From IMG/VR virus record IMGVR_UViG_3300026484_000087, positions 1 to 64,000 of that record: 64,000 nt of DNA; one strand, 5' to 3'. Positions 1 through 64,000 of the stretch are shown one piece after another. The position numbers were made by a program, and so were the translations under genes. The DNA comes from a virus. The notes beneath the pieces are model-generated. The model was given only the letters and a program-made list of their open reading frames with translations, was not told the origin of the DNA and did not search any database. Numbering within the stretch: the first letter of the stretch is position 1; every line of letters starts with the position of its first letter.

Positions 1-105
1 ATCCTTAACATAAACAAGCATTCTGTCACGTTTAGGAGTAAGGTTATTTCTGTCTTCTATAGTCTTAACCGTTTTATTTCTATCAGCATGTACTATTACA
101 CCCAT
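1..105 (-). CDS. 5' end of a structural-type protein (runs off the window)
   Basis: Only the first 35 codons are present. The ATG at 103-105 has an AAAGGA ribosome site just upstream and the frame is open to the window edge. The peptide begins MGVIVHADRNKTVKTIED and includes RMLVYVKD. It follows the tail-fibre-like genes in the same direction, so a tail or baseplate protein is likely, but that is inference from context only. Confidence 0.6.
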   Translation of the reverse strand, partial: MGVIVHADRNKTVKTIEDRNNLTPKRDRMLVYVKD

Positions 106-147
106 AAGTATTCCTTTATATTTTTTATTTTATATATGTAGTTATCC

Positions 148-170
148 TACCGAAGCAAGTAGCTTCAGTA
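148..170 (-). terminator. hairpin terminator after the coiled-coil fibre gene
   Basis: A 9-bp stem with a 5-nt loop. It pairs fully, using one G-U, only when read as minus-strand RNA. It lies just past the stop of the gene that ends at 196. Confidence 0.5.
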
Positions 171-195
171 AGATAGCTAAACAGTTAGTTATTTA

Positions 196-1188
196 CTAGC
201 TTGCTGGAATATAAGCGTATTGTACCATAACTTTTTTACCATCGAATTGACCTTCTTCATCTGGATGTAAGTTATATACTTTAGAACCAGCTTCATCAAC
301 AGTAACAGGGATATCAGATGCAACACCAGCATCATCTACGTTTCTAACTGTAGCGAAGTTAAAAATCATATCATTTTTAGCAACGTTAGAAATAGTGATA
401 GTATCAGAATCAACTTCTAATAACTCAGTATAGAATTTAGCCCCACCAAGTCTAACTTTTTCAGATACTTCAGCAGAACTATCTACAGAGATATTTGCTC
501 TAGCTGCAGCAGCATCAGTTACATCAGATAAGTTATCTTCTTTTTTAAGTGCAGTTGCAACAGCATCAGTCATTGCAGTATGCTCATCATCAATAGCTTT
601 AGTTCTAGCATCTGCTTCATCTTTGATAGCTTGCTCTAACTCAGCATCTTTATCATCATGTGCTTTATTTACTTCATCTTGTGCAGCAACAGCATCACTT
701 AATGCTTTTTCTCTAGCATCAGCAAGATCAGAGATAGCTGTATTGATGTCATTATCAGCATTTTTAAATGCATCAACGATTTCTTTAAGAGAATCTAAAG
801 CTTCTTCATCAGTATTTTCAATAATGTTATCAATTTTACCTTGTAAATCAGTAACAGCATCTTTTCTATCTTGTACCTCAGTATCAAGATTAGCTTGAAC
901 AGCATCAATAGCATCGCTACTAGCAGCATCTAAATCAGCGATAGCATCTTTTCTATCCTGTACTTCTTTATCTATATTTGCTTGTAACTCATCTTTGTTA
1001 TCAGCAACAGTTTTGTTAGTAGCATCGATAGCATCTTTTCTATCTTGTACTTCAGTGTCGATGTTTGCTTGTAAAGCATCATCAGCATCAGTTCTAGCTT
1101 GTGCCTCATTTGAGTCAGCAGTAGCTAAAGCTTGTAAATCAGAATTTAATCCAAGGATCATAGTCTTTGAACGTTTTAAAATAGCCAT
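196..1188 (-). CDS. coiled-coil tail fibre-like protein with 29-residue repeats
   Basis: A 330-aa acidic, Ala/Asp-rich protein. Residues 39 to about 113 hold three copies of a 29-residue unit with the core EVQDRKDA, typical of trimeric coiled-coil fibre shafts. Residues around 225-240 contain KKEDNLSDVTDAAAARANIS, a segment often seen before fibre tip domains. The C-terminal ~80 residues are a beta-rich tail that resembles the end of the next structural gene (1434-2333). The start has a clear AAGGAG site. Role is inferred as a virion fibre or adhesin; the receptor is unknown. Confidence 0.7.
   Translation of the reverse strand: MAILKRSKTMILGLNSDLQALATADSNEAQARTDADDALQANIDTEVQDRKDAIDATNKTVADNKDELQANIDKEVQDRKDAIADLDAASSDAIDAVQANLDTEVQDRKDAVTDLQGKIDNIIENTDEEALDSLKEIVDAFKNADNDINTAISDLADAREKALSDAVAAQDEVNKAHDDKDAELEQAIKDEADARTKAIDDEHTAMTDAVATALKKEDNLSDVTDAAAARANISVDSSAEVSEKVRLGGAKFYTELLEVDSDTITISNVAKNDMIFNFATVRNVDDAGVASDIPVTVDEAGSKVYNLHPDEEGQFDGKKVMVQYAYIPAS
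850..1074 (-). repeat. tandem 87-nt coding repeats in fibre gene
   Basis: Three consecutive units (the last partial) encode LQANID-EVQDRKDA-type heptad-rich segments with a 29-codon period. The DNA echo, for example tcttttctatcttgtac, is visible in each copy. Such repeats allow shaft length changes by recombination. Confidence 0.75.
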
Positions 1189-1218
1189 AATAGCTCCTTC
1201 ATATATTTTATTACAATA

Positions 1219-1431
1219 TTATAATTGTTTAGAGGTTAAGGAAGCAAGTCTTTTAACATTCTTCCTAATTTCTTTCATAACAGGTCCACAGTTGCTTTTA
1301 TATTCTTCCAATGCGTCCGTATATTGTTGTGATGTCATATTAACATATATTTTTTTATCATTAATCTTTATCTCATATTTTTTAACAACCATAAGCCATG
1401 ATATAAAATAATGATCATTTAGTCTAATCAT
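1219..1431 (-). CDS. small protein, unknown
   Basis: A 70-aa basic protein (MIRLNDHYFISW...) in the fibre gene run, starting 2 nt after the stop of the upstream gene with an AAGGA ribosome site. It has no recognisable motif. Position between two tail-type genes suggests a small tail or chaperone protein; this is inference only. Confidence 0.6.
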   Translation of the reverse strand: MIRLNDHYFISWLMVVKKYEIKINDKKIYVNMTSQQYTDALEEYKSNCGPVMKEIRKNVKRLASLTSKQL

Positions 1432-1433
1432 AT

Positions 1434-2333
1434 CTATTCCTTACTGCCTACAGTAAGATAGCTAACGGTACAATATTTACCATTTAGGTTATCTTCACTA
1501 TCAAATAATACATGTGTACCGTTTGTACTACATGTTGCCTCAAAAATGGTGTTATATTCTTTACCAATACCTTCAAATATTACAGCATAACCATTTATAA
1601 TATCACCGAATGCTTCTGATGGTAAAACTGCTTTATTCTCATATATTAAAAGTCTTTCTGTAGTAATTACTTTTCTACTTTCAAGAGCTTTTATTACATC
1701 AGAAAAAATGTTTAACTGATTAGCCATTTGTTGCATATTATAGTGTTTTTTAGGATTGGGTAAATTATAGTCTTTAGTTATTTCCCCATTATATAGACTT
1801 GGACCATCTATATCATTTATATCACTTCTTGGTTCAACAACAAAATCATCAACGTCAGTTATATATGAAGTTTCAACCTTATTGTCAATTTTAACAGGAA
1901 TTACATCATTATTATATTCTCCGAAACAATACCTAAGACTAATTTCTTTACCAATATACTCTTCTAAACCAGTTACTATATTATTACGTACTTTAAGATC
2001 ACTTTCTTTAAGTACCTTAAATATTTTCTTATCTTCATAAATAAAGATGTCCCATATAACCCCATCCAAAGGTATTTTAGATAACGCTAAATAATCGTTT
2101 TCTATATCTGTTGTCTCTATAAGATGTCCAAAGTTAATTATCTTCTTATCTGCAACATATACCCATCTATTTAAGTTAGCATCAAAACGCAGGATAATAG
2201 GATCCTTTTTATTAGGATACCTATTATCTGTGTTTAATACTAATGAAAAGCTATTATGTTTACCCTTATTGTTAAACATATCAGAGGTTATACTTGGTTG
2301 TATCTTATCTATACTACCAAATTTAATACTCAT
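1434..2333 (-). CDS. tail/fibre-type structural protein
   Basis: A 299-aa beta-rich protein with no catalytic motif. Its last ~60 residues (VIFEGIGKEY...NLNGKYCTVSYLTV) parallel the end of the repeat fibre protein at 196-1188 (MIFNFATVRN...FDGKKVMVQYAYI). This suggests a shared C-terminal attachment or tip domain among paralogous fibre proteins. Transcribed with its neighbours; AAGGA site before the ATG. Confidence 0.55.
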   Translation of the reverse strand: MSIKFGSIDKIQPSITSDMFNNKGKHNSFSLVLNTDNRYPNKKDPIILRFDANLNRWVYVADKKIINFGHLIETTDIENDYLALSKIPLDGVIWDIFIYEDKKIFKVLKESDLKVRNNIVTGLEEYIGKEISLRYCFGEYNNDVIPVKIDNKVETSYITDVDDFVVEPRSDINDIDGPSLYNGEITKDYNLPNPKKHYNMQQMANQLNIFSDVIKALESRKVITTERLLIYENKAVLPSEAFGDIINGYAVIFEGIGKEYNTIFEATCSTNGTHVLFDSEDNLNGKYCTVSYLTVGSKE

Positions 2334-2387
2334 TAATTGTCCTTTATATTGTTTTAGTAGTTATCCTACTATAAAAAAGTTCAACTA

Positions 2388-3029
2388 TTATAGAGTACCG
2401 AAATCAACGTTTATAGAGATAGCGTCAACTCTATCATTAAGTTTTTTAACTTCATCTTCAGTATAGTCTTTTAAATCAGTAATCTTATCATCTAATTCAT
2501 CATTTACTGCATTGATTTTAATAGTTAACTTATCTTTAATATCTTTAGTAGCATTAACTGTAGAATATTCAGATACATTAACTGAAACTTGATAAACTTT
2601 AAATTTATCATTTACTTTATCATATACAGCAGTATATAGTTCATCAGCTTGTAAGAAACCATCAAAATTAGAACCAGTTGCATTAGCAGCATCTTTAGCT
2701 GGTAAAGTGTTAAGTTTAATTTTAAAATCACCTACATTTGCATTTGCAGGAGTGAAGAATACTGTTGTACCCTCTACTAAAGTTTCAATGTTATTTTGTG
2801 TAGATGTTCTAACTAAATGTAGTTCATTTTCTGAACCAATATCTTTATAAAAAACTGATTTAGTTGCAATATCAATAGCTTTAGCTAATTGATTGTTATC
2901 ATTAGCATTTAGCTCAACAGATGTACTAATAGCATTTTTAAGCTCGTTTATGATACTATTCATATCCTCAGCAGTTAAAAAACCTTGTTCAGTTGTAACG
3001 TTATTAATTTTTTCAGCAATATTTTTCAT
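2388..3029 (-). CDS. tail/fibre-type structural protein
   Basis: A 213-aa protein. N-terminal ~50 residues are helical (INNVTTEQGFLTAEDMNSII, common at the start of fibre subunits). A central beta-rich section follows (TVFFTPANANVGDFKIKLN...), then a C-terminal coiled coil (DELDDKITDLKDYTEDEVKKLNDRVD). This helix-beta-coil order fits a short trimeric fibre or fibre-connector. Assignment is by composition and neighbourhood, not by a recognised family. Confidence 0.55.
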   Translation of the reverse strand: MKNIAEKINNVTTEQGFLTAEDMNSIINELKNAISTSVELNANDNNQLAKAIDIATKSVFYKDIGSENELHLVRTSTQNNIETLVEGTTVFFTPANANVGDFKIKLNTLPAKDAANATGSNFDGFLQADELYTAVYDKVNDKFKVYQVSVNVSEYSTVNATKDIKDKLTIKINAVNDELDDKITDLKDYTEDEVKKLNDRVDAISINVDFGTL

Positions 3030-3062
3030 TTTTATGTTTCCTTTTATGTTTTAATTTTAAGA

Positions 3063-4031
3063 TTAGTCTTCATTAGATACGAATTTAATCGGTAAGTCTA
3101 ATGGATAATAAGTTTGTTCATTGTTGCCATTATATGGAATATTATCCCCTGTTGGTAACTCTAAGTCCTCATTGAACGGTTCAACATATGTATATGTCCA
3201 TTCACCTCGTTTACTATTGATTGTAGTTCTTACTCTAAGTACATTAGCAACTCCAGCATTAAGATTATCTTTACTTATGTTAAAGAAACATTCAGTAGTA
3301 GTACCACTCTCAACAACCTCTCCTTCTAAAAGAAATTCCCATTCTAAAGTATCTAAACCTTCCATAAATGGTAACGTTACATATAGATCAACATTAGGTG
3401 GAATAAATTTCATTTTTTCATGTAGAACAATTCTATCATCATTAGATAAATAAAAACTAATTGTACCAAATTGACTAATGTCTCCATTAGAACCTTTATA
3501 TGCTGCATGTACATGGCATACTGTATTTTTTGGTAAATATCTATCCATCAAAACGCTAGTAAGATTATCTTTATCATCTATGCTAGCCCATAAGGCTGTA
3601 CCCTCACTATCTTCAACGATCCATGTAGTAGATTCATGAGTAGCATTACCTAAAGTAGAGAACTCATTACCTATGATTTTAAAGTATGCGTTGGGATGTG
3701 AATCTTTTTCATACTTAGTTGTTAAAGTGGGAGCAGTAATAATGCTAGGAATATCCATATTCAATGCTACTTCATTAGCATCTTTAGGGATAAATACATC
3801 AATATTACTCCACTCTGTAAATCCAGTATTTAACAACATTCTAGCTCTACCGTAGTATTTCTTACCTAGATCTAATTTTTCATTGAAAATTATAGTAGTT
3901 AAATTCTCTTCATCGTCCATAGATTTAACAAGGATGTCTTTAAAACTTTCGTCTGTAGACACTTGCCAGTCTGTTTTATCATGTGTCCATCCCGTAGGTA
4001 AATCTGCATTATTAATTCTTAATACAATCAT
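3063..4031 (-). CDS. virion protein with fibronectin-III-like repeats
   Basis: 322 aa from the ATG at 4029-4031, which has GGAG 7 nt upstream; the longer frame would need a TTG without a ribosome site. Three tandem ~90-100-residue beta-sandwich-like units are visible. Each has a WxVxxDxxF type strand and a late Y/F-G/R-R-R/A strand: DWQVSTDESF...KYYGRARM, then TTWIVEDSEG...VCHVHAAY, then LEWEFLLEGE...NVLRVRTT. Fn3/Ig-like modules decorate phage tails and capsids. The exact virion location is unknown. Confidence 0.55.
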   Translation of the reverse strand: MIVLRINNADLPTGWTHDKTDWQVSTDESFKDILVKSMDDEENLTTIIFNEKLDLGKKYYGRARMLLNTGFTEWSNIDVFIPKDANEVALNMDIPSIITAPTLTTKYEKDSHPNAYFKIIGNEFSTLGNATHESTTWIVEDSEGTALWASIDDKDNLTSVLMDRYLPKNTVCHVHAAYKGSNGDISQFGTISFYLSNDDRIVLHEKMKFIPPNVDLYVTLPFMEGLDTLEWEFLLEGEVVESGTTTECFFNISKDNLNAGVANVLRVRTTINSKRGEWTYTYVEPFNEDLELPTGDNIPYNGNNEQTYYPLDLPIKFVSNED

Positions 4032-4105
4032 TACTGTCTCCAATTCATTTATTTTTTTCTTCAATAAAGTATAAGAAATTGATATCAAAAAAGAAAAAAA
4101 AGAAC

Positions 4106-4141
4106 AATAAGAGGATTTAGTCTTATCTAAATCTTCTTATT
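4106..4141 (-). terminator. hairpin overlapping the helicase stop
   Basis: A 15-bp stem with one mismatch and a 6-nt loop covers the last codons and stop of the helicase gene, in the gap before the fibre block. Confidence 0.45.
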
Positions 4142-5653
4142 ATATTCTTCTATAAAGATATTTTTACTTTTACTTTTGAATAATTCTATTCTTGATTTAT
4201 GATATTCATATTGTTTCTCTATATCTTTTGTATAGAAATAATAGAATCTCATATCTCGACCTTCTTTCTTACGCAACCTACCTAAAGCCTGTAGATTAGC
4301 CTGTTTAGATTTCATAGAGATTGTCTGTATAACAGTTATCAAACCCTTAATATCTACTGCTGTACCAGCTGAAAGAACCGTAGTTACAACCATATCAGCA
4401 GTTTGTAGATTTTCATATGGATCATCTTCCACGTATCTATTTATACTAAGATAATCATACTTTGTTTTAAAATACTCTGTTAACATAGTACAAAACTCTA
4501 TACTAGATGCAAATATTATTATCTTATCCCCATCTTTTCTTCTATCCAGGTATCCAACCTTAATATAGTTGCATATCATATCAACATAGTTTCTAAGTTG
4601 AATACTATGTCTCATTATGGATTGTTCAAACCCTATATGAGTATAACCCATACTACCGACAGCCCTAATACGCTTAGCATTTTCTATAGTATACTGCACT
4701 GCATGTATATCTATATACTTATCGTATTCTATGTTAGCTAACTTTGATTTAACTGGGAATAAAGCTCTATAAAATTTACCTACGCTTTCATTATCGGTTT
4801 CAAGTGTAGCTGACATACCTATAAAATGTTCTACGTTAAAATACAAACTTGCCTTATAAACACTAAAAAATTCTTGATGTACCTCATCTATTAATAGCGT
4901 ACCTATACCAAAAGTTTCCATAAGCAATGATGGTACCACTGGATAAATAAAATCATCCATATCTTTAAGACTTTCGTATGCTTTTATATAAAGATAGATT
5001 GTTCTGTTACTAAAAATTACAACTTTAGGAATGTATTCTCCAGAGATAGCCATCTCTGTAGCCAAGATAAGATCCTTACTCCCTCTTATAACTAAAATGT
5101 CATCATCTTTAATATCGGTTTTTTCTTTAAGCTCCTCTATCCATTTATCAATATATTTTGGAAGTATAAGAATAGCAGTAGCTTTATTTATAGCACACAT
5201 ACTACTTATAGAAATCATTCCTTTGCCTTTACCAGTCTGATGATCTATCAGTTTAGTAGGAGTACTATCATCCTTAACTATTCTAGTAAAAGCCTTTTCT
5301 TGGTAATCCCTGAGTATGTATTCTGATTTAAGATTTATATCTAATCTATTAGTCTTGAATGTTTCTTCTCTAACTATATTAATGTTATCACGATTAACAC
5401 TATACATTTTAAGCATCCACATAAAATCTTTAACAAAATTAATATTAAATCTATATTCGTTAAAATTATGATTTCCTCCAACGAATATCTTATCAAGCTC
5501 TCTTACTTTTCTTCTCTTCTTTGGATTATATACCAATCTAAAAGTATAGAACTTCTTCATTATAAAATCACGCAGTAGTCTCTTAGCATTAGGAGACTCA
5601 ACGTATACTGTGAAGAAATTCTTACTTACCATAATCATATATTCGTGTTTCAT
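4127..5653 (-). CDS. superfamily 2 DNA/RNA helicase
   Basis: A 508-aa SF2 helicase. It has LRDYQ at 114-118 (Q motif), QTGKGKGM at 139-146 (Walker A-like), LLIDEVH at 253-259 (motif II, DEVH), SAT at 281-283 (motif III) and QALGRLR at 455-461 (motif VI arginines). The organisation resembles UvsW/DEAD-type phage helicases that unwind branched DNA or remodel RNA. It lies directly downstream of the nvRNAP beta-prime C-terminal gene, as I recall for phiKZ-like phages. The substrate is not determinable here. Confidence 0.85.
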   Translation of the reverse strand: MKHEYMIMVSKNFFTVYVESPNAKRLLRDFIMKKFYTFRLVYNPKKRRKVRELDKIFVGGNHNFNEYRFNINFVKDFMWMLKMYSVNRDNINIVREETFKTNRLDINLKSEYILRDYQEKAFTRIVKDDSTPTKLIDHQTGKGKGMISISSMCAINKATAILILPKYIDKWIEELKEKTDIKDDDILVIRGSKDLILATEMAISGEYIPKVVIFSNRTIYLYIKAYESLKDMDDFIYPVVPSLLMETFGIGTLLIDEVHQEFFSVYKASLYFNVEHFIGMSATLETDNESVGKFYRALFPVKSKLANIEYDKYIDIHAVQYTIENAKRIRAVGSMGYTHIGFEQSIMRHSIQLRNYVDMICNYIKVGYLDRRKDGDKIIIFASSIEFCTMLTEYFKTKYDYLSINRYVEDDPYENLQTADMVVTTVLSAGTAVDIKGLITVIQTISMKSKQANLQALGRLRKKEGRDMRFYYFYTKDIEKQYEYHKSRIELFKSKSKNIFIEEYNKKI

Positions 5654-5675
5654 TTCATCTCCTACACTATTTTTT

Positions 5676-7706
5676 TTATTTTAAAGCATTTAAAACCTCA
5701 TTTGGTTTTAATAGAACATCTAACAAGTGGTCTGGTTTATTAGTATCTGTAAATAAACCTGGCGTCAGTATCTTACCAGATAAGTTATCATAACCATAAC
5801 TAGCACCAGCTGAACGTTTATCTATTACTGTAAGCAACGGAGATAATTGAACGTTTTCACTGTTTCTACCTAAATCATAATTACCATTAGGTAAGTCGTA
5901 TACAGTAAATGCGTATACTACCACTTCAAACAAAGCAATATTAACATCAAGTTTACTATTAACTAAAGTGAATACTTTTGACAATAACGATTCTGGACTA
6001 TCTTTAGATACACCGCCTTTAAGGATGGACATTGTTTTAAACATATCCTTAGTATCTTTAGATAAGGCTAAGAAACTAAATTCAACTTCTGGTAACTTTA
6101 ATATAGGAGTAATAAATTTCCAATTACTCATATCCACTATGTAGTTATCATACTCATCTGCTTCATACCCATTCTCTATAATATAATTAAGGAACTTAAG
6201 TTCAAACACACCATATCTATTACCAAGTCTTATAGGCAATTCATAATGTTCAACATTACCCTTATACTCATACCTAACTATAATAGTCTCTAACCTACTA
6301 ACCCTACCTGGATCAATAATATTTATAGATTTGTCCATCTTTATATCTTTAAGACCAAAACATTCTTCCTGCTTAAAGATAAGCGATACCTTAGCATTCT
6401 TCTTAGCCAGAACTTGAGGTCTTATAACATAACCATTTTTATCTTTAATTACAAAGAACTTCTTAGCATCATCATTAAGCTCTATCGTATTAGATGTAGC
6501 TGATGTAACAAGGTGTTTAGTAGATAAGATAGATTGTGATATTTTAGCATTTATCTCAGTACTACAAAGATGTCCTAAGTTAGAGTGTTTAGGTATAGAA
6601 TATGCTAACTCCCCAAAACACTTAGAGCATATTTGTTTCTTATTAGGTAATTTACATTTTATAGCTGAACGAAGTTTTATTGTTTTACCATATAAATGTT
6701 TCATATCCGTAGTTATAGCTACTAACTCGTTAGTAGTTTCATCTAGATAATACTTACCTTCTAACTTGTTTAAATCACCTTTATAAATAGTTTCACCACT
6801 TACTGATTTCTCTACCGGTTTAACATACCAATCAAGATAGTCAGTGCTACCACAATCCCCAAAAACTATATCCTCAACTACCATAGTAGCCAACTGTAGT
6901 TCTCTACCAAAATATTCAGAATCCTGAATAGCCTTATTAGATAAGAATAATGCTTTTGCACCAGATCTACTATCAGCAGCTAATTCATACATGTTAGCCA
7001 TACCCATGGTAAATGATGAGCTAATAGGATATTTAAAAATAGAACTATCAAGTTCTGTAACATAACCTCTTGGACCAAGAACCTGTTTCATTTGGTTAGC
7101 ATTAACCATACCAGATATATATGCCTTAACAACTGGATTATTTAGAAGATCTTTATCGTTACGCATAATATGATCTAATAGATTATAAGTAACATCAATA
7201 GCATTAACGTTCATTTCATCTGACACTCTGGCCATTGATTTCATTAAATCCTCTTTTAACTGTATATCTAAAAGATCCTTTATATTCATAGACATAACGT
7301 GTTCTGTTATATTATAGCTAAATTCAGAATATAAGGTTTCAACTATCTTATATAAACTATAATATGTATATGCTAATTGTTTATGAACATCTTTACCATT
7401 TACTTTTATAACATTATTAATAAGATCATTTAATATTTCAGATAAAAACTTAGTATGCGATTTACCAGTATACATATCATTAGTGTAAAAGTTACGTATA
7501 TTATATTTTGATACTAATTTAATATCCTTATTAAGATTTGCCATCTCCCAGAAATATCTGGATATAATGACCTCTCTACTGTACATTCTTACACAGATAT
7601 TGTCTTCAAACATAACATTTACATAACCTGTAATATTATTAAGAATATCTAGCGGTTTATAATTTAGAAAATCTCTTACCAATACTGCTGTTTCTTTTTT
7701 ACCCAT
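5676..7706 (-). CDS. RNA polymerase beta-prime subunit, C-terminal part (non-virion RNAP)
   Basis: A 676-aa C-terminal portion of a bacterial-type beta-prime subunit. Residues 205-290 align with the bridge-helix region (VLGPRGYVTELDSS...ADSRSGAKALFLSNKA). Cysteines C285, C351, C360 and C363 form the second zinc site of beta-prime. Residues 378-400 correspond to the GEAVGxxAAQSIGEP/trigger-loop start. phiKZ-like phages split beta-prime in this way, and the position beside the helicase and the beta C-terminal gene fits the non-virion enzyme that transcribes later genes. The gene has a conserved AT box plus leader hairpin upstream (7731-7776). Confidence 0.9.
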   Translation of the reverse strand: MGKKETAVLVRDFLNYKPLDILNNITGYVNVMFEDNICVRMYSREVIISRYFWEMANLNKDIKLVSKYNIRNFYTNDMYTGKSHTKFLSEILNDLINNVIKVNGKDVHKQLAYTYYSLYKIVETLYSEFSYNITEHVMSMNIKDLLDIQLKEDLMKSMARVSDEMNVNAIDVTYNLLDHIMRNDKDLLNNPVVKAYISGMVNANQMKQVLGPRGYVTELDSSIFKYPISSSFTMGMANMYELAADSRSGAKALFLSNKAIQDSEYFGRELQLATMVVEDIVFGDCGSTDYLDWYVKPVEKSVSGETIYKGDLNKLEGKYYLDETTNELVAITTDMKHLYGKTIKLRSAIKCKLPNKKQICSKCFGELAYSIPKHSNLGHLCSTEINAKISQSILSTKHLVTSATSNTIELNDDAKKFFVIKDKNGYVIRPQVLAKKNAKVSLIFKQEECFGLKDIKMDKSINIIDPGRVSRLETIIVRYEYKGNVEHYELPIRLGNRYGVFELKFLNYIIENGYEADEYDNYIVDMSNWKFITPILKLPEVEFSFLALSKDTKDMFKTMSILKGGVSKDSPESLLSKVFTLVNSKLDVNIALFEVVVYAFTVYDLPNGNYDLGRNSENVQLSPLLTVIDKRSAGASYGYDNLSGKILTPGLFTDTNKPDHLLDVLLKPNEVLNALK

Positions 7707-7730
7707 AACCTCTCCTCATTATATTTTTTT

Positions 7731-7776
7731 GATACTGCCTAGTACCTACTTTAATAATATATTGCTATAATATATT
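7731..7776 (-). promoter_or_regulatory. class A promoter-like box with leader hairpin
   Basis: On the minus strand an AT-rich box (ATATATTATTAAAGTAG) is followed by the leader hairpin GGTACT-AGGC-AGTATC (7731-7746) and the ribosome site of the beta-prime C-terminal gene. It is one of seven copies in the window. Confidence 0.65.
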
Positions 7777-7832
7777 CCATATGATATCACAATTCATTTA
7801 TATATGAGCTGAGCAAAAAATATATAATAACC

Positions 7833-7854
7833 TACCATGGCTAAGTCCATGGTA
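7833..7854 (-). terminator. hairpin at the end of the 55-aa gene
   Basis: A perfect 8-bp inverted repeat taccatgg/ccatggta, overlapping the stop codon of the small acidic gene. Confidence 0.5.
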
Positions 7855-8008
7855 AGTCATCAAGTGTTTCTTCACAAATATCCATATCCCAGTCACAATC
7901 AAATTCTACATCTGGTTTAAAATCCTTCTTATCAGCCCAGTCTTCACATGCACTAACAAAATCGCTAACGGTATCCTCACTAAATAAATCGCTAAAAAAA
8001 TCAAACAT
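7841..8008 (-). CDS. small acidic protein, 55 aa, unknown
   Basis: Begins at the ATG at 8006-8008 with AAAGGA about 6 nt upstream and ends at TAG 7841-7843. The product (MFDFFSDLFSEDTVSDF...) is very acidic, with about 18 Asp/Glu in 55 residues, three Trp and three Cys. It follows the 129-aa gene by 10 nt. Very acidic small phage proteins often mimic DNA or bind host factors, but nothing here proves that. Confidence 0.65.
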   Translation of the reverse strand: MFDFFSDLFSEDTVSDFVSACEDWADKKDFKPDVEFDCDWDMDICEETLDDLPWT

Positions 8009-8018
8009 TACCTATCCT

Positions 8019-8408
8019 TTATTTAAGTCTAATCATTTTTTTAATGTAATCTTCCATTAAATTATCACTATGAAGATTATTCTCTATAGCTAACCTGTTT
8101 ATGAATCTAAGATAATAATCATTGAATATATCAACATTATTAACTACTATATTGTTTGCATCCATACCATTATTAAGAGTGTTACATATCTCATCTAATG
8201 GCTTAGTTATCTTAACTGAATCAAATCTACAGTCATCCAGGTATATACTTATATCTAAATCATTTATGGTAAGAACATCTAATTTAGTTCTTAATGTTAG
8301 ATCTTTTAACTTCTTTTCTTTTATATCTTTAAATACTGATAATAGAAATTTAAGAGTTCTATCATATGTATAAAATCTTCCATCAAATTCACAACAATAT
8401 TCTTTCAT
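8019..8408 (-). CDS. hypothetical protein
   Basis: A 129-aa protein of mixed alpha/beta composition with no recognised motif. The ATG has an AAAGGA site and lies 3 nt after the upstream stop. It is part of a four-gene unit (9062 down to 7841) placed between two RNAP subunit genes. Confidence 0.6.
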   Translation of the reverse strand: MKEYCCEFDGRFYTYDRTLKFLLSVFKDIKEKKLKDLTLRTKLDVLTINDLDISIYLDDCRFDSVKITKPLDEICNTLNNGMDANNIVVNNVDIFNDYYLRFINRLAIENNLHSDNLMEDYIKKMIRLK

Positions 8409-8411
8409 AAC

Positions 8412-9062
8412 CTATCCTTTAATTAAACCATCTCTTTTTAGTATAAAAAGCATTTCTTTTAACTCTACTTCAATATCATTAATTAGATTTAACTTCTTAT
8501 ATTCGTTTGGCTTTGTTTGCTTAAGTGCTACATTGATAGTAGATATTAAGAATAATATCTTTTCATGTACATTCAAACCAGCTACTTTACACTCTATAAA
8601 TCCCTTAAGTATTTTAACTATCTCTTTAAGTCTATCCTCAAATGCTGAGTACGCATTTATTGGCATTGACTCGTTGAGTTTCTTATTATATAACACAGCT
8701 TCTTTTATATCCCTATGGTATTTATAGAATTTACGTATAGTGTAGTTTGGATTAGAATCTACAAACTGATTTATTGGCATATCTATATTTATAACATAAA
8801 ATGTATGATACTTGTACATTTCATAATATATTTTTTCTTTATGTATTTCATAAGTAACCTCAACATTTTCTATTTTAAGATCAGCTGTTTTACCTGTCTT
8901 AATTAAATCTATCATTGGATTATGATTGTTCTCGGTTCTAACATTATTTAGTAAATAGAACTTATTATTAAGAACTATTGTTTTAACTCGCTTAAGATCT
9001 ATATTAGCCAAGTCTAATGTACCCTCAAATTTGTTTTTATTTTTTAAAAATAATAAGCCCAT
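8412..9062 (-). CDS. hypothetical protein
   Basis: A 216-aa Lys-rich protein. The first ~100 residues are beta-rich and the C-terminal half is helical. I do not recognise a family. It is the first gene of the small unit and is preceded by the AAATGATAAA class B motif. Confidence 0.6.
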   Translation of the reverse strand: MGLLFLKNKNKFEGTLDLANIDLKRVKTIVLNNKFYLLNNVRTENNHNPMIDLIKTGKTADLKIENVEVTYEIHKEKIYYEMYKYHTFYVINIDMPINQFVDSNPNYTIRKFYKYHRDIKEAVLYNKKLNESMPINAYSAFEDRLKEIVKILKGFIECKVAGLNVHEKILFLISTINVALKQTKPNEYKKLNLINDIEVELKEMLFILKRDGLIKG

Positions 9063-9080
9063 TTTTTATATCCTTTTATT

Positions 9081-9102
9081 TATCATTTAAATATGTTGGC
9101 AA
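9081..9102 (-). promoter_or_regulatory. class B promoter-like motif
   Basis: Minus strand reads TTTGCCAACATATTTAAATGATAAA just upstream of the 216-aa gene (flanks slightly exceed the core given). The same AACAT-TTTAAATGATAAA pattern recurs before other genes. Confidence 0.35.
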
Positions 9103-9120
9103 AAAAAAAAGATATTAATA

Positions 9121-9164
9121 ATAGTATATGTATGTGGTTTACCACGTACATATACCATACTATT
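9121..9164 (-). terminator. long imperfect hairpin
   Basis: Inverted repeat built on atgtatgtggt / accacgtacat with further paired flanks. It lies in the 195-nt gap between the 209-aa and 216-aa genes. The rest of that gap (9165-9257) shows only a weak aaatgca/tgcattt pairing. Confidence 0.45.
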
Positions 9165-9257
9165 TAAATGCAGTATTACAAGGACGCCTTCTACTTCATT
9201 GCATTTTTTGTTCTTTATACATAGCTTATTACACAGTACCCATTATAAACTTATAGG

Positions 9258-9887
9258 TTAAGCTGCACTTCCATTGCACCTAATCCTATAATACTCTTCA
9301 CATGGAGTTGTTATGCGTATAACAGGATCCCTTACAATGCATCCATCAACATTATCTGTTTTAGTCTTAAATTTACCAAATGGTAAGATGTAATTCAATG
9401 CTTCACTATCAATACATGTCATTTGGAACTTATAAGGCCTAATCTCTTTTGCACAATAAACATCATTCTTATATTTAACTATTAGGGTTTTTAAACCATT
9501 GGCACTTACAGCTAAACTATAAATACATAATGTAGCATTATCATCATATTCTAATAAGAAGTTACGAATGCCATTCTTTTCCATCTCATTAGCGGTTTCC
9601 ATACTTATAGCACAATATACCATTTCAGACATACTGCCCTCAAAGTGTTGATAAAAATCAACGATACATGGATAGCACGGTGGTAGCTTCTCTTTACTAT
9701 TGTCAACCAAACCATGATATTCAAATGGATGATATCCATGCAGTCTTTGAATATAGTTAAAAGCACGCTTAAGCCCCCTCTTATTTCTAATCAAGAGAGA
9801 TTCTAATCGTTGTAGATAATTATCACCATACGTAACGGTTGGACTTGTTAAAGCATTTTGATTACTAATATCTTTTACATTTCTCAT
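9258..9887 (-). CDS. hypothetical protein
   Basis: A 209-aa protein starting 11 nt after the stop of RNAP beta exon 2, with a good AAGGA site, so it is probably co-transcribed with the polymerase gene. It has eight Cys but no clear zinc-knuckle spacing. No family recognised. Confidence 0.6.
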   Translation of the reverse strand: MRNVKDISNQNALTSPTVTYGDNYLQRLESLLIRNKRGLKRAFNYIQRLHGYHPFEYHGLVDNSKEKLPPCYPCIVDFYQHFEGSMSEMVYCAISMETANEMEKNGIRNFLLEYDDNATLCIYSLAVSANGLKTLIVKYKNDVYCAKEIRPYKFQMTCIDSEALNYILPFGKFKTKTDNVDGCIVRDPVIRITTPCEEYYRIRCNGSAA

Positions 9888-9898
9888 AACTTATCCTT

Positions 9899-10831
9899 TT
9901 ATACATTATGCATGACATCAGTATCTGATTTATGTACCATCTCAATACCAGCACAGTTATATAAACTATTAACTATTTCTAATGCCTTATCTTGTCCATA
10001 TGGAACTTCATCTCTATTTATAACCCTAGGTATATTAGTTGGATTCTCTGCAGTAAGTATGTTTTTATACATATTCTCATGTGCTTTAATAGAGGAACCT
10101 CTATCTTTAAGTTCTGCTAAGAACTCTTCACCAACATAACTTGCATATAGCCTAGACTCGGTTTCAGATAAAACCTTAGTGGCACTGTTTCTCCATGGCA
10201 ATCTATGTTTCTCTGCTTTAGATGTACTTGTAGGTAAACCAAAATGATTTACTTTAGCAGAAGCAGTACTTAACCATGTATCAGCAATCTTAGCCAACAT
10301 CATTATATATAGTGGAGCTATAATTATATCATCTTTAGATTCAACTACACCCTTAACTGTGTTAAATTTAATTTTATCAACAAGAGGTTTAAATCTAGAA
10401 TTATTTAACTCTTCTATAATCTTATAAGCTGGTTTTGAACCAAGTGCGTAATACACATAGAATTCTTTGTCAACTATTTCTTTTAAGATCTCTCTCTTTT
10501 GTGTTAAATTTGTAGCTTTATAAGCACTATACTGTTCTGTACCAACTATTTTTAGATATTCTAATACCGTATTAAATAAGCTATTAACGATATCGGAACT
10601 AAGACCATCTATAGTTGAATCAAGATCATCTAAGTCATCTATATCCATGATGCTATTAGATATCATACGTTTAACTTGTCTAGAAGACTTAGCAATATAT
10701 GCTTCATAAAGTCTACCTATATTCATACGAGAAATAGTAGAGGCTGGATCCGAAATAATATCAGCTCTAGTACCATCTTTATCAACTGGCATATCTTCAT
10801 CTTTTCTAATTTCACATACGATACTTTTTGC
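9899..10831 (-). CDS. RNA polymerase beta subunit C-terminal part, exon 2
   Basis: Exon 2 encodes 310 aa beginning AKSIVCEIRKDEDMP, which aligns with bacterial beta NKGVISKILPVEDMP. It continues with DGTRADIISDPASTISRMNIGRLYEA, matching the [22 protein letters not shown] region (the quoted phage segment is split here only for reading). The first usable in-frame ATG would need intron sequence, so it is not an independent gene. Splicing to exon 1 (ends 11517) restores the motif with no gained or lost codon, giving a ~715-aa nvRNAP beta C-terminal subunit. Confidence 0.88.
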   Translation of the reverse strand, partial: AKSIVCEIRKDEDMPVDKDGTRADIISDPASTISRMNIGRLYEAYIAKSSRQVKRMISNSIMDIDDLDDLDSTIDGLSSDIVNSLFNTVLEYLKIVGTEQYSAYKATNLTQKREILKEIVDKEFYVYYALGSKPAYKIIEELNNSRFKPLVDKIKFNTVKGVVESKDDIIIAPLYIMMLAKIADTWLSTASAKVNHFGLPTSTSKAEKHRLPWRNSATKVLSETESRLYASYVGEEFLAELKDRGSSIKAHENMYKNILTAENPTNIPRVINRDEVPYGQDKALEIVNSLYNCAGIEMVHKSDTDVMHNV

Positions 10832-11516
10832 CTTGGTGTTCAAGTGTAACGCTACTTACACCCCGCGACTCTACTCGCTGCTCCTACCATTACAGTGGAG
10901 GACACAGTTTATAAACTGTGAACATTTTGAACCGACCATATCAATCCTCATCCATTGATGAGGCCCTAACGTTTCGGGTCCGCTTGGATCCCTACTCTGG
11001 AGTAACCAGATGGCCTGTGAACACATACTCTCCTTGTATTAAGGATCACTTTCGTGGTTTAAGGTACTTCGCTGCGTCGATTAGAGCCAGGTAATAGAGT
11101 TTTCACTATGCCTACAGTATCCTTCATTACGGTTGTAGGTATTACAGTATGTTTCCACCTGTAAGTAGTATCTATTACTTTTAACAGCTCCTCCCCGCTA
11201 TTAGAAAGGTTTCATATGTACCTCACGATACATACGGGCTATTTTACATTGATTAAAATAAATATTGTTTATATTCTTTGGGAGTTGCATCTCCTGATAA
11301 AGAATTAAGATGACTATGTGGCGTCTGCTGAAACTCTCCGTGTTCAGGGCATATTAAGGCTATATTCTTTTCACCATGTTTGATTTTAGCTCTCTCTATA
11401 AACCTAAGTCTTAACTTTTCTTTCAATTCATTCCTCCTTTCTAAAAATACCAATGCAATAGTACTTTTAATCTTTTTTATTTTAATCTGTAACCTCGTAT
11501 CCATTACAAGGACTTA
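10832..11516 (-). ncRNA. group I self-splicing intron in the RNAP beta gene
   Basis: A 685-nt intron, notably more GC-rich than the flanks. On the minus strand it shows the four group I core elements in order. P: AATAGCGGGGAGGAGCTG (about 11186-11203). Q: AATCGACGCAGCGAAG (about 11067-11083). R: GTTCACAGGCCATCTGG (about 11006-11022). S: TTGATATGGTCGG (about 10932-10944). R and S form P7 (GGCCAT with ATGGTC). P8-like (CCTCATC/GATGAGG) and P9-like (CACAGTT/AACTGTG) hairpins follow. The 5' exon ends in T and the intron ends in G (ACACCAAG), as expected for group I. The internal guide sequence was not identified with certainty. Confidence 0.88.
11253..11504 (-). pseudogene. decayed intron homing endonuclease fragment
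   Basis: An 83-aa frame inside the intron, upstream of the catalytic core. Residues ~38-68 (RAKIKHGEKNIALICPEHGE then FQQTPHSHL) match the DNA-binding repeat common in phage HNH/GIY-YIG homing enzymes, which normally reads HG-x-KYDYS...KI-I-CPxHGxFxQxPxxHL. About a dozen residues between HGEK and ICPEHG are missing, and no nuclease catalytic domain follows. It is therefore probably inactive, though a short DNA-binding remnant could still be made. Confidence 0.7.
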
Positions 11517-12731
11517 ACCACTAAGATCAGTCAGCTTATACCCTACGCCGGGTAAGTACCTATATTTAATAGTAAACTCTATTCTGTAAATATCCATTGG
11601 ATCATTTCTATAGATCTTCTTAATGTTTCTATCACCTTTTACAATATCAGCATCAGTAATAGCCATTGCGTTGACTAATAGTCTTGTAAACTTAGGACTA
11701 ACTTTGACATTATCATTTCTATATCTTTGTTTATGTTCATCAACTATATTATCGTATACATCAAGTATATCTTTATAATATTGAACTAAAGCTTTAGAAT
11801 ACTTTTTAACTAAACCATCGGTATTACTATAAATCTCTTTTTTACTTTTTGGAGTATGATAAACTTTAATATCTGATACTACTCCTGAACCATCTCTAAC
11901 ATACGTTACCTTATCGAACATAGGATTGAATTCACATATATCTTTAGCACTCATCAATGCTGGGGCTAACTCATCATCATAATCTCTTACGGCAACAATA
12001 GCACCAGACTTATGTATCTTCTCACCTATCTCTGGGAATGGCTTATAATTATCTTTATCGCCATACAGATTTAACATAAAACTATCTGTACCAAACTCAA
12101 CCGTTCTTTTCTCGAAGATCTCTATAGCCATTTTCTCTGCTGTACTCTCAGATATAACTATACCATCCTCAGCTGTTTCATTGATTGTCATCATACAGAT
12201 ATTTAGATTAGCACCAAACTTATATCCATTATTATCACTAACTGCTGGAGATGAAGCCAATACTGTACCCGCCTCAAGTACATCATTGTGTTGAACTTTA
12301 TCAAGTATATCATGATTCCATTTATATCTAAAACCAAAATAGTTATGCATGTTAGAGTTATATGGTAAATCTAGATAGCTAATCTCACCTGTCTTAAGAT
12401 CTTCATAGATAACAATAGCGTCAACCATATGATTAATACTGTTAATATCTATACCATTCTTATATCTAGGTATAATGGAAATTATTCTAGAATCATTAAC
12501 CAGCTTCTTATCAAATGTTTGTCTGCCTAGCTCTCTTTCGATACCAGACTGAATAATCTTCTCATCTCCATTAAGCAATGTTAATGCTTGTGACATATGT
12601 GAGGACAACATAAGTGACCTAGCAGCACTATTATGATTACAAAATGGGTTTACTGCTGTTATACTCGTTAACTCTGGTCTAAGTTTTACTTTAGCAAATG
12701 ATTCTTTTAACGTTATTTTATCACTTTTCAT
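11517..12731 (-). CDS. RNA polymerase beta subunit C-terminal part, exon 1
   Basis: 405 codons from the ATG at 12729-12731, which has GGAGG 7 nt upstream; a longer frame from 12758 lacks a site. GYKFGANLNICMMTINETAEDGIVIS matches the bacterial beta ALGxNxxVAxMPWxGYNxEDAIVIS block (shown as two adjacent pieces in the family). The exon ends at GYKLTDLSG, equivalent to GDKMAGRHG. A stop codon follows directly in the intron, so unspliced RNA gives a truncated protein. It overlaps the end of the small membrane gene upstream by 11 nt. Confidence 0.88.
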
Positions 12732-12918
12732 TATTATCCTCCATTGTACAAGTATCATCGCATATACTTCTTGAATCGATATCCACCAAAATTAGATCTT
12801 TGAACATCATTTTATATTGTCCTTTTGTAGTTATATTCTCATAGATGTCTCGTTCATGCATATATGCAGATAACGTCCATACTAAAGCAATTGCTACTAA
12901 TACTCTTATTGCTTCCAT
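12721..12918 (-). CDS. small membrane-anchored protein
   Basis: A 65-aa protein with one N-terminal hydrophobic segment (VLVAIALVWTLSAYM, residues 7-21) and an acidic C-terminal tail with two Cys. AAGGAG site before the ATG. It is the first gene after the class A promoter leader, and its end overlaps the start of RNAP beta, suggesting translational coupling. Function unknown. Confidence 0.65.
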   Translation of the reverse strand: MEAIRVLVAIALVWTLSAYMHERDIYENITTKGQYKMMFKDLILVDIDSRSICDDTCTMEDNNEK

Positions 12919-12974
12919 CTTATTCTCCTTGGGTTATTTATTGATACTGCCTAGTACCTACTTTAATAATATAT
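12916..12974 (-). repeat. 59-bp leader repeat, copy 1 (identical to 62197-62255)
   Basis: The segment from the start codon through the Shine-Dalgarno, leader hairpin and AT box is identical to the leader of the RNAP beta-prime N-terminal gene at 62197-62255. Confidence 0.9.
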
Positions 12975-12980
12975 AATTAT
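12943..12980 (-). promoter_or_regulatory. class A promoter-like box with leader hairpin
   Basis: AT box TATATTATTAAAGTAG followed by hairpin GGTACT-AGGC-AGTATC (12943-12958). It drives the 65-aa membrane gene and, presumably, RNAP beta. Confidence 0.65.
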
Positions 12981-13264
12981 TAAACGTTTGGTTCATAACG
13001 ACGTATACCTACTATTGGAACATTACATTCGTCATCAGTATCTTTTGTTAAATTAATGCCAATTATCTCCTTGACATTAAGGTGTTTCTTTAATTGTTTA
13101 TATACTTCATTAGCATTCTTACAATTCACCTGTTCAAAATTATTTATATCGTCTTCATCATTTATCTGTACGATAGATACGACTTTGCCGTCTACATATA
13201 TTTCTTTAACTAAATCAAAATTTATAGACTCATTACCAGTTATTGCTGGAACTTCTATCCACAT
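12980..13264 (-). CDS. hypothetical protein
   Basis: A 94-aa acidic protein (MWIEVPAITGNESINF...) with an AAGGAG site, 12 nt downstream of the 75-aa gene. Its stop abuts the class A box of the next unit. No motif recognised. Confidence 0.55.
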   Translation of the reverse strand: MWIEVPAITGNESINFDLVKEIYVDGKVVSIVQINDEDDINNFEQVNCKNANEVYKQLKKHLNVKEIIGINLTKDTDDECNVPIVGIRRYEPNV

Positions 13265-13276
13265 AAGATCTCCTTA

Positions 13277-13504
13277 TTACTCAAATTTAGATTTAAACTC
13301 TTCAACGCTCATACCTTTAACTATGAATGTTTCGATTATATCTTCATCTACAGTACCTTTTTTATTTTCTTCTCTATTATCTAAAAACTCTAGAACCTTT
13401 CTAGGGGTCTCTATAGAAGTATAATTAGTGTTGAAACCTTCTAATTTTTTAACACCATTACCCATGTCGCTTAATATCTGAACCTTATCTATTACCAAAT
13501 ACAT
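13277..13504 (-). CDS. hypothetical protein
   Basis: A 75-aa protein (MYLVIDKVQILSDMG...). It starts 1 nt past the stop codon of the 45-aa membrane peptide gene (TAAGATG), so the two are likely translated in series. Function unknown. Confidence 0.55.
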   Translation of the reverse strand: MYLVIDKVQILSDMGNGVKKLEGFNTNYTSIETPRKVLEFLDNREENKKGTVDEDIIETFIVKGMSVEEFKSKFE

Positions 13505-13505
13505 C

Positions 13506-13643
13506 TTACCATCCTAACCTGCTATTATCTCCATATAGATAATCATCATCATTATCATCTATAATCCTTCGTTTATTAAAAAACATTATAATAGTTCCAA
13601 TTACTACTAAACTGCCTAAACCAAATAATACATTAACGTACAT
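13506..13643 (-). CDS. single-span membrane peptide, 45 aa
   Basis: ATG at 13641-13643 with AAGGAGTTGGATA upstream. The start codon sits inside the end of the 180-aa gene (11-nt overlap). Product MYVNVLFGLGSLVVIGTIIM then FFNKRRIIDDNDDDYLY: one transmembrane helix at residues 3-22, a basic stop-transfer FNKRR and an acidic tail. This layout predicts a membrane protein with a short C-terminal tail in the cytoplasm. Function unknown. Confidence 0.65.
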   Translation of the reverse strand: MYVNVLFGLGSLVVIGTIIMFFNKRRIIDDNDDDYLYGDNSRLGW

Positions 13644-14175
13644 TATCCAACTCCTTACTTATTTTATTTAGATATGTTCTAACAGTATCTATGAACTCCA
13701 CATCATCATAGTCTATATACTGCAGTTCCTCATCAAGAGCTACCGTTATAAGTTCATCTCTAATACTATTTATGTATGTCTTATCTATATCCACCAAATA
13801 ATTTACCATATCACTATCGTAATTTATAATTATTATGGATTCATTGTTTTCATAATTAACAATATAAGGTATTAAAAAGTTTATAAACTTCTCAGCATCT
13901 TCATTCCTATTTTTTTGCTCTTTTATTAACCTTAATCTATAACCACCTTCAATTTCTTTAAACTTATAAAATGATATATCATCTTTCCAATAATTAGTAT
14001 TTAAATTAAGCATTCTATCCGCATCTAACAATTCTTTTGGCGTTAACCTATTAAACTCTGGTTTATCATAATCGGAACTGTTTTTAATCGTAGATAAAAA
14101 ATTAAACCATTCTACAACATTATCTGGTAATCCAGTTAATTTAACATCTAAATTTACTGTAACGCATATTGACAT
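13633..14175 (-). CDS. hypothetical protein, early-class
   Basis: A 180-aa acidic protein with no recognised family. It heads a unit of at least four small genes (180, 45, 75 and 94 aa), preceded by a class A promoter/hairpin leader at 14208-14244. The shared leader implies expression together with the RNA polymerase genes. Confidence 0.6.
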   Translation of the reverse strand: MSICVTVNLDVKLTGLPDNVVEWFNFLSTIKNSSDYDKPEFNRLTPKELLDADRMLNLNTNYWKDDISFYKFKEIEGGYRLRLIKEQKNRNEDAEKFINFLIPYIVNYENNESIIIINYDSDMVNYLVDIDKTYINSIRDELITVALDEELQYIDYDDVEFIDTVRTYLNKISKELDNVR

Positions 14176-14207
14176 AATGTACTCCTTCTTCTTTTTTTCT
14201 TTTATTC

Positions 14208-14244
14208 GATACTGCCTAGTATCTACTTTAATAATATATGGTTA
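14208..14244 (-). promoter_or_regulatory. class A promoter-like box with leader hairpin
   Basis: AT box CATATATTATTAAAGTAG and leader hairpin GATACT-AGGC-AGTATC (14208-14223), a perfect 6-bp stem. Compared with other copies the second pair changes from G-U to A-U, keeping the stem. Confidence 0.65.
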
Positions 14245-14252
14245 TTAAAATC

Positions 14253-14516
14253 TTATTCATTATACTTAGTATAATCTGGTTTACCATCACGATATAACTC
14301 TTCTATACCTTTCCTATCATAAACACTAACCACATCTATAGCATTATACCTATTGGTTTCTTTTTCCCATAATCTATTAACTAAGTCCAATATTTCTATA
14401 AAGCATTTAGTATTAACCTGGAATTCATAAGGTAACTCTAAGATACTGGTTAAATATTTTATATCCTGACATTCTTTATCTTCAGCCAATGCCACTACAG
14501 CTATAATCATATTCAT
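14253..14516 (-). CDS. hypothetical protein
   Basis: An 87-aa protein (MNMIIAVVALAEDKE...). GGAGG lies immediately before the first ATG and 6 nt before the second (14510), so the second is the likelier start. A class B motif lies upstream at 14528-14544. No family recognised. Confidence 0.55.
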   Translation of the reverse strand: MNMIIAVVALAEDKECQDIKYLTSILELPYEFQVNTKCFIEILDLVNRLWEKETNRYNAIDVVSVYDRKGIEELYRDGKPDYTKYNE

Positions 14517-14527
14517 CCTCCCATATA

Positions 14528-14544
14528 TTTATCATTCCATTGAA
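14528..14544 (-). promoter_or_regulatory. class B promoter-like motif
   Basis: Minus strand TTCAATGGAATGATAAA, matching the AATGATAAA core of the second motif class. Confidence 0.3.
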
Positions 14545-14578
14545 TTATTTGATTTATAAAAAATATATAGGAGTTTAT

Positions 14579-14905
14579 ATGGGACTGGATCATATGGTAG
14601 CCAAAACTATAACAGATGAATTAAATGAATCACTTCTACATAAATGGGATTCTGCTATACCATTAATGCACGGTGATGTTGTTGGTCTAAGAGAGATAAA
14701 AAATAATGAAGCAGATAAGTACATATTTGATTTCAACGGCTTACTGAATAGTTTAAATGTACCAGAGAAATATTGGTATGTACATATGAGATTAAACAAT
14801 TTAAAATCTAGTACTGATTATAACGGTACCAATAAAATATTCTTAGTAGATATGGAGTACTTAAACGGTATTTATAATTCATTCACTAACAGAAGTTATG
14901 GGTAA
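14579..14905 (+). CDS. hypothetical protein
   Basis: A 108-aa protein on the plus strand, starting at MGLDHMVAKTITDEL with AGGAG 7 nt upstream; the longer frame from 14540 has no ribosome site. It is convergent with the Gln-rich gene and separated from it by a perfect palindrome. It contains a VAKTITDEL...GDVVGLREIKN region of mixed fold; I do not recognise it. Confidence 0.6.
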   Translation: MGLDHMVAKTITDELNESLLHKWDSAIPLMHGDVVGLREIKNNEADKYIFDFNGLLNSLNVPEKYWYVHMRLNNLKSSTDYNGTNKIFLVDMEYLNGIYNSFTNRSYG

Positions 14906-14919
14906 AAAATAAATAAGAT

Positions 14920-14953
14920 ATATAGTATAACGGAATATTCCGTTATACTATAT
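14920..14953. terminator. perfect 34-nt palindrome, bidirectional terminator
   Basis: A self-complementary 34-nt sequence centred on AATATT between convergent genes. It would form the same hairpin in RNA from either strand. Confidence 0.7.
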
Positions 14954-14957
14954 GATT

Positions 14958-16394
14958 TTAATAACCTCGATTATATCCAGTCATTGTATTTATACCCATT
15001 GGTCTCTGTTGCATAGGAGGTTGTTGCTGATACATATTTTGCATAGGCATTTGTTGTGGTACACCATACTGGTTTGGCATAGCCATATTGTTAGGCATAA
15101 CCATTTGTTGTTGTTGAACCTGCTGAGTCATTGTATTTATACCCATTGGTCTCTGTTGCTGTATTTGCTGTGTATTAGGCACCTGCATATTGCCATAAAG
15201 TATCTTTTGTGCAGCAGTCATACCACTAGTATCTACTGTTTGAACATTTTGTTGCTGTTGTTGTACTGGCATAACTGGTTGCTGTTGTACCGGAACCTGA
15301 TTATTATTACCATGTAATACTTGTTGTACTATGGCCTGAGTTGGAGTATAGTTTGCTACTGACTCAGCTATACCATTTTGACTATTCAATATACTTCTAG
15401 CAGTAACTTTTTCTTGCTTTGGCTGTTCAGCTGGAGCGTCTTTAACTAGGGCTCTATGTCTACCGGCATCAATATCTGATGGTATAGCAGCTAATTCATT
15501 TTTATAGATATCCAACTTATCAAGTTCATCTTCTGTAATCTTAACATCAATGATTGCACTTGTAGAAACAACCTCATCCATGAATTTAAGATCGTTAAGC
15601 AGCTCATTTAATCTATTAGCTATAGTTAAATATAACTTAGTAAGACTAATAAATCCTGGTGACGTATCATCCATACTACCAATAGCATACTTCTCAGGAT
15701 TATCTTCGATACCAGTAAAGATATATTCAAATATAAGTTTAAGTACTTTTGGATCTTTACCACGCATCTTAACACCAAGTAAAGGAGTATTTTTATTAAC
15801 ACTATCTAACATTTTGTAGATAGGAAATGATGCAGTAGCTAAACGATTATACTTAGTACCGTTAAGCATACCACCCCTTTTAAGGTACGTATGTATTAAA
15901 CCTTTAGTAGGACCTGCTTTGATACTTGCTTTATAAATCTTAAGCCATCTATCAATACTTCCTTCATCAATAAGGTCTTTAACATTGTTCGTTCTAGCTT
16001 TGTTTAAAGACCCAATGAATTTATTTAAATTAAGGGAAGCTTTCTTTTGCATCTCCAATGAAAGACCTAATTCAAGTAATAATTCTATGGTCATAGCTAA
16101 ACTAAAATTAAGCTTATGTTCCATGGCATTCTTTAATTTTCTTAAAGAAATACTTTCACCTTTAACGGCATCTTCATTAAGTGGATTAAACAATGTTTTA
16201 ACCAACGTAACCTCACCATCTATAACCTCTGTAAGACTAGACTTATGTTCATTTGTAGGTAGAACCATAGGTCTACCAGCATCAACTACTTGAATTGGTT
16301 TACCATTAGCTCTAGGTGCCTTAATGAACCCCTCATCATCATAAACAAAACCAGCTGTATTCAGCGTTCTCTTATAAAACTCTATTAACTTCAT
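14958..16394 (-). CDS. nvRNAP-operon protein with Gln/Met/Pro-rich disordered tail
   Basis: A 478-aa protein in two parts. Residues 1 to ~330 look folded and helical (MKLIEFYKRTLNTAGFVYDD...). Residues ~345-478 are low-complexity, rich in Gln, Met, Asn and Pro, with QQRPMGINTMT twice. It is third in a three-gene unit (516, 489, 478 aa) that starts with a class A leader and sits just upstream of the nvRNAP beta locus. Such a tail suggests a multivalent binding or assembly role, but no function can be assigned. Confidence 0.7.
   Translation of the reverse strand: MKLIEFYKRTLNTAGFVYDDEGFIKAPRANGKPIQVVDAGRPMVLPTNEHKSSLTEVIDGEVTLVKTLFNPLNEDAVKGESISLRKLKNAMEHKLNFSLAMTIELLLELGLSLEMQKKASLNLNKFIGSLNKARTNNVKDLIDEGSIDRWLKIYKASIKAGPTKGLIHTYLKRGGMLNGTKYNRLATASFPIYKMLDSVNKNTPLLGVKMRGKDPKVLKLIFEYIFTGIEDNPEKYAIGSMDDTSPGFISLTKLYLTIANRLNELLNDLKFMDEVVSTSAIIDVKITEDELDKLDIYKNELAAIPSDIDAGRHRALVKDAPAEQPKQEKVTARSILNSQNGIAESVANYTPTQAIVQQVLHGNNNQVPVQQQPVMPVQQQQQNVQTVDTSGMTAAQKILYGNMQVPNTQQIQQQRPMGINTMTQQVQQQQMVMPNNMAMPNQYGVPQQMPMQNMYQQQPPMQQRPMGINTMTGYNRGY
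14980..15012 (-). repeat. 33-bp direct repeat, copy 1 (second copy 15127-15159)
   Basis: Encodes QQRPMGINTMT in the disordered tail. The copy at 15127-15159 is identical and lies 147 nt away in the same frame. Confidence 0.85.
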
Positions 16395-16408
16395 CTCTTT
16401 CCTTTTTC

Positions 16409-17878
16409 TTATACGATTTGACTTAGATTCATAATTTGACTAAAGTCTTCAACAACATTATTGTATGTGTTCTCATCACCAATCATACTTGTATATAAAC
16501 TATTACAAAATGTTGGTAATCTATATACTACTGGTGCTTGACCATTAATACTAACTGCAATAGTAGTATCGCCTAAAACATCTGCATGTATGAATATCTC
16601 TACACCAAGTAAGTTGTTTTTAGTTATAGAGTTAACTACAAGAGCTTTAAATTTACTCATAAATCTTTCTACATACATACTAACGTCAATACCATGTATA
16701 AATGATTTAACATTAGATACGGCATCAACAACTTCACTGTTTGGAGTCATGTTAGTAATACTAAAATCGATACTAGACAACATCTCATCTACAAGTAAAC
16801 TAGAAACAGCTTCACTTATAGTTGTTGCAATTGTTCCCTCAATGCTAGTAGCAGATAAATCTGCTGTTACATCTGTATCTAAAATAGTGGCATTCTGCTT
16901 AAACATTGGAGTATTATTATCAACAAGTATAAGTTTACTCTCAATATCTGGCTGAAGCTTAGCAAGTGCATTTAATGTAAACTCAACCGTTACCAGATCC
17001 CCAGTAATACTACTAAGTGCCTGAACAAGAGGTACTTCAGATAAATTATTCTCATTAAGATCAGAACTTGCCACACCGAATATATCATTACTCGTATGTC
17101 CTATCTCTGCCATATTATTACCAAGTATGAACGAGTTAATCACACTACTAACATGCATTGACCCAACAGAGTTTAATCTTTTACTTTCCAATGGAACAGC
17201 ACCATATAAATTCCTGGTATTATTAATGGGTACATTATTGTTACCCATCATATTATTTACCTCCATACCGCCTGCTACATCTTTAGGACGCATTAATCTA
17301 TGTGTTCTAGTAGTATCTTCAACGCTATAAGATCTATTAAAAGAATCATACAGTACATTGAAACTAGAAAGAACTCTAGTATTAACGATTCCTTGTAAAT
17401 TTACAGTTCTAACAACATTTGTTATACTATTTATATACATAGACATATTTGGGTCTATCCTACCACTCATAGTTGGATCATGGTATTCACTATATCCCTG
17501 AATATAACTAATAGTTAAAGCTTGTGTGTTCGGATCATGCGATTCAACTTCCATAAGGAATCTTAATCTAACTGTACCCCAACCATTAGCAATATTAATT
17601 CTCTCTGTAGGTATATCAGATATTTTCATAAGATCTGGAACGCTGTTTGCTAAAGAAACCGCATTTACTCTACCACCAGTTGCCACTTGCTGACCTATAA
17701 TATTTTCAAGATTATTAAGTGTACCAGAGTTTACATTCATTTCGAATGGTCTACGATAAATATCATTGTATTGTTTTGTTGGCACAAAAAGTATCTTTGT
17801 AATATTTAAGTCTATAGTGTTCATGTATTGCCCAGCATACATATTATTTAAAGAATTTTGTTGGAAATTATTTTGCAT
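16409..17878 (-). CDS. hypothetical protein of the nvRNAP-linked operon
   Basis: A 489-aa Asn/Ser/Val-rich protein beginning MQNNFQQNSLNNMYAGQYM, with an uncharged N-terminal ~20 residues followed by a folded mixed alpha/beta body. It lies 13 nt after the 516-aa gene and 14 nt before the 478-aa gene. No enzymatic motif seen. Composition is compatible with a virion or scaffold-like protein, but the early-type leader of the operon argues for an intracellular role. Confidence 0.65.
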   Translation of the reverse strand: MQNNFQQNSLNNMYAGQYMNTIDLNITKILFVPTKQYNDIYRRPFEMNVNSGTLNNLENIIGQQVATGGRVNAVSLANSVPDLMKISDIPTERINIANGWGTVRLRFLMEVESHDPNTQALTISYIQGYSEYHDPTMSGRIDPNMSMYINSITNVVRTVNLQGIVNTRVLSSFNVLYDSFNRSYSVEDTTRTHRLMRPKDVAGGMEVNNMMGNNNVPINNTRNLYGAVPLESKRLNSVGSMHVSSVINSFILGNNMAEIGHTSNDIFGVASSDLNENNLSEVPLVQALSSITGDLVTVEFTLNALAKLQPDIESKLILVDNNTPMFKQNATILDTDVTADLSATSIEGTIATTISEAVSSLLVDEMLSSIDFSITNMTPNSEVVDAVSNVKSFIHGIDVSMYVERFMSKFKALVVNSITKNNLLGVEIFIHADVLGDTTIAVSINGQAPVVYRLPTFCNSLYTSMIGDENTYNNVVEDFSQIMNLSQIV

Positions 17879-17891
17879 ATATTGTCCTTTT

Positions 17892-19442
17892 TTATTTGTT
17901 TAAGTGTATTATTAAATTAGCCAACTGTATTTTTAAATCAGAAGGCACTAACATTGTTTGCGAAGCGTTATCTTTCACTTCTAATATATATTCACTTGGT
18001 GCAGTAAATATCCATCTTTGTTTATAGAACTCATCAGCCATATTATTAGCAGATGTTTCAGCAACATTAACTTCACGGTTAGCAGTAGCTGTAGTAACGA
18101 TAACTTTTTTATAAGGAAATATAGTATCTAAGGTATCTTTATGTTCCTTAGTTATTCTACTCTTATTAGTAGTAAAGTTAATTACAACTGTATCGTCTTG
18201 TTCAGCCTGCAACGATGTAAGCAATAAAGCTAAATATTTAAATCCATGTGTCCATAGATAGGCAAATGCCAATGCCAATGAACTTATGATCGCATCTAAC
18301 TTAACATATTCTAAACTTCTTGGATCTATAACTTCTTTAAGTACCCAACCCAATAATGTTATCTGCACTCTAGTTAATGTTCCATGATGTAGTTTTGTTG
18401 TAAATGACAATGCATCACCATACACCTTAAGATCCAAATTCTTACATAACTTTAATGGGTTATCTCTAAGATTTTCTAATGACCATTCTAATTCAACAAC
18501 TGAACCAGCTGGTAAATTAGATGTTATTCTATAGCTCTCCAATATACTTTCTTGATCGCCGTCACCACTCTCAGTATCTACCATTGACTTCTTAGAACGT
18601 ATAGCATTTGATGTATCACCTTTAACTTTTAATTTGTTATTAACAAAATTATATGTTCTAGTAATGATATGTTTGTTCTCTGTATCATCAAGTATTGTAG
18701 CCATAGCTATCTTTTGCATCATAACTATACTTAAAACCCATACAACCATTTCATCAGATGGAATTCTTTTCTCAATTATACGAATCAAAGACTCATCTTC
18801 AGATCTATTTACTGATTCTATAACTTTATCCACTAAACCATATAACTTTATATAAGGTTCAGATTCAGATATTTTATGTTGGGTTATAAAGTTAAATAGA
18901 ATATAGTGATTATGTATCTTACCTAACTCACTATTATTCATAAAACCAAATTGACCTATTGGACCAATAATACTTTTAAGAACTTGTACAAAAGCTATAA
19001 GTTGCAAATAATCTGTTTTTGTATAGGTTTGTACTCTAGTACCTAACCCATCTTCAACCATCTTATTATCGAACTCATCTGGCATAGATCTAAGTGCCTG
19101 ATACTTATAAACATTTTTTATAAAATGATAAACATCTTCTAAATCCATTAATTCTAATATACCATTAACCAATTCATAAGGTAGGGGCATTATCTCTACC
19201 CTACCAATATTATCAAATAGTATTTCTTCAGCTTCAATGTACTTATTCATAAGTGCTGTTTTAAATGCATCACCTTTATAATCAAGGTATGCATGAAGTA
19301 AGACAAACTGCTTATCTGAATCTATTTCATCTTTGTTTCTCTTATTTACTATAGTACTTATGTTAAAATTTATAGTTACATTATTATAACTAATTTCTAT
19401 TTCTAACGGTGCACTGTTATATAAGTTATTTAACTTAAACAT
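17892..19442 (-). CDS. candidate fifth subunit of the non-virion RNAP
   Basis: A 516-aa mainly helical protein without catalytic motifs. phiKZ nvRNAP has a non-beta fifth subunit (gp68) of about this size, encoded shortly upstream of the split beta gene. This gene has a matching location, size and the same class A leader as the three clear nvRNAP subunit loci. That is a context argument only; I cannot align the sequences. The alternative is an unrelated early protein. Confidence 0.4.
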   Translation of the reverse strand: MFKLNNLYNSAPLEIEISYNNVTINFNISTIVNKRNKDEIDSDKQFVLLHAYLDYKGDAFKTALMNKYIEAEEILFDNIGRVEIMPLPYELVNGILELMDLEDVYHFIKNVYKYQALRSMPDEFDNKMVEDGLGTRVQTYTKTDYLQLIAFVQVLKSIIGPIGQFGFMNNSELGKIHNHYILFNFITQHKISESEPYIKLYGLVDKVIESVNRSEDESLIRIIEKRIPSDEMVVWVLSIVMMQKIAMATILDDTENKHIITRTYNFVNNKLKVKGDTSNAIRSKKSMVDTESGDGDQESILESYRITSNLPAGSVVELEWSLENLRDNPLKLCKNLDLKVYGDALSFTTKLHHGTLTRVQITLLGWVLKEVIDPRSLEYVKLDAIISSLALAFAYLWTHGFKYLALLLTSLQAEQDDTVVINFTTNKSRITKEHKDTLDTIFPYKKVIVTTATANREVNVAETSANNMADEFYKQRWIFTAPSEYILEVKDNASQTMLVPSDLKIQLANLIIHLNK

Positions 19443-19464
19443 ATTACTCCTTTTTCTTTTATTC

Positions 19465-19510
19465 GATACTGCCTGTATCTAAGTAAATAATATATTGCTA
19501 TAATATATTT
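19465..19510 (-). promoter_or_regulatory. class A promoter-like box with leader hairpin
   Basis: AT box ending TATTATTTACTTAG and hairpin GATAC-AGGCA-GTATC (19465-19479), a compensated 5-bp variant. The AT box extension aatatattgctataatatatt is shared with the copy at 7751-7776. Confidence 0.65.
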
Positions 19511-19531
19511 AAAACATAGAGTAAAGAGTAT

Positions 19532-20098
19532 TTACATATCTTCTTTTTCTTTTAAAGATTCGAGAACTATATCGTAGTTAGTTTCTAGTTGTTTTAAGAA
19601 TCTAGCAGCATACATCTTAGAACCAACGCCATTAAGAGTTATATCTGTACCATTTCTGGTAACTATATGCCATTTATTATCTGTAACTAAATTAAATCTG
19701 ATCTTAGGTTTATTCTCTGCAACAACAGCTAGATATATAATGCCTTTATCATCTTTACCAACCACAACAGTTGAAACCAATTCTATCTCATCTGTTCTCT
19801 TATTAGCTTCTCTATCCCATTTAGCATTGAAACATTTTATTTCATATGTTGTACCATTATCATCATCAAGAACATTTTTTAAACATCCTAAGAAAACATT
19901 GAAACTTTTAAAATCAAATGGTGCATGAATCATATTATCAAAACCAGTAACAGTTCTATCTGGACCATTAATCCAAACAACTATTCTTGGATATCCATTA
20001 TTCACAGTGAATTTCATACTACTAGTTCTACCTGCTGAATTATCTTTATTTAAAGTTATAGGCTTAAAACTTATTCTTACCTTATTGTTATTTTCCAT
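19532..20098 (-). CDS. hypothetical, possible nucleic-acid-binding protein
   Basis: A 188-aa protein of alternating beta strands ending in a helix (RFLKQLETNYDIVLESLKEKE). Layout, basic strands (KIRFNLVTDNKWHIV) and an aromatic-rich core recall Whirly/PC4-type ssDNA-binding folds, but I cannot confirm this by motif. It starts with AAAAAGGA and a class B motif upstream and lies between the nvRNAP operon and the coiled-coil regulators. Confidence 0.5.
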   Translation of the reverse strand: MENNNKVRISFKPITLNKDNSAGRTSSMKFTVNNGYPRIVVWINGPDRTVTGFDNMIHAPFDFKSFNVFLGCLKNVLDDDNGTTYEIKCFNAKWDREANKRTDEIELVSTVVVGKDDKGIIYLAVVAENKPKIRFNLVTDNKWHIVTRNGTDITLNGVGSKMYAARFLKQLETNYDIVLESLKEKEDM

Positions 20099-20116
20099 AT
20101 TGAGTCCTTTTTATAT

Positions 20117-20138
20117 TTTTTCATTTAACTATTATGGG
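20117..20138 (-). promoter_or_regulatory. class B promoter-like motif
   Basis: Minus strand ACCCATAATAGTTAAATGAA after a T-run, upstream of the 188-aa gene. Confidence 0.3.
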
Positions 20139-20248
20139 TAAAAAAATTATTTAAACGTTGGGAAAAACAAAATTAATTATATAGCTAATTATTATTATTT
20201 TTAATTCTATTTAGTTTATTGAAAAAAAATATTATTAAAGGATATAAA

Positions 20249-21019
20249 ATGTTAGAAACATTAAGTTTTAAAAGTAGAATAAAATTACTTTTTAATGGTG
20301 GAAATCTATTTGAAATAGATGAATGTGTAAAAGAGTTAGACATTAGAAGACAGGACACTGAAAATCTAATATTAGTTATCGCTGACCATAAAGATAGCAT
20401 TATTAAAAAAAATGCAAAGATAGCATTGTTAACGGAGGATTTAGCTGAACTTGAATTGGAGAAAATAAGATTATCTAAATCAAATGAGGCTTGCAGATCT
20501 GAATTAGTAAATATCAAAAATGATATGACTAAAGTAGGATTATATGTTCAAGACTTAGAAGCAGATGTTAGCAAGTATAAGAAACATATTCAAAAGTTAC
20601 AGTACGATATGTTATCTAAAGCAAGTGAAATCACTAAACTTAGAGAAAAAGTTGATGGCGTTATAACATTAGGTAAAATGGACAATTATGATACTGAAAT
20701 GTCTAAGTTAAATAAAATCATCGGTGGTAAACGTTTTGCTTCTGTTAAGAAGATATTTGCCTTATTAGTAGAGACTAAAGATAAGAAGATTAAAGATCTT
20801 GAAGATAAGTTAAATAGTATAGATGTTGTTGTTAAAAAAGAACGTAACGTTAATACTAAAACTCTAGACTGTAATAAGATTAAGGACCTTAAACATATGC
20901 TGGATACGGGTAGTAGTCGAAAAGATGTTATGGATAAATATAATATATCTAATAGCACCATAACTAGAATACTTAACTGTAAGACTTATAAAGAATGCTG
21001 TGAAGATAAAAAAGAATGA
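20249..21019 (+). CDS. coiled-coil protein with C-terminal helix-turn-helix
   Basis: A 256-aa protein from the ATG at 20249 (AAAGGA 7 nt upstream). Residues ~35-215 form long coiled-coil segments (KNAKIALLTEDLAELELEKI, EADVSKYKKHIQKLQ, KDKKIKDLEDKLN). The last ~45 residues are an HTH with the pattern KIKDLKHMLDTGSSRKDVMD then KYNISNSTITRIL, like the resolvase-type HTH_7. It is convergent with a paralogue on the minus strand. A dimeric or oligomeric DNA-binding protein is inferred. Confidence 0.7.
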   Translation: MLETLSFKSRIKLLFNGGNLFEIDECVKELDIRRQDTENLILVIADHKDSIIKKNAKIALLTEDLAELELEKIRLSKSNEACRSELVNIKNDMTKVGLYVQDLEADVSKYKKHIQKLQYDMLSKASEITKLREKVDGVITLGKMDNYDTEMSKLNKIIGGKRFASVKKIFALLVETKDKKIKDLEDKLNSIDVVVKKERNVNTKTLDCNKIKDLKHMLDTGSSRKDVMDKYNISNSTITRILNCKTYKECCEDKKE

Positions 21020-21051
21020 TATACATGGTAGGATAGTCCTACCATGTATAT
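21019..21051. terminator. 15-bp hairpin between convergent HTH paralogues
   Basis: Perfect stem atatacatggtagga / tcctaccatgtatat with a tag loop, overlapping the plus-strand gene's stop. Serves both strands. Confidence 0.7.
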
Positions 21052-21052
21052 A

Positions 21053-21775
21053 CTACTTACACTCTTTGTACGTTTCACCTCTTACAGCTCTGCTAATGAT
21101 ACTAACGCTAACTCCATATTTCTTAGCTAGTTCAGTAAACTTAGAACCTTTCTCTCTTAGGACTCTTGCTTCTTTAATATCTTTACATGTAAGAGTTCTT
21201 GTGTTAGAACCAATACTTGTTTCTTTAGATACACGTTTCTCTTCGAGTTTAGCTTTTAAAGACTCTATCTCTTTTTTAAGTTTTTCCACTTCCTTAGATT
21301 GTTTTTTATCAGCTTTTAATAGATCATCTGCTATACTTTTAGAATTAGCTCTTTGACTATTTAAATTTGTTTTCTTTATATTTTCTATTTGCTTCTTGTG
21401 TTCAACATTTAAAGATCTTATAGTTGCTTTGCTATCTTTAATAACATCTTCTAAAACTACTTTCTCATTAGCTAAAGTTTCAAATCTAAGACTAGCTTTA
21501 TTTTCTCTATCTTTAAGTTCTTTTATCTCTTTTGTAAGATCTTTGATGGTTTCAGAATAATCATTTTCCAACTTTGTTATTTTATTTTTATACTTATTAC
21601 ATTCTATCTCTTTTTTACTTAAACTATCATACATAGATTTATTTTTATCTAACAATGCTTGATACTTATCTGAACATTCGTATATAATACCCTCTACATC
21701 AAATGCTGAATAAACCTTACCGAATACTCTACTTATAAAACCAACTGACTTTAGACCTTTAACACTGCAACTCAT
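21053..21775 (-). CDS. coiled-coil protein with C-terminal helix-turn-helix (paralogue)
   Basis: A 240-aa protein. A basic N-terminal ~25 residues is followed by ~150 residues of coiled coil (EIECNKYKNKITKLENDY..., KKEIESLKAKLEEKR). The C-terminal HTH (CKDIKEARVLREKGSKFTEL then AKKYGVSVSIISRAVRG) ends in ETYKECK, paralleling KTYKECC of the plus-strand neighbour. Shared architecture and end sequence mark a duplication with inversion. Possible role in DNA organisation or transcription control. Confidence 0.7.
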   Translation of the reverse strand: MSCSVKGLKSVGFISRVFGKVYSAFDVEGIIYECSDKYQALLDKNKSMYDSLSKKEIECNKYKNKITKLENDYSETIKDLTKEIKELKDRENKASLRFETLANEKVVLEDVIKDSKATIRSLNVEHKKQIENIKKTNLNSQRANSKSIADDLLKADKKQSKEVEKLKKEIESLKAKLEEKRVSKETSIGSNTRTLTCKDIKEARVLREKGSKFTELAKKYGVSVSIISRAVRGETYKECK

Positions 21776-21824
21776 TCTTACTTCCTTATTTTTTATTTAA
21801 ATCAAATAAATAAAAAAATTACAA

Positions 21825-21850
21825 TAGTAAGTAGGAAATCCTACTTACTA
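21825..21850 (-). terminator. 12-bp hairpin at the end of thyX
   Basis: Perfect tagtaagtagga / tcctacttacta stem overlapping the thyX stop codon. Confidence 0.65.
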
Positions 21851-22717
21851 CTTAGCTTTAATTATAAGATCTAAATATTTACTTGGGGTAACTTCTTTCA
21901 TCACTTTTGCTAAATTTCTTATCTGGAAATAAGCACTACCTGCATCCCTTAAATAGAAGTAGTTCTTTAAACTTCTTAGATTAAATGTAACAACCATATC
22001 TACTTTTACATTATCTGTCACCAAGTGCTTAAAAGAATCTCCAACATTTCTCTTCTTAGGTCCTTTTTCTAAAGCTTCAAATAGATCATGACTATCTATA
22101 TATCTTCCATTAAACAGCTCTAAAGAACTCTTAGCTACGCTTATCTTAAGGAACTCTTCTTTACCTATTCTATCTCTTTGTAAGATTAATTTCTTAAACA
22201 TAGCTTCTATTTCTATATTTAAATAATCATTATCATCAATAACAAACATATCAAATTGCTTCATTTTCAATAAGAAGAATTGTATTGGACTCTGACTATT
22301 TAAAGACGCTATAAATGCATGAATTATACTAGCCATAGTATAACGAGTACTTCTAACACTTATGGCTTGAATCCTATGCCTAGCATGCTCTTGAAGTACG
22401 CCTCTGGAGATTCCTTTTATAAGATAACTTAGATTTATATGTTCAAGTATACTGTGGTGAAAATATGTAAATGATAAATCTTTTAATAACTCACATTCGT
22501 CAATACTATTAAGATTATCTCTAAACATATCATCATATGTATCTTGTGTTAAACCACTATCTTGACAATTAGCCATATCTGCAACAACTTCATTTGTACT
22601 CTTACTAAAACTATCATAACATGTTCTAGCAGCGTACTCAGAAACACCTATACCTGTTTCTTGCAATAATATAACCTCTGGTGTTGTATATTTAAGACCT
22701 GCAACTTCATTAACCAT
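21848..22717 (-). CDS. thyX: flavin-dependent thymidylate synthase
   Basis: A 289-aa ThyX. The signature RHRxxSxxxxSxRY appears at 113-126 as RHRIQAISVRSTRY, with the first serine replaced by Ala (A118), a tolerated variation in some members. Upstream histidines (HHSILEH, 87-93) match the FAD-binding HxxxxEH region. It converts dUMP to dTMP using methylene-tetrahydrofolate and FAD. It lies downstream of dCMP deaminase on the same strand, together supplying dTMP for phage DNA. Confidence 0.9.
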   Translation of the reverse strand: MVNEVAGLKYTTPEVILLQETGIGVSEYAARTCYDSFSKSTNEVVADMANCQDSGLTQDTYDDMFRDNLNSIDECELLKDLSFTYFHHSILEHINLSYLIKGISRGVLQEHARHRIQAISVRSTRYTMASIIHAFIASLNSQSPIQFFLLKMKQFDMFVIDDNDYLNIEIEAMFKKLILQRDRIGKEEFLKISVAKSSLELFNGRYIDSHDLFEALEKGPKKRNVGDSFKHLVTDNVKVDMVVTFNLRSLKNYFYLRDAGSAYFQIRNLAKVMKEVTPSKYLDLIIKAK

Positions 22718-22727
22718 TTTTTTCTCC

Positions 22728-22967
22728 TTATAATTTAACTTTTATATTATAATAAAAATTAAGGTAATCTTCTATCTCTTTTAATGTATCCATTTTGGCT
22801 ATCTCTGTTAATAGTAACTCTTCACTATCAAACATCCTCTTGCGTGTTAATAATACATAACCCCTATGACATAGTCTTTTTCTAACATAAACCTTTTCAC
22901 CACCTATCACAGCATTTAGTTCAACTGACGGCAAATATTTAATTGCTTTAATTATACTCATTAACAT
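22728..22967 (-). CDS. hypothetical protein
   Basis: A 79-aa basic protein. The start is taken at the ATG at 22965-22967, which has AGGAG 8 nt upstream; the frame extends further but without a site. It overlaps the end of the 133-aa gene by 20 nt. No family recognised; it sits in the nucleotide metabolism run. Confidence 0.55.
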   Translation of the reverse strand: MLMSIIKAIKYLPSVELNAVIGGEKVYVRKRLCHRGYVLLTRKRMFDSEELLLTEIAKMDTLKEIEDYLNFYYNIKVKL

Positions 22968-23349
22968 TAAATAACTCCTGTAACTCTTTAAGAGTACAAG
23001 GCCTAACATCGCCTACAGTTTGACTACCACCATCGTGATGTACAATACCGCCATCTATAGATCTAATGATAATAACCTTCTTACATATTTTATCATAAGC
23101 TACTATATTAGATTTCTTAACAATGCCATGTTTTACATAATCGTTAACATTAACTATATTGGGACTTAAACTATTCACCACATAATCAAAAAATATCTTA
23201 GCTGATTCCTCAACATTGCCTTCAAATGTTCTCTTTTCAATATCCAAACAACCCATTAGATTATCTTCAGAATGAAAACATATTTTATGCTCATTATGAT
23301 CTTTAAAACTAGTGGGTTCTCCATTAACCATTAAATCTTTATTCTTCAT
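22948..23349 (-). CDS. hypothetical protein
   Basis: A 133-aa protein overlapping the dCMP deaminase end by 11 nt, so likely co-translated. It contains His/Asp-rich DGGIVHHDGGSQTVGDV near residue 105, but no established catalytic pattern. Function unknown. Confidence 0.6.
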   Translation of the reverse strand: MKNKDLMVNGEPTSFKDHNEHKICFHSEDNLMGCLDIEKRTFEGNVEESAKIFFDYVVNSLSPNIVNVNDYVKHGIVKKSNIVAYDKICKKVIIIRSIDGGIVHHDGGSQTVGDVRPCTLKELQELFNVNEYN

Positions 23350-23977
23350 TACATACTCCTACTACTTCTATATTTAATTTTTTAAGCATATTTATACCTG
23401 AAGTATCTTTATACTTTTCAAAATAGACAACCCTAGATATTCCAGACTGGGCTATAAGTTTAGAACATTGCTTACATGGACTAGTGGTAACATAAAGTGT
23501 AGCCCCAGCTGTACTAATACCCTCTTTAGCACAGAATGCGATGACATTCTGTTCAGCATGAACTGTGAAATCATTAGTTACCAAACTAAGACCCTCTATA
23601 CCATTACCTTTATCAGTAACTATAACATACTCACCACACCTACAAGATGCCCTATATTCTTTTACAAGATCTACTTCACCACCCTCTTTAAACATATTAA
23701 CATAAGAACTTGTTTCAAATTGTTCTATGTTCAATTCTGTACCACATTTATTACAAACTACAACATTATCTTCACAGTTATTCTCTACACCATTTATTGT
23801 ACCATTGTAACCAGTAGCTAATATTCTATTATCTATAGATAACACTGCACCAACTTTACGTCTTTTACAATACGACATCTCGGACCATATGTGAGCAGTA
23901 TCCATCATAACTTTATCATATTTATTTGGATAAGTAGTAATGAATTTATATTTTCTTTTATATTTCTCATCAAACAT
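23339..23977 (-). CDS. dCMP deaminase with zinc-ribbon insertion
   Basis: A 212-aa cytidine/deoxycytidylate deaminase. KRRKVGAVLSIDNRILATGY (38-57) and NGTINGVENNCED precede the catalytic HAE (H140, E142) and PCKQC (C168, C171), which bind zinc and activate water. It makes dUMP from dCMP for ThyX. Between residues ~75 and 115 is an insertion with CNKC (75-78) and CRC (112-114), a probable second zinc site. Its ATG overlaps the stop of the 98-aa gene (TAATG). Confidence 0.88.
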   Translation of the reverse strand: MFDEKYKRKYKFITTYPNKYDKVMMDTAHIWSEMSYCKRRKVGAVLSIDNRILATGYNGTINGVENNCEDNVVVCNKCGTELNIEQFETSSYVNMFKEGGEVDLVKEYRASCRCGEYVIVTDKGNGIEGLSLVTNDFTVHAEQNVIAFCAKEGISTAGATLYVTTSPCKQCSKLIAQSGISRVVYFEKYKDTSGINMLKKLNIEVVGVCNEE

Positions 23978-24273
23978 TAAACATCTCCTTTAATAATTAA
24001 TAAATCTTCATGTATACTATCAAGTACTATTTTTAAATATGATCTAGCAAATATGAATTTAGTAATAACCGCTATCCTATATTCTTTTGGATCCAGATCT
24101 GATAGTGGGTCATTTAATAAATAGTGTGTATCGCTATAATACCTAAAATAAGCATTATATTTAGATACTTTATCTCTAATCATATTTTCTATATATAGAT
24201 CAATATCTAAACCATATAATATGTCTTCAACATTTATAGCATCAAACTTAAGTTCTTCATCATAACACCTCAT
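23977..24273 (-). CDS. hypothetical protein
   Basis: A 98-aa acidic helical protein, overlapping its upstream neighbour by 4 nt (ATGA) and its downstream neighbour by 1 nt. No motif. Part of the nucleotide-metabolism transcription unit. Confidence 0.55.
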   Translation of the reverse strand: MRCYDEELKFDAINVEDILYGLDIDLYIENMIRDKVSKYNAYFRYYSDTHYLLNDPLSDLDPKEYRIAVITKFIFARSYLKIVLDSIHEDLLIIKGDV

Positions 24274-24650
24274 GAATAATTCCTTATCCTTGTACCATAA
24301 AGATGATTTATTTTACTAATAATCGAATCTGGATAAAAATCAACTATGTTCGCATCTCGTAACGGTTTATAATAATGATCGCCCTTAACTAAATAGTTAT
24401 CAACCAATCTTAAAGACCTAATACGTAACTCTAATGCTCTTATATTAGCTATTTTATTATATTTCTGTTTCCAAAACTCTTTACAATATCCTGTACATTT
24501 TGGATTATATTGTTTCTTCCAACTGTCATTACAACTAGTTTCAATATATTTCTCTATAGAACTTAATTCCCTCTGGAATACTTTTAACAATTGTTTATAC
24601 GTTTTCAACTTAGCTCGTACAAGCTGCTTATAACATTTATCACTTACCAT
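24270..24650 (-). CDS. hypothetical protein
   Basis: A 126-aa strongly basic, helical protein (KCYKQLVRAKLKTYKQLLKV...). It contains CNDSWKKQYNPKCTGYC at ~40-56, a Cys-rich stretch that could bind zinc. Function unknown; nucleic-acid binding is plausible from the charge. Confidence 0.55.
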   Translation of the reverse strand: MVSDKCYKQLVRAKLKTYKQLLKVFQRELSSIEKYIETSCNDSWKKQYNPKCTGYCKEFWKQKYNKIANIRALELRIRSLRLVDNYLVKGDHYYKPLRDANIVDFYPDSIISKINHLYGTRIRNYS

Positions 24651-24659
24651 AACTTCCCC

Positions 24660-25538
24660 TTAAAATAATGTTTTAATTTTGCCAATATCTAAAATATCCT
24701 TCATCGATGCTTTAATATTGGTTTTTATTTTTGCTTCAGATGTAAAACTTGTCCATTTCCTCTCTATAGCCAACTTATATAATTCTGCCCTAACTTTAAA
24801 CTTAAGTGGTTTTATTAATGTATTATCACCAAGTATATAAAGTAAAATCTCGTTAAATGGAAATACTGTTTTATCAAGTTTTCCAAGATTATGATATTTT
24901 GTATTAAACATACTCTTATCCTTAAGTCTACCAGTATGACTCTCTAAAAGAAATAATCTTTTATTATTAAGAACATTTAACAGATCAAATGTATAATGCG
25001 TAGTTATTAAAGAATTACCTGAAACAACTGGTAACTTATAATCTGTTTTAACTATATCAATATTATTATAATGCGATAAGTTAAATATCTTAACACACAT
25101 TAGATTAAAATTATGTTGATGTAATTTGGCATCATTCATCTCTGCAGGGTTTATAACATTACTTACTTTGGAATAAACTGACTTATATGTTGGTATAAAT
25201 AATACTGGTTTACAGGTGGTTCCTGCATACAGTTCTTTAATAATTTCTAATTCTGTTATAAGAACCTCGACTACAGCCGATGGGCCATTGTTATCTTTTA
25301 ATAAATATTTCTTTATCTCAGAATTACTAACAGAATGAAGTATATTTCTTATAAGAGTAAAAATATTGTAATAATGAACTTTAAAATCATTTACTACTAC
25401 TTTCTCTATTATCCTAGAATCATCTATCCTATTGCTATTCGGTTCAAACAGCGATTCCAACATTAGACCAGTACCTACTGATATAAAGAAAGATGTCGTA
25501 TCTCTATTATCAAGTATAGTATTTAATCTACTATTCAT
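24660..25538 (-). CDS. hypothetical protein, class A promoter
   Basis: A 292-aa protein starting at MNSRLNTILDNRD (AAAAGGAG site). Mixed alpha/beta, no clear catalytic signature. It starts a unit preceded by the class A leader at 25563-25600 and is followed by the 126-, 98-, 212- and further-aa genes with 3-10 nt gaps or overlaps. A role in early DNA or nucleotide metabolism is inferred from position only. Confidence 0.6.
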   Translation of the reverse strand: MNSRLNTILDNRDTTSFFISVGTGLMLESLFEPNSNRIDDSRIIEKVVVNDFKVHYYNIFTLIRNILHSVSNSEIKKYLLKDNNGPSAVVEVLITELEIIKELYAGTTCKPVLFIPTYKSVYSKVSNVINPAEMNDAKLHQHNFNLMCVKIFNLSHYNNIDIVKTDYKLPVVSGNSLITTHYTFDLLNVLNNKRLFLLESHTGRLKDKSMFNTKYHNLGKLDKTVFPFNEILLYILGDNTLIKPLKFKVRAELYKLAIERKWTSFTSEAKIKTNIKASMKDILDIGKIKTLF

Positions 25539-25562
25539 AGCTTCTCCTTTTTTCATTGTTTA

Positions 25563-25600
25563 GAATACTACCAAGTATCTAATTAAATAATATATACTTA
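25563..25600 (-). promoter_or_regulatory. class A promoter-like box with leader hairpin
   Basis: AT box TATATATTATTTAATTAG and hairpin GATACT-TGGT-AGTATT (25564-25579). The loop differs from other copies while the stem is retained. Confidence 0.6.
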
Positions 25601-26722
25601 AATTATACTTGACAACTCTTCGTTAGCCAACGCATTTAATTCCTCATTGTCATTTATAGTATCAAGTTCTTTATTAATAAGTTCTTTAATATTACTACTT
25701 GTTATGCTTATGTTAACTATAGGATCATACTTAAGAACATTATCAGTTACTTTCTTTTCATTGGTATCTTTCATATGTTTGTTACTAAAGTTATAATCTT
25801 TAAATCTTTTATATACTTCCAGCAATGATTTATAAATAGGATTAAACTTATCAATAACTAAACGTATATGCGAATTTATCGGATACTTCTTTAATTCTAT
25901 TGTTAAGATATTTATAAGCTCATTAACATCTTCTGTATTAACTGATATGGATTTAAATATACATGCGTTATCATTAACTAAGAACTTATAAGTATTATCA
26001 CCGTTTGGATCAAGTGCTATAAGCATGGCACCTTTATCCTCTTCTTCATTATGGGCTAACCTGTCAAATGATCCCTGTGCAAGTATTCTCTTATAGATAG
26101 ACATACTATGTATGTGTCCTATTGATATATAATATCTAACAAGTTTAAGATATTCAAATTCATCATGCATACTAGGAAGTTCAATAACTGGTATTTGATA
26201 TTTAAAAGCTCCATGCATTACGGCTATGTCTACTTTATCTATACCCTTATCATCCATTAAAGTTTTAACATCCTTAAGTACTTTTTCAGACTCATGGTGT
26301 ATTTCATCTGGTACATACAATATATCTAAATTAAAACCAGACAATGTTTCTATGTATATATTATCTATATATTTAAAATCAACATTTATTTTTAATTTTT
26401 TAATAATTACATTAAGAACATTTGCCTGTCTAGAATCATGACTTGGTGTACCCTCTAATAGTCTTAAGATTATGTTATTCTTTTTACAATAATAGACTAA
26501 ATTAGTTAACCACTCTGTAGCAAGTATATTATCCGTAGATGATGATGATAATAATCTATCAAAGATATCTCCTGCTATTACGATCATATCTAAACCAGAT
26601 AAAACAGTATTATATTTTAAGAAAAAACTATTTAAATTATTTATTATATTTTCTGTCTTATTTTTATTACTACCAAAATGGATATCGCTTAGAACTAAAT
26701 ATTTTATCTTTTTTGTTAACAT
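25598..26722 (-). CDS. SbcD/Mre11-like metallophosphoesterase
   Basis: A 374-aa calcineurin-like phosphoesterase. Motifs in order: LSDIHFG (11-17), MIVIAGDIFDR (~46-56), a THD-like PSHDSR in place of GNHD (~93-98), MHGAFK, and GHIHSM (~197-202). These metal ligands define SbcD/Mre11/T4 gp47-type nucleases that work with an SMC-like partner in DNA end processing. No partner ATPase is seen next to it in this window. Followed by the coding strand of the 292-aa unit after a class A leader. Confidence 0.85.
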   Translation of the reverse strand: MLTKKIKYLVLSDIHFGSNKNKTENIINNLNSFFLKYNTVLSGLDMIVIAGDIFDRLLSSSSTDNILATEWLTNLVYYCKKNNIILRLLEGTPSHDSRQANVLNVIIKKLKINVDFKYIDNIYIETLSGFNLDILYVPDEIHHESEKVLKDVKTLMDDKGIDKVDIAVMHGAFKYQIPVIELPSMHDEFEYLKLVRYYISIGHIHSMSIYKRILAQGSFDRLAHNEEEDKGAMLIALDPNGDNTYKFLVNDNACIFKSISVNTEDVNELINILTIELKKYPINSHIRLVIDKFNPIYKSLLEVYKRFKDYNFSNKHMKDTNEKKVTDNVLKYDPIVNISITSSNIKELINKELDTINDNEELNALANEELSSII

Positions 26723-26740
26723 CGAAATCCTTTTTTTTAT

Positions 26741-26763
26741 TTTATCAATGATTTGTTATGGGT
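26741..26763 (-). promoter_or_regulatory. class B promoter-like motif
   Basis: Minus strand ACCCATAACAAATCATTGATAAAA after a T-run (core listed in two halves: ACCCATAAC and ATTGATAAAA), upstream of the phosphoesterase gene. Confidence 0.3.
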
Positions 26764-26775
26764 AAAAAAAAGATA

Positions 26776-26807
26776 TATAGAAGAGTAGCAACTGCTACTC
26801 TTCTATA
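26776..26807 (-). terminator. 15-bp hairpin after the HD gene
   Basis: Perfect tatagaagagtagca / tgctactcttctata stem over the HD gene's stop codon. Confidence 0.65.
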
Positions 26808-27409
26808 ACTTTTATAATATCTTCTTTAGTAATTTTATCAACTTCCTTTTTAAAGTCATTAACTATGTCTCCATATATAGACATATAGAATTCGTCATAC
26901 TTTCTATAACCATTACTACTGAACTTATCAATAAGATGTTCATATATCTCGTCAACTACCTTTATATCGCTTTTGCCGTCTCCAGAATGATATTTATAAC
27001 TTCTTAGAATTATATCTTTTAGATTAACTCTACCGATATCTGCTGTAGCTATTATTCTACTAAGGATATTACTTCTTTCTCCTTTATAAGAACTTCTATG
27101 TTGTAGGACTGCTTCAGCTATACTTAATCTTTGAGTTCCAGAAAACTCATTAAGTATCTCATCATCTTTTGCATCTAATACATATTTACTAGCAAGTATA
27201 TTATGCGTCTTTCTATTTACATTGCAGAATATATCATGTGTATATGCTGCAACTACAACCATTCTCTTATTTATATTTATTTTAAGAACATCCATTATAA
27301 ATAATGCCTCTTCACAAACACTATCTGCATGATCTATTCTATGTGCCTCGTCATTTAGATCATAATACTTTTTATAATATTCTCTTACTCTTTTTATAAA
27401 GTTTTGCAT
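26795..27409 (-). CDS. HD-domain phosphohydrolase
   Basis: A 204-aa HD-superfamily protein. Metal-binding pattern: RIDHADSV (H27), the central HD pair in YTHDIF (H58, D59), VLQHRSSYKG (~H112) and ATADIG (D at ~128). These proteins hydrolyse phosphoesters such as (d)NTPs, nucleotides or cyclic signals. In this nucleotide-metabolism block, a nucleotidase/dNTPase or an anti-signalling nuclease are both possible. It has its own AAGGAG start and is divergent from the next plus-strand gene. Confidence 0.8.
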   Translation of the reverse strand: MQNFIKRVREYYKKYYDLNDEAHRIDHADSVCEEALFIMDVLKININKRMVVVAAYTHDIFCNVNRKTHNILASKYVLDAKDDEILNEFSGTQRLSIAEAVLQHRSSYKGERSNILSRIIATADIGRVNLKDIILRSYKYHSGDGKSDIKVVDEIYEHLIDKFSSNGYRKYDEFYMSIYGDIVNDFKKEVDKITKEDIIKVIEE

Positions 27410-27533
27410 TAACTACTCCTTATGTATTCTGCTCAATAAAATGATATATGGTTATATATAATTCGATACTTAATTTAAATATACTTCTAAAGCAATAGCA
27501 TTTATTGAAAGAATATAACTTAAAGGTATAAAA

Positions 27534-27932
27534 ATGGGCGTTATAAAAGTACCATCTTTATCAACTGATAAATTCATACATGAACCATTACTTAAATTAG
27601 ATACCCTATATACATATTTTTTAGCTAGTGAATTTTCACAAACTAATATCTATAGAGGTAACATAAGTAGTTTAAAATATATATTCAGTAATAATTCTGA
27701 TAACAATAAAAGTTTAATTAGTGATGTAGATAGATCCCTAACCAATTTTTTAGAACGATATTTTAAAGAGGTTGATGTGTACGTTGATTATGATGAAGAT
27801 AATAATGAAATAAAAGTTAACATAAAAGTTAAAGAAGAAAATGGTGACGAAGCCACACTTGGTAACACGTTAAGTATTGCAGATGGTAAAATAGATACCT
27901 ATTCTGCTATAAGTGATATATTAAGAAAATAA
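27534..27932 (+). CDS. structural protein, possibly gp25-like baseplate wedge
   Basis: A 132-aa protein. The second half (DVDRSLTNFLERYFKEVDVY then VDYDEDNNEIKVNIKV) follows the helix-then-beta pattern of the gp25/lysozyme-like baseplate family, although the canonical EPR is absent. AAAGG site before the ATG. It is paired with the 187-aa gene 12 nt downstream and flanks the tail-gene block, which supports a tail role. Confidence 0.45.
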   Translation: MGVIKVPSLSTDKFIHEPLLKLDTLYTYFLASEFSQTNIYRGNISSLKYIFSNNSDNNKSLISDVDRSLTNFLERYFKEVDVYVDYDEDNNEIKVNIKVKEENGDEATLGNTLSIADGKIDTYSAISDILRK

Positions 27933-27944
27933 AGGAAAGAGACA

Positions 27945-28508
27945 ATGGAATTAAAAGAGATCGCTACTGGTATGGAAACACAGGAGACTAAAGACTTAGA
28001 GCTACATATAAATGAATTAGCATCTGCTTTAGAAGATGAAAGTATGGTTAGAAAAGCCAAGTTACCTGAGAATGTATTTAAAGACTTCTTTGTACCAGCA
28101 CTTACTGGTGAGCTTAAAGAAAATGATGTTACTATAATGAAATATGTAGAATATGCTGGTAGTCCTTATGCTGAGGTAGATATCATTGATGATAAAGGTG
28201 AAGTCATGTTTACATGTCCTCCATTATATAATAGATCAGCTCCTAAAATAGATAAACCTGTTTTACCCTATACAGACATAGCTGGAACATATGAATTGAA
28301 GAAAGCAAGATTTAAAAACGAAGCCGATAACTATATGAGTGACGTTGTAGTTGGGGTTAGGGAAGATATTGTTGTTGAAGAAACATCTTCTGAAGAAAAA
28401 TGGAAAAAAATACTTGGTAAATATACTTCTAACAATGAAGTTAAAATGGATGATAACATAACTGTTGAACAAGATGATGATCTAGAAGATTTTATAGATT
28501 ACGATTAA
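27945..28508 (+). CDS. hypothetical structural-type protein
   Basis: A 187-aa acidic protein. N-terminal coil, a central folded part (PENVFKDFFVPALTGELKEN), and a highly acidic C-terminus (EQDDDLEDFIDYD). GGAAAGA site 7 nt before the ATG. Ends in a bidirectional hairpin. Function unknown; its partner gene suggests tail or baseplate assembly. Confidence 0.55.
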   Translation: MELKEIATGMETQETKDLELHINELASALEDESMVRKAKLPENVFKDFFVPALTGELKENDVTIMKYVEYAGSPYAEVDIIDDKGEVMFTCPPLYNRSAPKIDKPVLPYTDIAGTYELKKARFKNEADNYMSDVVVGVREDIVVEETSSEEKWKKILGKYTSNNEVKMDDNITVEQDDDLEDFIDYD

Positions 28509-28546
28509 ACATATACTACATAGGTAAATCCTATGTAGTATATGTT
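28508..28546. terminator. 17-bp bidirectional hairpin
   Basis: Perfect aacatatactacatagg / cctatgtagtatatgtt stem with a 5-nt loop between convergent genes; covers the stops of both. Confidence 0.7.
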
Positions 28547-28898
28547 AACTCATCGATCCATAAATTATTCCACCAAGCTTATCCTGATTATTTGCTATAG
28601 ATATTTTATAAGTTAATTCGCCTATAGTAAAATTAATACTAATAGCTGAATCAGTATCCTCAACAACATTTCTATAGTTAAACACAAATGCATCTGCAAC
28701 AATCCTAGATATAATCTCTTCAGATAAGGGTATATCCATTATAGGAGAAAATGTATTATCCTCACATACAGTAAAACCTTTTACTATATCAGTAATCATA
28801 TCCAAAAACTTATCTTCATTCATATGTGCATTATAAAGATAATCGTTTACCTTAGTAAACTCCATCTCCTTAATGATTAATTCTTTATATAAGTTCAT
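28545..28898 (-). CDS. hypothetical tail-region protein
   Basis: A 117-aa acidic protein whose start overlaps the end of the 454-aa gene by 14 nt. Helical N-terminal half, beta-rich end. Likely a small tail or baseplate component by position. Confidence 0.5.
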   Translation of the reverse strand: MNLYKELIIKEMEFTKVNDYLYNAHMNEDKFLDMITDIVKGFTVCEDNTFSPIMDIPLSEEIISRIVADAFVFNYRNVVEDTDSAISINFTIGELTYKISIANNQDKLGGIIYGSMS

Positions 28899-30249
28899 CT
28901 TTATCCTTTTCTATAAATACATTTAAAATAGTACTACGCATCTTAGAAGACACATTGCATAAAGTATAGTGGCTTTGTAAGACACCATTAACTCTAATAA
29001 CATTATTGTCATCTCCTAAATAAACGTATATAACCGACATCCCCGGCAATAAATACTTGGGATTTGAAAAGTTCCATTTTAATTGCAACATATCACCATT
29101 TAGTTTCATATAATCTGAACGCATATGATATAAATTATCTGTTGGTTCTTTAACTGTTCTATACATAGAACCATCTCTTTTATCCTTAAGATAATTCTCT
29201 ATATTAACGCTGTCTTTAGAATTTATAACCATTGGTTCTAAGACATCAACCGGTCTATGCATAACCTTATTAACATCTAAAACAACATAACCAACACCTT
29301 TATCTGTAAAATCAGTATCTCCTTTGTTTATCTTTTTAGAATCATCATTTGATATTATATGGATATCCTCATTCTCTATCAAATACGTATTCTCTACCTG
29401 AGAATACTTTATATTAGGAACCCCATAAATAACCAGTTTATGTTTAGCATTAGCAGATATATCAGGTTTATATAAAGGAAAAACCGATACACTCATAATG
29501 TTTTTACATGGACTACCATCCAAATCACATCTATTGAAATATGTACCCTTTCTATAACGTTCTATGAATAAGCCAACATGTCCATTGAATAAACCATAAT
29601 CCGTTTCCTGTAAGTACGTAGGTAGATCTATAAGTTTTGTACCATTTGGTATGATTATGTGCTCATACTCTCTGGTATTATCCTCATTCTTTAGAGTAAC
29701 ACTAAGTTTAATTGGTGCTCCATTTACCATAATATCTTTTGTTTCATTAATAAATAGACCTTTAACTAAATTACCAGGCTTAACATTTCTATATATACCA
29801 GATATACGTTTAAGTCTTATGGCCTCAACAGCCCTATCAATACATTGACCCCTGACAGTAATATATTCTTGCTCATTGAGTTCTTCCTTTGTTTGGTTTT
29901 TATATCTACCACTACCATAATTCTCATCTAAATTTAGAAAGAGTATCTTATAACGATTTAAATCTTTTCTACCATTGACAACTTCTATAAGACTTATTTC
30001 AACGTTATTCCTATATGGATAAACATGTTTTACCAAATCTCCCATAGGCAATAGAAAATCCACATAAATATAAGCACCTATGTTAGCATTATAATCTTTC
30101 ATAACTTCAACTGTGGTAATTTTATCAACAACAAGATCATCATCTTCAGTATGTAATATCATTTCATAAACTACTTCATTAGTATTATTGTCATTCTTCT
30201 TTACAATCCTATCAACTTCTTCACCTATAAGAGATCTTTCTATTTCCAT
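28885..30249 (-). CDS. baseplate hub-like structural protein
   Basis: A 454-aa beta-rich protein. IYVDFLLPMGDLVKHVYPYR and NNVEISLIEV near the N-terminus, SGIYRNVKPGNLVKGLF in the middle, and NPKYLLPGMSVIYVY near the C-terminus resemble the layered beta-barrels of phage tail hubs (T4 gp27 / gpD-like). There is no lysozyme domain. It lies in a run of large structural genes. Hub assignment is an inference from fold-like patterns, not a sequence match. Confidence 0.45.
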   Translation of the reverse strand: MEIERSLIGEEVDRIVKKNDNNTNEVVYEMILHTEDDDLVVDKITTVEVMKDYNANIGAYIYVDFLLPMGDLVKHVYPYRNNVEISLIEVVNGRKDLNRYKILFLNLDENYGSGRYKNQTKEELNEQEYITVRGQCIDRAVEAIRLKRISGIYRNVKPGNLVKGLFINETKDIMVNGAPIKLSVTLKNEDNTREYEHIIIPNGTKLIDLPTYLQETDYGLFNGHVGLFIERYRKGTYFNRCDLDGSPCKNIMSVSVFPLYKPDISANAKHKLVIYGVPNIKYSQVENTYLIENEDIHIISNDDSKKINKGDTDFTDKGVGYVVLDVNKVMHRPVDVLEPMVINSKDSVNIENYLKDKRDGSMYRTVKEPTDNLYHMRSDYMKLNGDMLQLKWNFSNPKYLLPGMSVIYVYLGDDNNVIRVNGVLQSHYTLCNVSSKMRSTILNVFIEKDKDELI

Positions 30250-30262
30250 ACGCTATCCTTTT

Positions 30263-31336
30263 TTAAACACTGATCCTATTTATAAAGAAACTATAAACTT
30301 CAAATATTGCATTATACTCACTCTCAGCTATTTTTAAATTTTCAATTATTCTATTTATAAGCATTATTTCAAGATTCTTTATTTTTAAAGATAGAGTAAA
30401 TAAAACATCTATATACTTTAATTGTATATCCGATTCAAGAGCACCGCTAACTAGGGCTTGACTATCTTCTATGCTAGAATACAATGACCTAACCGTACTA
30501 AGAACATCTATTGTTTTATAGTCGTTAAGCAATCCTATAGCCGCTTCCATATTTTCATCGGTATTATTAAGAAGTTTACGCATTAATTTAATAGTACCTA
30601 TATCATCATCAATATTAACTTCTAAAATACTATCTATCAAATCTATTTTATTAATAGACTCTATAAGTTCCTTCTCTTTTGCACCATAATACTGATTTAC
30701 ATTATTTATAATAATATCTATAACAGATGGATCTTTTTTAAATACTTCAGACATCTTAGAAACTGCTTCACTAAACGAATTAGGTATGCTAAGAACACTT
30801 CTTATAGCAGTAGGATCGCTCTTTGCAACCATAATAGTATTTAAATGTTCTTTTACAGCTTTATCTATATCATTTTGTTCAATAGTGTCATCGACGTTAT
30901 TTTTAACCATTAAGTTAATTATAAATGACTTAAGTTTACCTTTAGCTCTCTCTATAAGAACTGGATCTGTTTCTATTTTAGTTAACTTAGCATCAAGAGT
31001 ATCATCATTGGATAATTCAACCATGAACGATTTAATATTGTCAGCTATTTTAGAATCATTATCTTCTATAACTTTAACTACATCCAATAAATATTTTTTA
31101 GCAGATTCTTTAAATATCTCACCTATTACCTTAATTGCATCATCTTTAAGCCTATCATTTTTCAAAACGTTTTGATGTTTCTTAATCTCTGATAAATCAT
31201 AATAACTCTTTACATCTTCAGATAGAATACCATTTAATACTAAATCTATAGTATTTATTGCATCATTATTAAATAATGATAATATAACTACTGGATTATT
31301 CTCTGCAACATTATTGTTCTTTAATTGCTCTAACAT
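30263..31336 (-). CDS. helical structural-type protein
   Basis: A 357-aa almost entirely helical protein rich in Asp, Asn and Lys; no catalytic motif. Same direction and 13-nt spacing with both neighbours. A tail, baseplate or head-vertex structural role is inferred from the operon. Confidence 0.55.
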   Translation of the reverse strand: MLEQLKNNNVAENNPVVILSLFNNDAINTIDLVLNGILSEDVKSYYDLSEIKKHQNVLKNDRLKDDAIKVIGEIFKESAKKYLLDVVKVIEDNDSKIADNIKSFMVELSNDDTLDAKLTKIETDPVLIERAKGKLKSFIINLMVKNNVDDTIEQNDIDKAVKEHLNTIMVAKSDPTAIRSVLSIPNSFSEAVSKMSEVFKKDPSVIDIIINNVNQYYGAKEKELIESINKIDLIDSILEVNIDDDIGTIKLMRKLLNNTDENMEAAIGLLNDYKTIDVLSTVRSLYSSIEDSQALVSGALESDIQLKYIDVLFTLSLKIKNLEIMLINRIIENLKIAESEYNAIFEVYSFFINRISV

Positions 31337-31349
31337 ATCTTTCCTTTTT

Positions 31350-31925
31350 TTACATTAATAGACTGTTTAGGTCATATTTAGATTCTCTGATTTTTTTAGG
31401 AGCTATACTTTGTCTCTCTATTTCATCATACTCTATTTCTGGTTCAGTTTTATTAACAACTATTTCAGACATCATTAGACTTCTAAAATCATTACTAAAC
31501 GATTTAGGTTTACTTATATCTTTTTGAATTATAGTTCTTTTGTTTATATTAAATATCTCATTTGCAAACTTATCCATTAAAATAAGATCATCTCTTGGCA
31601 ATGAAGCCTGATTGAGTGATTTAACACCATAGTCCCTCCATGCAATAAGATGTTTCTGTATAACATCATATATCTGCTCTACATCACTTTGCTTAGCAAC
31701 AGATACGGCAAAACCCTTATTGAACTTCTCTATCATATCGACTATTGTAATCTTAACAAGTACCTTTTCATTAAAACTATTATGTCTCTCATCATCTATA
31801 ATGTTTAATGGTACTCCTACAATATCTAACTCATCCTCGCTATATGTAGATATAATAGGAACATAAGCATCATATAGTTTATTAAATATAACATCTGCCC
31901 AATTATCATATATGCCAAATATCAT
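31350..31925 (-). CDS. tail-region protein
   Basis: A 191-aa protein with a folded N-terminal domain (MIFGIYDNWADVIFNKLYDA...) and a charged, probably flexible C-terminus (PKKIRESKYDLNSLLM). Size and location fit a tail completion/terminator or baseplate plug protein; no family match made. Confidence 0.5.
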   Translation of the reverse strand: MIFGIYDNWADVIFNKLYDAYVPIISTYSEDELDIVGVPLNIIDDERHNSFNEKVLVKITIVDMIEKFNKGFAVSVAKQSDVEQIYDVIQKHLIAWRDYGVKSLNQASLPRDDLILMDKFANEIFNINKRTIIQKDISKPKSFSNDFRSLMMSEIVVNKTEPEIEYDEIERQSIAPKKIRESKYDLNSLLM

Positions 31926-31940
31926 TTAGACTCCTATTTA

Positions 31941-33302
31941 TTAATTAACACTGAAAGATCTATTTACTGCATCTCTTAAAAGAATTATAAGAATTGGTAT
32001 ATAATAAAATTGTTCAACTTTATCCCAATATTTATAATCATCTATTAGACTTATAAGTAATCTAGTATCTATAACTTCGTTAAGTAAATACATTCTTACA
32101 AGACCTTCTATTAGTGACATGTTCTCAGCATCATCATTATAAAAAGCTTCTGTAAAAATATAATACTCATTATCAACACTAAACTTAGGAATAAGATTAT
32201 CATTTATATTAGCATCACCTCCATATTTATTTGGACAAGACTGTAAACTGTATGTAGGACCACCTTTTAAAGCACTCTGGGGGTCCTTATAATCAATATC
32301 TATATCACTAGGATAGATTATATACCCAATACCCAAATAAACGATAGTACGAAGATGTGGGTTATGACTAAAACTGCCTGCACTAACAGTACTAAACTTT
32401 TTATTGCATGTTTTTAAGATATTAACATCACGATTAAGTATAGCGTCTAAAACCGTTGGTTGTTTTATGTACTCGTCATTAACAGACAATCTAGTTATCC
32501 TATTAATTATATCAGAATCATTTGTATTTGTTATTTTGAAAATAAACTCCTGCATCATTAGGTCTACAACAACAAACTCTTGACCAGGAATAGCCAAAAC
32601 TGATCTTTCGGAATTAAACATATTTTTAAGATAATAATCTTTCATCTCTTCTAATTCTGAATTTATCTGTCTTTTTCTTCTATATTTTTCTTCTAATAAT
32701 AATGGGGTACCATTTGATTTTATAAATTCTCTATCGTAATAAAATGTTTTTATAACTTTATCATTAAGAGAATCTAATACGGTTTTATTAGAATCTATAA
32801 ACATATCAACTTTGTATTCTACTAAGTATACGTTATTTAGATTATAGCTTTTCTTATTTACACTCTCAACTCTAAGTATCGCTTTACGTTTACCCATAAG
32901 AGTAGCTACAAAAACATCTCCTTGATTTGGAACAACTCCAGCATTAATTATAGCACCACCAGAAAGATTACTGGCAGTATCTTGAGTTAATGGACTATCT
33001 ACAAATAATACTAATTGTTTTAATAACGTATATTGTACAGCAGTATCTGGTAGGTTAGGATCAAATCTTTCTATCTCATCATTTTTGGTAATAACCTGTA
33101 AATAATAATCTACTACCCACTCTTCACCTTCAATATAATTTATTATGTTGTCAAGCTGTTTGTCAGTATTAACTATCTCTATATATTCTTCTTCAGATTT
33201 AAGTTCTATAACTTCATTCTGAACAACACTACCAATTTTATTAATAATACAAGGTTCTATTTTATCTTCTTCCTCGTAACTGTCCATAGAAACTATAGCC
33301 AT
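31941..33302 (-). CDS. structural-type protein
   Basis: A 453-aa protein with alternating beta-rich and helical portions. There is a Ser/Gly-rich stretch (TASNLSGGAIINAGVVPNQG) around residue 110 and a charged helix (EEKYRRKRQINSELEEMKDY) near 205. No enzyme motif. The length and operon place it among tail/baseplate proteins. Confidence 0.55.
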   Translation of the reverse strand: MAIVSMDSYEEEDKIEPCIINKIGSVVQNEVIELKSEEEYIEIVNTDKQLDNIINYIEGEEWVVDYYLQVITKNDEIERFDPNLPDTAVQYTLLKQLVLFVDSPLTQDTASNLSGGAIINAGVVPNQGDVFVATLMGKRKAILRVESVNKKSYNLNNVYLVEYKVDMFIDSNKTVLDSLNDKVIKTFYYDREFIKSNGTPLLLEEKYRRKRQINSELEEMKDYYLKNMFNSERSVLAIPGQEFVVVDLMMQEFIFKITNTNDSDIINRITRLSVNDEYIKQPTVLDAILNRDVNILKTCNKKFSTVSAGSFSHNPHLRTIVYLGIGYIIYPSDIDIDYKDPQSALKGGPTYSLQSCPNKYGGDANINDNLIPKFSVDNEYYIFTEAFYNDDAENMSLIEGLVRMYLLNEVIDTRLLISLIDDYKYWDKVEQFYYIPILIILLRDAVNRSFSVN

Positions 33303-33313
33303 ATTATCTCCTT

Positions 33314-34825
33314 CTATTCTTCTTCCGTTATGAATGCAGCATTCATAACTGTATATCTAACTAAAGATGTTGGTTTATTATAAATCATAATCTTAGAATC
33401 TCTATCCAGCATATTAACATCGTTTGTATCTATTTCTAATGCTTCTAATGTTTTATTAAACACTATCTTATTAGATAAGGTTCTACTAACAGCATTAGGT
33501 TTAGCATATAGCATATCAGTAAGTAAACTAAAAACTACTCTATATGTTCTTTTAATATCTAAATCTTCTCTGGATGATATATTAAGATCACTATCTACAT
33601 ATAAAGAATTATTCTCCCTTATATTCTTATCGTCAATAAGTTCTAAAAGAAAAATACTATTATAAACATCGGTCATATACCTATACTCTGTTTCCTTTAT
33701 AAAATTTAAGAATACATCGTTTATCCTATAACCAGGTATCTCTGAAAGATTAAACAGATTTTTCTTATCTTCTAACGTTATAGATACTAATACAGAAAAT
33801 ATAGGTATATAGTTGGGATGTGGCAATGGATGTCTAAAATGATCAAAGTTGGGAATATTAACAATACTTTCTTCATAATTTACAACTTTACTCATACTAT
33901 GTTCTAACCTATTATTATTTAAAAATGGTCCATTACTAAAATTAGTATTAGTTGTTGGTTTAGTTCTTTCATTTTCTAATACAGTTGTCTTATTGTCTCT
34001 AAGCATTAAATACTTCTTTGGTATAAGTTGGTTATATATAAGTGGTGGATATAAAACATATAACGCCACTGGTTTATTATATGTTAAATAATACGTTAAC
34101 TGTGCTTCATACATACCGCTATCATCACCATATTCACCTTTAACAGATATAACATCACTTTTAAAATAACCATTAACCATTAATTGTGTTTCACTTACTC
34201 CTATATCCATTGTTTTAGTATTACCATTTAAACCACCAACAACTGTTAGCCTGCCATCACTTTTCTCTATCAGGTAATCCTCAAAGTTCTTATTTGTTGG
34301 AAACACTTTATTTTTAAGTATGCTTATATCTAAAAATAACTCTATAAGTTCTGGTCTAACATAGAACATATATTTAATATCATGTAATGTCATACCGTCA
34401 TTGTCTGCTATATTTAATTTAAGTGCATTTAAAAAATTGTTTACTGTTGTTTTAGATCTAGATCTGTATCGTATATTAAATGTTAATGTAGTATCTACAT
34501 ATATCGGTCTAATAAATGCTTCTACATCATCGTCGTACAAGATTGGTTTATAATCAGTATATTGCAATGGTGTGGTTATGAAGTTATCTTCATTTATTTC
34601 TTCTTCTACACTAAATTTAATTTCCTCTAATCTTGGACTATTATCCTCAAGATTTATTGGTGCAGTGTTTTCATTTGTTATATAACTATCTATTTGGTTC
34701 GCTAATTTAGTACGAACATCCTCATTGATGAATAATAACTCTTTAATATCATTAAGCACTCCTATAGATACTGGTCTAGTTATAGTTCTATCGGTACCAT
34801 CAATTGGCAATCTAAACTTAATCAT
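33314..34825 (-). CDS. structural-type protein
   Basis: A 503-aa protein beginning MIKFRLPIDGTDRTITRPVS, with beta-rich segments and a Pro/His loop (NFDHFRHPLPHPNYIP) around residue 330. First gene of the 28.5-34.8 kb structural run. It is likely a large tail or baseplate component; function inferred only. Confidence 0.55.
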   Translation of the reverse strand: MIKFRLPIDGTDRTITRPVSIGVLNDIKELLFINEDVRTKLANQIDSYITNENTAPINLEDNSPRLEEIKFSVEEEINEDNFITTPLQYTDYKPILYDDDVEAFIRPIYVDTTLTFNIRYRSRSKTTVNNFLNALKLNIADNDGMTLHDIKYMFYVRPELIELFLDISILKNKVFPTNKNFEDYLIEKSDGRLTVVGGLNGNTKTMDIGVSETQLMVNGYFKSDVISVKGEYGDDSGMYEAQLTYYLTYNKPVALYVLYPPLIYNQLIPKKYLMLRDNKTTVLENERTKPTTNTNFSNGPFLNNNRLEHSMSKVVNYEESIVNIPNFDHFRHPLPHPNYIPIFSVLVSITLEDKKNLFNLSEIPGYRINDVFLNFIKETEYRYMTDVYNSIFLLELIDDKNIRENNSLYVDSDLNISSREDLDIKRTYRVVFSLLTDMLYAKPNAVSRTLSNKIVFNKTLEALEIDTNDVNMLDRDSKIMIYNKPTSLVRYTVMNAAFITEEE

Positions 34826-34855
34826 AGATTCTCCTTTTTTTTTTAATAAGTGAAT

Positions 34856-34887
34856 ATGTTAGATGTGACTATGTCACAATCTAACAT
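34856..34887 (-). terminator. hairpin after the 148-aa gene
   Basis: Stem atgttagatgtgac / gtcacaatctaacat with one bulge, directly downstream of the stop at 34894. Confidence 0.55.
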
Positions 34888-34893
34888 ACTATG

Positions 34894-35340
34894 TTAATAT
34901 CTAACGTCTCTAAGTAATTTAAATAACATTAAAATACCAGTTATGTCTAGTTTCTTTAATAATATAACAAACTCTGTTTCTTTGTTACGCTTACTAAGAA
35001 TTAATATTTGTTCTTTCTTTCCTACATTAGAACCATATTTACTATCGCTATCAAGTAGACCATCATATTTAGAAAAGTCTATCCTATCTTTTGTTTCCAT
35101 AAGATTTTTTATATCGTTAAAAAACTGGTAGCATATAGTAGACATAGCATACTTGGTTTCGGTTTTAACCAGATCTCTAAGAGTCTTTAAATCATCACCA
35201 TGTCTTAAACTATATTCATATATAGCAAAAAGATTTAAATGATATTGTGCAGGATCTTTTTTCCACTCTCCAGATAAATAAAGGTTCTTCATATCCTCTA
35301 TATCTTTCTTCGTTATATTTCTTTTCTCTAAAATTATCAT
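34894..35340 (-). CDS. hypothetical protein
   Basis: A 148-aa helical basic protein (MIILEKRNITKKDIEDM...). Stand-alone unit: class B-type motif upstream (35359-35380), hairpin downstream. Function unknown. Confidence 0.6.
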   Translation of the reverse strand: MIILEKRNITKKDIEDMKNLYLSGEWKKDPAQYHLNLFAIYEYSLRHGDDLKTLRDLVKTETKYAMSTICYQFFNDIKNLMETKDRIDFSKYDGLLDSDSKYGSNVGKKEQILILSKRNKETEFVILLKKLDITGILMLFKLLRDVRY

Positions 35341-35358
35341 GTGATTAACCTTTATATA

Positions 35359-35380
35359 TTTTCATCATATAAATGTTTTA
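35359..35380 (-). promoter_or_regulatory. class B promoter-like motif
   Basis: Minus strand TTAAAACATTTATATGATGA upstream of the 148-aa gene, close to the AACAT-TTAAATGATAA pattern. Confidence 0.3.
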
Positions 35381-35394
35381 ACGGCAAATAAGAC

Positions 35395-35426
35395 GAAGAG
35401 CATTGGATTATAATCCAATGCTCTTC
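35395..35426 (-). terminator. perfect 32-nt palindrome
   Basis: gaagagcattggatta and its exact complement, 23 nt past the stop of the Ala-rich inner-body-like gene. Confidence 0.7.
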
Positions 35427-35449
35427 AATTTGCATTAAGCAGCTTTTGC

Positions 35450-36760
35450 TTATTTATCGCTTTTTGATTTATATTTAGACATAGATACATCAGCAAGATA
35501 TGCAGCATTTTTCATTACAGCAACATAACCTAAAAGAGAATCTGAACCATATTTAAGAACGTTTGTACTTAGAGCACCAACCATAGTTTTATATGTGTTT
35601 TCGATTGTTTTTTCATCAGCTTCTTTATCTTTATCAGAACCTTGTGCATCAATTTTAAGATCTTTAACAGCTTTATCAGTTTCATCAAGTACAGAATCTA
35701 CTTTCTTAACGAAATCTTTAGCATCTTTACCAAGAACTTCACCAGCATCAATAATAGCTTTAATTGCAGAAGTATCAGGAATTTTTACATCTTTACTATA
35801 TTTTTTAAGTAAATCTTTTTTAGCAGCACCAGTCATATAGTTACAAGTAATCTTAACCATTTTACCTGTTCTAAGAGCAACTTCTTCAGCTTTGAAAGTT
35901 ACAGCTTTATATGTAGTACCATCACTTCTAGAAACAACTGCAGCAGTATCATCAGAAGCAATTGAAGATGGAATACCATCGTAGTGTTTACTTAAGTTAG
36001 TTAGTTCACTTTTAGCAGCTTTTGCAGTTTTAGCAACAGCACTTACACCTTTATCTGTACTAACATAATCTTTAACAGTAGGAACAACATCTCTACTACC
36101 AGCAGCTTGAATACCATCAACAACTTTACCTAAACCACCACCGTCAAGTGCCATAGCTCTAAAGAATTTACCAGCAATTTTCTTAGATTCTTTTTCAGAG
36201 AAAGTATCTTTAACACCATCTTTTTTATCAGAACTAAGACCATCTAGTTTTTCACCAAGTTTTTTGAATTTTTTCTCATAGTCAGTAACCATAAGCATGA
36301 TTTTTCCACCAAGTTTTTTGATACTTGACCATACTTTAGAGAAGAACTGTTTGATTTTATCAATGATCTTTTTAAAAGTTTCTTTTGCATCTTCTACAGA
36401 TACTTTAAGAGCAGTTTGTGGAGATTGCTCAATTGACTCAGCAGAGATTTTAACTTGTTCTGGATCCATACCAAGCATAACAGCATTAGCTTGTAAGTTC
36501 GCAGCAGCTAATTGTGCAATACCAGCAGTAACATTACCTGAAGCAAGAACAGCTTCTTCTACAGCAACTTGTGTTTGGATATTTCCAGCAACTTCTAAAG
36601 CAGCATCCATCATTTGGATATCTTGTGCAATACCTTCTGCTTCTACAGCAACTTCTTCAGCGTTTTCTTCCATTGCAATAACAGTTTCTACTGTTAAAGG
36701 TTCATTTGCAGCGATTGCCGCTTCTTCTAAGCTAATAGCTCCGAATAATTTATTTTGCAT
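35450..36760 (-). CDS. internal head (inner-body-like) protein
   Basis: A 436-aa protein. Residues 1-115 are an Ala/Glu/Gln-rich segment resembling the cleaved propeptides of phiKZ-type inner-body proteins. A short amphipathic module follows at ~120-151 (SVEDAKETFKKIIDKIKQFF then SKVWSSIKKLGG). The Lys/Asp/Ala-rich body is ~155-436. The same module occurs in the proteins at 37809-39032 and 47344-48597. Family knowledge: such proteins pack in the capsid, are processed by the prohead protease and some are ejected with DNA. Candidate cleavage sites after Glu (SAE, residues 106-108) are inferred. Confidence 0.65.
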   Translation of the reverse strand: MQNKLFGAISLEEAAIAANEPLTVETVIAMEENAEEVAVEAEGIAQDIQMMDAALEVAGNIQTQVAVEEAVLASGNVTAGIAQLAAANLQANAVMLGMDPEQVKISAESIEQSPQTALKVSVEDAKETFKKIIDKIKQFFSKVWSSIKKLGGKIMLMVTDYEKKFKKLGEKLDGLSSDKKDGVKDTFSEKESKKIAGKFFRAMALDGGGLGKVVDGIQAAGSRDVVPTVKDYVSTDKGVSAVAKTAKAAKSELTNLSKHYDGIPSSIASDDTAAVVSRSDGTTYKAVTFKAEEVALRTGKMVKITCNYMTGAAKKDLLKKYSKDVKIPDTSAIKAIIDAGEVLGKDAKDFVKKVDSVLDETDKAVKDLKIDAQGSDKDKEADEKTIENTYKTMVGALSTNVLKYGSDSLLGYVAVMKNAAYLADVSMSKYKSKSDK

Positions 36761-36897
36761 AACAATTCCTTATGTTTTTTAATTTTTGTTCTGTTCATAA
36801 TATAAACAGTAATAGGATTTTTATCCCAACGTGTATACCCAATGCATTAGATACGTTCAGTAATATAAAAAAATAAATATATATTACATCATAATAA

Positions 36898-36925
36898 AAG
36901 AGAATTATAAAAAATTAATTCTCTT
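36898..36925 (-). terminator. hairpin at the end of the 293-aa gene
   Basis: Perfect 10-bp aagagaatta / taattctctt stem overlapping the stop. The remaining 36761-36897 stretch is AT-rich leader sequence of the upstream-facing gene with no further feature seen. Confidence 0.5.
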
Positions 36926-37796
36926 CCACCTTACGCATCTTATACTCAACGTTACTTAACTTGTCTTCATAGTACTGAATACTCTTTTCTAGTTTAGCAT
37001 TATTTTCACCAGCCGATCTAGATTTTAGATCCATGATTTTCAATTCTAATAAACGTTTCTTTTCTTTAAGAACCTCATATCTATTCATCTGTCTATCAAC
37101 TAACCACATCTTAACATGGTAAATTGGATTACCAATAAATCCAGAAATCTTCATAGTTAGACCACTTGGGTTAATAACAGATAATGTACCATTATCTTTA
37201 CCATCAGCTATAACTCTATCATTAGACAATTTACTAACAGTTTTAGATATGTTTTTAGTATTAGCAAAGAACTTAAGTATATTAGCATATTTAACCATAT
37301 TAACTCTGATCTCTTGTACCTTTGGTTTAACCATATCATTACTAACATGATTAATCTTCACATCCGAAAGAGTAACCAAGTACATTAAAAGATCTAGAGT
37401 ATAAAGTGCAACACTATTATAGTTATTAACTATATTTAATATAGTAGCTTGTTTAACTGTAATAATATCTCTACTAATTAACTCTGGCAACTCTTTTTCA
37501 ATAAGACCTGTTACATCATTAGATTCTTTCTCCATAATTGTAAGTATTTTAGTAATACCTGCAACTAAACCTTTTAAATCTTTTGCTTTTATTTCAGATG
37601 CTTTATTAAACATTCCGAACTCTGGAAGATCTGTTATCTTGATATTATCAAGTTTTATAAGATCATTCATAGATTTAAGACCGGGCATAACCTCATTGTT
37701 TATAGCAAGTAACGTGTTATTAAATTGTTCATGCACATCACCTTGCTTAACAGTATGATTAAGGCCTAGAATCAATTCTCTAAGTGCTTCATTCAT
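36915..37796 (-). CDS. head-associated helical protein
   Basis: A 293-aa helical, basic protein ending in a coiled coil (NRYEVLKEKKRLLELKIMDL...). It lies 12 nt downstream of an inner-body-like gene and upstream of another, so a head-interior or core partner role is likely. No enzymatic motif. Confidence 0.55.
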   Translation of the reverse strand: MNEALRELILGLNHTVKQGDVHEQFNNTLLAINNEVMPGLKSMNDLIKLDNIKITDLPEFGMFNKASEIKAKDLKGLVAGITKILTIMEKESNDVTGLIEKELPELISRDIITVKQATILNIVNNYNSVALYTLDLLMYLVTLSDVKINHVSNDMVKPKVQEIRVNMVKYANILKFFANTKNISKTVSKLSNDRVIADGKDNGTLSVINPSGLTMKISGFIGNPIYHVKMWLVDRQMNRYEVLKEKKRLLELKIMDLKSRSAGENNAKLEKSIQYYEDKLSNVEYKMRKVEEN

Positions 37797-37808
37797 TTTT
37801 ATACTCTC

Positions 37809-39032
37809 CTAACTTTTTTTAAGTTCTTTAATATAAATAGATGCTAATCCATCTACCATATTAGGTATTTCAGCATATGTTTTACTAAGAACTAGTAAAA
37901 TCTCAGGCAAGGTTGCATAAATATTACCATTTTCCCAACCTGTATTATCATCTATTTTTTTAATAGTCTCTGAACCTATCTTAAGCATGTCATGAATATC
38001 ATTAACTACCTTTTTCTGGTTTTGAGTTACTTTAATACCAGCATCTATTAATTTAATTAGATCAGAATATTTTGGCGTATCAAATGTCTTAGGAGTACCA
38101 TATGCATCAAATGGAGGTAATGAAGATGCCACTATACTATAATTCCATGGAAATATTGATGCTGTTAAGTGCAATGGTTTACATCTTTCTAGAATAAAAA
38201 CATTATTATAAGTGGCACCTATAACCATTCTATCATCTTTAGTACTTTTACAAAAGAAATTCTTTATCTTTTTACCTAAGTTTCTTTCTACAGCTCTCAT
38301 CGCTTCTGTACCAGAGTAAATAGGTTTAAGTTTACCATCATCTCTAATCATACTTATAATAGATTCACACATATCTTTAACAAATGTAGGTTTACCATAA
38401 GCATTTATCATTTGATTTATACCGTCAACTGGATCCTTCATTTTACCCATCCCTACAGCACCAAGCATGGCCATACCATTCCATCCCCAGAATGTATCAT
38501 CAGCAATAGTAGCGTCTTCTATCCTTTTACCACTTTTAGTAAGGGTCTCTAACTCATTTTTTCTCTTAACTAGATTTGTACCTAAAGATGAAAGCAGTGT
38601 ATCAAACTTACCAATATATTTTAAAATAATATTATTATATCTGGCAAATGTTTTAGCTATGCCGTTTATAATTGATGTCAATATATTCTTTCCTTCCTCT
38701 ATACTTACCTTAAGAGCTTCATCAACGTTATTAAAATCCTCAGTAGATAAGTTTTCAATACATTCTAACCCAACAGAGTTAAGTGCTGTATTTATAGCTA
38801 AATGTAAATTTGCTAAATCTCTTTCATTAGCATTGCCGGATTCCAATGCCAAACTAGCATGTTCTAAAGCTTGGTTTAGAATCATTGCTGTATCTTTAGA
38901 ATCATTAATTATGAAATAAATTTCTTTTAATTCAGCCTCTAAAGATATTTGATCTAAAGAAGACATTAATAATTCTTCGTTACTTAATACCAGCGTATCA
39001 CTGGCTTCGCTATTAAACATTTTTTTCATCAT
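37809..39032 (-). CDS. internal head (inner-body-like) protein
   Basis: A 407-aa paralogue-like member. It has an acidic Glu/Leu/Ser-rich N-terminus of ~100 residues (LDQISLEAELKE..., HASLALESGNANE) and then the connecting helix ALKVSIEEGKNILTSIINGI at ~107-125. That helix matches the ALKVSVEDAKETFKKII module of the 35450-36760 product. A larger folded region follows with KNFFCKSTKDDRMV. Two adjacent ATGs are usable after TAGGAG. Probably processed and packaged in the capsid. Confidence 0.6.
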   Translation of the reverse strand: MMKKMFNSEASDTLVLSNEELLMSSLDQISLEAELKEIYFIINDSKDTAMILNQALEHASLALESGNANERDLANLHLAINTALNSVGLECIENLSTEDFNNVDEALKVSIEEGKNILTSIINGIAKTFARYNNIILKYIGKFDTLLSSLGTNLVKRKNELETLTKSGKRIEDATIADDTFWGWNGMAMLGAVGMGKMKDPVDGINQMINAYGKPTFVKDMCESIISMIRDDGKLKPIYSGTEAMRAVERNLGKKIKNFFCKSTKDDRMVIGATYNNVFILERCKPLHLTASIFPWNYSIVASSLPPFDAYGTPKTFDTPKYSDLIKLIDAGIKVTQNQKKVVNDIHDMLKIGSETIKKIDDNTGWENGNIYATLPEILLVLSKTYAEIPNMVDGLASIYIKELKKS

Positions 39033-39045
39033 ACACTCCTATGTT

Positions 39046-40320
39046 TTAAAATACTGGTGGTTTATTGCTACTAATAGCTTTAAATACTTCTGCCAGTTCA
39101 TTAGAATTACCATCGCCCTTTCTTTTCTTAATAACTTTAAAAGAAAGATCAGACGTACCTCTTAAATCTTTAGTATAAACAGTAACACGTTCCCAGTCAG
39201 TATCTACCACGTTTATCAGTAATGACTTAGTTTGTTCTGCTAACATCTCTTTATATCTAGGCTTATCGATTTTACCACCTAGTTTATTTTCAATAATAGC
39301 AAGTTGTCTTTTGTTAATGATTAATATACTGTAATACTTACCAAAACCAATGGCACCTTTAGTAAGAAGCTTTTTATTGGCAGTCGTAGCTCTAGATTCC
39401 ATATAACCTATAAGATCATCTTTATCTTTAAACTTATTATTTTTATATTCTTTAATAAGATCATCAGCAAAGATTAAATCACCTAAAGAAATCATACCTG
39501 CACGATACTCATCTAATCTAGAACTAAATTTCTTATCTCTACCATTTGTATCTACCATAGTTTCAATATTAGAAAAGTCACTGTAGATGACCGTAGCCTT
39601 GATAAGAACTGGAACGATAATATCCCTGGTGAACTTTTTACCAGATTTTTTATCTTCAGAATTTACAGTAAAAGTTATATCTATAGATTTTTGCATAAGA
39701 GTTGGAACTATAACACCTTTACCTTCATTTATTCTAGCAGATGGACTAACTAATTTCATCTCTTTATTTTCTTTTGGGGTCTTTTCTAATTTATTCAATC
39801 TACCGTTTACTTTGTTCATAAAGTTTTTTGCTTGTTGATATTTATTATTAGCGTTTTTATTAACCGGTCTTCTTCTATTACCTCTTTGCTCTAGACTAAT
39901 AGGTAAGAAATCATTATCTTCGAAAGAAATCATGTCCATTTCTTCAAAAGCACTTTTACCACCATTAGCTCTAATAGGCAAACCACCTTTACTAGACAAT
40001 ACATCAAATGCTGTATGTTGACTCATGCCATACACGTTAGTCATTACATTAAATGCTTGAATATAAAAACTTGCAAATATATCTAAATTTATCTCTGCTA
40101 GTTTTTCTGTAACCTCTTCTTCTCTAAGGTCTCTTGAAATTACAATTGTCGGCTCTATAATAAATGTAGAAAGTAATTTAATCATAGAACCTTTAGTACT
40201 ATAAAGCATTGCCTCATTTCTACTTATATCTATATCACCACTACCAGCCTGTTCCACTTTATCTAGCACCTTATTAAAACTTAATAGCGTCTGCTTAAGA
40301 GACATGTATGTTCCTAACAT
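39046..40320 (-). CDS. virion-associated protein, unknown
   Basis: A 424-aa protein. Helical N-terminal ~130 residues, an acidic patch (FEEMDMISFEDNDFLPISLE, ~123-142) followed by a basic linker (QRGNRRRPVNKNANNKYQQA), then a beta-rich C-terminal domain. The acidic-to-basic switch resembles a propeptide and cleavage point; inference only. First gene of the internal head block; either ATG 40320 or 40305 could start it. Confidence 0.5.
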   Translation of the reverse strand: MLGTYMSLKQTLLSFNKVLDKVEQAGSGDIDISRNEAMLYSTKGSMIKLLSTFIIEPTIVISRDLREEEVTEKLAEINLDIFASFYIQAFNVMTNVYGMSQHTAFDVLSSKGGLPIRANGGKSAFEEMDMISFEDNDFLPISLEQRGNRRRPVNKNANNKYQQAKNFMNKVNGRLNKLEKTPKENKEMKLVSPSARINEGKGVIVPTLMQKSIDITFTVNSEDKKSGKKFTRDIIVPVLIKATVIYSDFSNIETMVDTNGRDKKFSSRLDEYRAGMISLGDLIFADDLIKEYKNNKFKDKDDLIGYMESRATTANKKLLTKGAIGFGKYYSILIINKRQLAIIENKLGGKIDKPRYKEMLAEQTKSLLINVVDTDWERVTVYTKDLRGTSDLSFKVIKKRKGDGNSNELAEVFKAISSNKPPVF

Positions 40321-40450
40321 GTTTAATCCTTTTTTTCAATTTTTTACGTATTAAAAGATAAAAAAATCTTTATATCAATCAATTTAATGTTACAATTATT
40401 AGAGAATCCATTTTCATGATTAATAAATATATTATATAAAGGATAAAATA

Positions 40451-41620
40451 ATGGCTATAGTAGTTGACAAAGACGAATTTGACCAGGATAAATTAGGTGA
40501 TAGTAACGTTATAAATAGTTTAGATAGTTTTATGGAAAATACTCAGCCTATGGGTAGTATTGATAAAGCTATAGGAAATGCGTTATACGGGATAAACCAT
40601 AGAAAGGTAAAAGGAATTCTCCCTGAGAATAAAGATGATCAGGGGTATACTTTCTTTACTAGACCACAACTTAACATGTCTACAAAAAATCTTGAAAATT
40701 ACAGACATTTTTATTCATTATTAACAACCAAAGAAAGATCAATACATAGATATGTAAGATGTATGCTTGACCCAAGAATAAATTTGGGCAATGGGGTTGA
40801 AACAATAACAACTCCACTGATAAATCCAAAGAGTGCATTTATACCTGTTCTAACTAATACATTAAAAAGCATCTCAGGATGGCCTGATGTGGTTAATTCT
40901 AGTCATATATCTAAGGCTGGTGTTAGAAAAGAGCAACATGCTATGGTTGATGGCACAGTAGATATTTACGAGGCATTTGACTTAGATGTTACATTTAACA
41001 ATATGAGAGAAGAGCCGTTAAGCTTACTTTTTGATACATGGCTACATTACATGTCCAATGTTTTTGAAGGCGTTCTTATGCCCTATATGGATTTTATTAC
41101 GGAAAATGAAATTGATTACAACACTAGGATATATAGAATAGTTTTAACGGAAAATAAAAAGTATGTAAAAAAAATAGCTGCAACTGGTGCAAGTTATCCT
41201 ATAAACATACCTACTGGTAAATTCTTCGATGCTAGTGATGAAAGACCATTTTCAGACCAGACAAAAGATGTTACTATAAGATTTAAATCTTTAGGTGCCA
41301 TGTATAATGATGATATACTAGTAAAAGAATTTAATGCTACTGTTGGAATATTTAATCCTGACATGAGGTTATTAAATAATGAAATACAAAACATGATAAC
41401 AGCTGGAGTATTTCATGTAGATCCAGAAAATGCCGAAACTATACTGGAGACAGTTGGTAAGAAATATGGCTTAGAAAAAATACCAGATAAGCTACTTGTT
41501 AGGCTAAACAATAGAGGTTATCCCAGAATAAATCCTATGTCGTTTGAATTCGAATGGTGGGCAGATAAAGAAGATATTGAATATGCCAATAAAAATATAG
41601 ATATGCAAATATTAAATTAA
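40451..41620 (+). CDS. structural protein (tail/baseplate region)
   Basis: A 389-aa protein with AAAGGA before the ATG. Beta-rich core with long loops (ISGWPDVVNSSHISKAGVRK...) and an ordered C-terminus (INPMSFEFEWW). It is 14 nt upstream of the 954-aa gp6/J-like gene and likely part of the same baseplate or neck assembly. No family name assigned. Confidence 0.6.
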   Translation: MAIVVDKDEFDQDKLGDSNVINSLDSFMENTQPMGSIDKAIGNALYGINHRKVKGILPENKDDQGYTFFTRPQLNMSTKNLENYRHFYSLLTTKERSIHRYVRCMLDPRINLGNGVETITTPLINPKSAFIPVLTNTLKSISGWPDVVNSSHISKAGVRKEQHAMVDGTVDIYEAFDLDVTFNNMREEPLSLLFDTWLHYMSNVFEGVLMPYMDFITENEIDYNTRIYRIVLTENKKYVKKIAATGASYPINIPTGKFFDASDERPFSDQTKDVTIRFKSLGAMYNDDILVKEFNATVGIFNPDMRLLNNEIQNMITAGVFHVDPENAETILETVGKKYGLEKIPDKLLVRLNNRGYPRINPMSFEFEWWADKEDIEYANKNIDMQILN

Positions 41621-41634
41621 AAAAGGAAACAATA

Positions 41635-44499
41635 ATGAGTTTTGAAATAGACCTAGATAAAATTAAGTATAATCCTACACTTATACAGTCTAAGATACTT
41701 AATAGTATAGAAGAAAACAGTGACGGCAATATCACATTTACAGATCCAACTAATCCATTTCTGATGTTAATGGAAGCAAATATAGACTTAACTAATTCAG
41801 CGTTACAGGAATCGATAAGTAATTTAAGAAAGAATTATAGTAGTTTAGCTATTAGACCAACTGACTTATATCATCATCTATCAGACATAGAAATGGTTAA
41901 TGTTTTTGCAATACCAGCAGAGGCTACAATGCTTTTTACAATTAACTTAAAGGATCTTATAGATAACGGCTATGAAGAGGATGACAAATATATTATGTCC
42001 ATACCTGAATACAGTACAATAACTGTAAGTAATACTAAATTCACTACACTTAATGATATAAAAATAACTTACTATAAATCTAGTAAAAAAGCATATATAG
42101 AACAAATGATCTCCGATGATGATTTATCTATAAAGGATTTAGGTGTTCTTAGAAATGATATTATAAAAGACAGCAATGATAATGAATGGATTGTATTTGA
42201 AACTATGATAAAACAATTAGAGCGTTTTACAATAGAAGACAATATAATTAAGGGTATGGGATTTCAAAAAGAGGTGGAGTTTAGTGATCAATATCATTAC
42301 TCTATAGTTTATATAAAGAATCCAAATACTGGAAACAAATGGGTTAAGATAAATACTACTCATAGCGATATTATCTTTGATCCAGAAAAACCAACTATCC
42401 ATGTTAAGGTAATGGACAATCATGTCCTATACACTATACCTGAATTGTATCTTTTAAATAACACTATATCTGGTCTAATAAAGATAGTCGTTTATAGTAG
42501 TAAAGGAGAACTTACATTAAATATAAATAAATTTCCTATGGATGATTTTAGTTTGTTATTGGGTAATACTGCTAAAAATAAATATACTGCAGTTACTCCA
42601 AATATAGTAACGCTAACAAATAGTAACCATATTGTTGATGGTGGTAGAAACCAAAGAACCATGGAAGAACTAAGAAGCATAATCATAAATAATACTACTG
42701 GTAAGAATGATACTCCTATAACTTCAAACGAATTAAAAGAGTATGCTTCTTATAATGGTTTCTCTATAGACAAGGTATTAGATGTTATAACTGACAGGTA
42801 TTTTATAGCCACTAAGAACATACCAGAACCAGTTAATAAAAAAATAAAATCTAAGATGGATGTTTTCATTAATAAAACAGAATTCGTATTAAGTGACTAT
42901 CTGATGCATGATTATGTTAATGTTGTTGACTCAACTACGGCTGTAATAAGATCTGGCTCTACATTCATAAATAAAAACAACAAAGTTAGAATGTTGAGTA
43001 ACGCAGAATATGATTACTTAAAGAATCTTAATAATGAACCATTAATCTTAGAATTACTTGCAAATAAATATTTTTATACCCCATTCTACTATATAACAAG
43101 CATAGTTGATGGCATAACTACTTCTAGGGTATTTGATTTTGATGTACCTAAGTTGGATAATCTTAGAATACTAAGTAAAATAAATGATGACATTTCGGTA
43201 AACATAGATAAGTTTACCACTTATAGTACCAATAAAGGTTTTACAATAATCTTTACTGTTCTTGGAAATGAAATATTTAATAATATACCTACTGACAACA
43301 TAAAAGCTCAGCTAAGTATTAAAATGTCTAATACTGAAGATAGGGTATATTTCTATACAACTATGGAGAGAGTTACTGGTTATCTTAAATTTGAAATAGA
43401 CACTAACTTCTATGTTAATGATAATAATGAGTTAATGTTATTAAACGGTAATAAAGAACTTATCATGGCAAATATAGATTTAGAAACTGACTTGGAAGTT
43501 ATACTCTATACAAATTATGAAGCAGTTAATAGAACTAAATATGGTGTAACTGATGAGATAATTTATGATTTAGACATAAACAGACTGGCATTATCTAAAG
43601 AAACCGTGCTAGTAACATTTGGTAAAGAACTAAAATATCTATGGAATTCTGTTAACACTGATTATACAGATAGAAAGTATAAACTCTACGATACAGACAT
43701 ACCTATGCGGTATACCGAAGACATACTAGATATGGATATTGAAGATGGTAGTTTCTTCGATGCGGTAGATACAGACGGTGATGGTATTTGCGATAAGCTA
43801 GAGTATAAAATCATACATAAGAAAGGAGACATAGTAAAAGACTCTGAAGGAAATGATCTATATTTACATAGAAAAGGAGATCCTATACTCGATGATAAAG
43901 GCAATCCTGTTATAGATGGAGTATCTGGTATAGTTAGATATATAGATGTACTTATGTTAGAACATGAATATAGATTGGATACATCCGTTTTATATTCTGA
44001 TTATAAAGAAACAATAAATGATTTACTTAGACTTTATATAGATAAATATATGAATGATCTTAATGAAAAGATGTTGGATAATACAACAGTATTTTATAGT
44101 CCTTCTAGATCTAATAACAATGCGGTACTTACAGTTGGTGCTAAAAAATATGTAACGAATCAATTCATATCGCCTGTTGTAACATTATATGTTTCTGAAA
44201 ACAGTCCAATAAACAATGATAAACTTAGTTACTTAAAAAGTATAGTTGGTATAATCATACATGGACATTTAGATAATGGTGTTGTAAATATTAATAATAT
44301 AAAAGAAGATATAAAAAAATCTTTTGGTACTAGTTTAAAAGGTGTTAAAATAACTGGTCTTGATGGAGGTCATGATTTTGAGATGTTTAATATAGAGAAC
44401 AATACTTCTAGATTAACTATCAAAAAGAAAATAATGTATGACGTTAAGAAAGACATTAATATCGAATATGATATAGATTTAAGGATTTATACAGTTTAA
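41635..44499 (+). CDS. baseplate wedge-like protein (gp6 / J-like)
   Basis: A 954-aa protein. The N-terminus (NPFLMLMEANIDLTNSALQE ... SSLAIRPTDLYHHLSDIEMV) is the pattern of baseplate J/gp6-type wedge proteins: a helix with a DP..LLE..A-like motif followed by the LY/HLSD step and then a beta domain. At residues 712-720 there is DTDGDGICDKLE, an EF-hand/thrombospondin-type calcium loop. Very large size fits a ring-forming wedge subunit. Ends at a bidirectional hairpin. Confidence 0.6.
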   Translation: MSFEIDLDKIKYNPTLIQSKILNSIEENSDGNITFTDPTNPFLMLMEANIDLTNSALQESISNLRKNYSSLAIRPTDLYHHLSDIEMVNVFAIPAEATMLFTINLKDLIDNGYEEDDKYIMSIPEYSTITVSNTKFTTLNDIKITYYKSSKKAYIEQMISDDDLSIKDLGVLRNDIIKDSNDNEWIVFETMIKQLERFTIEDNIIKGMGFQKEVEFSDQYHYSIVYIKNPNTGNKWVKINTTHSDIIFDPEKPTIHVKVMDNHVLYTIPELYLLNNTISGLIKIVVYSSKGELTLNINKFPMDDFSLLLGNTAKNKYTAVTPNIVTLTNSNHIVDGGRNQRTMEELRSIIINNTTGKNDTPITSNELKEYASYNGFSIDKVLDVITDRYFIATKNIPEPVNKKIKSKMDVFINKTEFVLSDYLMHDYVNVVDSTTAVIRSGSTFINKNNKVRMLSNAEYDYLKNLNNEPLILELLANKYFYTPFYYITSIVDGITTSRVFDFDVPKLDNLRILSKINDDISVNIDKFTTYSTNKGFTIIFTVLGNEIFNNIPTDNIKAQLSIKMSNTEDRVYFYTTMERVTGYLKFEIDTNFYVNDNNELMLLNGNKELIMANIDLETDLEVILYTNYEAVNRTKYGVTDEIIYDLDINRLALSKETVLVTFGKELKYLWNSVNTDYTDRKYKLYDTDIPMRYTEDILDMDIEDGSFFDAVDTDGDGICDKLEYKIIHKKGDIVKDSEGNDLYLHRKGDPILDDKGNPVIDGVSGIVRYIDVLMLEHEYRLDTSVLYSDYKETINDLLRLYIDKYMNDLNEKMLDNTTVFYSPSRSNNNAVLTVGAKKYVTNQFISPVVTLYVSENSPINNDKLSYLKSIVGIIIHGHLDNGVVNINNIKEDIKKSFGTSLKGVKITGLDGGHDFEMFNIENNTSRLTIKKKIMYDVKKDINIEYDIDLRIYTV

Positions 44500-44535
44500 G
44501 TATATAGTATGTCCTAATAGGACATACTATATACT
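44499..44535. terminator. 16-bp bidirectional hairpin
   Basis: agtatatagtatgtcc / ggacatactatatact with a 5-nt loop, between the convergent baseplate and head genes. Confidence 0.7.
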
Positions 44536-45400
44536 ATTTTGTAAAATACATTTTAAGTAATTTAAATAAATTTAAACTATCACTATCTTCAAACAATGAC
44601 AACATATTCACTATATGTCCATGTTTATGATTATATGTATAATTATAGTCAGTATGATTTTCATTCAGATCAAATCTGAAATCAAATATACTATAATTTA
44701 TTTCAGCATCTATTTGCTCCACAAGTTTACCTATCTTATAAAAACCTAAACCAGAAACTATAAGTTTATCAACAACATCCCCAATAAGATAAGGTTCCAT
44801 GTTATTTTCATAATGAAATAAAGACATATCATTATTAACCAGATTTGTTAACAAACTAAATATAGTTAATGGTTTGTTATCGTTACTTTCGGATAATAGA
44901 TAGGCAATTCTATTTATATTTTCCGCTATATCTTGCTTCTTACCAACTAACAATGCATCATTGAATTTATAAACATTTTCTAAAAATTCATCAGGAGTTA
45001 GTGTTAATGGATTAACTAATTCTTTACCTTTATAAAAACTAATATAATTGTTTTCCTTAATATCAGAAATTAAATCCAAATCACAACCATCCTTAACATT
45101 AAATAAACCCCTAACACTAACTAATTTAGATCTTAGTTTCTTAAGCTCTAGTATATAATCAGTTATATTGATTGCCGCTTCTTCTTTAGACTCAGCACTA
45201 ATAATAGTATCTAAGTGCTCTACTAATGAATTAAAATTAGTAGATGTAGCCAATGAAGTAAAACTATTAACATTAAAAGAATCACTAACTATACCTGGAC
45301 AAGCCTCTTCCATAGACATAACATCACTCTTAGATACCACGCCTTTTGAAACTATAGTATCTTTAAGTCCTATTAAAATCTTTCTTTCAGATTGATTCAT
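44534..45400 (-). CDS. hypothetical, head-block protein
   Basis: A 288-aa helical protein with a short acidic N-terminal part (SMEEACPGIVSDSF). It ends in a His/Asn/Tyr-rich patch (NHTDYNYTYNHKHGHIVN, ~250-267) that could bind metal. Last gene of the unit running from the inner-body-like gene at 48597. Function unknown. Confidence 0.55.
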   Translation of the reverse strand: MNQSERKILIGLKDTIVSKGVVSKSDVMSMEEACPGIVSDSFNVNSFTSLATSTNFNSLVEHLDTIISAESKEEAAINITDYILELKKLRSKLVSVRGLFNVKDGCDLDLISDIKENNYISFYKGKELVNPLTLTPDEFLENVYKFNDALLVGKKQDIAENINRIAYLLSESNDNKPLTIFSLLTNLVNNDMSLFHYENNMEPYLIGDVVDKLIVSGLGFYKIGKLVEQIDAEINYSIFDFRFDLNENHTDYNYTYNHKHGHIVNMLSLFEDSDSLNLFKLLKMYFTK

Positions 45401-45402
45401 AT

Positions 45403-45828
45403 TTAATCCTTTTTAGATAGAACTATATTTGATAAGTTAAATGCTTTATTAAATACGCCAATATTACCGTCAATAACTTTAACATATTCTTTACCAAATA
45501 TATCGTTAACGCCAATAATATCATTAAACTCGTTTATAATTAAAGGCTTGTAAATAACATCTAATTTAAACTGAATATATTTACTTACGATGGCAGTAAA
45601 CATATTTTTATCAAGTACAGCAATCTCATTAAGCTCATAAAATAGATCATGTATTTTAAATTTAGTATTACTATCTACCTTAGTAACTCCAGATTTTATT
45701 AAATCGTTTATAATACCATTAGTAAAACTTGCAGCAACACCAGAATATGCAGCTAATCTTTTCTCATCACCAGTAGCGTTTAATACTCCGCATAGTTCTT
45801 GTATATTTTTATCAGTTATTTTTAACAT
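45403..45828 (-). CDS. hypothetical, head-block protein
   Basis: A 141-aa helical protein, 12 nt after the metallopeptidase gene and 2 nt before the next gene. No motif. Tight linkage suggests a partner of the peptidase or of internal head proteins. Confidence 0.55.
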   Translation of the reverse strand: MLKITDKNIQELCGVLNATGDEKRLAAYSGVAASFTNGIINDLIKSGVTKVDSNTKFKIHDLFYELNEIAVLDKNMFTAIVSKYIQFKLDVIYKPLIINEFNDIIGVNDIFGKEYVKVIDGNIGVFNKAFNLSNIVLSKKD

Positions 45829-45840
45829 CTTATTTTTCCT

Positions 45841-47274
45841 TTATATGTTTTTTAATTTATTCGAAGATACATGTAAACTATTTTCTGTTAAATCTTCTAA
45901 GTATTGTTCTAACTCTTTAAAGTTACTTGCTCGTTTATTCCATGGTAATAATTTATTACCTAACTTTTCCAGCCAACCAGTATCATCTGGAGTATCATCG
46001 ATTACCTTATCAATAAAATTAATCTCTTCTATAACCTTTTTCATATCTTTCTTAGGAAGATCGCTTGTTCTAAGTATACGAATCATATCGTTTCTTATCC
46101 TATAGTATCTTCTTTTATTTTTATCATATGTGATCGTATTGCTATCATCGCCACCAAACAATAGTGTCATTATTGCCTGCGTTATAATAAAAGTTATAAC
46201 TGCTGGTAAGAATACAACCAGCGTAATAGCACTTAATAAAACAAGTATAGAGATTAACAATATATCATTATTTAAATTAAGATCTAATCTATTAGCGTTA
46301 TGCAATTTAACTAAAGCATTTAGTAAATCGCTACCAACACCAAATCTATTTGCAAATTGATCAGCTAATTGCTCACTATCAGTTCCAGAATGTTTATCGT
46401 TTTTGGACATAAGCATAGTGTTAGACATGTATTTATCCATAAATCGAATACTAGCAATAGTTAAATTAGAATCTTTTAAATCCTTTTCATCACCACCTAA
46501 TTCATTTTTATAAAGAAGCATCAAAGTTTTCTTCATGCTTTTACCGTTAGTTAAATCTGCTCTTAAGGTATCCAAGATAACTGTAGTTGATTTTACAGTA
46601 CGATAAGAATATTCTAAATGAGTAAACGCATGACCTACCTCATGTAATAACGTAGCTACTAACTCCTTGGCATTTAACTTATATGTATTTATTAAAGAAA
46701 AAACATCTATAAGAAGAAATACTTCATAGTTAGATGGTAAACCTTTTACCGTCGCTTTATCTAAGTTTATCTTGACACCTTTAGAGTTAAGTGTTTTTTC
46801 TAATTCTAAATACCCAATATAGTTTTTATATATTAAAGACTTCTCATCTTTCCATGCATCTTTTATATCTGAACTAACGTCTTTTTTAGTAAATTCATTA
46901 TTACAATATTCAAACTCTGGGTTACACTTAGATTTACCCAAAAAATCTTTATACTTTTTAAATCTAGTACGAATATCTCCGCCTATAACATTATAATTTA
47001 TTGGGGGTATAGGCATAACAGCATAACTGATACCAGTAGCATTAACATGTTTAAATTGGATACCAAAACGTTTACTTATAGTCTTATCTATAGCATCTAT
47101 AATCTTTCTGGTTTCTTTATTTCTAAAGAAACTTATTCCAGTAACAAGCTTACTACTATATTTATCGGACATCTTTATTAGGATGTTAAAATATTGTTCT
47201 AGTTCTACTGTTATCGGATCATGAAGTTGCACATTTATCATCTCGTTAGAGACATTATTAAATATTTTACCCAT
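45841..47274 (-). CDS. membrane-associated zinc metallopeptidase
   Basis: A 477-aa protein. The HExxH motif is LLHEVGH (H211, E212, H215). About 85 residues on, EQLADQFANRFG (301-312) supplies the likely third ligand, as in ImmA/M48-type gluzincins (ExxAD). A long hydrophobic segment at 337-374 (ILLISILVLLSAITLVVFLP...) predicts one or two membrane spans, with a basic C-terminal domain after it. It is encoded inside the internal-head-protein block. It may act during infection on host targets or in head maturation; substrate unknown. Confidence 0.7.
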   Translation of the reverse strand: MGKIFNNVSNEMINVQLHDPITVELEQYFNILIKMSDKYSSKLVTGISFFRNKETRKIIDAIDKTISKRFGIQFKHVNATGISYAVMPIPPINYNVIGGDIRTRFKKYKDFLGKSKCNPEFEYCNNEFTKKDVSSDIKDAWKDEKSLIYKNYIGYLELEKTLNSKGVKINLDKATVKGLPSNYEVFLLIDVFSLINTYKLNAKELVATLLHEVGHAFTHLEYSYRTVKSTTVILDTLRADLTNGKSMKKTLMLLYKNELGGDEKDLKDSNLTIASIRFMDKYMSNTMLMSKNDKHSGTDSEQLADQFANRFGVGSDLLNALVKLHNANRLDLNLNNDILLISILVLLSAITLVVFLPAVITFIITQAIMTLLFGGDDSNTITYDKNKRRYYRIRNDMIRILRTSDLPKKDMKKVIEEINFIDKVIDDTPDDTGWLEKLGNKLLPWNKRASNFKELEQYLEDLTENSLHVSSNKLKNI

Positions 47275-47308
47275 AACTGTCCTTTTTTAATTTATCAATA
47301 AAATAGAC

Positions 47309-47342
47309 TATATAAGACATAGAATCAACTATGTCTTATATA
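47309..47342 (-). terminator. 14-bp hairpin after the inner-body-like gene
   Basis: tatataagacatag / ctatgtcttatata, ending at the stop codon region of the gene that terminates at 47344. A class B-like ATTGATAAAT lies just before the peptidase start. Confidence 0.6.
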
Positions 47343-47343
47343 T

Positions 47344-48597
47344 TTACTTTTTGATTCTCTTTTTATAAATAGCTAAGTATCTTAGATTTAATTTATCAAG
47401 TGCTTTCTGTGCTTCTGTAATGCCTTGTAAAGATGATTTAACAACATCCATGGCAGTAGTAATAGATGACTTCAATAAAGCATCTGCATCCTTGCCCTCA
47501 ATCTTACCTTTTTCAAGAGCTTCTTTAATATAAACTGGAATATCTTTTTCAAAGTTTTTAAGGCTATCACTCATCTTATCACCCTTTTTAATTATATCCA
47601 ATCTAGAATTTTCTATCTTACTTAATAAACTCTTAGTAAGTCTACTGAATTTAGCATTTTGAAATTTCTTATCTATATTAGTTGGGGGAACCAATTTAGT
47701 AGTTTTAGATTTCAAAAACTCTTTATTCCCATTATAAGAATATAAAGTACAAATATAAACATTCGCTGGACCAACACCCGTAACCACATTACATTTAACT
47801 TCAGCATCGCCTACTTTACTAACGATAGCCTCTTTACCATTGCCATACATACCAAAGAACTTATTAAAGTCTGTTTCAATTTTAAATCCTGCTTCAGTAC
47901 TTATTTTACCAGGACCACCATCTTTAACACCTTTTATAAGAATCTCTTTATTAGTTAATAAATAATCATTATTCATAACTGTATCTGCTAAACGCTCTAT
48001 ATCTTTTTCAGATGCTAAGTCAAAACCTGATGTAAAGAATGTAAAGAAATCTTTTTTAAAATCTTTAACTAACTTTTCAGAATCTAGTTCAAAAGGGTCT
48101 AGGTCCTCTAATTCAGAAATCATTTTAAGTCTACTAGCTATTTCTTTCTCTTTAAATCCAAAGAACTTACTAACAGCATTACCTAATTTTTTAAGACCAT
48201 TCCAGATAGCTTTAAAGAATGATTTTATAGCGTCCCACGTACTACTAATAGCACTTTCTGTAGTAATTATCATTTCTTCTAAACTCTTGTTTAAGTTCTC
48301 TTCATCTATATTAGGCATTTCAACTTGTAAACCCAAACTGGCACTTTCTAAAGACATGGTATTGCCTATAAGAATTAAGTACTCTTTTGTAACTACATTA
48401 TGCTCTAACGCCATCTTATCTAACGCTAATCTTTCTTGCATAGATTCTACAGTAACAATTGCATCTGTAACCACTGAGATCTTAGTACTTAAATCAACTT
48501 TAAGTTCTTCTATAGATTCCTCAAGGTTATCCATGTCAAACTTTTCTTCCATGCTAAGTCCGACATTTTTTATTTCATCGCTAAATAATTTAGACAT
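47344..48597 (-). CDS. internal head (inner-body-like) protein
   Basis: A 417-aa protein. Acidic, Glu/Met/Ser-rich residues 1-110 (LSMEEKFDMDNLEESIEELK ...) are followed by an amphipathic aromatic module at 112-147 (STWDAIKSFFKAIWNGLKKL then GNAVSKFFGF). That module matches DAKETFKKIIDKIKQFFSKV in the 35450-36760 product. The remainder is Lys-rich and mixed alpha/beta. The propeptide-plus-module layout suggests packaging into the head followed by prohead-protease processing. Confidence 0.65.
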   Translation of the reverse strand: MSKLFSDEIKNVGLSMEEKFDMDNLEESIEELKVDLSTKISVVTDAIVTVESMQERLALDKMALEHNVVTKEYLILIGNTMSLESASLGLQVEMPNIDEENLNKSLEEMIITTESAISSTWDAIKSFFKAIWNGLKKLGNAVSKFFGFKEKEIASRLKMISELEDLDPFELDSEKLVKDFKKDFFTFFTSGFDLASEKDIERLADTVMNNDYLLTNKEILIKGVKDGGPGKISTEAGFKIETDFNKFFGMYGNGKEAIVSKVGDAEVKCNVVTGVGPANVYICTLYSYNGNKEFLKSKTTKLVPPTNIDKKFQNAKFSRLTKSLLSKIENSRLDIIKKGDKMSDSLKNFEKDIPVYIKEALEKGKIEGKDADALLKSSITTAMDVVKSSLQGITEAQKALDKLNLRYLAIYKKRIKK

Positions 48598-48708
48598 TTT
48601 TATTCCTTCTTTATCTTTTAATAATCATTAAATAGTTATAAGATTGTTACTTTTTTTTATTTTTTGTAATCCAGATACTTAATTGAAAAAATCCATAAAG
48701 GAATTATA

Positions 48709-50376
48709 ATGTCAAAAATAATAGGAAGAGAATGTAAGTTCGTAATACATTTACCAGAAGTAAAAGGTTTAAGAGACGATACACATTTTATAAAAGAAGT
48801 TTTACACTATGATGACAAAACAACTAAAATAAATTTACAGACTATAAAGAATTTTAAAAGACCATTTTATGTAACCAAACCCCATTTCCAAAACCATAAA
48901 CAAAAGAAAGAATTTGAATTAGAAAGCAGAGTTAATACATACTATTCTACACAATCTAGACTTGCGAATAATATAGCCGTTAGAATAGGTAAAAATGGTT
49001 ATTTTAAAAACAGTATGAGGGACGTTGTAGATAATCAATTTTTATATGGCGTAGATATAAAATCAACATCTATAATTAAGAAAATTTATCAAGAGAAATA
49101 TCCTGACTGCAATACTGAGAGTACAGTATGTGCACTTGATATTGAAAATGATATCGATACTGGAGTAATATCTATTATATCTATAGCAATGTATGATAAA
49201 TTATATACAGTAATAAACAAATCCTTAGTAGATGGAATAAAAGACATAGATAGTAAACTAAAAGATCTTTATGATAAATGGATGCCCGATACAGATATAA
49301 TAAAAGGTTGTACAAAAAGAGAATACGATATATTTGATAACGAATTAGAACTTATTATAAATATATTTAAAAAGGTACATGAATGGCAACCTGACTTCTT
49401 AGCTATATGGAATATCAATTACGATTTACCAGTAATGATGAGAGTGCTAGATAAATATGGAGTTAAACATGAAGATGTATTCTCTGATCCATCGCTACCT
49501 GATAAGTTTAAATATTTTAGATATAAAGAAGGGCAAAAGCAAAGAGTAACTGAGTCTGGTAGAGTTATGGCGATTAACCCAGAACAACAATGGCATTATG
49601 CTTATTGTACGTCAAGTTTTATTTTTATAGACGCCATGTGTGCATATAGTTACGTTAGAGTTGGTCAAGCAGCTGTTCCTGGTGGTTATGGTTTAGATAA
49701 TGTTTTAAAACATAATAAGATAAATACTAAATTGAAATTTGATGATGATAATAAATACAAAGGTGCTGACTGGCATAAATATATGGTTAAAAACAAACCA
49801 TTAGAATATATTATATACAACCAATATGATATCCTATCTATGTTAGAATTAGAAAATAAAACAAAAGATTTAACTACATCTTTACCTATCCTTGCTGGTA
49901 TATCCGATTTTGATATATTTAATAGTGGACCTAAAAAGATAGTTGATGGTTTACATTTCTTCTACTTACAGAATAAAAGAGTTCTTGGTACTAAACCTAG
50001 TAAGATAGTTGATGATAAGGTTTTAGGATTAGATAATTGGATTATAACGCTTCCAGCATATAGACTTATAGATAACGGTATAAAATGTATAGCTGAGGAT
50101 GGAGATATCCAAACTAATATAAGATGTCATGTATACGACATAGATGCTGTTAGTTCATATCCTAGTGATGGTGTTGCATGTAATATATCTAAACAAACAA
50201 CAAAAAAAGAAATAGTTTCCATAAAAGGAAAAAGAAAAGAAGACTTCATGTATGATAATATAAACTTATTTAGTGGAGCAGTTAATAGTGTAGAGTACTG
50301 TACAAGCATGTTCAATTTTCCGCAGTTAATAGATCTAGCAGAAGAAATAAAAAAAGAAGTTACTATAGAGGAATAA
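48709..50376 (+). CDS. family B DNA polymerase, exonuclease domain plus palm motif A only
   Basis: A 555-aa protein. 3'-5' exonuclease motifs: ALDIE (D144, E146; Exo I), NINYD (235-239; Exo II) and YNQYD (Y370, D374; Exo III). Palm motif A follows as DAVSSYPS (479-486), matching DxxSLYPS. The protein ends ~70 residues later without motif B (KxxxNSxYG) or motif C (YGDTD). Normal family B enzymes need those, so a second polypeptide must supply them if this one polymerises. Replication role inferred. AAAGGA start, own plus-strand unit. Confidence 0.85.
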   Translation: MSKIIGRECKFVIHLPEVKGLRDDTHFIKEVLHYDDKTTKINLQTIKNFKRPFYVTKPHFQNHKQKKEFELESRVNTYYSTQSRLANNIAVRIGKNGYFKNSMRDVVDNQFLYGVDIKSTSIIKKIYQEKYPDCNTESTVCALDIENDIDTGVISIISIAMYDKLYTVINKSLVDGIKDIDSKLKDLYDKWMPDTDIIKGCTKREYDIFDNELELIINIFKKVHEWQPDFLAIWNINYDLPVMMRVLDKYGVKHEDVFSDPSLPDKFKYFRYKEGQKQRVTESGRVMAINPEQQWHYAYCTSSFIFIDAMCAYSYVRVGQAAVPGGYGLDNVLKHNKINTKLKFDDDNKYKGADWHKYMVKNKPLEYIIYNQYDILSMLELENKTKDLTTSLPILAGISDFDIFNSGPKKIVDGLHFFYLQNKRVLGTKPSKIVDDKVLGLDNWIITLPAYRLIDNGIKCIAEDGDIQTNIRCHVYDIDAVSSYPSDGVACNISKQTTKKEIVSIKGKRKEDFMYDNINLFSGAVNSVEYCTSMFNFPQLIDLAEEIKKEVTIEE

Positions 50377-50389
50377 CCTCTATAGTAAC
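50359..50389. terminator. 13-bp bidirectional hairpin
   Basis: gttactatagagg / cctctatagtaac over the stops of the convergent polymerase and transglycosylase genes. Confidence 0.7.
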
Positions 50390-51090
50390 TTACTGAACAT
50401 GATTGCTCCTATCTTGTCTTTTATCTTTGTAGAATAAGACTTATAATTACCACCAAAGTACCTTCGCATAGCAGAGGTCATTTTATCATGTGTTCCTTTC
50501 TTTAAGGGCATTTCCGATAACTCATGCAGTATATATGCTATACTCATTATGTTGTTATCTATATTATAAAGATCTGATTTGGTTTCTAATATACCATTCT
50601 GTTTAAGTTTATCACCCCATATAGAATACATTATAGAACCTAAACCAATAGCCCTATCTTTAACTCTTTTACCGGTAGAAGCAGTAACTTTTCTTTCTTT
50701 AGATTTGATCCAAAATCTAAAACTCGATTCTACAGATATAAGACCATATATAATTATAGGAGAGACATTATATTTCTTAGAAGATTTATCTATAGTATCT
50801 ATAACCAGATTTCTTTGCTTGCTGGACAGAAAAGAATAATTCTTCTTTAAATCATTTCTAAGATCATCCATAGATACACATACAATCATACCATCTGTAT
50901 TTGTGGTTTGTTTTATTACCTTTGTTTTAGTAATTACCCTTTCTTTTACTACCACTCTTTCTTTATATAATAAACCATTATATTGTAGGTACATATAATA
51001 TCCAGCGATACCTGCTAATATAGTTGCTGCCATTGTTACAATGTATAGATATTTAAGCGTTACGAATCTTGGTTGTTTATTTTCATTCAT
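50380..51090 (-). CDS. membrane-anchored lytic transglycosylase (endolysin candidate)
   Basis: A 236-aa protein. An N-terminal hydrophobic segment at 13-36, rich in Gly/Ala (IVTMAATILAGIAGYYMY), is followed by a basic stalk. The SLT-type goose-lysozyme/transglycosylase domain contains GLISVESSF (catalytic E121) and AIGLGSIMYSIWG (147-159), the ES..R and GLxQ/M regions. It cleaves peptidoglycan glycan strands. The weakly hydrophobic N-terminal helix resembles a signal-anchor-release endolysin. An alternative is a virion-associated or early-acting muralytic enzyme. Confidence 0.8.
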   Translation of the reverse strand: MNENKQPRFVTLKYLYIVTMAATILAGIAGYYMYLQYNGLLYKERVVVKERVITKTKVIKQTTNTDGMIVCVSMDDLRNDLKKNYSFLSSKQRNLVIDTIDKSSKKYNVSPIIIYGLISVESSFRFWIKSKERKVTASTGKRVKDRAIGLGSIMYSIWGDKLKQNGILETKSDLYNIDNNIMSIAYILHELSEMPLKKGTHDKMTSAMRRYFGGNYKSYSTKIKDKIGAIMFSKLL

Positions 51091-51165
51091 ATTTTTTTCC
51101 TTTTATATGAGTAAATGTATTATTCTGTCTATGCTGAGACAAAAAAGAATAATGTGTTTACGGTT

Positions 51166-51202
51166 ATGGTATTTAATTACCATGACGCATCTCCTATCGG
51201 AG
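51166..51202 (-). other. small clustered hairpins
   Basis: Two inverted repeats, atggta-tttaat-taccat and ctcc-tatc-ggag, lie immediately upstream (plus-strand order) of the longer hairpin at 51211-51247. Together they make a GC-richer structured stretch in an otherwise empty 160-nt gap. Confidence 0.4.
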
Positions 51203-51210
51203 TCCTTACG

Positions 51211-51247
51211 TTAACTGCACTGGCTTTAGGATGGCCAGTGTAGTTAA
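51211..51247 (-). terminator. 14-bp hairpin after the Ser-rich membrane protein gene
   Basis: ttaactgcactggc / gccagtgtagttaa with one mismatch, just past the stop at 51252. Confidence 0.6.
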
Positions 51248-51251
51248 TATT

Positions 51252-52220
51252 TTATAAGTCATTATAATCGACTTCCATAATATTATCCCCCATGTCTAGG
51301 GAATCTGTGTCAATGATGATCACATCATCGTTATCAGAAAAGTGATCATATATCTTATATGCACCAAATCCAATAAGACCTAAACCAATGATACCAGCGG
51401 CTACCTCTAGCCCTGACCAAGATGAGCTTGAAGAAGATGAGCTTGAAGATGTTTTAGACTCAGATTCTTTCTGAATCTTTTCAACTTCCTCTTTAACTAC
51501 TATGTTTAATTCTTCAACCAAAGTAGATGTATCAGCAGCTACTTCAGCTTCAGCTTCAGCAATAACATCTTCCTTTTTAGCTTCTGCGGCTTCTTTGTCT
51601 GCTTGTTCTTTAGCTAATCTTCTACCCTCATCTCTCATTGCTAAAACATACGATCTAACTGATGCAGTTGGGTTTGTCTTATATAACTCAACCCAGTCCT
51701 CTTTGAGGACTGGCATATATTGTTTTCTGTCTTCTGAATCTTTCTCCAGAAACTTAAAATAACTGGAAAATAATTTAACATTATCCTCATTAAGACCACC
51801 AATTTCATTAATAATTACTACCTCAGCATTGATCACTTTAAAAGTTTGAGCAACATCTAAAAGCTCGATTTGAAAATATTCGATTGGAGAATTACCCATA
51901 TCGATTTCTCCATCATAATACCTTTCGGCTTTTTCATCTTCCAATTCGGAAAATGAGTTCTCAAAAGCCTCACATTCATCAAGTATTGCGTCAACACGCT
52001 CTCTTGATGTTTTATCAACATTGCTATAAAACTCATCATTAAATACAGTGAAAGCAAGGTCAGCTAATTGAAGAACCCGATTTACTGCATCCAGATATTT
52101 TCCTAATACCGCTGTTGCTGCAGCATTAGCATCATATGTAGCTACAACTGTTTCCACCTGTTTAACGCTTTGTTTTTTAGTATTAATAGGTCTTTGTCTG
52201 TTTCTTCTTGAGTTTTTCAT
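51252..52220 (-). CDS. helical protein with Ser-run and C-terminal membrane span
   Basis: 322 aa from the ATG at 52218-52220 (AAAGGA 6 nt upstream; the longer frame lacks a site). Basic N-terminus, a helical body, then an Ala/Glu/Lys coiled stretch (AKEQADKEAAEAKKED). A run of about ten serines precedes a hydrophobic helix (LEVAAGIIGLGLIGFGAYKI) near the C-terminus, followed by a highly acidic tail. Domain order suggests a tail-anchored protein with a flexible linker. Preceded by a class A leader. Unknown function. Confidence 0.65.
   Translation of the reverse strand: MKNSRRNRQRPINTKKQSVKQVETVVATYDANAAATAVLGKYLDAVNRVLQLADLAFTVFNDEFYSNVDKTSRERVDAILDECEAFENSFSELEDEKAERYYDGEIDMGNSPIEYFQIELLDVAQTFKVINAEVVIINEIGGLNEDNVKLFSSYFKFLEKDSEDRKQYMPVLKEDWVELYKTNPTASVRSYVLAMRDEGRRLAKEQADKEAAEAKKEDVIAEAEAEVAADTSTLVEELNIVVKEEVEKIQKESESKTSSSSSSSSSSWSGLEVAAGIIGLGLIGFGAYKIYDHFSDNDDVIIIDTDSLDMGDNIMEVDYNDL
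51576..51616 (-). repeat. 41-bp direct repeat, copy 1 (second copy 52949-52989)
   Basis: Identical 41 bp encode AKEQADKEAAEAK in two adjacent genes, on the same strand. Confidence 0.85.
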
Positions 52221-52280
52221 AATATATCCTTTTGTTGTTAGAGGTACCATTCGAGGGCACTTAACTGTATATTATAGTTT

Positions 52281-52317
52281 AATACTGTCACGTATCTACA
52301 TATATTATATATGGTTG
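52281..52317 (-). promoter_or_regulatory. class A promoter-like box with leader hairpin (divergent copy)
   Basis: Box ACCATATATAATATATGTAG and hairpin GATAC-GTGACA-GTATT (52281-52296), upstream of the 322-aa gene. The least conserved copy. Confidence 0.5.
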
Positions 52318-52339
52318 AAAAAAAATGGAAACTCAATAT

Positions 52340-52373
52340 TTACATACATTAGCAATTAAGCTAATGTATGTAA
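52340..52373 (-). terminator. 15-bp hairpin after the Lys/Glu-rich gene
   Basis: ttacatacattagc / gctaatgtatgtaa with an aattaa loop; stem ends 3 nt before the stop at 52376. Confidence 0.65.
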
Positions 52374-52375
52374 GA

Positions 52376-53188
52376 TTATGCAGAGTAATATCTGATAACG
52401 TTATCTCTAGCGATATCACTAACGATTGTTTCATCAGGATTTAGAGCGTACTCTAAGTTAAGTTGTTTAATTCTTTGCTGTCTAGTTTCATAGTTAGCAA
52501 GTTGACTAATAACTTCATTAACATTTAATAATGTAGTTAACTCTTCTTGATCCCATTTCCATAGATAATCGAATCTTGAAAGATAATGTTCACCCATAGA
52601 TTCTTTAGCATAGTGGTTAAAGAATAAGTTAACTATATCAAACTGTTGTTTAAATGCACCAAAGTCTTCTATAGAGAAGATAGTTCTATATAAGTTAAGT
52701 AGCTCATATTGTTTACCAACCATAAGTTGTTCATTTTGAACTGCACCTGGTTTCATAGCTTTATTATAAGACTCTAGGATATTAGCAGTAACTCTAATTT
52801 TACCAGTTGCTTCAGTTAAACAATATTTAACTTTGTCAGCAATACTAACTTTACTATCAGTTAAAGGATTCTTACCTCTAGCTTTTTTGGCTTTTTCTTC
52901 TTGAAGACGTTTCTCTTCAGCAAGTCTTTCCTCTTCTTCTTTTTTAGCTTTAGCTTCTGCGGCTTCTTTGTCTGCTTGTTCTTTAGCTATTTTTTCAGCT
53001 TCCTCTTTTTCAGCAGCTTCTGCCTTAGCAGCATCTTCAGCTTTTTGAGACTCAACATCTGCAATATCTTCTGTAGTAGGACCATCAATAGTTGGGTCAC
53101 TATCAATTTCAGTAGACTGTGTTTCTACTTGTTCAACTTCTGTAGTTTCTTCTACAACCTTTTGATTTCTATTTCTTTGCTTAGCCAT
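52376..53188 (-). CDS. Ala/Glu/Lys-rich coiled protein with helical C-terminal domain
   Basis: A 270-aa protein. Residues 1-50 are acidic and disordered. ~50-108 form a long charged single helix (KAEAAEKEEAEKIAKEQADK...). ~110-270 form a compact helical domain (LTDSKVSIADKVKYCLTEAT...). It shares a 41-bp DNA repeat with the 322-aa gene downstream, evidence of recombination between the two helix-coding regions. No family recognised; abundant structural or scaffold-type role possible. Confidence 0.6.
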   Translation of the reverse strand: MAKQRNRNQKVVEETTEVEQVETQSTEIDSDPTIDGPTTEDIADVESQKAEDAAKAEAAEKEEAEKIAKEQADKEAAEAKAKKEEEERLAEEKRLQEEKAKKARGKNPLTDSKVSIADKVKYCLTEATGKIRVTANILESYNKAMKPGAVQNEQLMVGKQYELLNLYRTIFSIEDFGAFKQQFDIVNLFFNHYAKESMGEHYLSRFDYLWKWDQEELTTLLNVNEVISQLANYETRQQRIKQLNLEYALNPDETIVSDIARDNVIRYYSA

Positions 53189-53215
53189 ATATCTTTCCTT
53201 CTTTTAATTTTTGTT

Positions 53216-53917
53216 TCATTTTAAAGCATTTAAAAACTCAACTATACGCTCTTTTGCAGATGCATTTTTAAGATTAAAAACAGGTATACCCAGATCCTCA
53301 CATGCATAAATCATAAATGACATGTTACCTGTAGTTTTATAATCAACATCAGCTTTTGTTTCTGCACCATCTGGCGTATATGTTATAAATAGGTTAAGAG
53401 GAGTATTGCACTCATCACCTATTAACATATGTACATTTCTAGCAACGATGGCTCTTACAGTTGGTGGTAGCTTATTAAATGCTTTATGAAATAATGCAGC
53501 ATGACCATATGCTTTTTCAGAAGGTCTATTTAATTTAGCAGTTACATCTTTATTAAAACCTTTCCATGGAAGATAGATTTCAGATCTACTTTTACCAGCA
53601 CTATACCCTTGAAGAGATGCTTTATCCTGTACATTACCATCAAATCTATATGTGAAACCTTTGCTAATAAGTAACTTGGTAAGTTGTTCAATAAGAATTA
53701 TAGTTTCACCAGGAACTTCGCCATGCGACATAACAGTAAACATTCTGTTAAATCTAAGTAAACTATCTTTATCAACCTTAACTGGTTCGATATGATCTTC
53801 CCATAAGTTAACTTTCTTCTTATCATCTTTTTTATATTCTTGCTTAGGCTCTGGAGACGAAGCAATTTCAGATTTTGGTTCTTCAGTACTATCTAAGATA
53901 TCCATTAAATCATCCAT
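53216..53917 (-). CDS. SLOG/DprA-like Rossmann-fold protein
   Basis: A 233-aa protein. After a charged, disordered N-terminus (~1-50) the core follows a phage SLOG-type pattern: LTKLLISKGFTYRFDGN (79-95), AGKSRSEIYLPWKGFN (107-122), AYGHAALFHKAFNKLPPTVR (136-155), ARNVHMLIG (159-167), LFITYTPDGAE (176-186) and LGIPVFNL (209-216). The family binds nucleotides or nucleic acid (DprA, YpsA, lysine-decarboxylase-like relatives). It sits next to an RNAP subunit gene; the ligand is unknown. Confidence 0.7.
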   Translation of the reverse strand: MDDLMDILDSTEEPKSEIASSPEPKQEYKKDDKKKVNLWEDHIEPVKVDKDSLLRFNRMFTVMSHGEVPGETIILIEQLTKLLISKGFTYRFDGNVQDKASLQGYSAGKSRSEIYLPWKGFNKDVTAKLNRPSEKAYGHAALFHKAFNKLPPTVRAIVARNVHMLIGDECNTPLNLFITYTPDGAETKADVDYKTTGNMSFMIYACEDLGIPVFNLKNASAKERIVEFLNALK

Positions 53918-53938
53918 AATTATCCTTTTTATATTATT

Positions 53939-53960
53939 TTATCATTTAAACATGTTGGTT
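53939..53960 (-). promoter_or_regulatory. class B promoter-like motif
   Basis: Minus strand AACCAACATGTTTAAATGAT then AAAATA, upstream of the SLOG gene; near-identical to the copy at 9081-9102. Confidence 0.4.
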
Positions 53961-53970
53961 AAAAAAACTA

Positions 53971-55254
53971 TTAAGACAACATATCACCTAAATCCATTTT
54001 AACTGTTTTTATAGTAGTATCATGCATTGCTTTCATACTCAGATTAAGTATTGTACCACCAATATTAGTAACGATTAATGGAACGCTATTCGCATTTATA
54101 CTTAAACCAGTACCTGCACATATACTGCATATAGATTCACCTTTACTTAAACAATACATTGGCGATCTCATTTTAACATCTTTACCTATATAAGATTTGG
54201 CTACATTAATATCCTCCACATAAACTATTGTGGACCCAGATACAAGATATCTACCTATAAGGCTTTTATAATTATCATTCGTAACATTCCACATCTTATA
54301 ACCGTTGGTTTTACAATCCCCTTTACTTATAGTAATAGCCGAAGTTGCTCTAAGAAGTATCTTAGCTGTAAGTCCACCTTTATATGTTTCATTACCCCTA
54401 CTATAACTTGCGAACCTAACACTATTAAAATTACTGGCTAATTCTTTTGGATCATTACTATAACCATCTTCTAAGGCATGTTCAACTAGCTGTGCGTCAT
54501 CTTCTGGATTACTAAAGTTAACTTCAGCACCAGTCATTAGGAATAGTTTCTTTCTACTATTATTAAGGATCTTACCACCCATTAATTTACCTAAGGAAGG
54601 ATCATCTTTTAAGAACTCTTTATCATATGCTTTTAACTTATTCTCTATCTCAGCAATAACAGTATAATCTTTAAGGGCATCTGGACCATGTTCTTTAACA
54701 ACTTCCTCTATGAGCTTTTTACGATATTGTTTTATTCCATCTGGGGCTATCATTGACTTTTCTGTAGCTGAAACAGATATGACTTCTGCCCAATTCTGTA
54801 AATAAGTAGAGGCGTCTACAAAGTTAACATATTCGTCAATGCTTATGCCATCTTTTTTATCATCGTTATCCTTAAGAAGTATCGTTATATATTCATTCTC
54901 TATATCACTTACTTCAAAACGTTTATTTTGATAAGGCACCTTAGAACCAAAATTACCACTTAATAAAACATAGTTTAAAAGAACTCTACCTATTGTAGTA
55001 TCCTCATCCTTTTCAACGTTTTCTAAGAAACCTTTTTCTATCTTTATAGTATCTGTTGGATTTAAAATAGCTTTTCCTTTAACAGCACCATCTAAAACAA
55101 TATCTTTACCGTCAACATTAACCAATATAGAATTCTTATCAAACTTTATAAAATCGTTATCTTCTAGACCTATGGAAAACATAGCTATAACCCAATTAAG
55201 CTTTAATACTAACTTATTGTCTATGCTATACTTTAAATACTCTTTAATAGTCAT
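53971..55254 (-). CDS. RNA polymerase beta-prime subunit, C-terminal part (second, probably virion RNAP)
   Basis: A 427-aa second beta-prime C-terminal part. SVRFASYSRGNETYKGGLTA (278-297) matches the bridge helix region. C314, C368, C376 and C379 form the zinc site (GDCKT; RSPMYCLSKGESICSIC). GGTILNLSMKAMHD (399-412) corresponds to GEPGTQLTMRTFH, the trigger-loop start, and the protein ends 15 residues later. As phiKZ phages carry two polymerases, this is most likely the virion enzyme. Its ATG overlaps the stop of the 301-aa gene. Confidence 0.85.
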   Translation of the reverse strand: MTIKEYLKYSIDNKLVLKLNWVIAMFSIGLEDNDFIKFDKNSILVNVDGKDIVLDGAVKGKAILNPTDTIKIEKGFLENVEKDEDTTIGRVLLNYVLLSGNFGSKVPYQNKRFEVSDIENEYITILLKDNDDKKDGISIDEYVNFVDASTYLQNWAEVISVSATEKSMIAPDGIKQYRKKLIEEVVKEHGPDALKDYTVIAEIENKLKAYDKEFLKDDPSLGKLMGGKILNNSRKKLFLMTGAEVNFSNPEDDAQLVEHALEDGYSNDPKELASNFNSVRFASYSRGNETYKGGLTAKILLRATSAITISKGDCKTNGYKMWNVTNDNYKSLIGRYLVSGSTIVYVEDINVAKSYIGKDVKMRSPMYCLSKGESICSICAGTGLSINANSVPLIVTNIGGTILNLSMKAMHDTTIKTVKMDLGDMLS

Positions 55255-56159
55255 TATGCCTCCTTACTGAATACGTTATACTTATCCAAGTCTTTCAACT
55301 TAGAATATATAGATTCTACTTTTGATTTAACAATATTATAAACTATTGCTTTATCATTCTCATTCTCTATAATGTCCTCTACTATTTCTATATAAGCATC
55401 TAACATATTAAAACGTTGATCTTTAGATATTAAGATTAATGAAATGATGTCAAATGCAGCTTCTCTTGGATCGTGAGATATGTTATCAAAATATGCTTCC
55501 ATTAGTTTAGACAACTCTATATCTAAAATCATACCATCTACAGATATAACTAAACCAAGTATTTTATGGTCCTTAGTATCTTTATCTATAAACCTAAGAA
55601 GTTTTATCATGACATTGGCTTTTCTACTATCAATGATGCTTTGTGTAATATCTTCACTCTCATCTATAGTATTAACTATTGTATCTAGAACTTCTTTTAC
55701 CTTTTTACTAAACATAGGTCTAACTTCATCTATGATATCAAATACTCTATATTTACCAATATCGGTTATAGAACTTATAACGTCTGACATTACTTCAAAC
55801 TGATCATCTACGTTCTCATAGCTACTAACAAGGTTAACTGCTATACTATAATCAATTTCCATAATAGTAGCCATAGACATTAGAATAGAACTTATTTCAT
55901 TTAACTTAGTTTTTTCTCTATCAAGAATCAATCCCATTTCATCTAGCACATCAAATGCACTATTAGTTATAGTCTTAATTAATAAAAAAGAATAATTATC
56001 TGGTCTACCATCCATAGGTAGGTTAACTATATCATATAACCTATTTGTTATAACATCATATTCCAATATCTCAAATGCAGATAATATTCTAAATATATCT
56101 GCATGTGATACTGGATGACAGTTATCATAAATTTCTTCCTTTATTAACTCATCTTCCAT
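55254..56159 (-). CDS. RNAP-linked helical protein
   Basis: A 301-aa acidic helical protein (MEDELIKEEIYDNCHPVSHA...). The 1-nt stop/start overlap with the beta-prime part downstream implies translational coupling and perhaps a physical partner in the virion RNAP or the head. No motif recognised. Confidence 0.6.
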   Translation of the reverse strand: MEDELIKEEIYDNCHPVSHADIFRILSAFEILEYDVITNRLYDIVNLPMDGRPDNYSFLLIKTITNSAFDVLDEMGLILDREKTKLNEISSILMSMATIMEIDYSIAVNLVSSYENVDDQFEVMSDVISSITDIGKYRVFDIIDEVRPMFSKKVKEVLDTIVNTIDESEDITQSIIDSRKANVMIKLLRFIDKDTKDHKILGLVISVDGMILDIELSKLMEAYFDNISHDPREAAFDIISLILISKDQRFNMLDAYIEIVEDIIENENDKAIVYNIVKSKVESIYSKLKDLDKYNVFSKEA

Positions 56160-56174
56160 ATTTTACTTCCTTAT

Positions 56175-56783
56175 TTAAAGCTCATCACCATCTGGACTAG
56201 ATGGATCAATACCATTAGCGATTAAGTCAGCAACAGCATCCCAAGTATCTCTTATTGAAAATTGATCTATAGGATGTAAATCATCTATTTCACTACTACT
56301 GTAAGAAACAATAAAACCATCACCGTTATCATCAAATTGTAACATTCCATCCATAACCTCTTTATAACGGATATGTTCCTCCACATTTTTAACACTTGGA
56401 TCCACGTTATAATACATATCGTCATATGCACTACATTGTTGATTTCTGTTAAGATCGAATAATTCTGGTTGTACCATAATATATTCTTGCATCTTTGGTG
56501 TAGCATTAAATACTGTTGATGTATTGTATCTAATAATTACATCTGGATTAATATGGTTATCTAATGTACTAACTAACGCTTTCGCACTATTTATAACAGC
56601 TGCACTATTATAATTCTCATAGATACTCCTAGTTGTATCTATGAAGTTACTGGCAATATTACCTAACTTAGCAGTAGCTGAATTTATAGAATTATTTATA
56701 TAGTTTAACAAATTGCCATCTGGTTGCGTATATACTAAGGCTTCAAACCCAGCATCCCCGCCTGATATAACTCTTGCTTGCAT
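56175..56783 (-). CDS. hypothetical protein
   Basis: 202 aa from MQARVISGGDAG; the AGGAGG site 5 nt before the ATG at 56781-56783 decides the start. It contains FDDNGDGFIVSYSSSEID (~145-162), an EF-hand-like acidic loop (DDNGDG). First gene of the unit leading to RNAP beta-prime. Function unknown. Confidence 0.6.
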   Translation of the reverse strand: MQARVISGGDAGFEALVYTQPDGNLLNYINNSINSATAKLGNIASNFIDTTRSIYENYNSAAVINSAKALVSTLDNHINPDVIIRYNTSTVFNATPKMQEYIMVQPELFDLNRNQQCSAYDDMYYNVDPSVKNVEEHIRYKEVMDGMLQFDDNGDGFIVSYSSSEIDDLHPIDQFSIRDTWDAVADLIANGIDPSSPDGDEL

Positions 56784-56797
56784 GCGTCCTCCTTTTC

Positions 56798-56820
56798 TTA
56801 TCATTTATTTACCATGGTTG
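56798..56820 (-). promoter_or_regulatory. class B promoter-like motif
   Basis: Minus strand CAACCATGGTAAATAAATGA then TAAG, upstream of the 202-aa gene. Confidence 0.35.
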
Positions 56821-56954
56821 AAAAAAGTATAAGAATATACAGTTCTCTATATTAATAATATATGCTTAAATAAAATTTGATTACATAAAAAATGTAAATG
56901 ATTAATATTATTGATAACAGACATATTAGTCTAATTATACAAAAGGATAAAAAA

Positions 56955-57506
56955 ATGAGTGAAAATGTTAAAAACGAAAAGGTAACTGCTGAGAATGATG
57001 ATTTCTCTGCTAAGAAAGTAGATAAGGAAAATATTGCTGGAAATGAAGAAATCGTTGGAGTAGTTCCTGTTGATAGCAAAAATGTTAGTTGGGATGAATT
57101 ACATGCCACACATAAGGGTATGGCTAGTGACATTTTAGACTTACAAATGCTTGTTGTTACTATGGTTAAAACAAATGAACATAAAATTGATTCAGACCCT
57201 AAACTATATGCGATGGTTACTGGATTAATGAAATCTATAGATGATGTTGCTTTAGAGCTAAAAGAAACTCAAGATAGATACGCTGGTAAGGGTACTGGTC
57301 TTATCGATAAAGACGATGAAGAAGGAAACATGTTATATGTTGAAACTCTTGGTAGATATATTGGTATCGGTGAAAAATTTGCTGTTCTATCTAGCACTGC
57401 TATTACCGACATTGTTACCCTTATAAATTTGGATAATAACATTATTCAAACATCTATAAAAGTACAAACTGACATAGCTAAAGCTGTAGCTGAAAACAAT
57501 AAATAA
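56955..57506 (+). CDS. hypothetical structural-type protein
   Basis: 183 aa from MSENVKNEKVTAEN (AAAGGA upstream of the ATG at 56955). Charged, disordered first ~40 residues, then a long helical region. It is 13 nt upstream of the frameshifted structural gene and probably part of the same morphogenesis unit. Function unknown. Confidence 0.6.
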   Translation: MSENVKNEKVTAENDDFSAKKVDKENIAGNEEIVGVVPVDSKNVSWDELHATHKGMASDILDLQMLVVTMVKTNEHKIDSDPKLYAMVTGLMKSIDDVALELKETQDRYAGKGTGLIDKDDEEGNMLYVETLGRYIGIGEKFAVLSSTAITDIVTLINLDNNIIQTSIKVQTDIAKAVAENNK

Positions 57507-57519
57507 GAAAGGATGATTT

Positions 57520-59133
57520 ATGAATAAGCCGAAATTTAATGGAGGTATTGATCTAACTTCAAATAGACCAGTATCTGTAGCCGACGTTGAAGTAAAAGAA
57601 GAAGGTGCTGTAGTTGAGCCTAAGGTAGCCGATGTAGCTCCTAAAAAAGAGATACAAGAACCAATTAAACAGGAAGAACCTATAGAGGTTGAAAAAGAAA
57701 TAGAGGAAATATTACCTGGTGGACCTATGGTAGATGCTGTAATTATGCCTAGTAGTACATATGAAGATATTTTTAATGCCATGAAAATCATGAATAGTAT
57801 CGACGACGATACGTTTGCTGATGATTTCACAGATAAAGAGTCTTTAGCTGTAGGAATAGTTGCTGATGGTCTTAGAGTAACAGTTAAGCAGAATGCTTTA
57901 GTTAATACTCTAAAAGACAAAGAAGCACAATGGGAACTTGAACCAAAGTATGCAGATAAAGCTTTAACTATCAGAGAACTTGTTGTTGGTAAAAATGCTA
58001 AAGGAGAACTAAAGGGTTCTGCTGCTACAGCTAAGTTTTATAACTACCTTGGACTTGGTGGTATTATACAGGTACCATTATGGCATAGTGGGTTTTGGAT
58101 CTCTTTAAAACCAATTAAAGAATCTGATCTTCTAAACTTGGAGATGTCTATTGCTGACAACCAAATTAGATTAGGTAGGGAAACAAACACTTTAATCTAT
58201 TCTAACTACAGCGTTGTATTTGATAGACTTGTTTTAGAATTTGTTACTAGACATATCCAAAGTTGTTCTTTAGACATTGCTGACATAAATGAGATAACTA
58301 AATATATTAAGATGCAAGATCTTTATCCTTTAGTTAATGGTTTAATTCAATCTATTTATGTTAAAGGTTTTAAAGACGTTAGAACATGTATGAATTCTTT
58401 AAACATAAATCCAGTTACTGGTAAACCTGAATGCGATCATACCATAGAATCCATTATTGATCCTAAGAAATTGTTATGGGTAAATAGAAAAGCTCTAGAT
58501 ACTAACCATATGAAAATAATGGTTAAGCGTGGTCCTAAAACAGTAAGTATAGATGAGGTGCTTGAGTATCAATCTACATTACCTGTAAACAAACCACATA
58601 CGTATACTATACCTACTGAAAATGGTCTAGATATAACAATGACTTTAAAAGCACCTACAATTGATGAACATATTATTAGTGGTGAAACGTGGGTAAACAA
58701 CATTATAGATCTTACTGAAAAATTATTCACTGAGAAACTTAGTGTAGATGAAAAGAACAAGAGAGTTAACGCAAGTAGTAAAATGGTTCTTCTAAGTGCA
58801 TACAATCACTTTATTCAGTCTCTTGGATTACCAGATGGTAGCACTGTTAATGATAAAGAAACAATGGACAATATCTTAGAGATGCTAGTTTCTGATCAAG
58901 TTGCATTTAAAGAGATTCTTAGTAGAGTAAAAGATTATATAGATCTTAACACTATTGCTGTTGTTGGTATTCCTAAATACAGATGTCCAAATTGTGATCT
59001 TAAACAAGGTGATGATAATCTAAATGAGGCATTTAAAGACATTATTCCAATAAATGTACTTGAAGCTTTTTTCGACCTAAGCATTCTCAAAACAAGCAAA
59101 ATTTCAGAAAGAAACCTGGAAGAGAACATCTAG
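57520..59133 (+). CDS. structural/assembly protein with -1 frameshift extension
   Basis: The zero-frame product is 537 aa. Pro/Glu/Val-rich first ~65 residues precede a folded core (WHSGFWISLKPIKESDLLNL...) and a C-terminal zinc-like pair YRCPNC (~485). A TTTTTTC slippery site at 59067-59073 lies 20 codons before the stop. The -1 frame from there is open and joins the next frame, giving a predicted 687-aa fusion (57520-59073 joined to 59073-59582). It may be a tail or baseplate assembly factor; the family is not certain. Confidence 0.7.
   Translation: MNKPKFNGGIDLTSNRPVSVADVEVKEEGAVVEPKVADVAPKKEIQEPIKQEEPIEVEKEIEEILPGGPMVDAVIMPSSTYEDIFNAMKIMNSIDDDTFADDFTDKESLAVGIVADGLRVTVKQNALVNTLKDKEAQWELEPKYADKALTIRELVVGKNAKGELKGSAATAKFYNYLGLGGIIQVPLWHSGFWISLKPIKESDLLNLEMSIADNQIRLGRETNTLIYSNYSVVFDRLVLEFVTRHIQSCSLDIADINEITKYIKMQDLYPLVNGLIQSIYVKGFKDVRTCMNSLNINPVTGKPECDHTIESIIDPKKLLWVNRKALDTNHMKIMVKRGPKTVSIDEVLEYQSTLPVNKPHTYTIPTENGLDITMTLKAPTIDEHIISGETWVNNIIDLTEKLFTEKLSVDEKNKRVNASSKMVLLSAYNHFIQSLGLPDGSTVNDKETMDNILEMLVSDQVAFKEILSRVKDYIDLNTIAVVGIPKYRCPNCDLKQGDDNLNEAFKDIIPINVLEAFFDLSILKTSKISERNLEENI
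59067..59073 (+). other. slippery heptamer TTTTTTC for -1 frameshifting
   Basis: In zero frame it reads GC-T TTT TTC, the X XXY YYZ form. Both tRNAs re-pair fully after a one-nt slip (TTT, TTT). The -1 frame has no stop from 59064 to the stop at 59580-59582. No strong stimulatory hairpin was found just downstream. Confidence 0.55.
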
Positions 59134-59582
59134 TAGAACGCAAACTAGAAAGTAACAACCTTGAATATATAGATAACATTATACAAAATATAAGTATAGT
59201 GTTATCTAGCCCTGAGAGTGCTATTCTTTTATCTGACGTTTATGATGACATAAATGGTCTTAAGGGCAATAGTGAAGCCGATAAACTATTCGGCAGCGTT
59301 TTATACAGAGAAGAGGAAGACCTGGTTGTTTGTACTAGATTAGATAGCCTTATAAAGATTTACAGTTCTTACAATATAAGAGAATTCTTTGGACTTAGTC
59401 TAAATGAATTTATGGATTTGCCTGGATGGAAAATAAATAGTCTTACAGAAAATGCAATAGAAATAATGGAAGAAAAAGAAAAAGAATTAGCTGAACTTCA
59501 GGAAGAAGTTGAAAATGATTCATCTAACATAGAAAATAGTATGGAGAGAACAATGTATGATATAGGAGAAACACGTGGATAA
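59073..59582 (+). CDS. -1 frame C-terminal extension of the upstream structural protein
   Basis: About 169 aa, reached by the -1 shift at 59067-59073. It begins RPKHSQNKQNFRKKPGREHL, a basic region, then LVVCTRLDSLIKIYSSYNIR and an acidic coiled end. As a separate gene it has no ATG; the only candidate is GTG at 59199 with no Shine-Dalgarno. Much of the open frame (59064-59199) would then be unexplained, so fusion by frameshift is preferred. A simple broken gene is the alternative. Confidence 0.6.
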   Translation, partial: RPKHSQNKQNFRKKPGREHLVERKLESNNLEYIDNIIQNISIVLSSPESAILLSDVYDDINGLKGNSEADKLFGSVLYREEEDLVVCTRLDSLIKIYSSYNIREFFGLSLNEFMDLPGWKINSLTENAIEIMEEKEKELAELQEEVENDSSNIENSMERTMYDIGETRG

Positions 59583-60273
59583 TGATATTATAAACGGGGT
59601 ATACATAGAACTTGATACATTAATGGATACCAGATTAAGTTTATTATTCGATATAGATAAGGATATGATAGTACCTTACATAACAAGTGGTAAGTATCAT
59701 AATCGCTATATTGATGAATTTGGTTATTTGTCTGTAAAAGTATTTAGAACTATTTATAAAAAAAGAAATGCTAATGTTCTAAATAACCCTAGTCCAACTA
59801 TGATAATGGACCTATTGTCTGACTATTGTTACGAAGCTCTGCATTCTAGTAAAACATTTAATAATGGTAAACCAATAAATGTATTCTTAAATCTGTACCC
59901 GTACAATCTAACTGAAGAAAGCAAAGAGCTTATAAGAATGGGTATGGTTAATAATCTCAAATCTGAAGTTAATGTTGAGTTACTATTTAAACCTTACGAT
60001 GAAATTACTCCTGACTTCATAAATGATGAAATAGGGTTGATGATAATGTATGATGGATTATCTTGGGTGGAACACCATATGCTTAATAAAAACTTAATTA
60101 AGACATCTTTACCAAATGTTACACTATTAACTCCTATGCTTCTACATAGAAAACTTATGATTAAAGAAAGTGAGTTAGGAACGTTCTTTGAAGATGTAGA
60201 AAAAAACATGGCTATGCTAATAGGTATAAATTTTATACCTACCAAATTCTTCTCTGTTAAAAAAGAAAAATAA
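59575..60273 (+). CDS. structural-type protein, GTG start
   Basis: A 232-aa protein starting with GTG at 59575. AGGAG lies 7 nt upstream, and the start overlaps the previous stop by 8 nt. Mixed alpha/beta with no motif. Last gene of the plus-strand morphogenesis unit, ending at a bidirectional hairpin. Confidence 0.65.
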   Translation: MDNDIINGVYIELDTLMDTRLSLLFDIDKDMIVPYITSGKYHNRYIDEFGYLSVKVFRTIYKKRNANVLNNPSPTMIMDLLSDYCYEALHSSKTFNNGKPINVFLNLYPYNLTEESKELIRMGMVNNLKSEVNVELLFKPYDEITPDFINDEIGLMIMYDGLSWVEHHMLNKNLIKTSLPNVTLLTPMLLHRKLMIKESELGTFFEDVEKNMAMLIGINFIPTKFFSVKKEK

Positions 60274-60307
60274 CTATACTATGTAGCAATGCTACATAGT
60301 ATAGTTA
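60271..60307. terminator. 17-bp bidirectional hairpin
   Basis: taactatactatgtagc / gctacatagtatagtta with a 3-nt loop, covering the stops of the convergent genes. Confidence 0.7.
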
Positions 60308-60487
60308 ACCTGCTGAGTGTATTAGACTTAAAAGTATTAACCATGTTATATACATGCCTATAAAGGCCCCTACAACATAAAATGATATACCTAATAAGAA
60401 TATCATATCACGATTCTTTATAGCCGTATAGAGCATTAGAATGAGCATTAGAGACAATATTATTGTCGTAGCTATTAAAACAAACAT
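60305..60487 (-). CDS. small two-span membrane protein
   Basis: 60 aa with two hydrophobic helices (LIATTIILSLMLILMLYTAI and FLLGISFYVVGAFIGMYITW), a charged turn KNRD between them, and little else. Such proteins can be holins, superinfection or membrane-docking factors. It lies downstream of RNAP beta-prime and far from the endolysin candidate, so the holin idea is weak. Confidence 0.55.
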   Translation of the reverse strand: MFVLIATTIILSLMLILMLYTAIKNRDMIFLLGISFYVVGAFIGMYITWLILLSLIHSAG

Positions 60488-60488
60488 T

Positions 60489-60695
60489 TTAATACTTACT
60501 TAAAATCTCTAATAATAAAGCTTCTGCTGTTTCTTCAACAACATCTTCTATAGTAAGAAGAGCTTCTAGCTCTCCTATAAAATCTTTATTATTATCATCT
60601 AACAATTTAAATACTTTTAATCTAGTTTCATCATTTATATTTGGATGGATATGCTCATCTATAAATATATCCATTCTTTCTTTAGTAACCATCAT
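60489..60695 (-). CDS. small acidic protein, unknown
   Basis: A 68-aa acidic helical protein (VTKERMDIFIDEHIHPNIND...). It starts 7 nt after the RNAP beta-prime stop and ends 1 nt before the membrane protein start. Co-transcription with RNAP suggests an accessory role; unproven. Confidence 0.55.
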   Translation of the reverse strand: MMVTKERMDIFIDEHIHPNINDETRLKVFKLLDDNNKDFIGELEALLTIEDVVEETAEALLLEILSKY

Positions 60696-60702
60696 TACTC
60701 CT

Positions 60703-62199
60703 TTAAGTTACAATACTATCAGCATCTACTTCTATTTTTCTCATACTAGCTATAATATTAAGACTATCTATGTTAGTATCATTCTTATCATAAAGATAGT
60801 TAGTTATAGTTGCAATAGTTGGTTTAGGTAGATTTAATAAACCACTAACTTCATTAATGGAATTTCTACCAGGGATTGAATATGCAGGATCTAATGTATG
60901 TGCTTTATCACACATATTATTATCTGCCAATATAATACAGTTTAACTCATCGCCATCAAAGTCAGCATTCATAGCAGCAGTTATAAGAATAGACATACTA
61001 ATGGTATAATCCATCGGATCTGTCTTAAACTTATTAATAAAAACTCTTTGAGCACTACCCTGGTGCAAACTTGGATTTCTATGTAGAATTATAGCTATTT
61101 TACCTTTAGTATAACTATCTCTAAGTAACTCGTTTAAAGCTTTATCAACTATAGGATCATAATTGTTAACTGCGTATATAAGTAAGTTACTTGCTACCTT
61201 AAAGGTCATATCATATCTATTACAAAGAATATTAAGAAGATGCGGTCTAAATGCGGTAACGCCTATCGCCCATGGTACCTCTACTTCATCATACTTATGT
61301 GGTCCAGGAATTGATGTAATTACGGCTCTAAAGGTAAAGTGACCTCTACCACCATAGATATGTTTTCTAAAGATACCTGGTTTACTAGATAGGTAAACCT
61401 TGTTGTAATACTGATATATTCCAGATAAGTCACTAATGGTTCTGGCCATAGCATTTGATTTCTTATTAGGTGTTTGTTTTGGATCATTAACCATCTTAAC
61501 AAATTGAAGAACTGTATCTATTACATCAGCTATACCTAAATTTGTATAGTTACCTTTACTAGTATTTTCGATAATGAACAGTTTCTTGTTAACTATAGGA
61601 AGCCAGTAGCTATATATTAAATCTTTACTATTCCTATATAGATTTAAAAGACCTTCAATTATCTCTTTCTTTCTAGGTGTTTTAAATGTAGAGTAATTCT
61701 GAAGAAAGATAAGAATGTTCTCTATATTGTCAACTAAGAAAGGATAACTTCTCTCAAAGTTTGGAAGAGTATTCTTAATAGCTATTAAGAAATCTGGTAT
61801 CTCGGTACCAGGATTATAACTAGTATCGGATAACCAACGCATACAATCTATCTTTTTACCCATAACTGTACGCAACATTAGCCAAAAGTGGGGACTCATG
61901 AACTTGGGCATATCGTCGATAGCATGTAACCATAATAATGGATCTGTTTTATCCTGAAATTCTCTTACAGTAGTAGAACATTTAGGACAAATTTTACCAC
62001 TAAGATAACCGCCTTTCATATGTCCACAATCACATGCTGGGACCATTGAAATAGTGTTATCATCATATACTGTTAAAAGTGCATTTGTTATTCTCTCTCT
62101 ATCTTCTATAGAATAGTATTTAACATCATTAAGTACTATTTTATCACCTGTTGTTTCTTTATAATAAGTGTCAAGATTTTTTAATCTTTGAAATATCAT
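60703..62199 (-). CDS. RNA polymerase beta-prime subunit, N-terminal (catalytic) part
   Basis: A 498-aa N-terminal beta-prime part. A zinc site near the start (CDCG at 56-59, CPKC at 71-74) is followed by GIFRKHIYGGRGHFTFRAVI (275-294), matching [20 protein letters not shown]. The catalytic NADFDGD is at 411-417 with Mg-binding D413, D415 and D417. Its leader is identical over 59 bp with that of the nvRNAP beta locus and has the class A hairpin, which points to the non-virion enzyme. It would pair with the beta-prime C-terminal part at 5676-7706. Confidence 0.92.
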   Translation of the reverse strand: MIFQRLKNLDTYYKETTGDKIVLNDVKYYSIEDRERITNALLTVYDDNTISMVPACDCGHMKGGYLSGKICPKCSTTVREFQDKTDPLLWLHAIDDMPKFMSPHFWLMLRTVMGKKIDCMRWLSDTSYNPGTEIPDFLIAIKNTLPNFERSYPFLVDNIENILIFLQNYSTFKTPRKKEIIEGLLNLYRNSKDLIYSYWLPIVNKKLFIIENTSKGNYTNLGIADVIDTVLQFVKMVNDPKQTPNKKSNAMARTISDLSGIYQYYNKVYLSSKPGIFRKHIYGGRGHFTFRAVITSIPGPHKYDEVEVPWAIGVTAFRPHLLNILCNRYDMTFKVASNLLIYAVNNYDPIVDKALNELLRDSYTKGKIAIILHRNPSLHQGSAQRVFINKFKTDPMDYTISMSILITAAMNADFDGDELNCIILADNNMCDKAHTLDPAYSIPGRNSINEVSGLLNLPKPTIATITNYLYDKNDTNIDSLNIIASMRKIEVDADSIVT

Positions 62200-62255
62200 C
62201 TTATTCTCCTTGGGTTATTTATTGATACTGCCTAGTACCTACTTTAATAATATAT
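62197..62255 (-). repeat. 59-bp leader repeat, copy 2 (identical to 12916-12974)
   Basis: Includes start codon, AAGGAG, hairpin and AT box. Every position matches the leader of the membrane peptide/RNAP beta locus. Confidence 0.9.
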
Positions 62256-62260
62256 GGTTA
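62224..62260 (-). promoter_or_regulatory. class A promoter-like box with leader hairpin
   Basis: AACCATATATTATTAAAGTA and hairpin GGTACT-AGGC-AGTATC (62224-62239), driving RNAP beta-prime N-terminal part. Confidence 0.65.
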
Positions 62261-62268
62261 TGATATAT

Positions 62269-62661
62269 TTACTTAATATTTAATCTACCTGCTTCCATTA
62301 CTGGGATGTTCGCTTCAGTAGGCACATATATAATCTTTTCAATATTACCATTATTTAATGCTTCTCCAAATGCACCTAAGAACTCTTGATATCTGTACTC
62401 TGGATATTTCTTTGCAGCCTCACCAACTATTTTAATTGCTTGTGCTCTAAGCTTTGATGCCTCTAGTTCACCCCTAGCCTGTTCAATTTGTATTTGTCTA
62501 GATTGAGTAGCCTCTGCTAACTTGGCTCTACCTGACATCTCCATAGACCAAACCTTATATTTAGGTATTATAAACATTAATGTCGCAATACAAACCATTA
62601 TTAAAATACCATATGCAATTAGATCAACCCTTACCATAAACTCTTTTTCATTATTATTCAT
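62269..62661 (-). CDS. SPFH/prohibitin-like membrane protein
   Basis: 130 aa from MNNNEKEFMVRVDL (AAAGG site decides the ATG at 62659-62661). One N-terminal transmembrane helix (LIAYGILIMVCIATLMFIIP) precedes a charged helix (AKLAEATQSRQIQIEQARGE...). The end GEALNNGNIEKIIYVPTEAN recalls the coiled-coil end of prohibitin/HflC proteins, lacking most of the SPFH domain. Small versions occur in large phages; a membrane scaffold or protease-modulating role is inferred. Confidence 0.65.
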   Translation of the reverse strand: MNNNEKEFMVRVDLIAYGILIMVCIATLMFIIPKYKVWSMEMSGRAKLAEATQSRQIQIEQARGELEASKLRAQAIKIVGEAAKKYPEYRYQEFLGAFGEALNNGNIEKIIYVPTEANIPVMEAGRLNIK

Positions 62662-62737
62662 CTTCTTTTTTCCTTTATAAATTAAACTAAAAAATAAAGA
62701 CAAGCTTGGTAATAAATACCAAACTTATCTTAAACTA

Positions 62738-64000
62738 TTATTGAAATCTGTTAAAACCTGCAGTAGCATATGGTGTTTGGTAAGAATTACCACCAGCAAA
62801 TGATCTTGCAAAGTCAGCAGATTGTTGACCAATACCTGCACCAGATAAGTAATTACCAATAGCAGCAATAGAACTTTGTTCTGTAAACTGTACTTCTGGA
62901 TCATATCTAGTCTCGAAACCAGCTGAAGCACATGCACTAGATAACGTTTGGATAAATTTACTAGAGAATGTAACTCTTGTAGCTTTACCAGAAATCTCTG
63001 CATTTGGAATAAGCTTGCTGATGATATCAACTTTAGTAATGAATGGATCAATACCAGAAACAGATTGTGGAACATTTGAAAGAGTCCATTTGTTAATGTT
63101 TTCACTAACTTGGTTTGGAGCACTTAATGTAGCAATTGCACTTAAGTCTAGATCTCTAATATCTCTAGATGCACCATCTTTATCTGTCCATGTACCTGTT
63201 GGAATATTAACACCATCATTAAGGAAGATCTCATTAGCTGGGAAATTATGTGGGAATGCCCCATTTGTTAACCATACAGCTGTAGATAAAATCTCTTGAG
63301 CTGCAGCATATTTCTTATCACCAACATCACTGTTAGCTGGAGCAGCAGCAACACCAAAGATTGAAGCAAAGTTACTATATGTACCATAAGCATCGATATC
63401 AATACTGAACATAGCATCTAGCGAATACATTTGTTTAATAAGACTGAATAACTCTTGAGAGTTTAGTTTAGAATCTCTTAAATCTAATGGTTCACCAAAT
63501 CCACTGCTATTATTTTCTAAGTTAGTAGAAATATTCAACTTACCAATATCGTGTAGTTGATCATTTGGTTTTGGAGCAACTGCAGCAAGCCACATATTTG
63601 GTCTAACCATAACAACTGATGAGATGATTGCCAATAAAGCATAACCTGTTGTAGGCATATCTGTATCCATAGATGTTAGAATAACATGTGGTCTAAGTCT
63701 GATCATAGATGTAGAGGCTGCTCCAGGTAATGCTTGAACAGTAAACTCTTCTTGCATAGCATCTACAAAACCTGTAGTTTTACAAACTCTTGTTCTATTG
63801 TTTTGTAGGTTAAGAGACTGAGCAACATTTCTGTTATCAATACTATTTAACTCAATTTGCCAATCAGCTCTAATTGGTTTACCTGCAGCATCCATAATTG
63901 TTGTTGGTAATAAGTTACTATCAATTTTAAGATATGCACCTGGAGCTTCTTTAATAGCTTCACTGATATTTAAATCTCTAAACTCTTTGTTAATTTTACC
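62738..64000 (-). CDS. probable major capsid protein, C-terminal part
   Basis: The open frame continues in phase to the right edge, so at least 420 C-terminal residues are present and the start is outside. The protein is rich in Ala, Gly, Ser and Asn, without Cys-rich or catalytic motifs. It has RLRPHVILTSMDTDMPTTGY and a Gly/Ala-rich end (FARSFAGGNSYQTPYATAGF). Composition, position and neutral charge suit the phiKZ-type major capsid protein, but sheath or another abundant virion protein is possible. The ATG at 63893-63895 is internal. Confidence 0.55.
   Translation of the reverse strand, partial: GKINKEFRDLNISEAIKEAPGAYLKIDSNLLPTTIMDAAGKPIRADWQIELNSIDNRNVAQSLNLQNNRTRVCKTTGFVDAMQEEFTVQALPGAASTSMIRLRPHVILTSMDTDMPTTGYALLAIISSVVMVRPNMWLAAVAPKPNDQLHDIGKLNISTNLENNSSGFGEPLDLRDSKLNSQELFSLIKQMYSLDAMFSIDIDAYGTYSNFASIFGVAAAPANSDVGDKKYAAAQEILSTAVWLTNGAFPHNFPANEIFLNDGVNIPTGTWTDKDGASRDIRDLDLSAIATLSAPNQVSENINKWTLSNVPQSVSGIDPFITKVDIISKLIPNAEISGKATRVTFSSKFIQTLSSACASAGFETRYDPEVQFTEQSSIAAIGNYLSGAGIGQQSADFARSFAGGNSYQTPYATAGFNRFQ

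Follow-up and report, generated by a model that had tools for sequence, protein, structure and literature searches.

A predicted group I intron that interrupts the catalytic lysine loop of a jumbo-phage RNA polymerase beta gene, a locus repeatedly occupied by introns in related phages

The closest described counterpart of the locus analysed in this work is the gp71-73 gene of phage phiKZ. In the purified enzyme gp71-73 is one polypeptide, and a fusion of gp71 and gp73 has been reported (PMC4666361), with conserved lysines at K386 and K394 (PMC8287921). The gene carries a 1218-nt group I intron that contains PHIKZ072 and joins HGG to KGV; no paper describing this intron was found in the literature searched, and older papers may hold one. 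Chain C of PDB 7ogp, the phiKZ nvRNAP subunit labelled PHIKZ071, has 700 residues, the length of the predicted spliced product. PHIKZ072 has a strong knock-down phenotype and was proposed to be an early takeover nuclease (PMC12571901). Since the polymerase-gene intron encloses PHIKZ072 (phiKZ 64486-65436, L001), the knock-down could act via disturbed polymerase splicing or expression, and the antisense phenotype (PMC12571901) might thus reflect effects on polymerase splicing. Another jumbo phage, PhiPA3, has a putative group I intron at conserved residues of an RNAP beta gene, associated with gp210 (Birkholz et al., 2024, PMC11620839).

The gene studied here lies in a stretch of 64,000 nucleotides, hereafter the window, which comprises positions 1 to 64,000 of a 206-kb metagenomic record (IMG/VR IMGVR_UViG_3300026484_000087) from a phiKZ-like jumbo phage; all window features given below are on the minus strand. 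In the nvRNAP beta C-terminal gene, exon 1 (11517..12758, phiKZ gp71-like) has its likely start methionine at 12728 and was recognized by phrog_3295 (E=3.8e-101) and by tblastn to 281 phage records, while exon 2 (9899..10831, phiKZ gp73-like), whose first residues are A-K-S-I-V-C, matched phrog_3295 and Pfam RNA_pol_Rpb2_6 (E=7.4e-9). Between them lies an insert of 685 nt (10832..11516). The reading frame runs to GVGYKLTDLSG, a TAA follows right behind the GGT codon, and after the 685 nt it resumes with AKSIVCEIRKDEDMP. Exon 1 ends in CTTAGTGGT (11517), the insert runs from TAAGTCC to CACCAAG (11516..10832) and exon 2 begins with GCAAAAAGT (10831), giving a 5' splice site GGT^TAAGTCC and a 3' splice site CACCAAG^GCA (the caret marks the junction). 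The boundaries set out in the preliminary description are exact: removal of the insert keeps the frame, leaves no internal stop and gives 715 residues from the likelier methionine. Among the 698 positions of the phrog_3295 profile, exon 1 covers 9-402 and exon 2 covers 404-695, which leaves a single position (A406) between them. When joined, the exons encode a protein that aligned end-to-end with 7ogp chain C (E=9.6e-102), unbroken at the junction, and the active-site lysines K399 and K407 are conserved, K407 being the counterpart of phiKZ K394, in agreement with the published numbering. Full-length match and conserved lysines together identify the product as a phiKZ-type nvRNAP beta C-terminal subunit. 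The insert is located between G405 and A406 (715-aa numbering), two codons ahead of the catalytic lysine K407, where the HGxKG motif reads SGAKS; the placement in the conserved lysine motif, previously proposed from the sequence, was thus borne out. That competitors would find such a site hard to mutate, as was also suggested, is a reasonable if putative idea.

The identity of the insert was assessed with a covariance model constructed from five other introns, the window being excluded. This model returned a single match in the 64 kb, covering the catalytic core (10922..11215), with 197.8 bits and E=2e-62; E-values of this model are rough owing to a short calibration, but the margin is very large. 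The Rfam covariance search that the preliminary description had proposed gave a divided answer: no match in the window reached the gathering score, a curated detection threshold and not a structural feature, and RF00028 applied to the intron stretch alone scored 25 bits (E=4.8e-4) against a gathering score of 50. For relatives at the same locus (L065, L060, phiKZ, L086 and intron 2 of L023) RF00028 gave 72-92 bits. The folding energy (z=-2.2) is by itself weak evidence. Both the U ahead of the 5' splice site and the terminal G of the intron are present (GGT^TAAG ... CCAAG^GCA). Base composition differs along the locus, with a G+C content of 0.44 in the intron core (10832-11240), 0.31-0.32 in the exons and 0.30 in the whole window.

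The P, Q, R and S core elements, reported earlier as visible, were located by intron alignment together with the P7 pairing. The P3/P4 strand region UAAUAGCGGGGAGG (11190..11203) was placed by the Rfam alignment and by alignment with 16 other introns; the 3' strand of P4, or Q element, CGCAGCGAAG (11067..11076), which is conserved across introns, and the S element GAUAUGGUC (10934..10942) each occur once in the window, and the pattern of the R element GUUCACAGGCCA (11011..11022) occurs three times. P7 is formed by GGCCA (11015..11011) and UGGUC (10938..10934). It had been called perfect; it is indeed complete, with five pairs, but one of these is G-U, so not all are Watson-Crick. The P7 3' strand covaries with R in L072 and L086: the window and L072 have GGCCA/UGGUC, L086 has GACCA/UGGUC and the other nvRNAP introns have GACUA/UAGUC. 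As aligned, the window P7 reads as a two-sided compensatory change relative to the usual pairing, shared with L072 and in part with L086. Five of the seven P3 pairs in the Rfam alignment are standard and two are non-standard. A P8 hairpin, CCUCAUC-aaug-GAUGAGG (10946..10963), was read from the sequence and found in the Rfam alignment, and a 3'-terminal hairpin GUGUAAguagcgUUACAC (10844..10861), placed by alignment, is common to the phiKZ intron. Two candidate P7.1/P7.2 hairpins, CUGGuuacuCCAG and GGGaUCCaagcGGAcCC, were read in the sequence between P7 and P3', and judged by them the intron probably belongs to group IA. The best P1 candidate, GUGGU/GUUAC (5 bp), was equalled by 27% of shuffled sequences; since it is not significant against shuffles, no guide sequence is claimed. 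A P10 pairing was not established either.

We therefore regard it as very likely that the 685-nt insert is a group I intron that interrupts the nvRNAP beta C-terminal gene and is spliced out, the splicing being predicted from sequence. The transcript would fold and be cleaved behind the U of GGU with the help of GTP, and the GGU would then be joined to GCA at the terminal G, restoring the subunit. Because the TAA stands directly behind the 5' splice site, unspliced RNA should yield only a truncated protein. A genuinely split gene, in which each exon yields its own polypeptide and the insert is an inactive ribozyme or a spacer, would fit with the division of jumbo-phage RNAP genes at other places and with the in-frame TTG (10843) that precedes exon 2 inside the insert. 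We consider it highly improbable, since the ribozyme core is conserved with a compensatory change, the break would part K399 from K407 inside the catalytic loop, and phiKZ yields a single 700-aa chain despite an intron just one codon from this position.

The intron of the window retains a degenerate ORF of 83 codons (11253..11504), or 57 codons when counted from the TTG (11426) behind a GGAGG. It matched phrog_681 (E=1.4e-4 over 51 residues) and the intron endonuclease of Vibrio phage vB_pir03 (42% over 38 aa), and corresponds only to the zinc-ribbon part of endonuclease families. Domain and phage-family profile searches detected no nuclease domain in it, so that in place of an intact intron-encoded endonuclease only a zinc-ribbon remnant was found. 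The ORF, which resembles single zinc-ribbon units, is by these matches the remnant of an endonuclease gene, and mobility of this intron copy is not supported. Long members of the zinc-ribbon family are the pir03 endonuclease and the ORF of L023 intron 2 (phrog_559, E=2.6e-50). Long intron ORFs are also present in L059, L060, L065, L068, L069, L072 and phiKZ, with HNH family matches for those of phiKZ and L060, the other long ORFs having been read by eye, and the introns of U5, L035, L066, L081 and L086 contain no ORF above 68 codons. The same locus thus hosts unrelated endonucleases or none. We infer that homing most likely brought the intron in together with an endonuclease of the zinc-ribbon family, whose present representatives are in intron 2 of L023 and the pir03 intron, that the endonuclease gene was later lost, and that what remains in the window is probably a passenger that is spliced but no longer mobile.

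These results also bear on the earlier proposal that the intron product serves as an interference weapon by cutting the intronless polymerase gene of competitors. PhiPA3 gp210 acts in this way in the virion RNAP gene (PMC11620839), and long nuclease genes of the HNH or zinc-ribbon type are present in related introns at our locus. For the window copy we find the proposal very unlikely and unsupported, since only a short zinc-ribbon remnant is kept, with no detectable nuclease domain; phrog_681 has no other match anywhere in the 206-kb record, and the PhiPA3 precedent concerns a different gene, virion RNAP beta, and a different motif. One HNH gene occurs elsewhere in the record, with nothing tying it to the intron site: a 493-aa ORF (record 168494-168622, minus strand; L094:2595-4076) that has, besides its HNH_3 domain, a long C-terminal part that is unrelated. 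It is apparently free-standing, with no Rfam-detected intron near it, and no GIY-YIG gene was found in the 206-kb record. An intron without nuclease might instead be kept as a shield, its occupancy of the site keeping the endonucleases of co-infecting phages from cutting the gene. An intron by definition interrupts its homing site (reviewed in PMC3984707), and the neighbouring sites have been repeatedly invaded by introns with long nuclease genes; however, any insertion would confer such protection as a side effect, and simple decay following homing accounts equally for these facts, so that we hold selection for shielding to be unlikely, if less so than the weapon.

The family precedent invoked in the preliminary description proved to be closer than stated, given the group I intron that phiKZ carries in the same gene one codon away. 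IMG/VR was scanned with a close set of beta subunits, since an alignment of eight divergent ones was too diverse for this purpose. The scans gave 74 loci, 58 of them without an insert at the site; as the main scan relied on two peptide patterns, intron frequencies are not unbiased. Of the 64 relatives placed in a protein tree, 14 carry an intron and 50 have an empty site, a distribution that implies at least 12 gains or losses and does not cluster beyond shuffled data. Such a scattered pattern is the expectation for mobile elements that are gained and lost. With boundaries set by requiring a U before the intron, a G at its end and a preserved frame, three insertion positions were identified within 11 nt. 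Site B (HG^x) is occupied in the window, L060, L065 and intron 1 of L023; site A (HGx^KG) in phiKZ, L035, L059, L066, L068, L069, L072, L086, intron 2 of L023 and L081 (here with a C ahead of the splice site); and site C, which lies another 8 nt on, in L073 (intron 5164-6760). The position of site C is fixed by the intronless twin L044, which is 98.9% identical to L073 over 7.5 kb, the intron being the difference. A single site shared exactly by the window and phiKZ was considered and rejected, as the boundaries are one codon apart.

The closest intron-bearing relative, L023 (IMGVR_UViG_3300028534_000022), is 52% identical in exon 1, and its nvRNAP beta gene carries two tandem group I introns (5162-7440) that fill both neighbouring sites. 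Intron 1 (5162..5805) ends in AAG and is followed by GCT; intron 2 (5809..7440) ends in AAAAG, with AAAGGGGTG behind it, and scores 73.5 bits with RF00028. The endonuclease ORF of intron 2 is broken by a stop near 6060. Intron 1 is 74% identical to the window intron over 341 nt and has the same 3' end, which identifies it by sequence as the ortholog. One intron with an odd boundary was also considered for L023 and dropped, since two cores were found inside the insert, and the tandem reading was adopted. The joined product reads HG-A-KGV, with the alanine placed as in the window, and an exon of 3 nt (GCT, one Ala codon) is predicted between the introns; if true, this single-codon exon would force ordered splicing. 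Exons of three bases have been reported in fungal mitochondria and one of a single base between two group II introns (PMC12308204), and phage group I introns flanking a small exon have been described, its size not being given in the text consulted (PMC11878797).

Taken together, these data lead us to favour, with some reserve, the view that the lysine loop of jumbo-phage nvRNAP beta is a hotspot, settled repeatedly, 3 and 8 nt apart, by several group I lineages that encode endonucleases of either of two unrelated families or no endonuclease, with two introns at once around a 3-nt exon in one virus, and with the window intron as a leftover that possibly blocks re-invasion. Since phiKZ and other giant phages have related introns at this position or a few bases from it, the window intron is of a known kind and its site is one that has been invaded unusually often; the sequences confirm that self-splicing introns recurrently insert into the catalytic lysine loop of jumbo-phage polymerases. 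What deserves follow-up is the hotspot with its adjacent and doubly filled sites, as the empty-site pair L073/L044 and the doubly occupied L023 make homing-site choice and ordered splicing testable.

A second group I match in the record lies outside the window (138791-139274, minus strand), with 34 bits in Rfam and 34.4 with our model. This intron (L004/L095) has 666 nt and no ORF and is located in a beta'-type polymerase gene, with splice sites GGAGCAGATT^AATTTT...GGCAACG^TTGATGGAGAT. Its removal gives a 538-aa protein that matches phrog_2986 over the whole length (E=2.4e-184). The junction restores LGADFDGDKCS, which places the insertion within the codon for F in the catalytic motif DFDGD; NADFDGD is intact in the second beta' gene, which lies inside the window.

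Among known systems, phiKZ gp71-73 (PHIKZ071/072/073) shares with the window the gene, the catalytic motif, a group I intron (RF00028, 87.6 bits) with a common 3' terminal domain, and a joined product that is one chain (PDB 7ogp); it differs by insertion one codon downstream (HGG^KG versus SG^AKS), an intact-looking HNH ORF (PHIKZ072) and a shorter P5 region. L023 intron 1 agrees in insertion site, core (74% identical) and 3' end, AAG^GC(T/A), and differs in lacking an ORF and in having a second intron 3 nt later. The PhiPA3 gp210 intron, in contrast to that of the window, interrupts the virion RNAP gene after two Asp residues and encodes an HNH nuclease active in interference (PMC11620839). 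The vB_pir03 intron (MT811961, L002) resembles ours in the P4-P6 region (72% over 151 nt) and its ORF belongs to the zinc-ribbon endonuclease family of the window remnant, whereas this ORF is long and apparently intact (362 aa) and the intron stands behind a different RNAP beta gene; at L002:3829-5380 the related core and the endonuclease lie directly downstream of that other beta ORF. Finally, the group I introns of Bastillevirinae also occupy essential phage genes and include pairs around a small exon, although they reside in ribonucleotide reductase, DNA polymerase and terminase genes and not in RNAP (PMC11878797).
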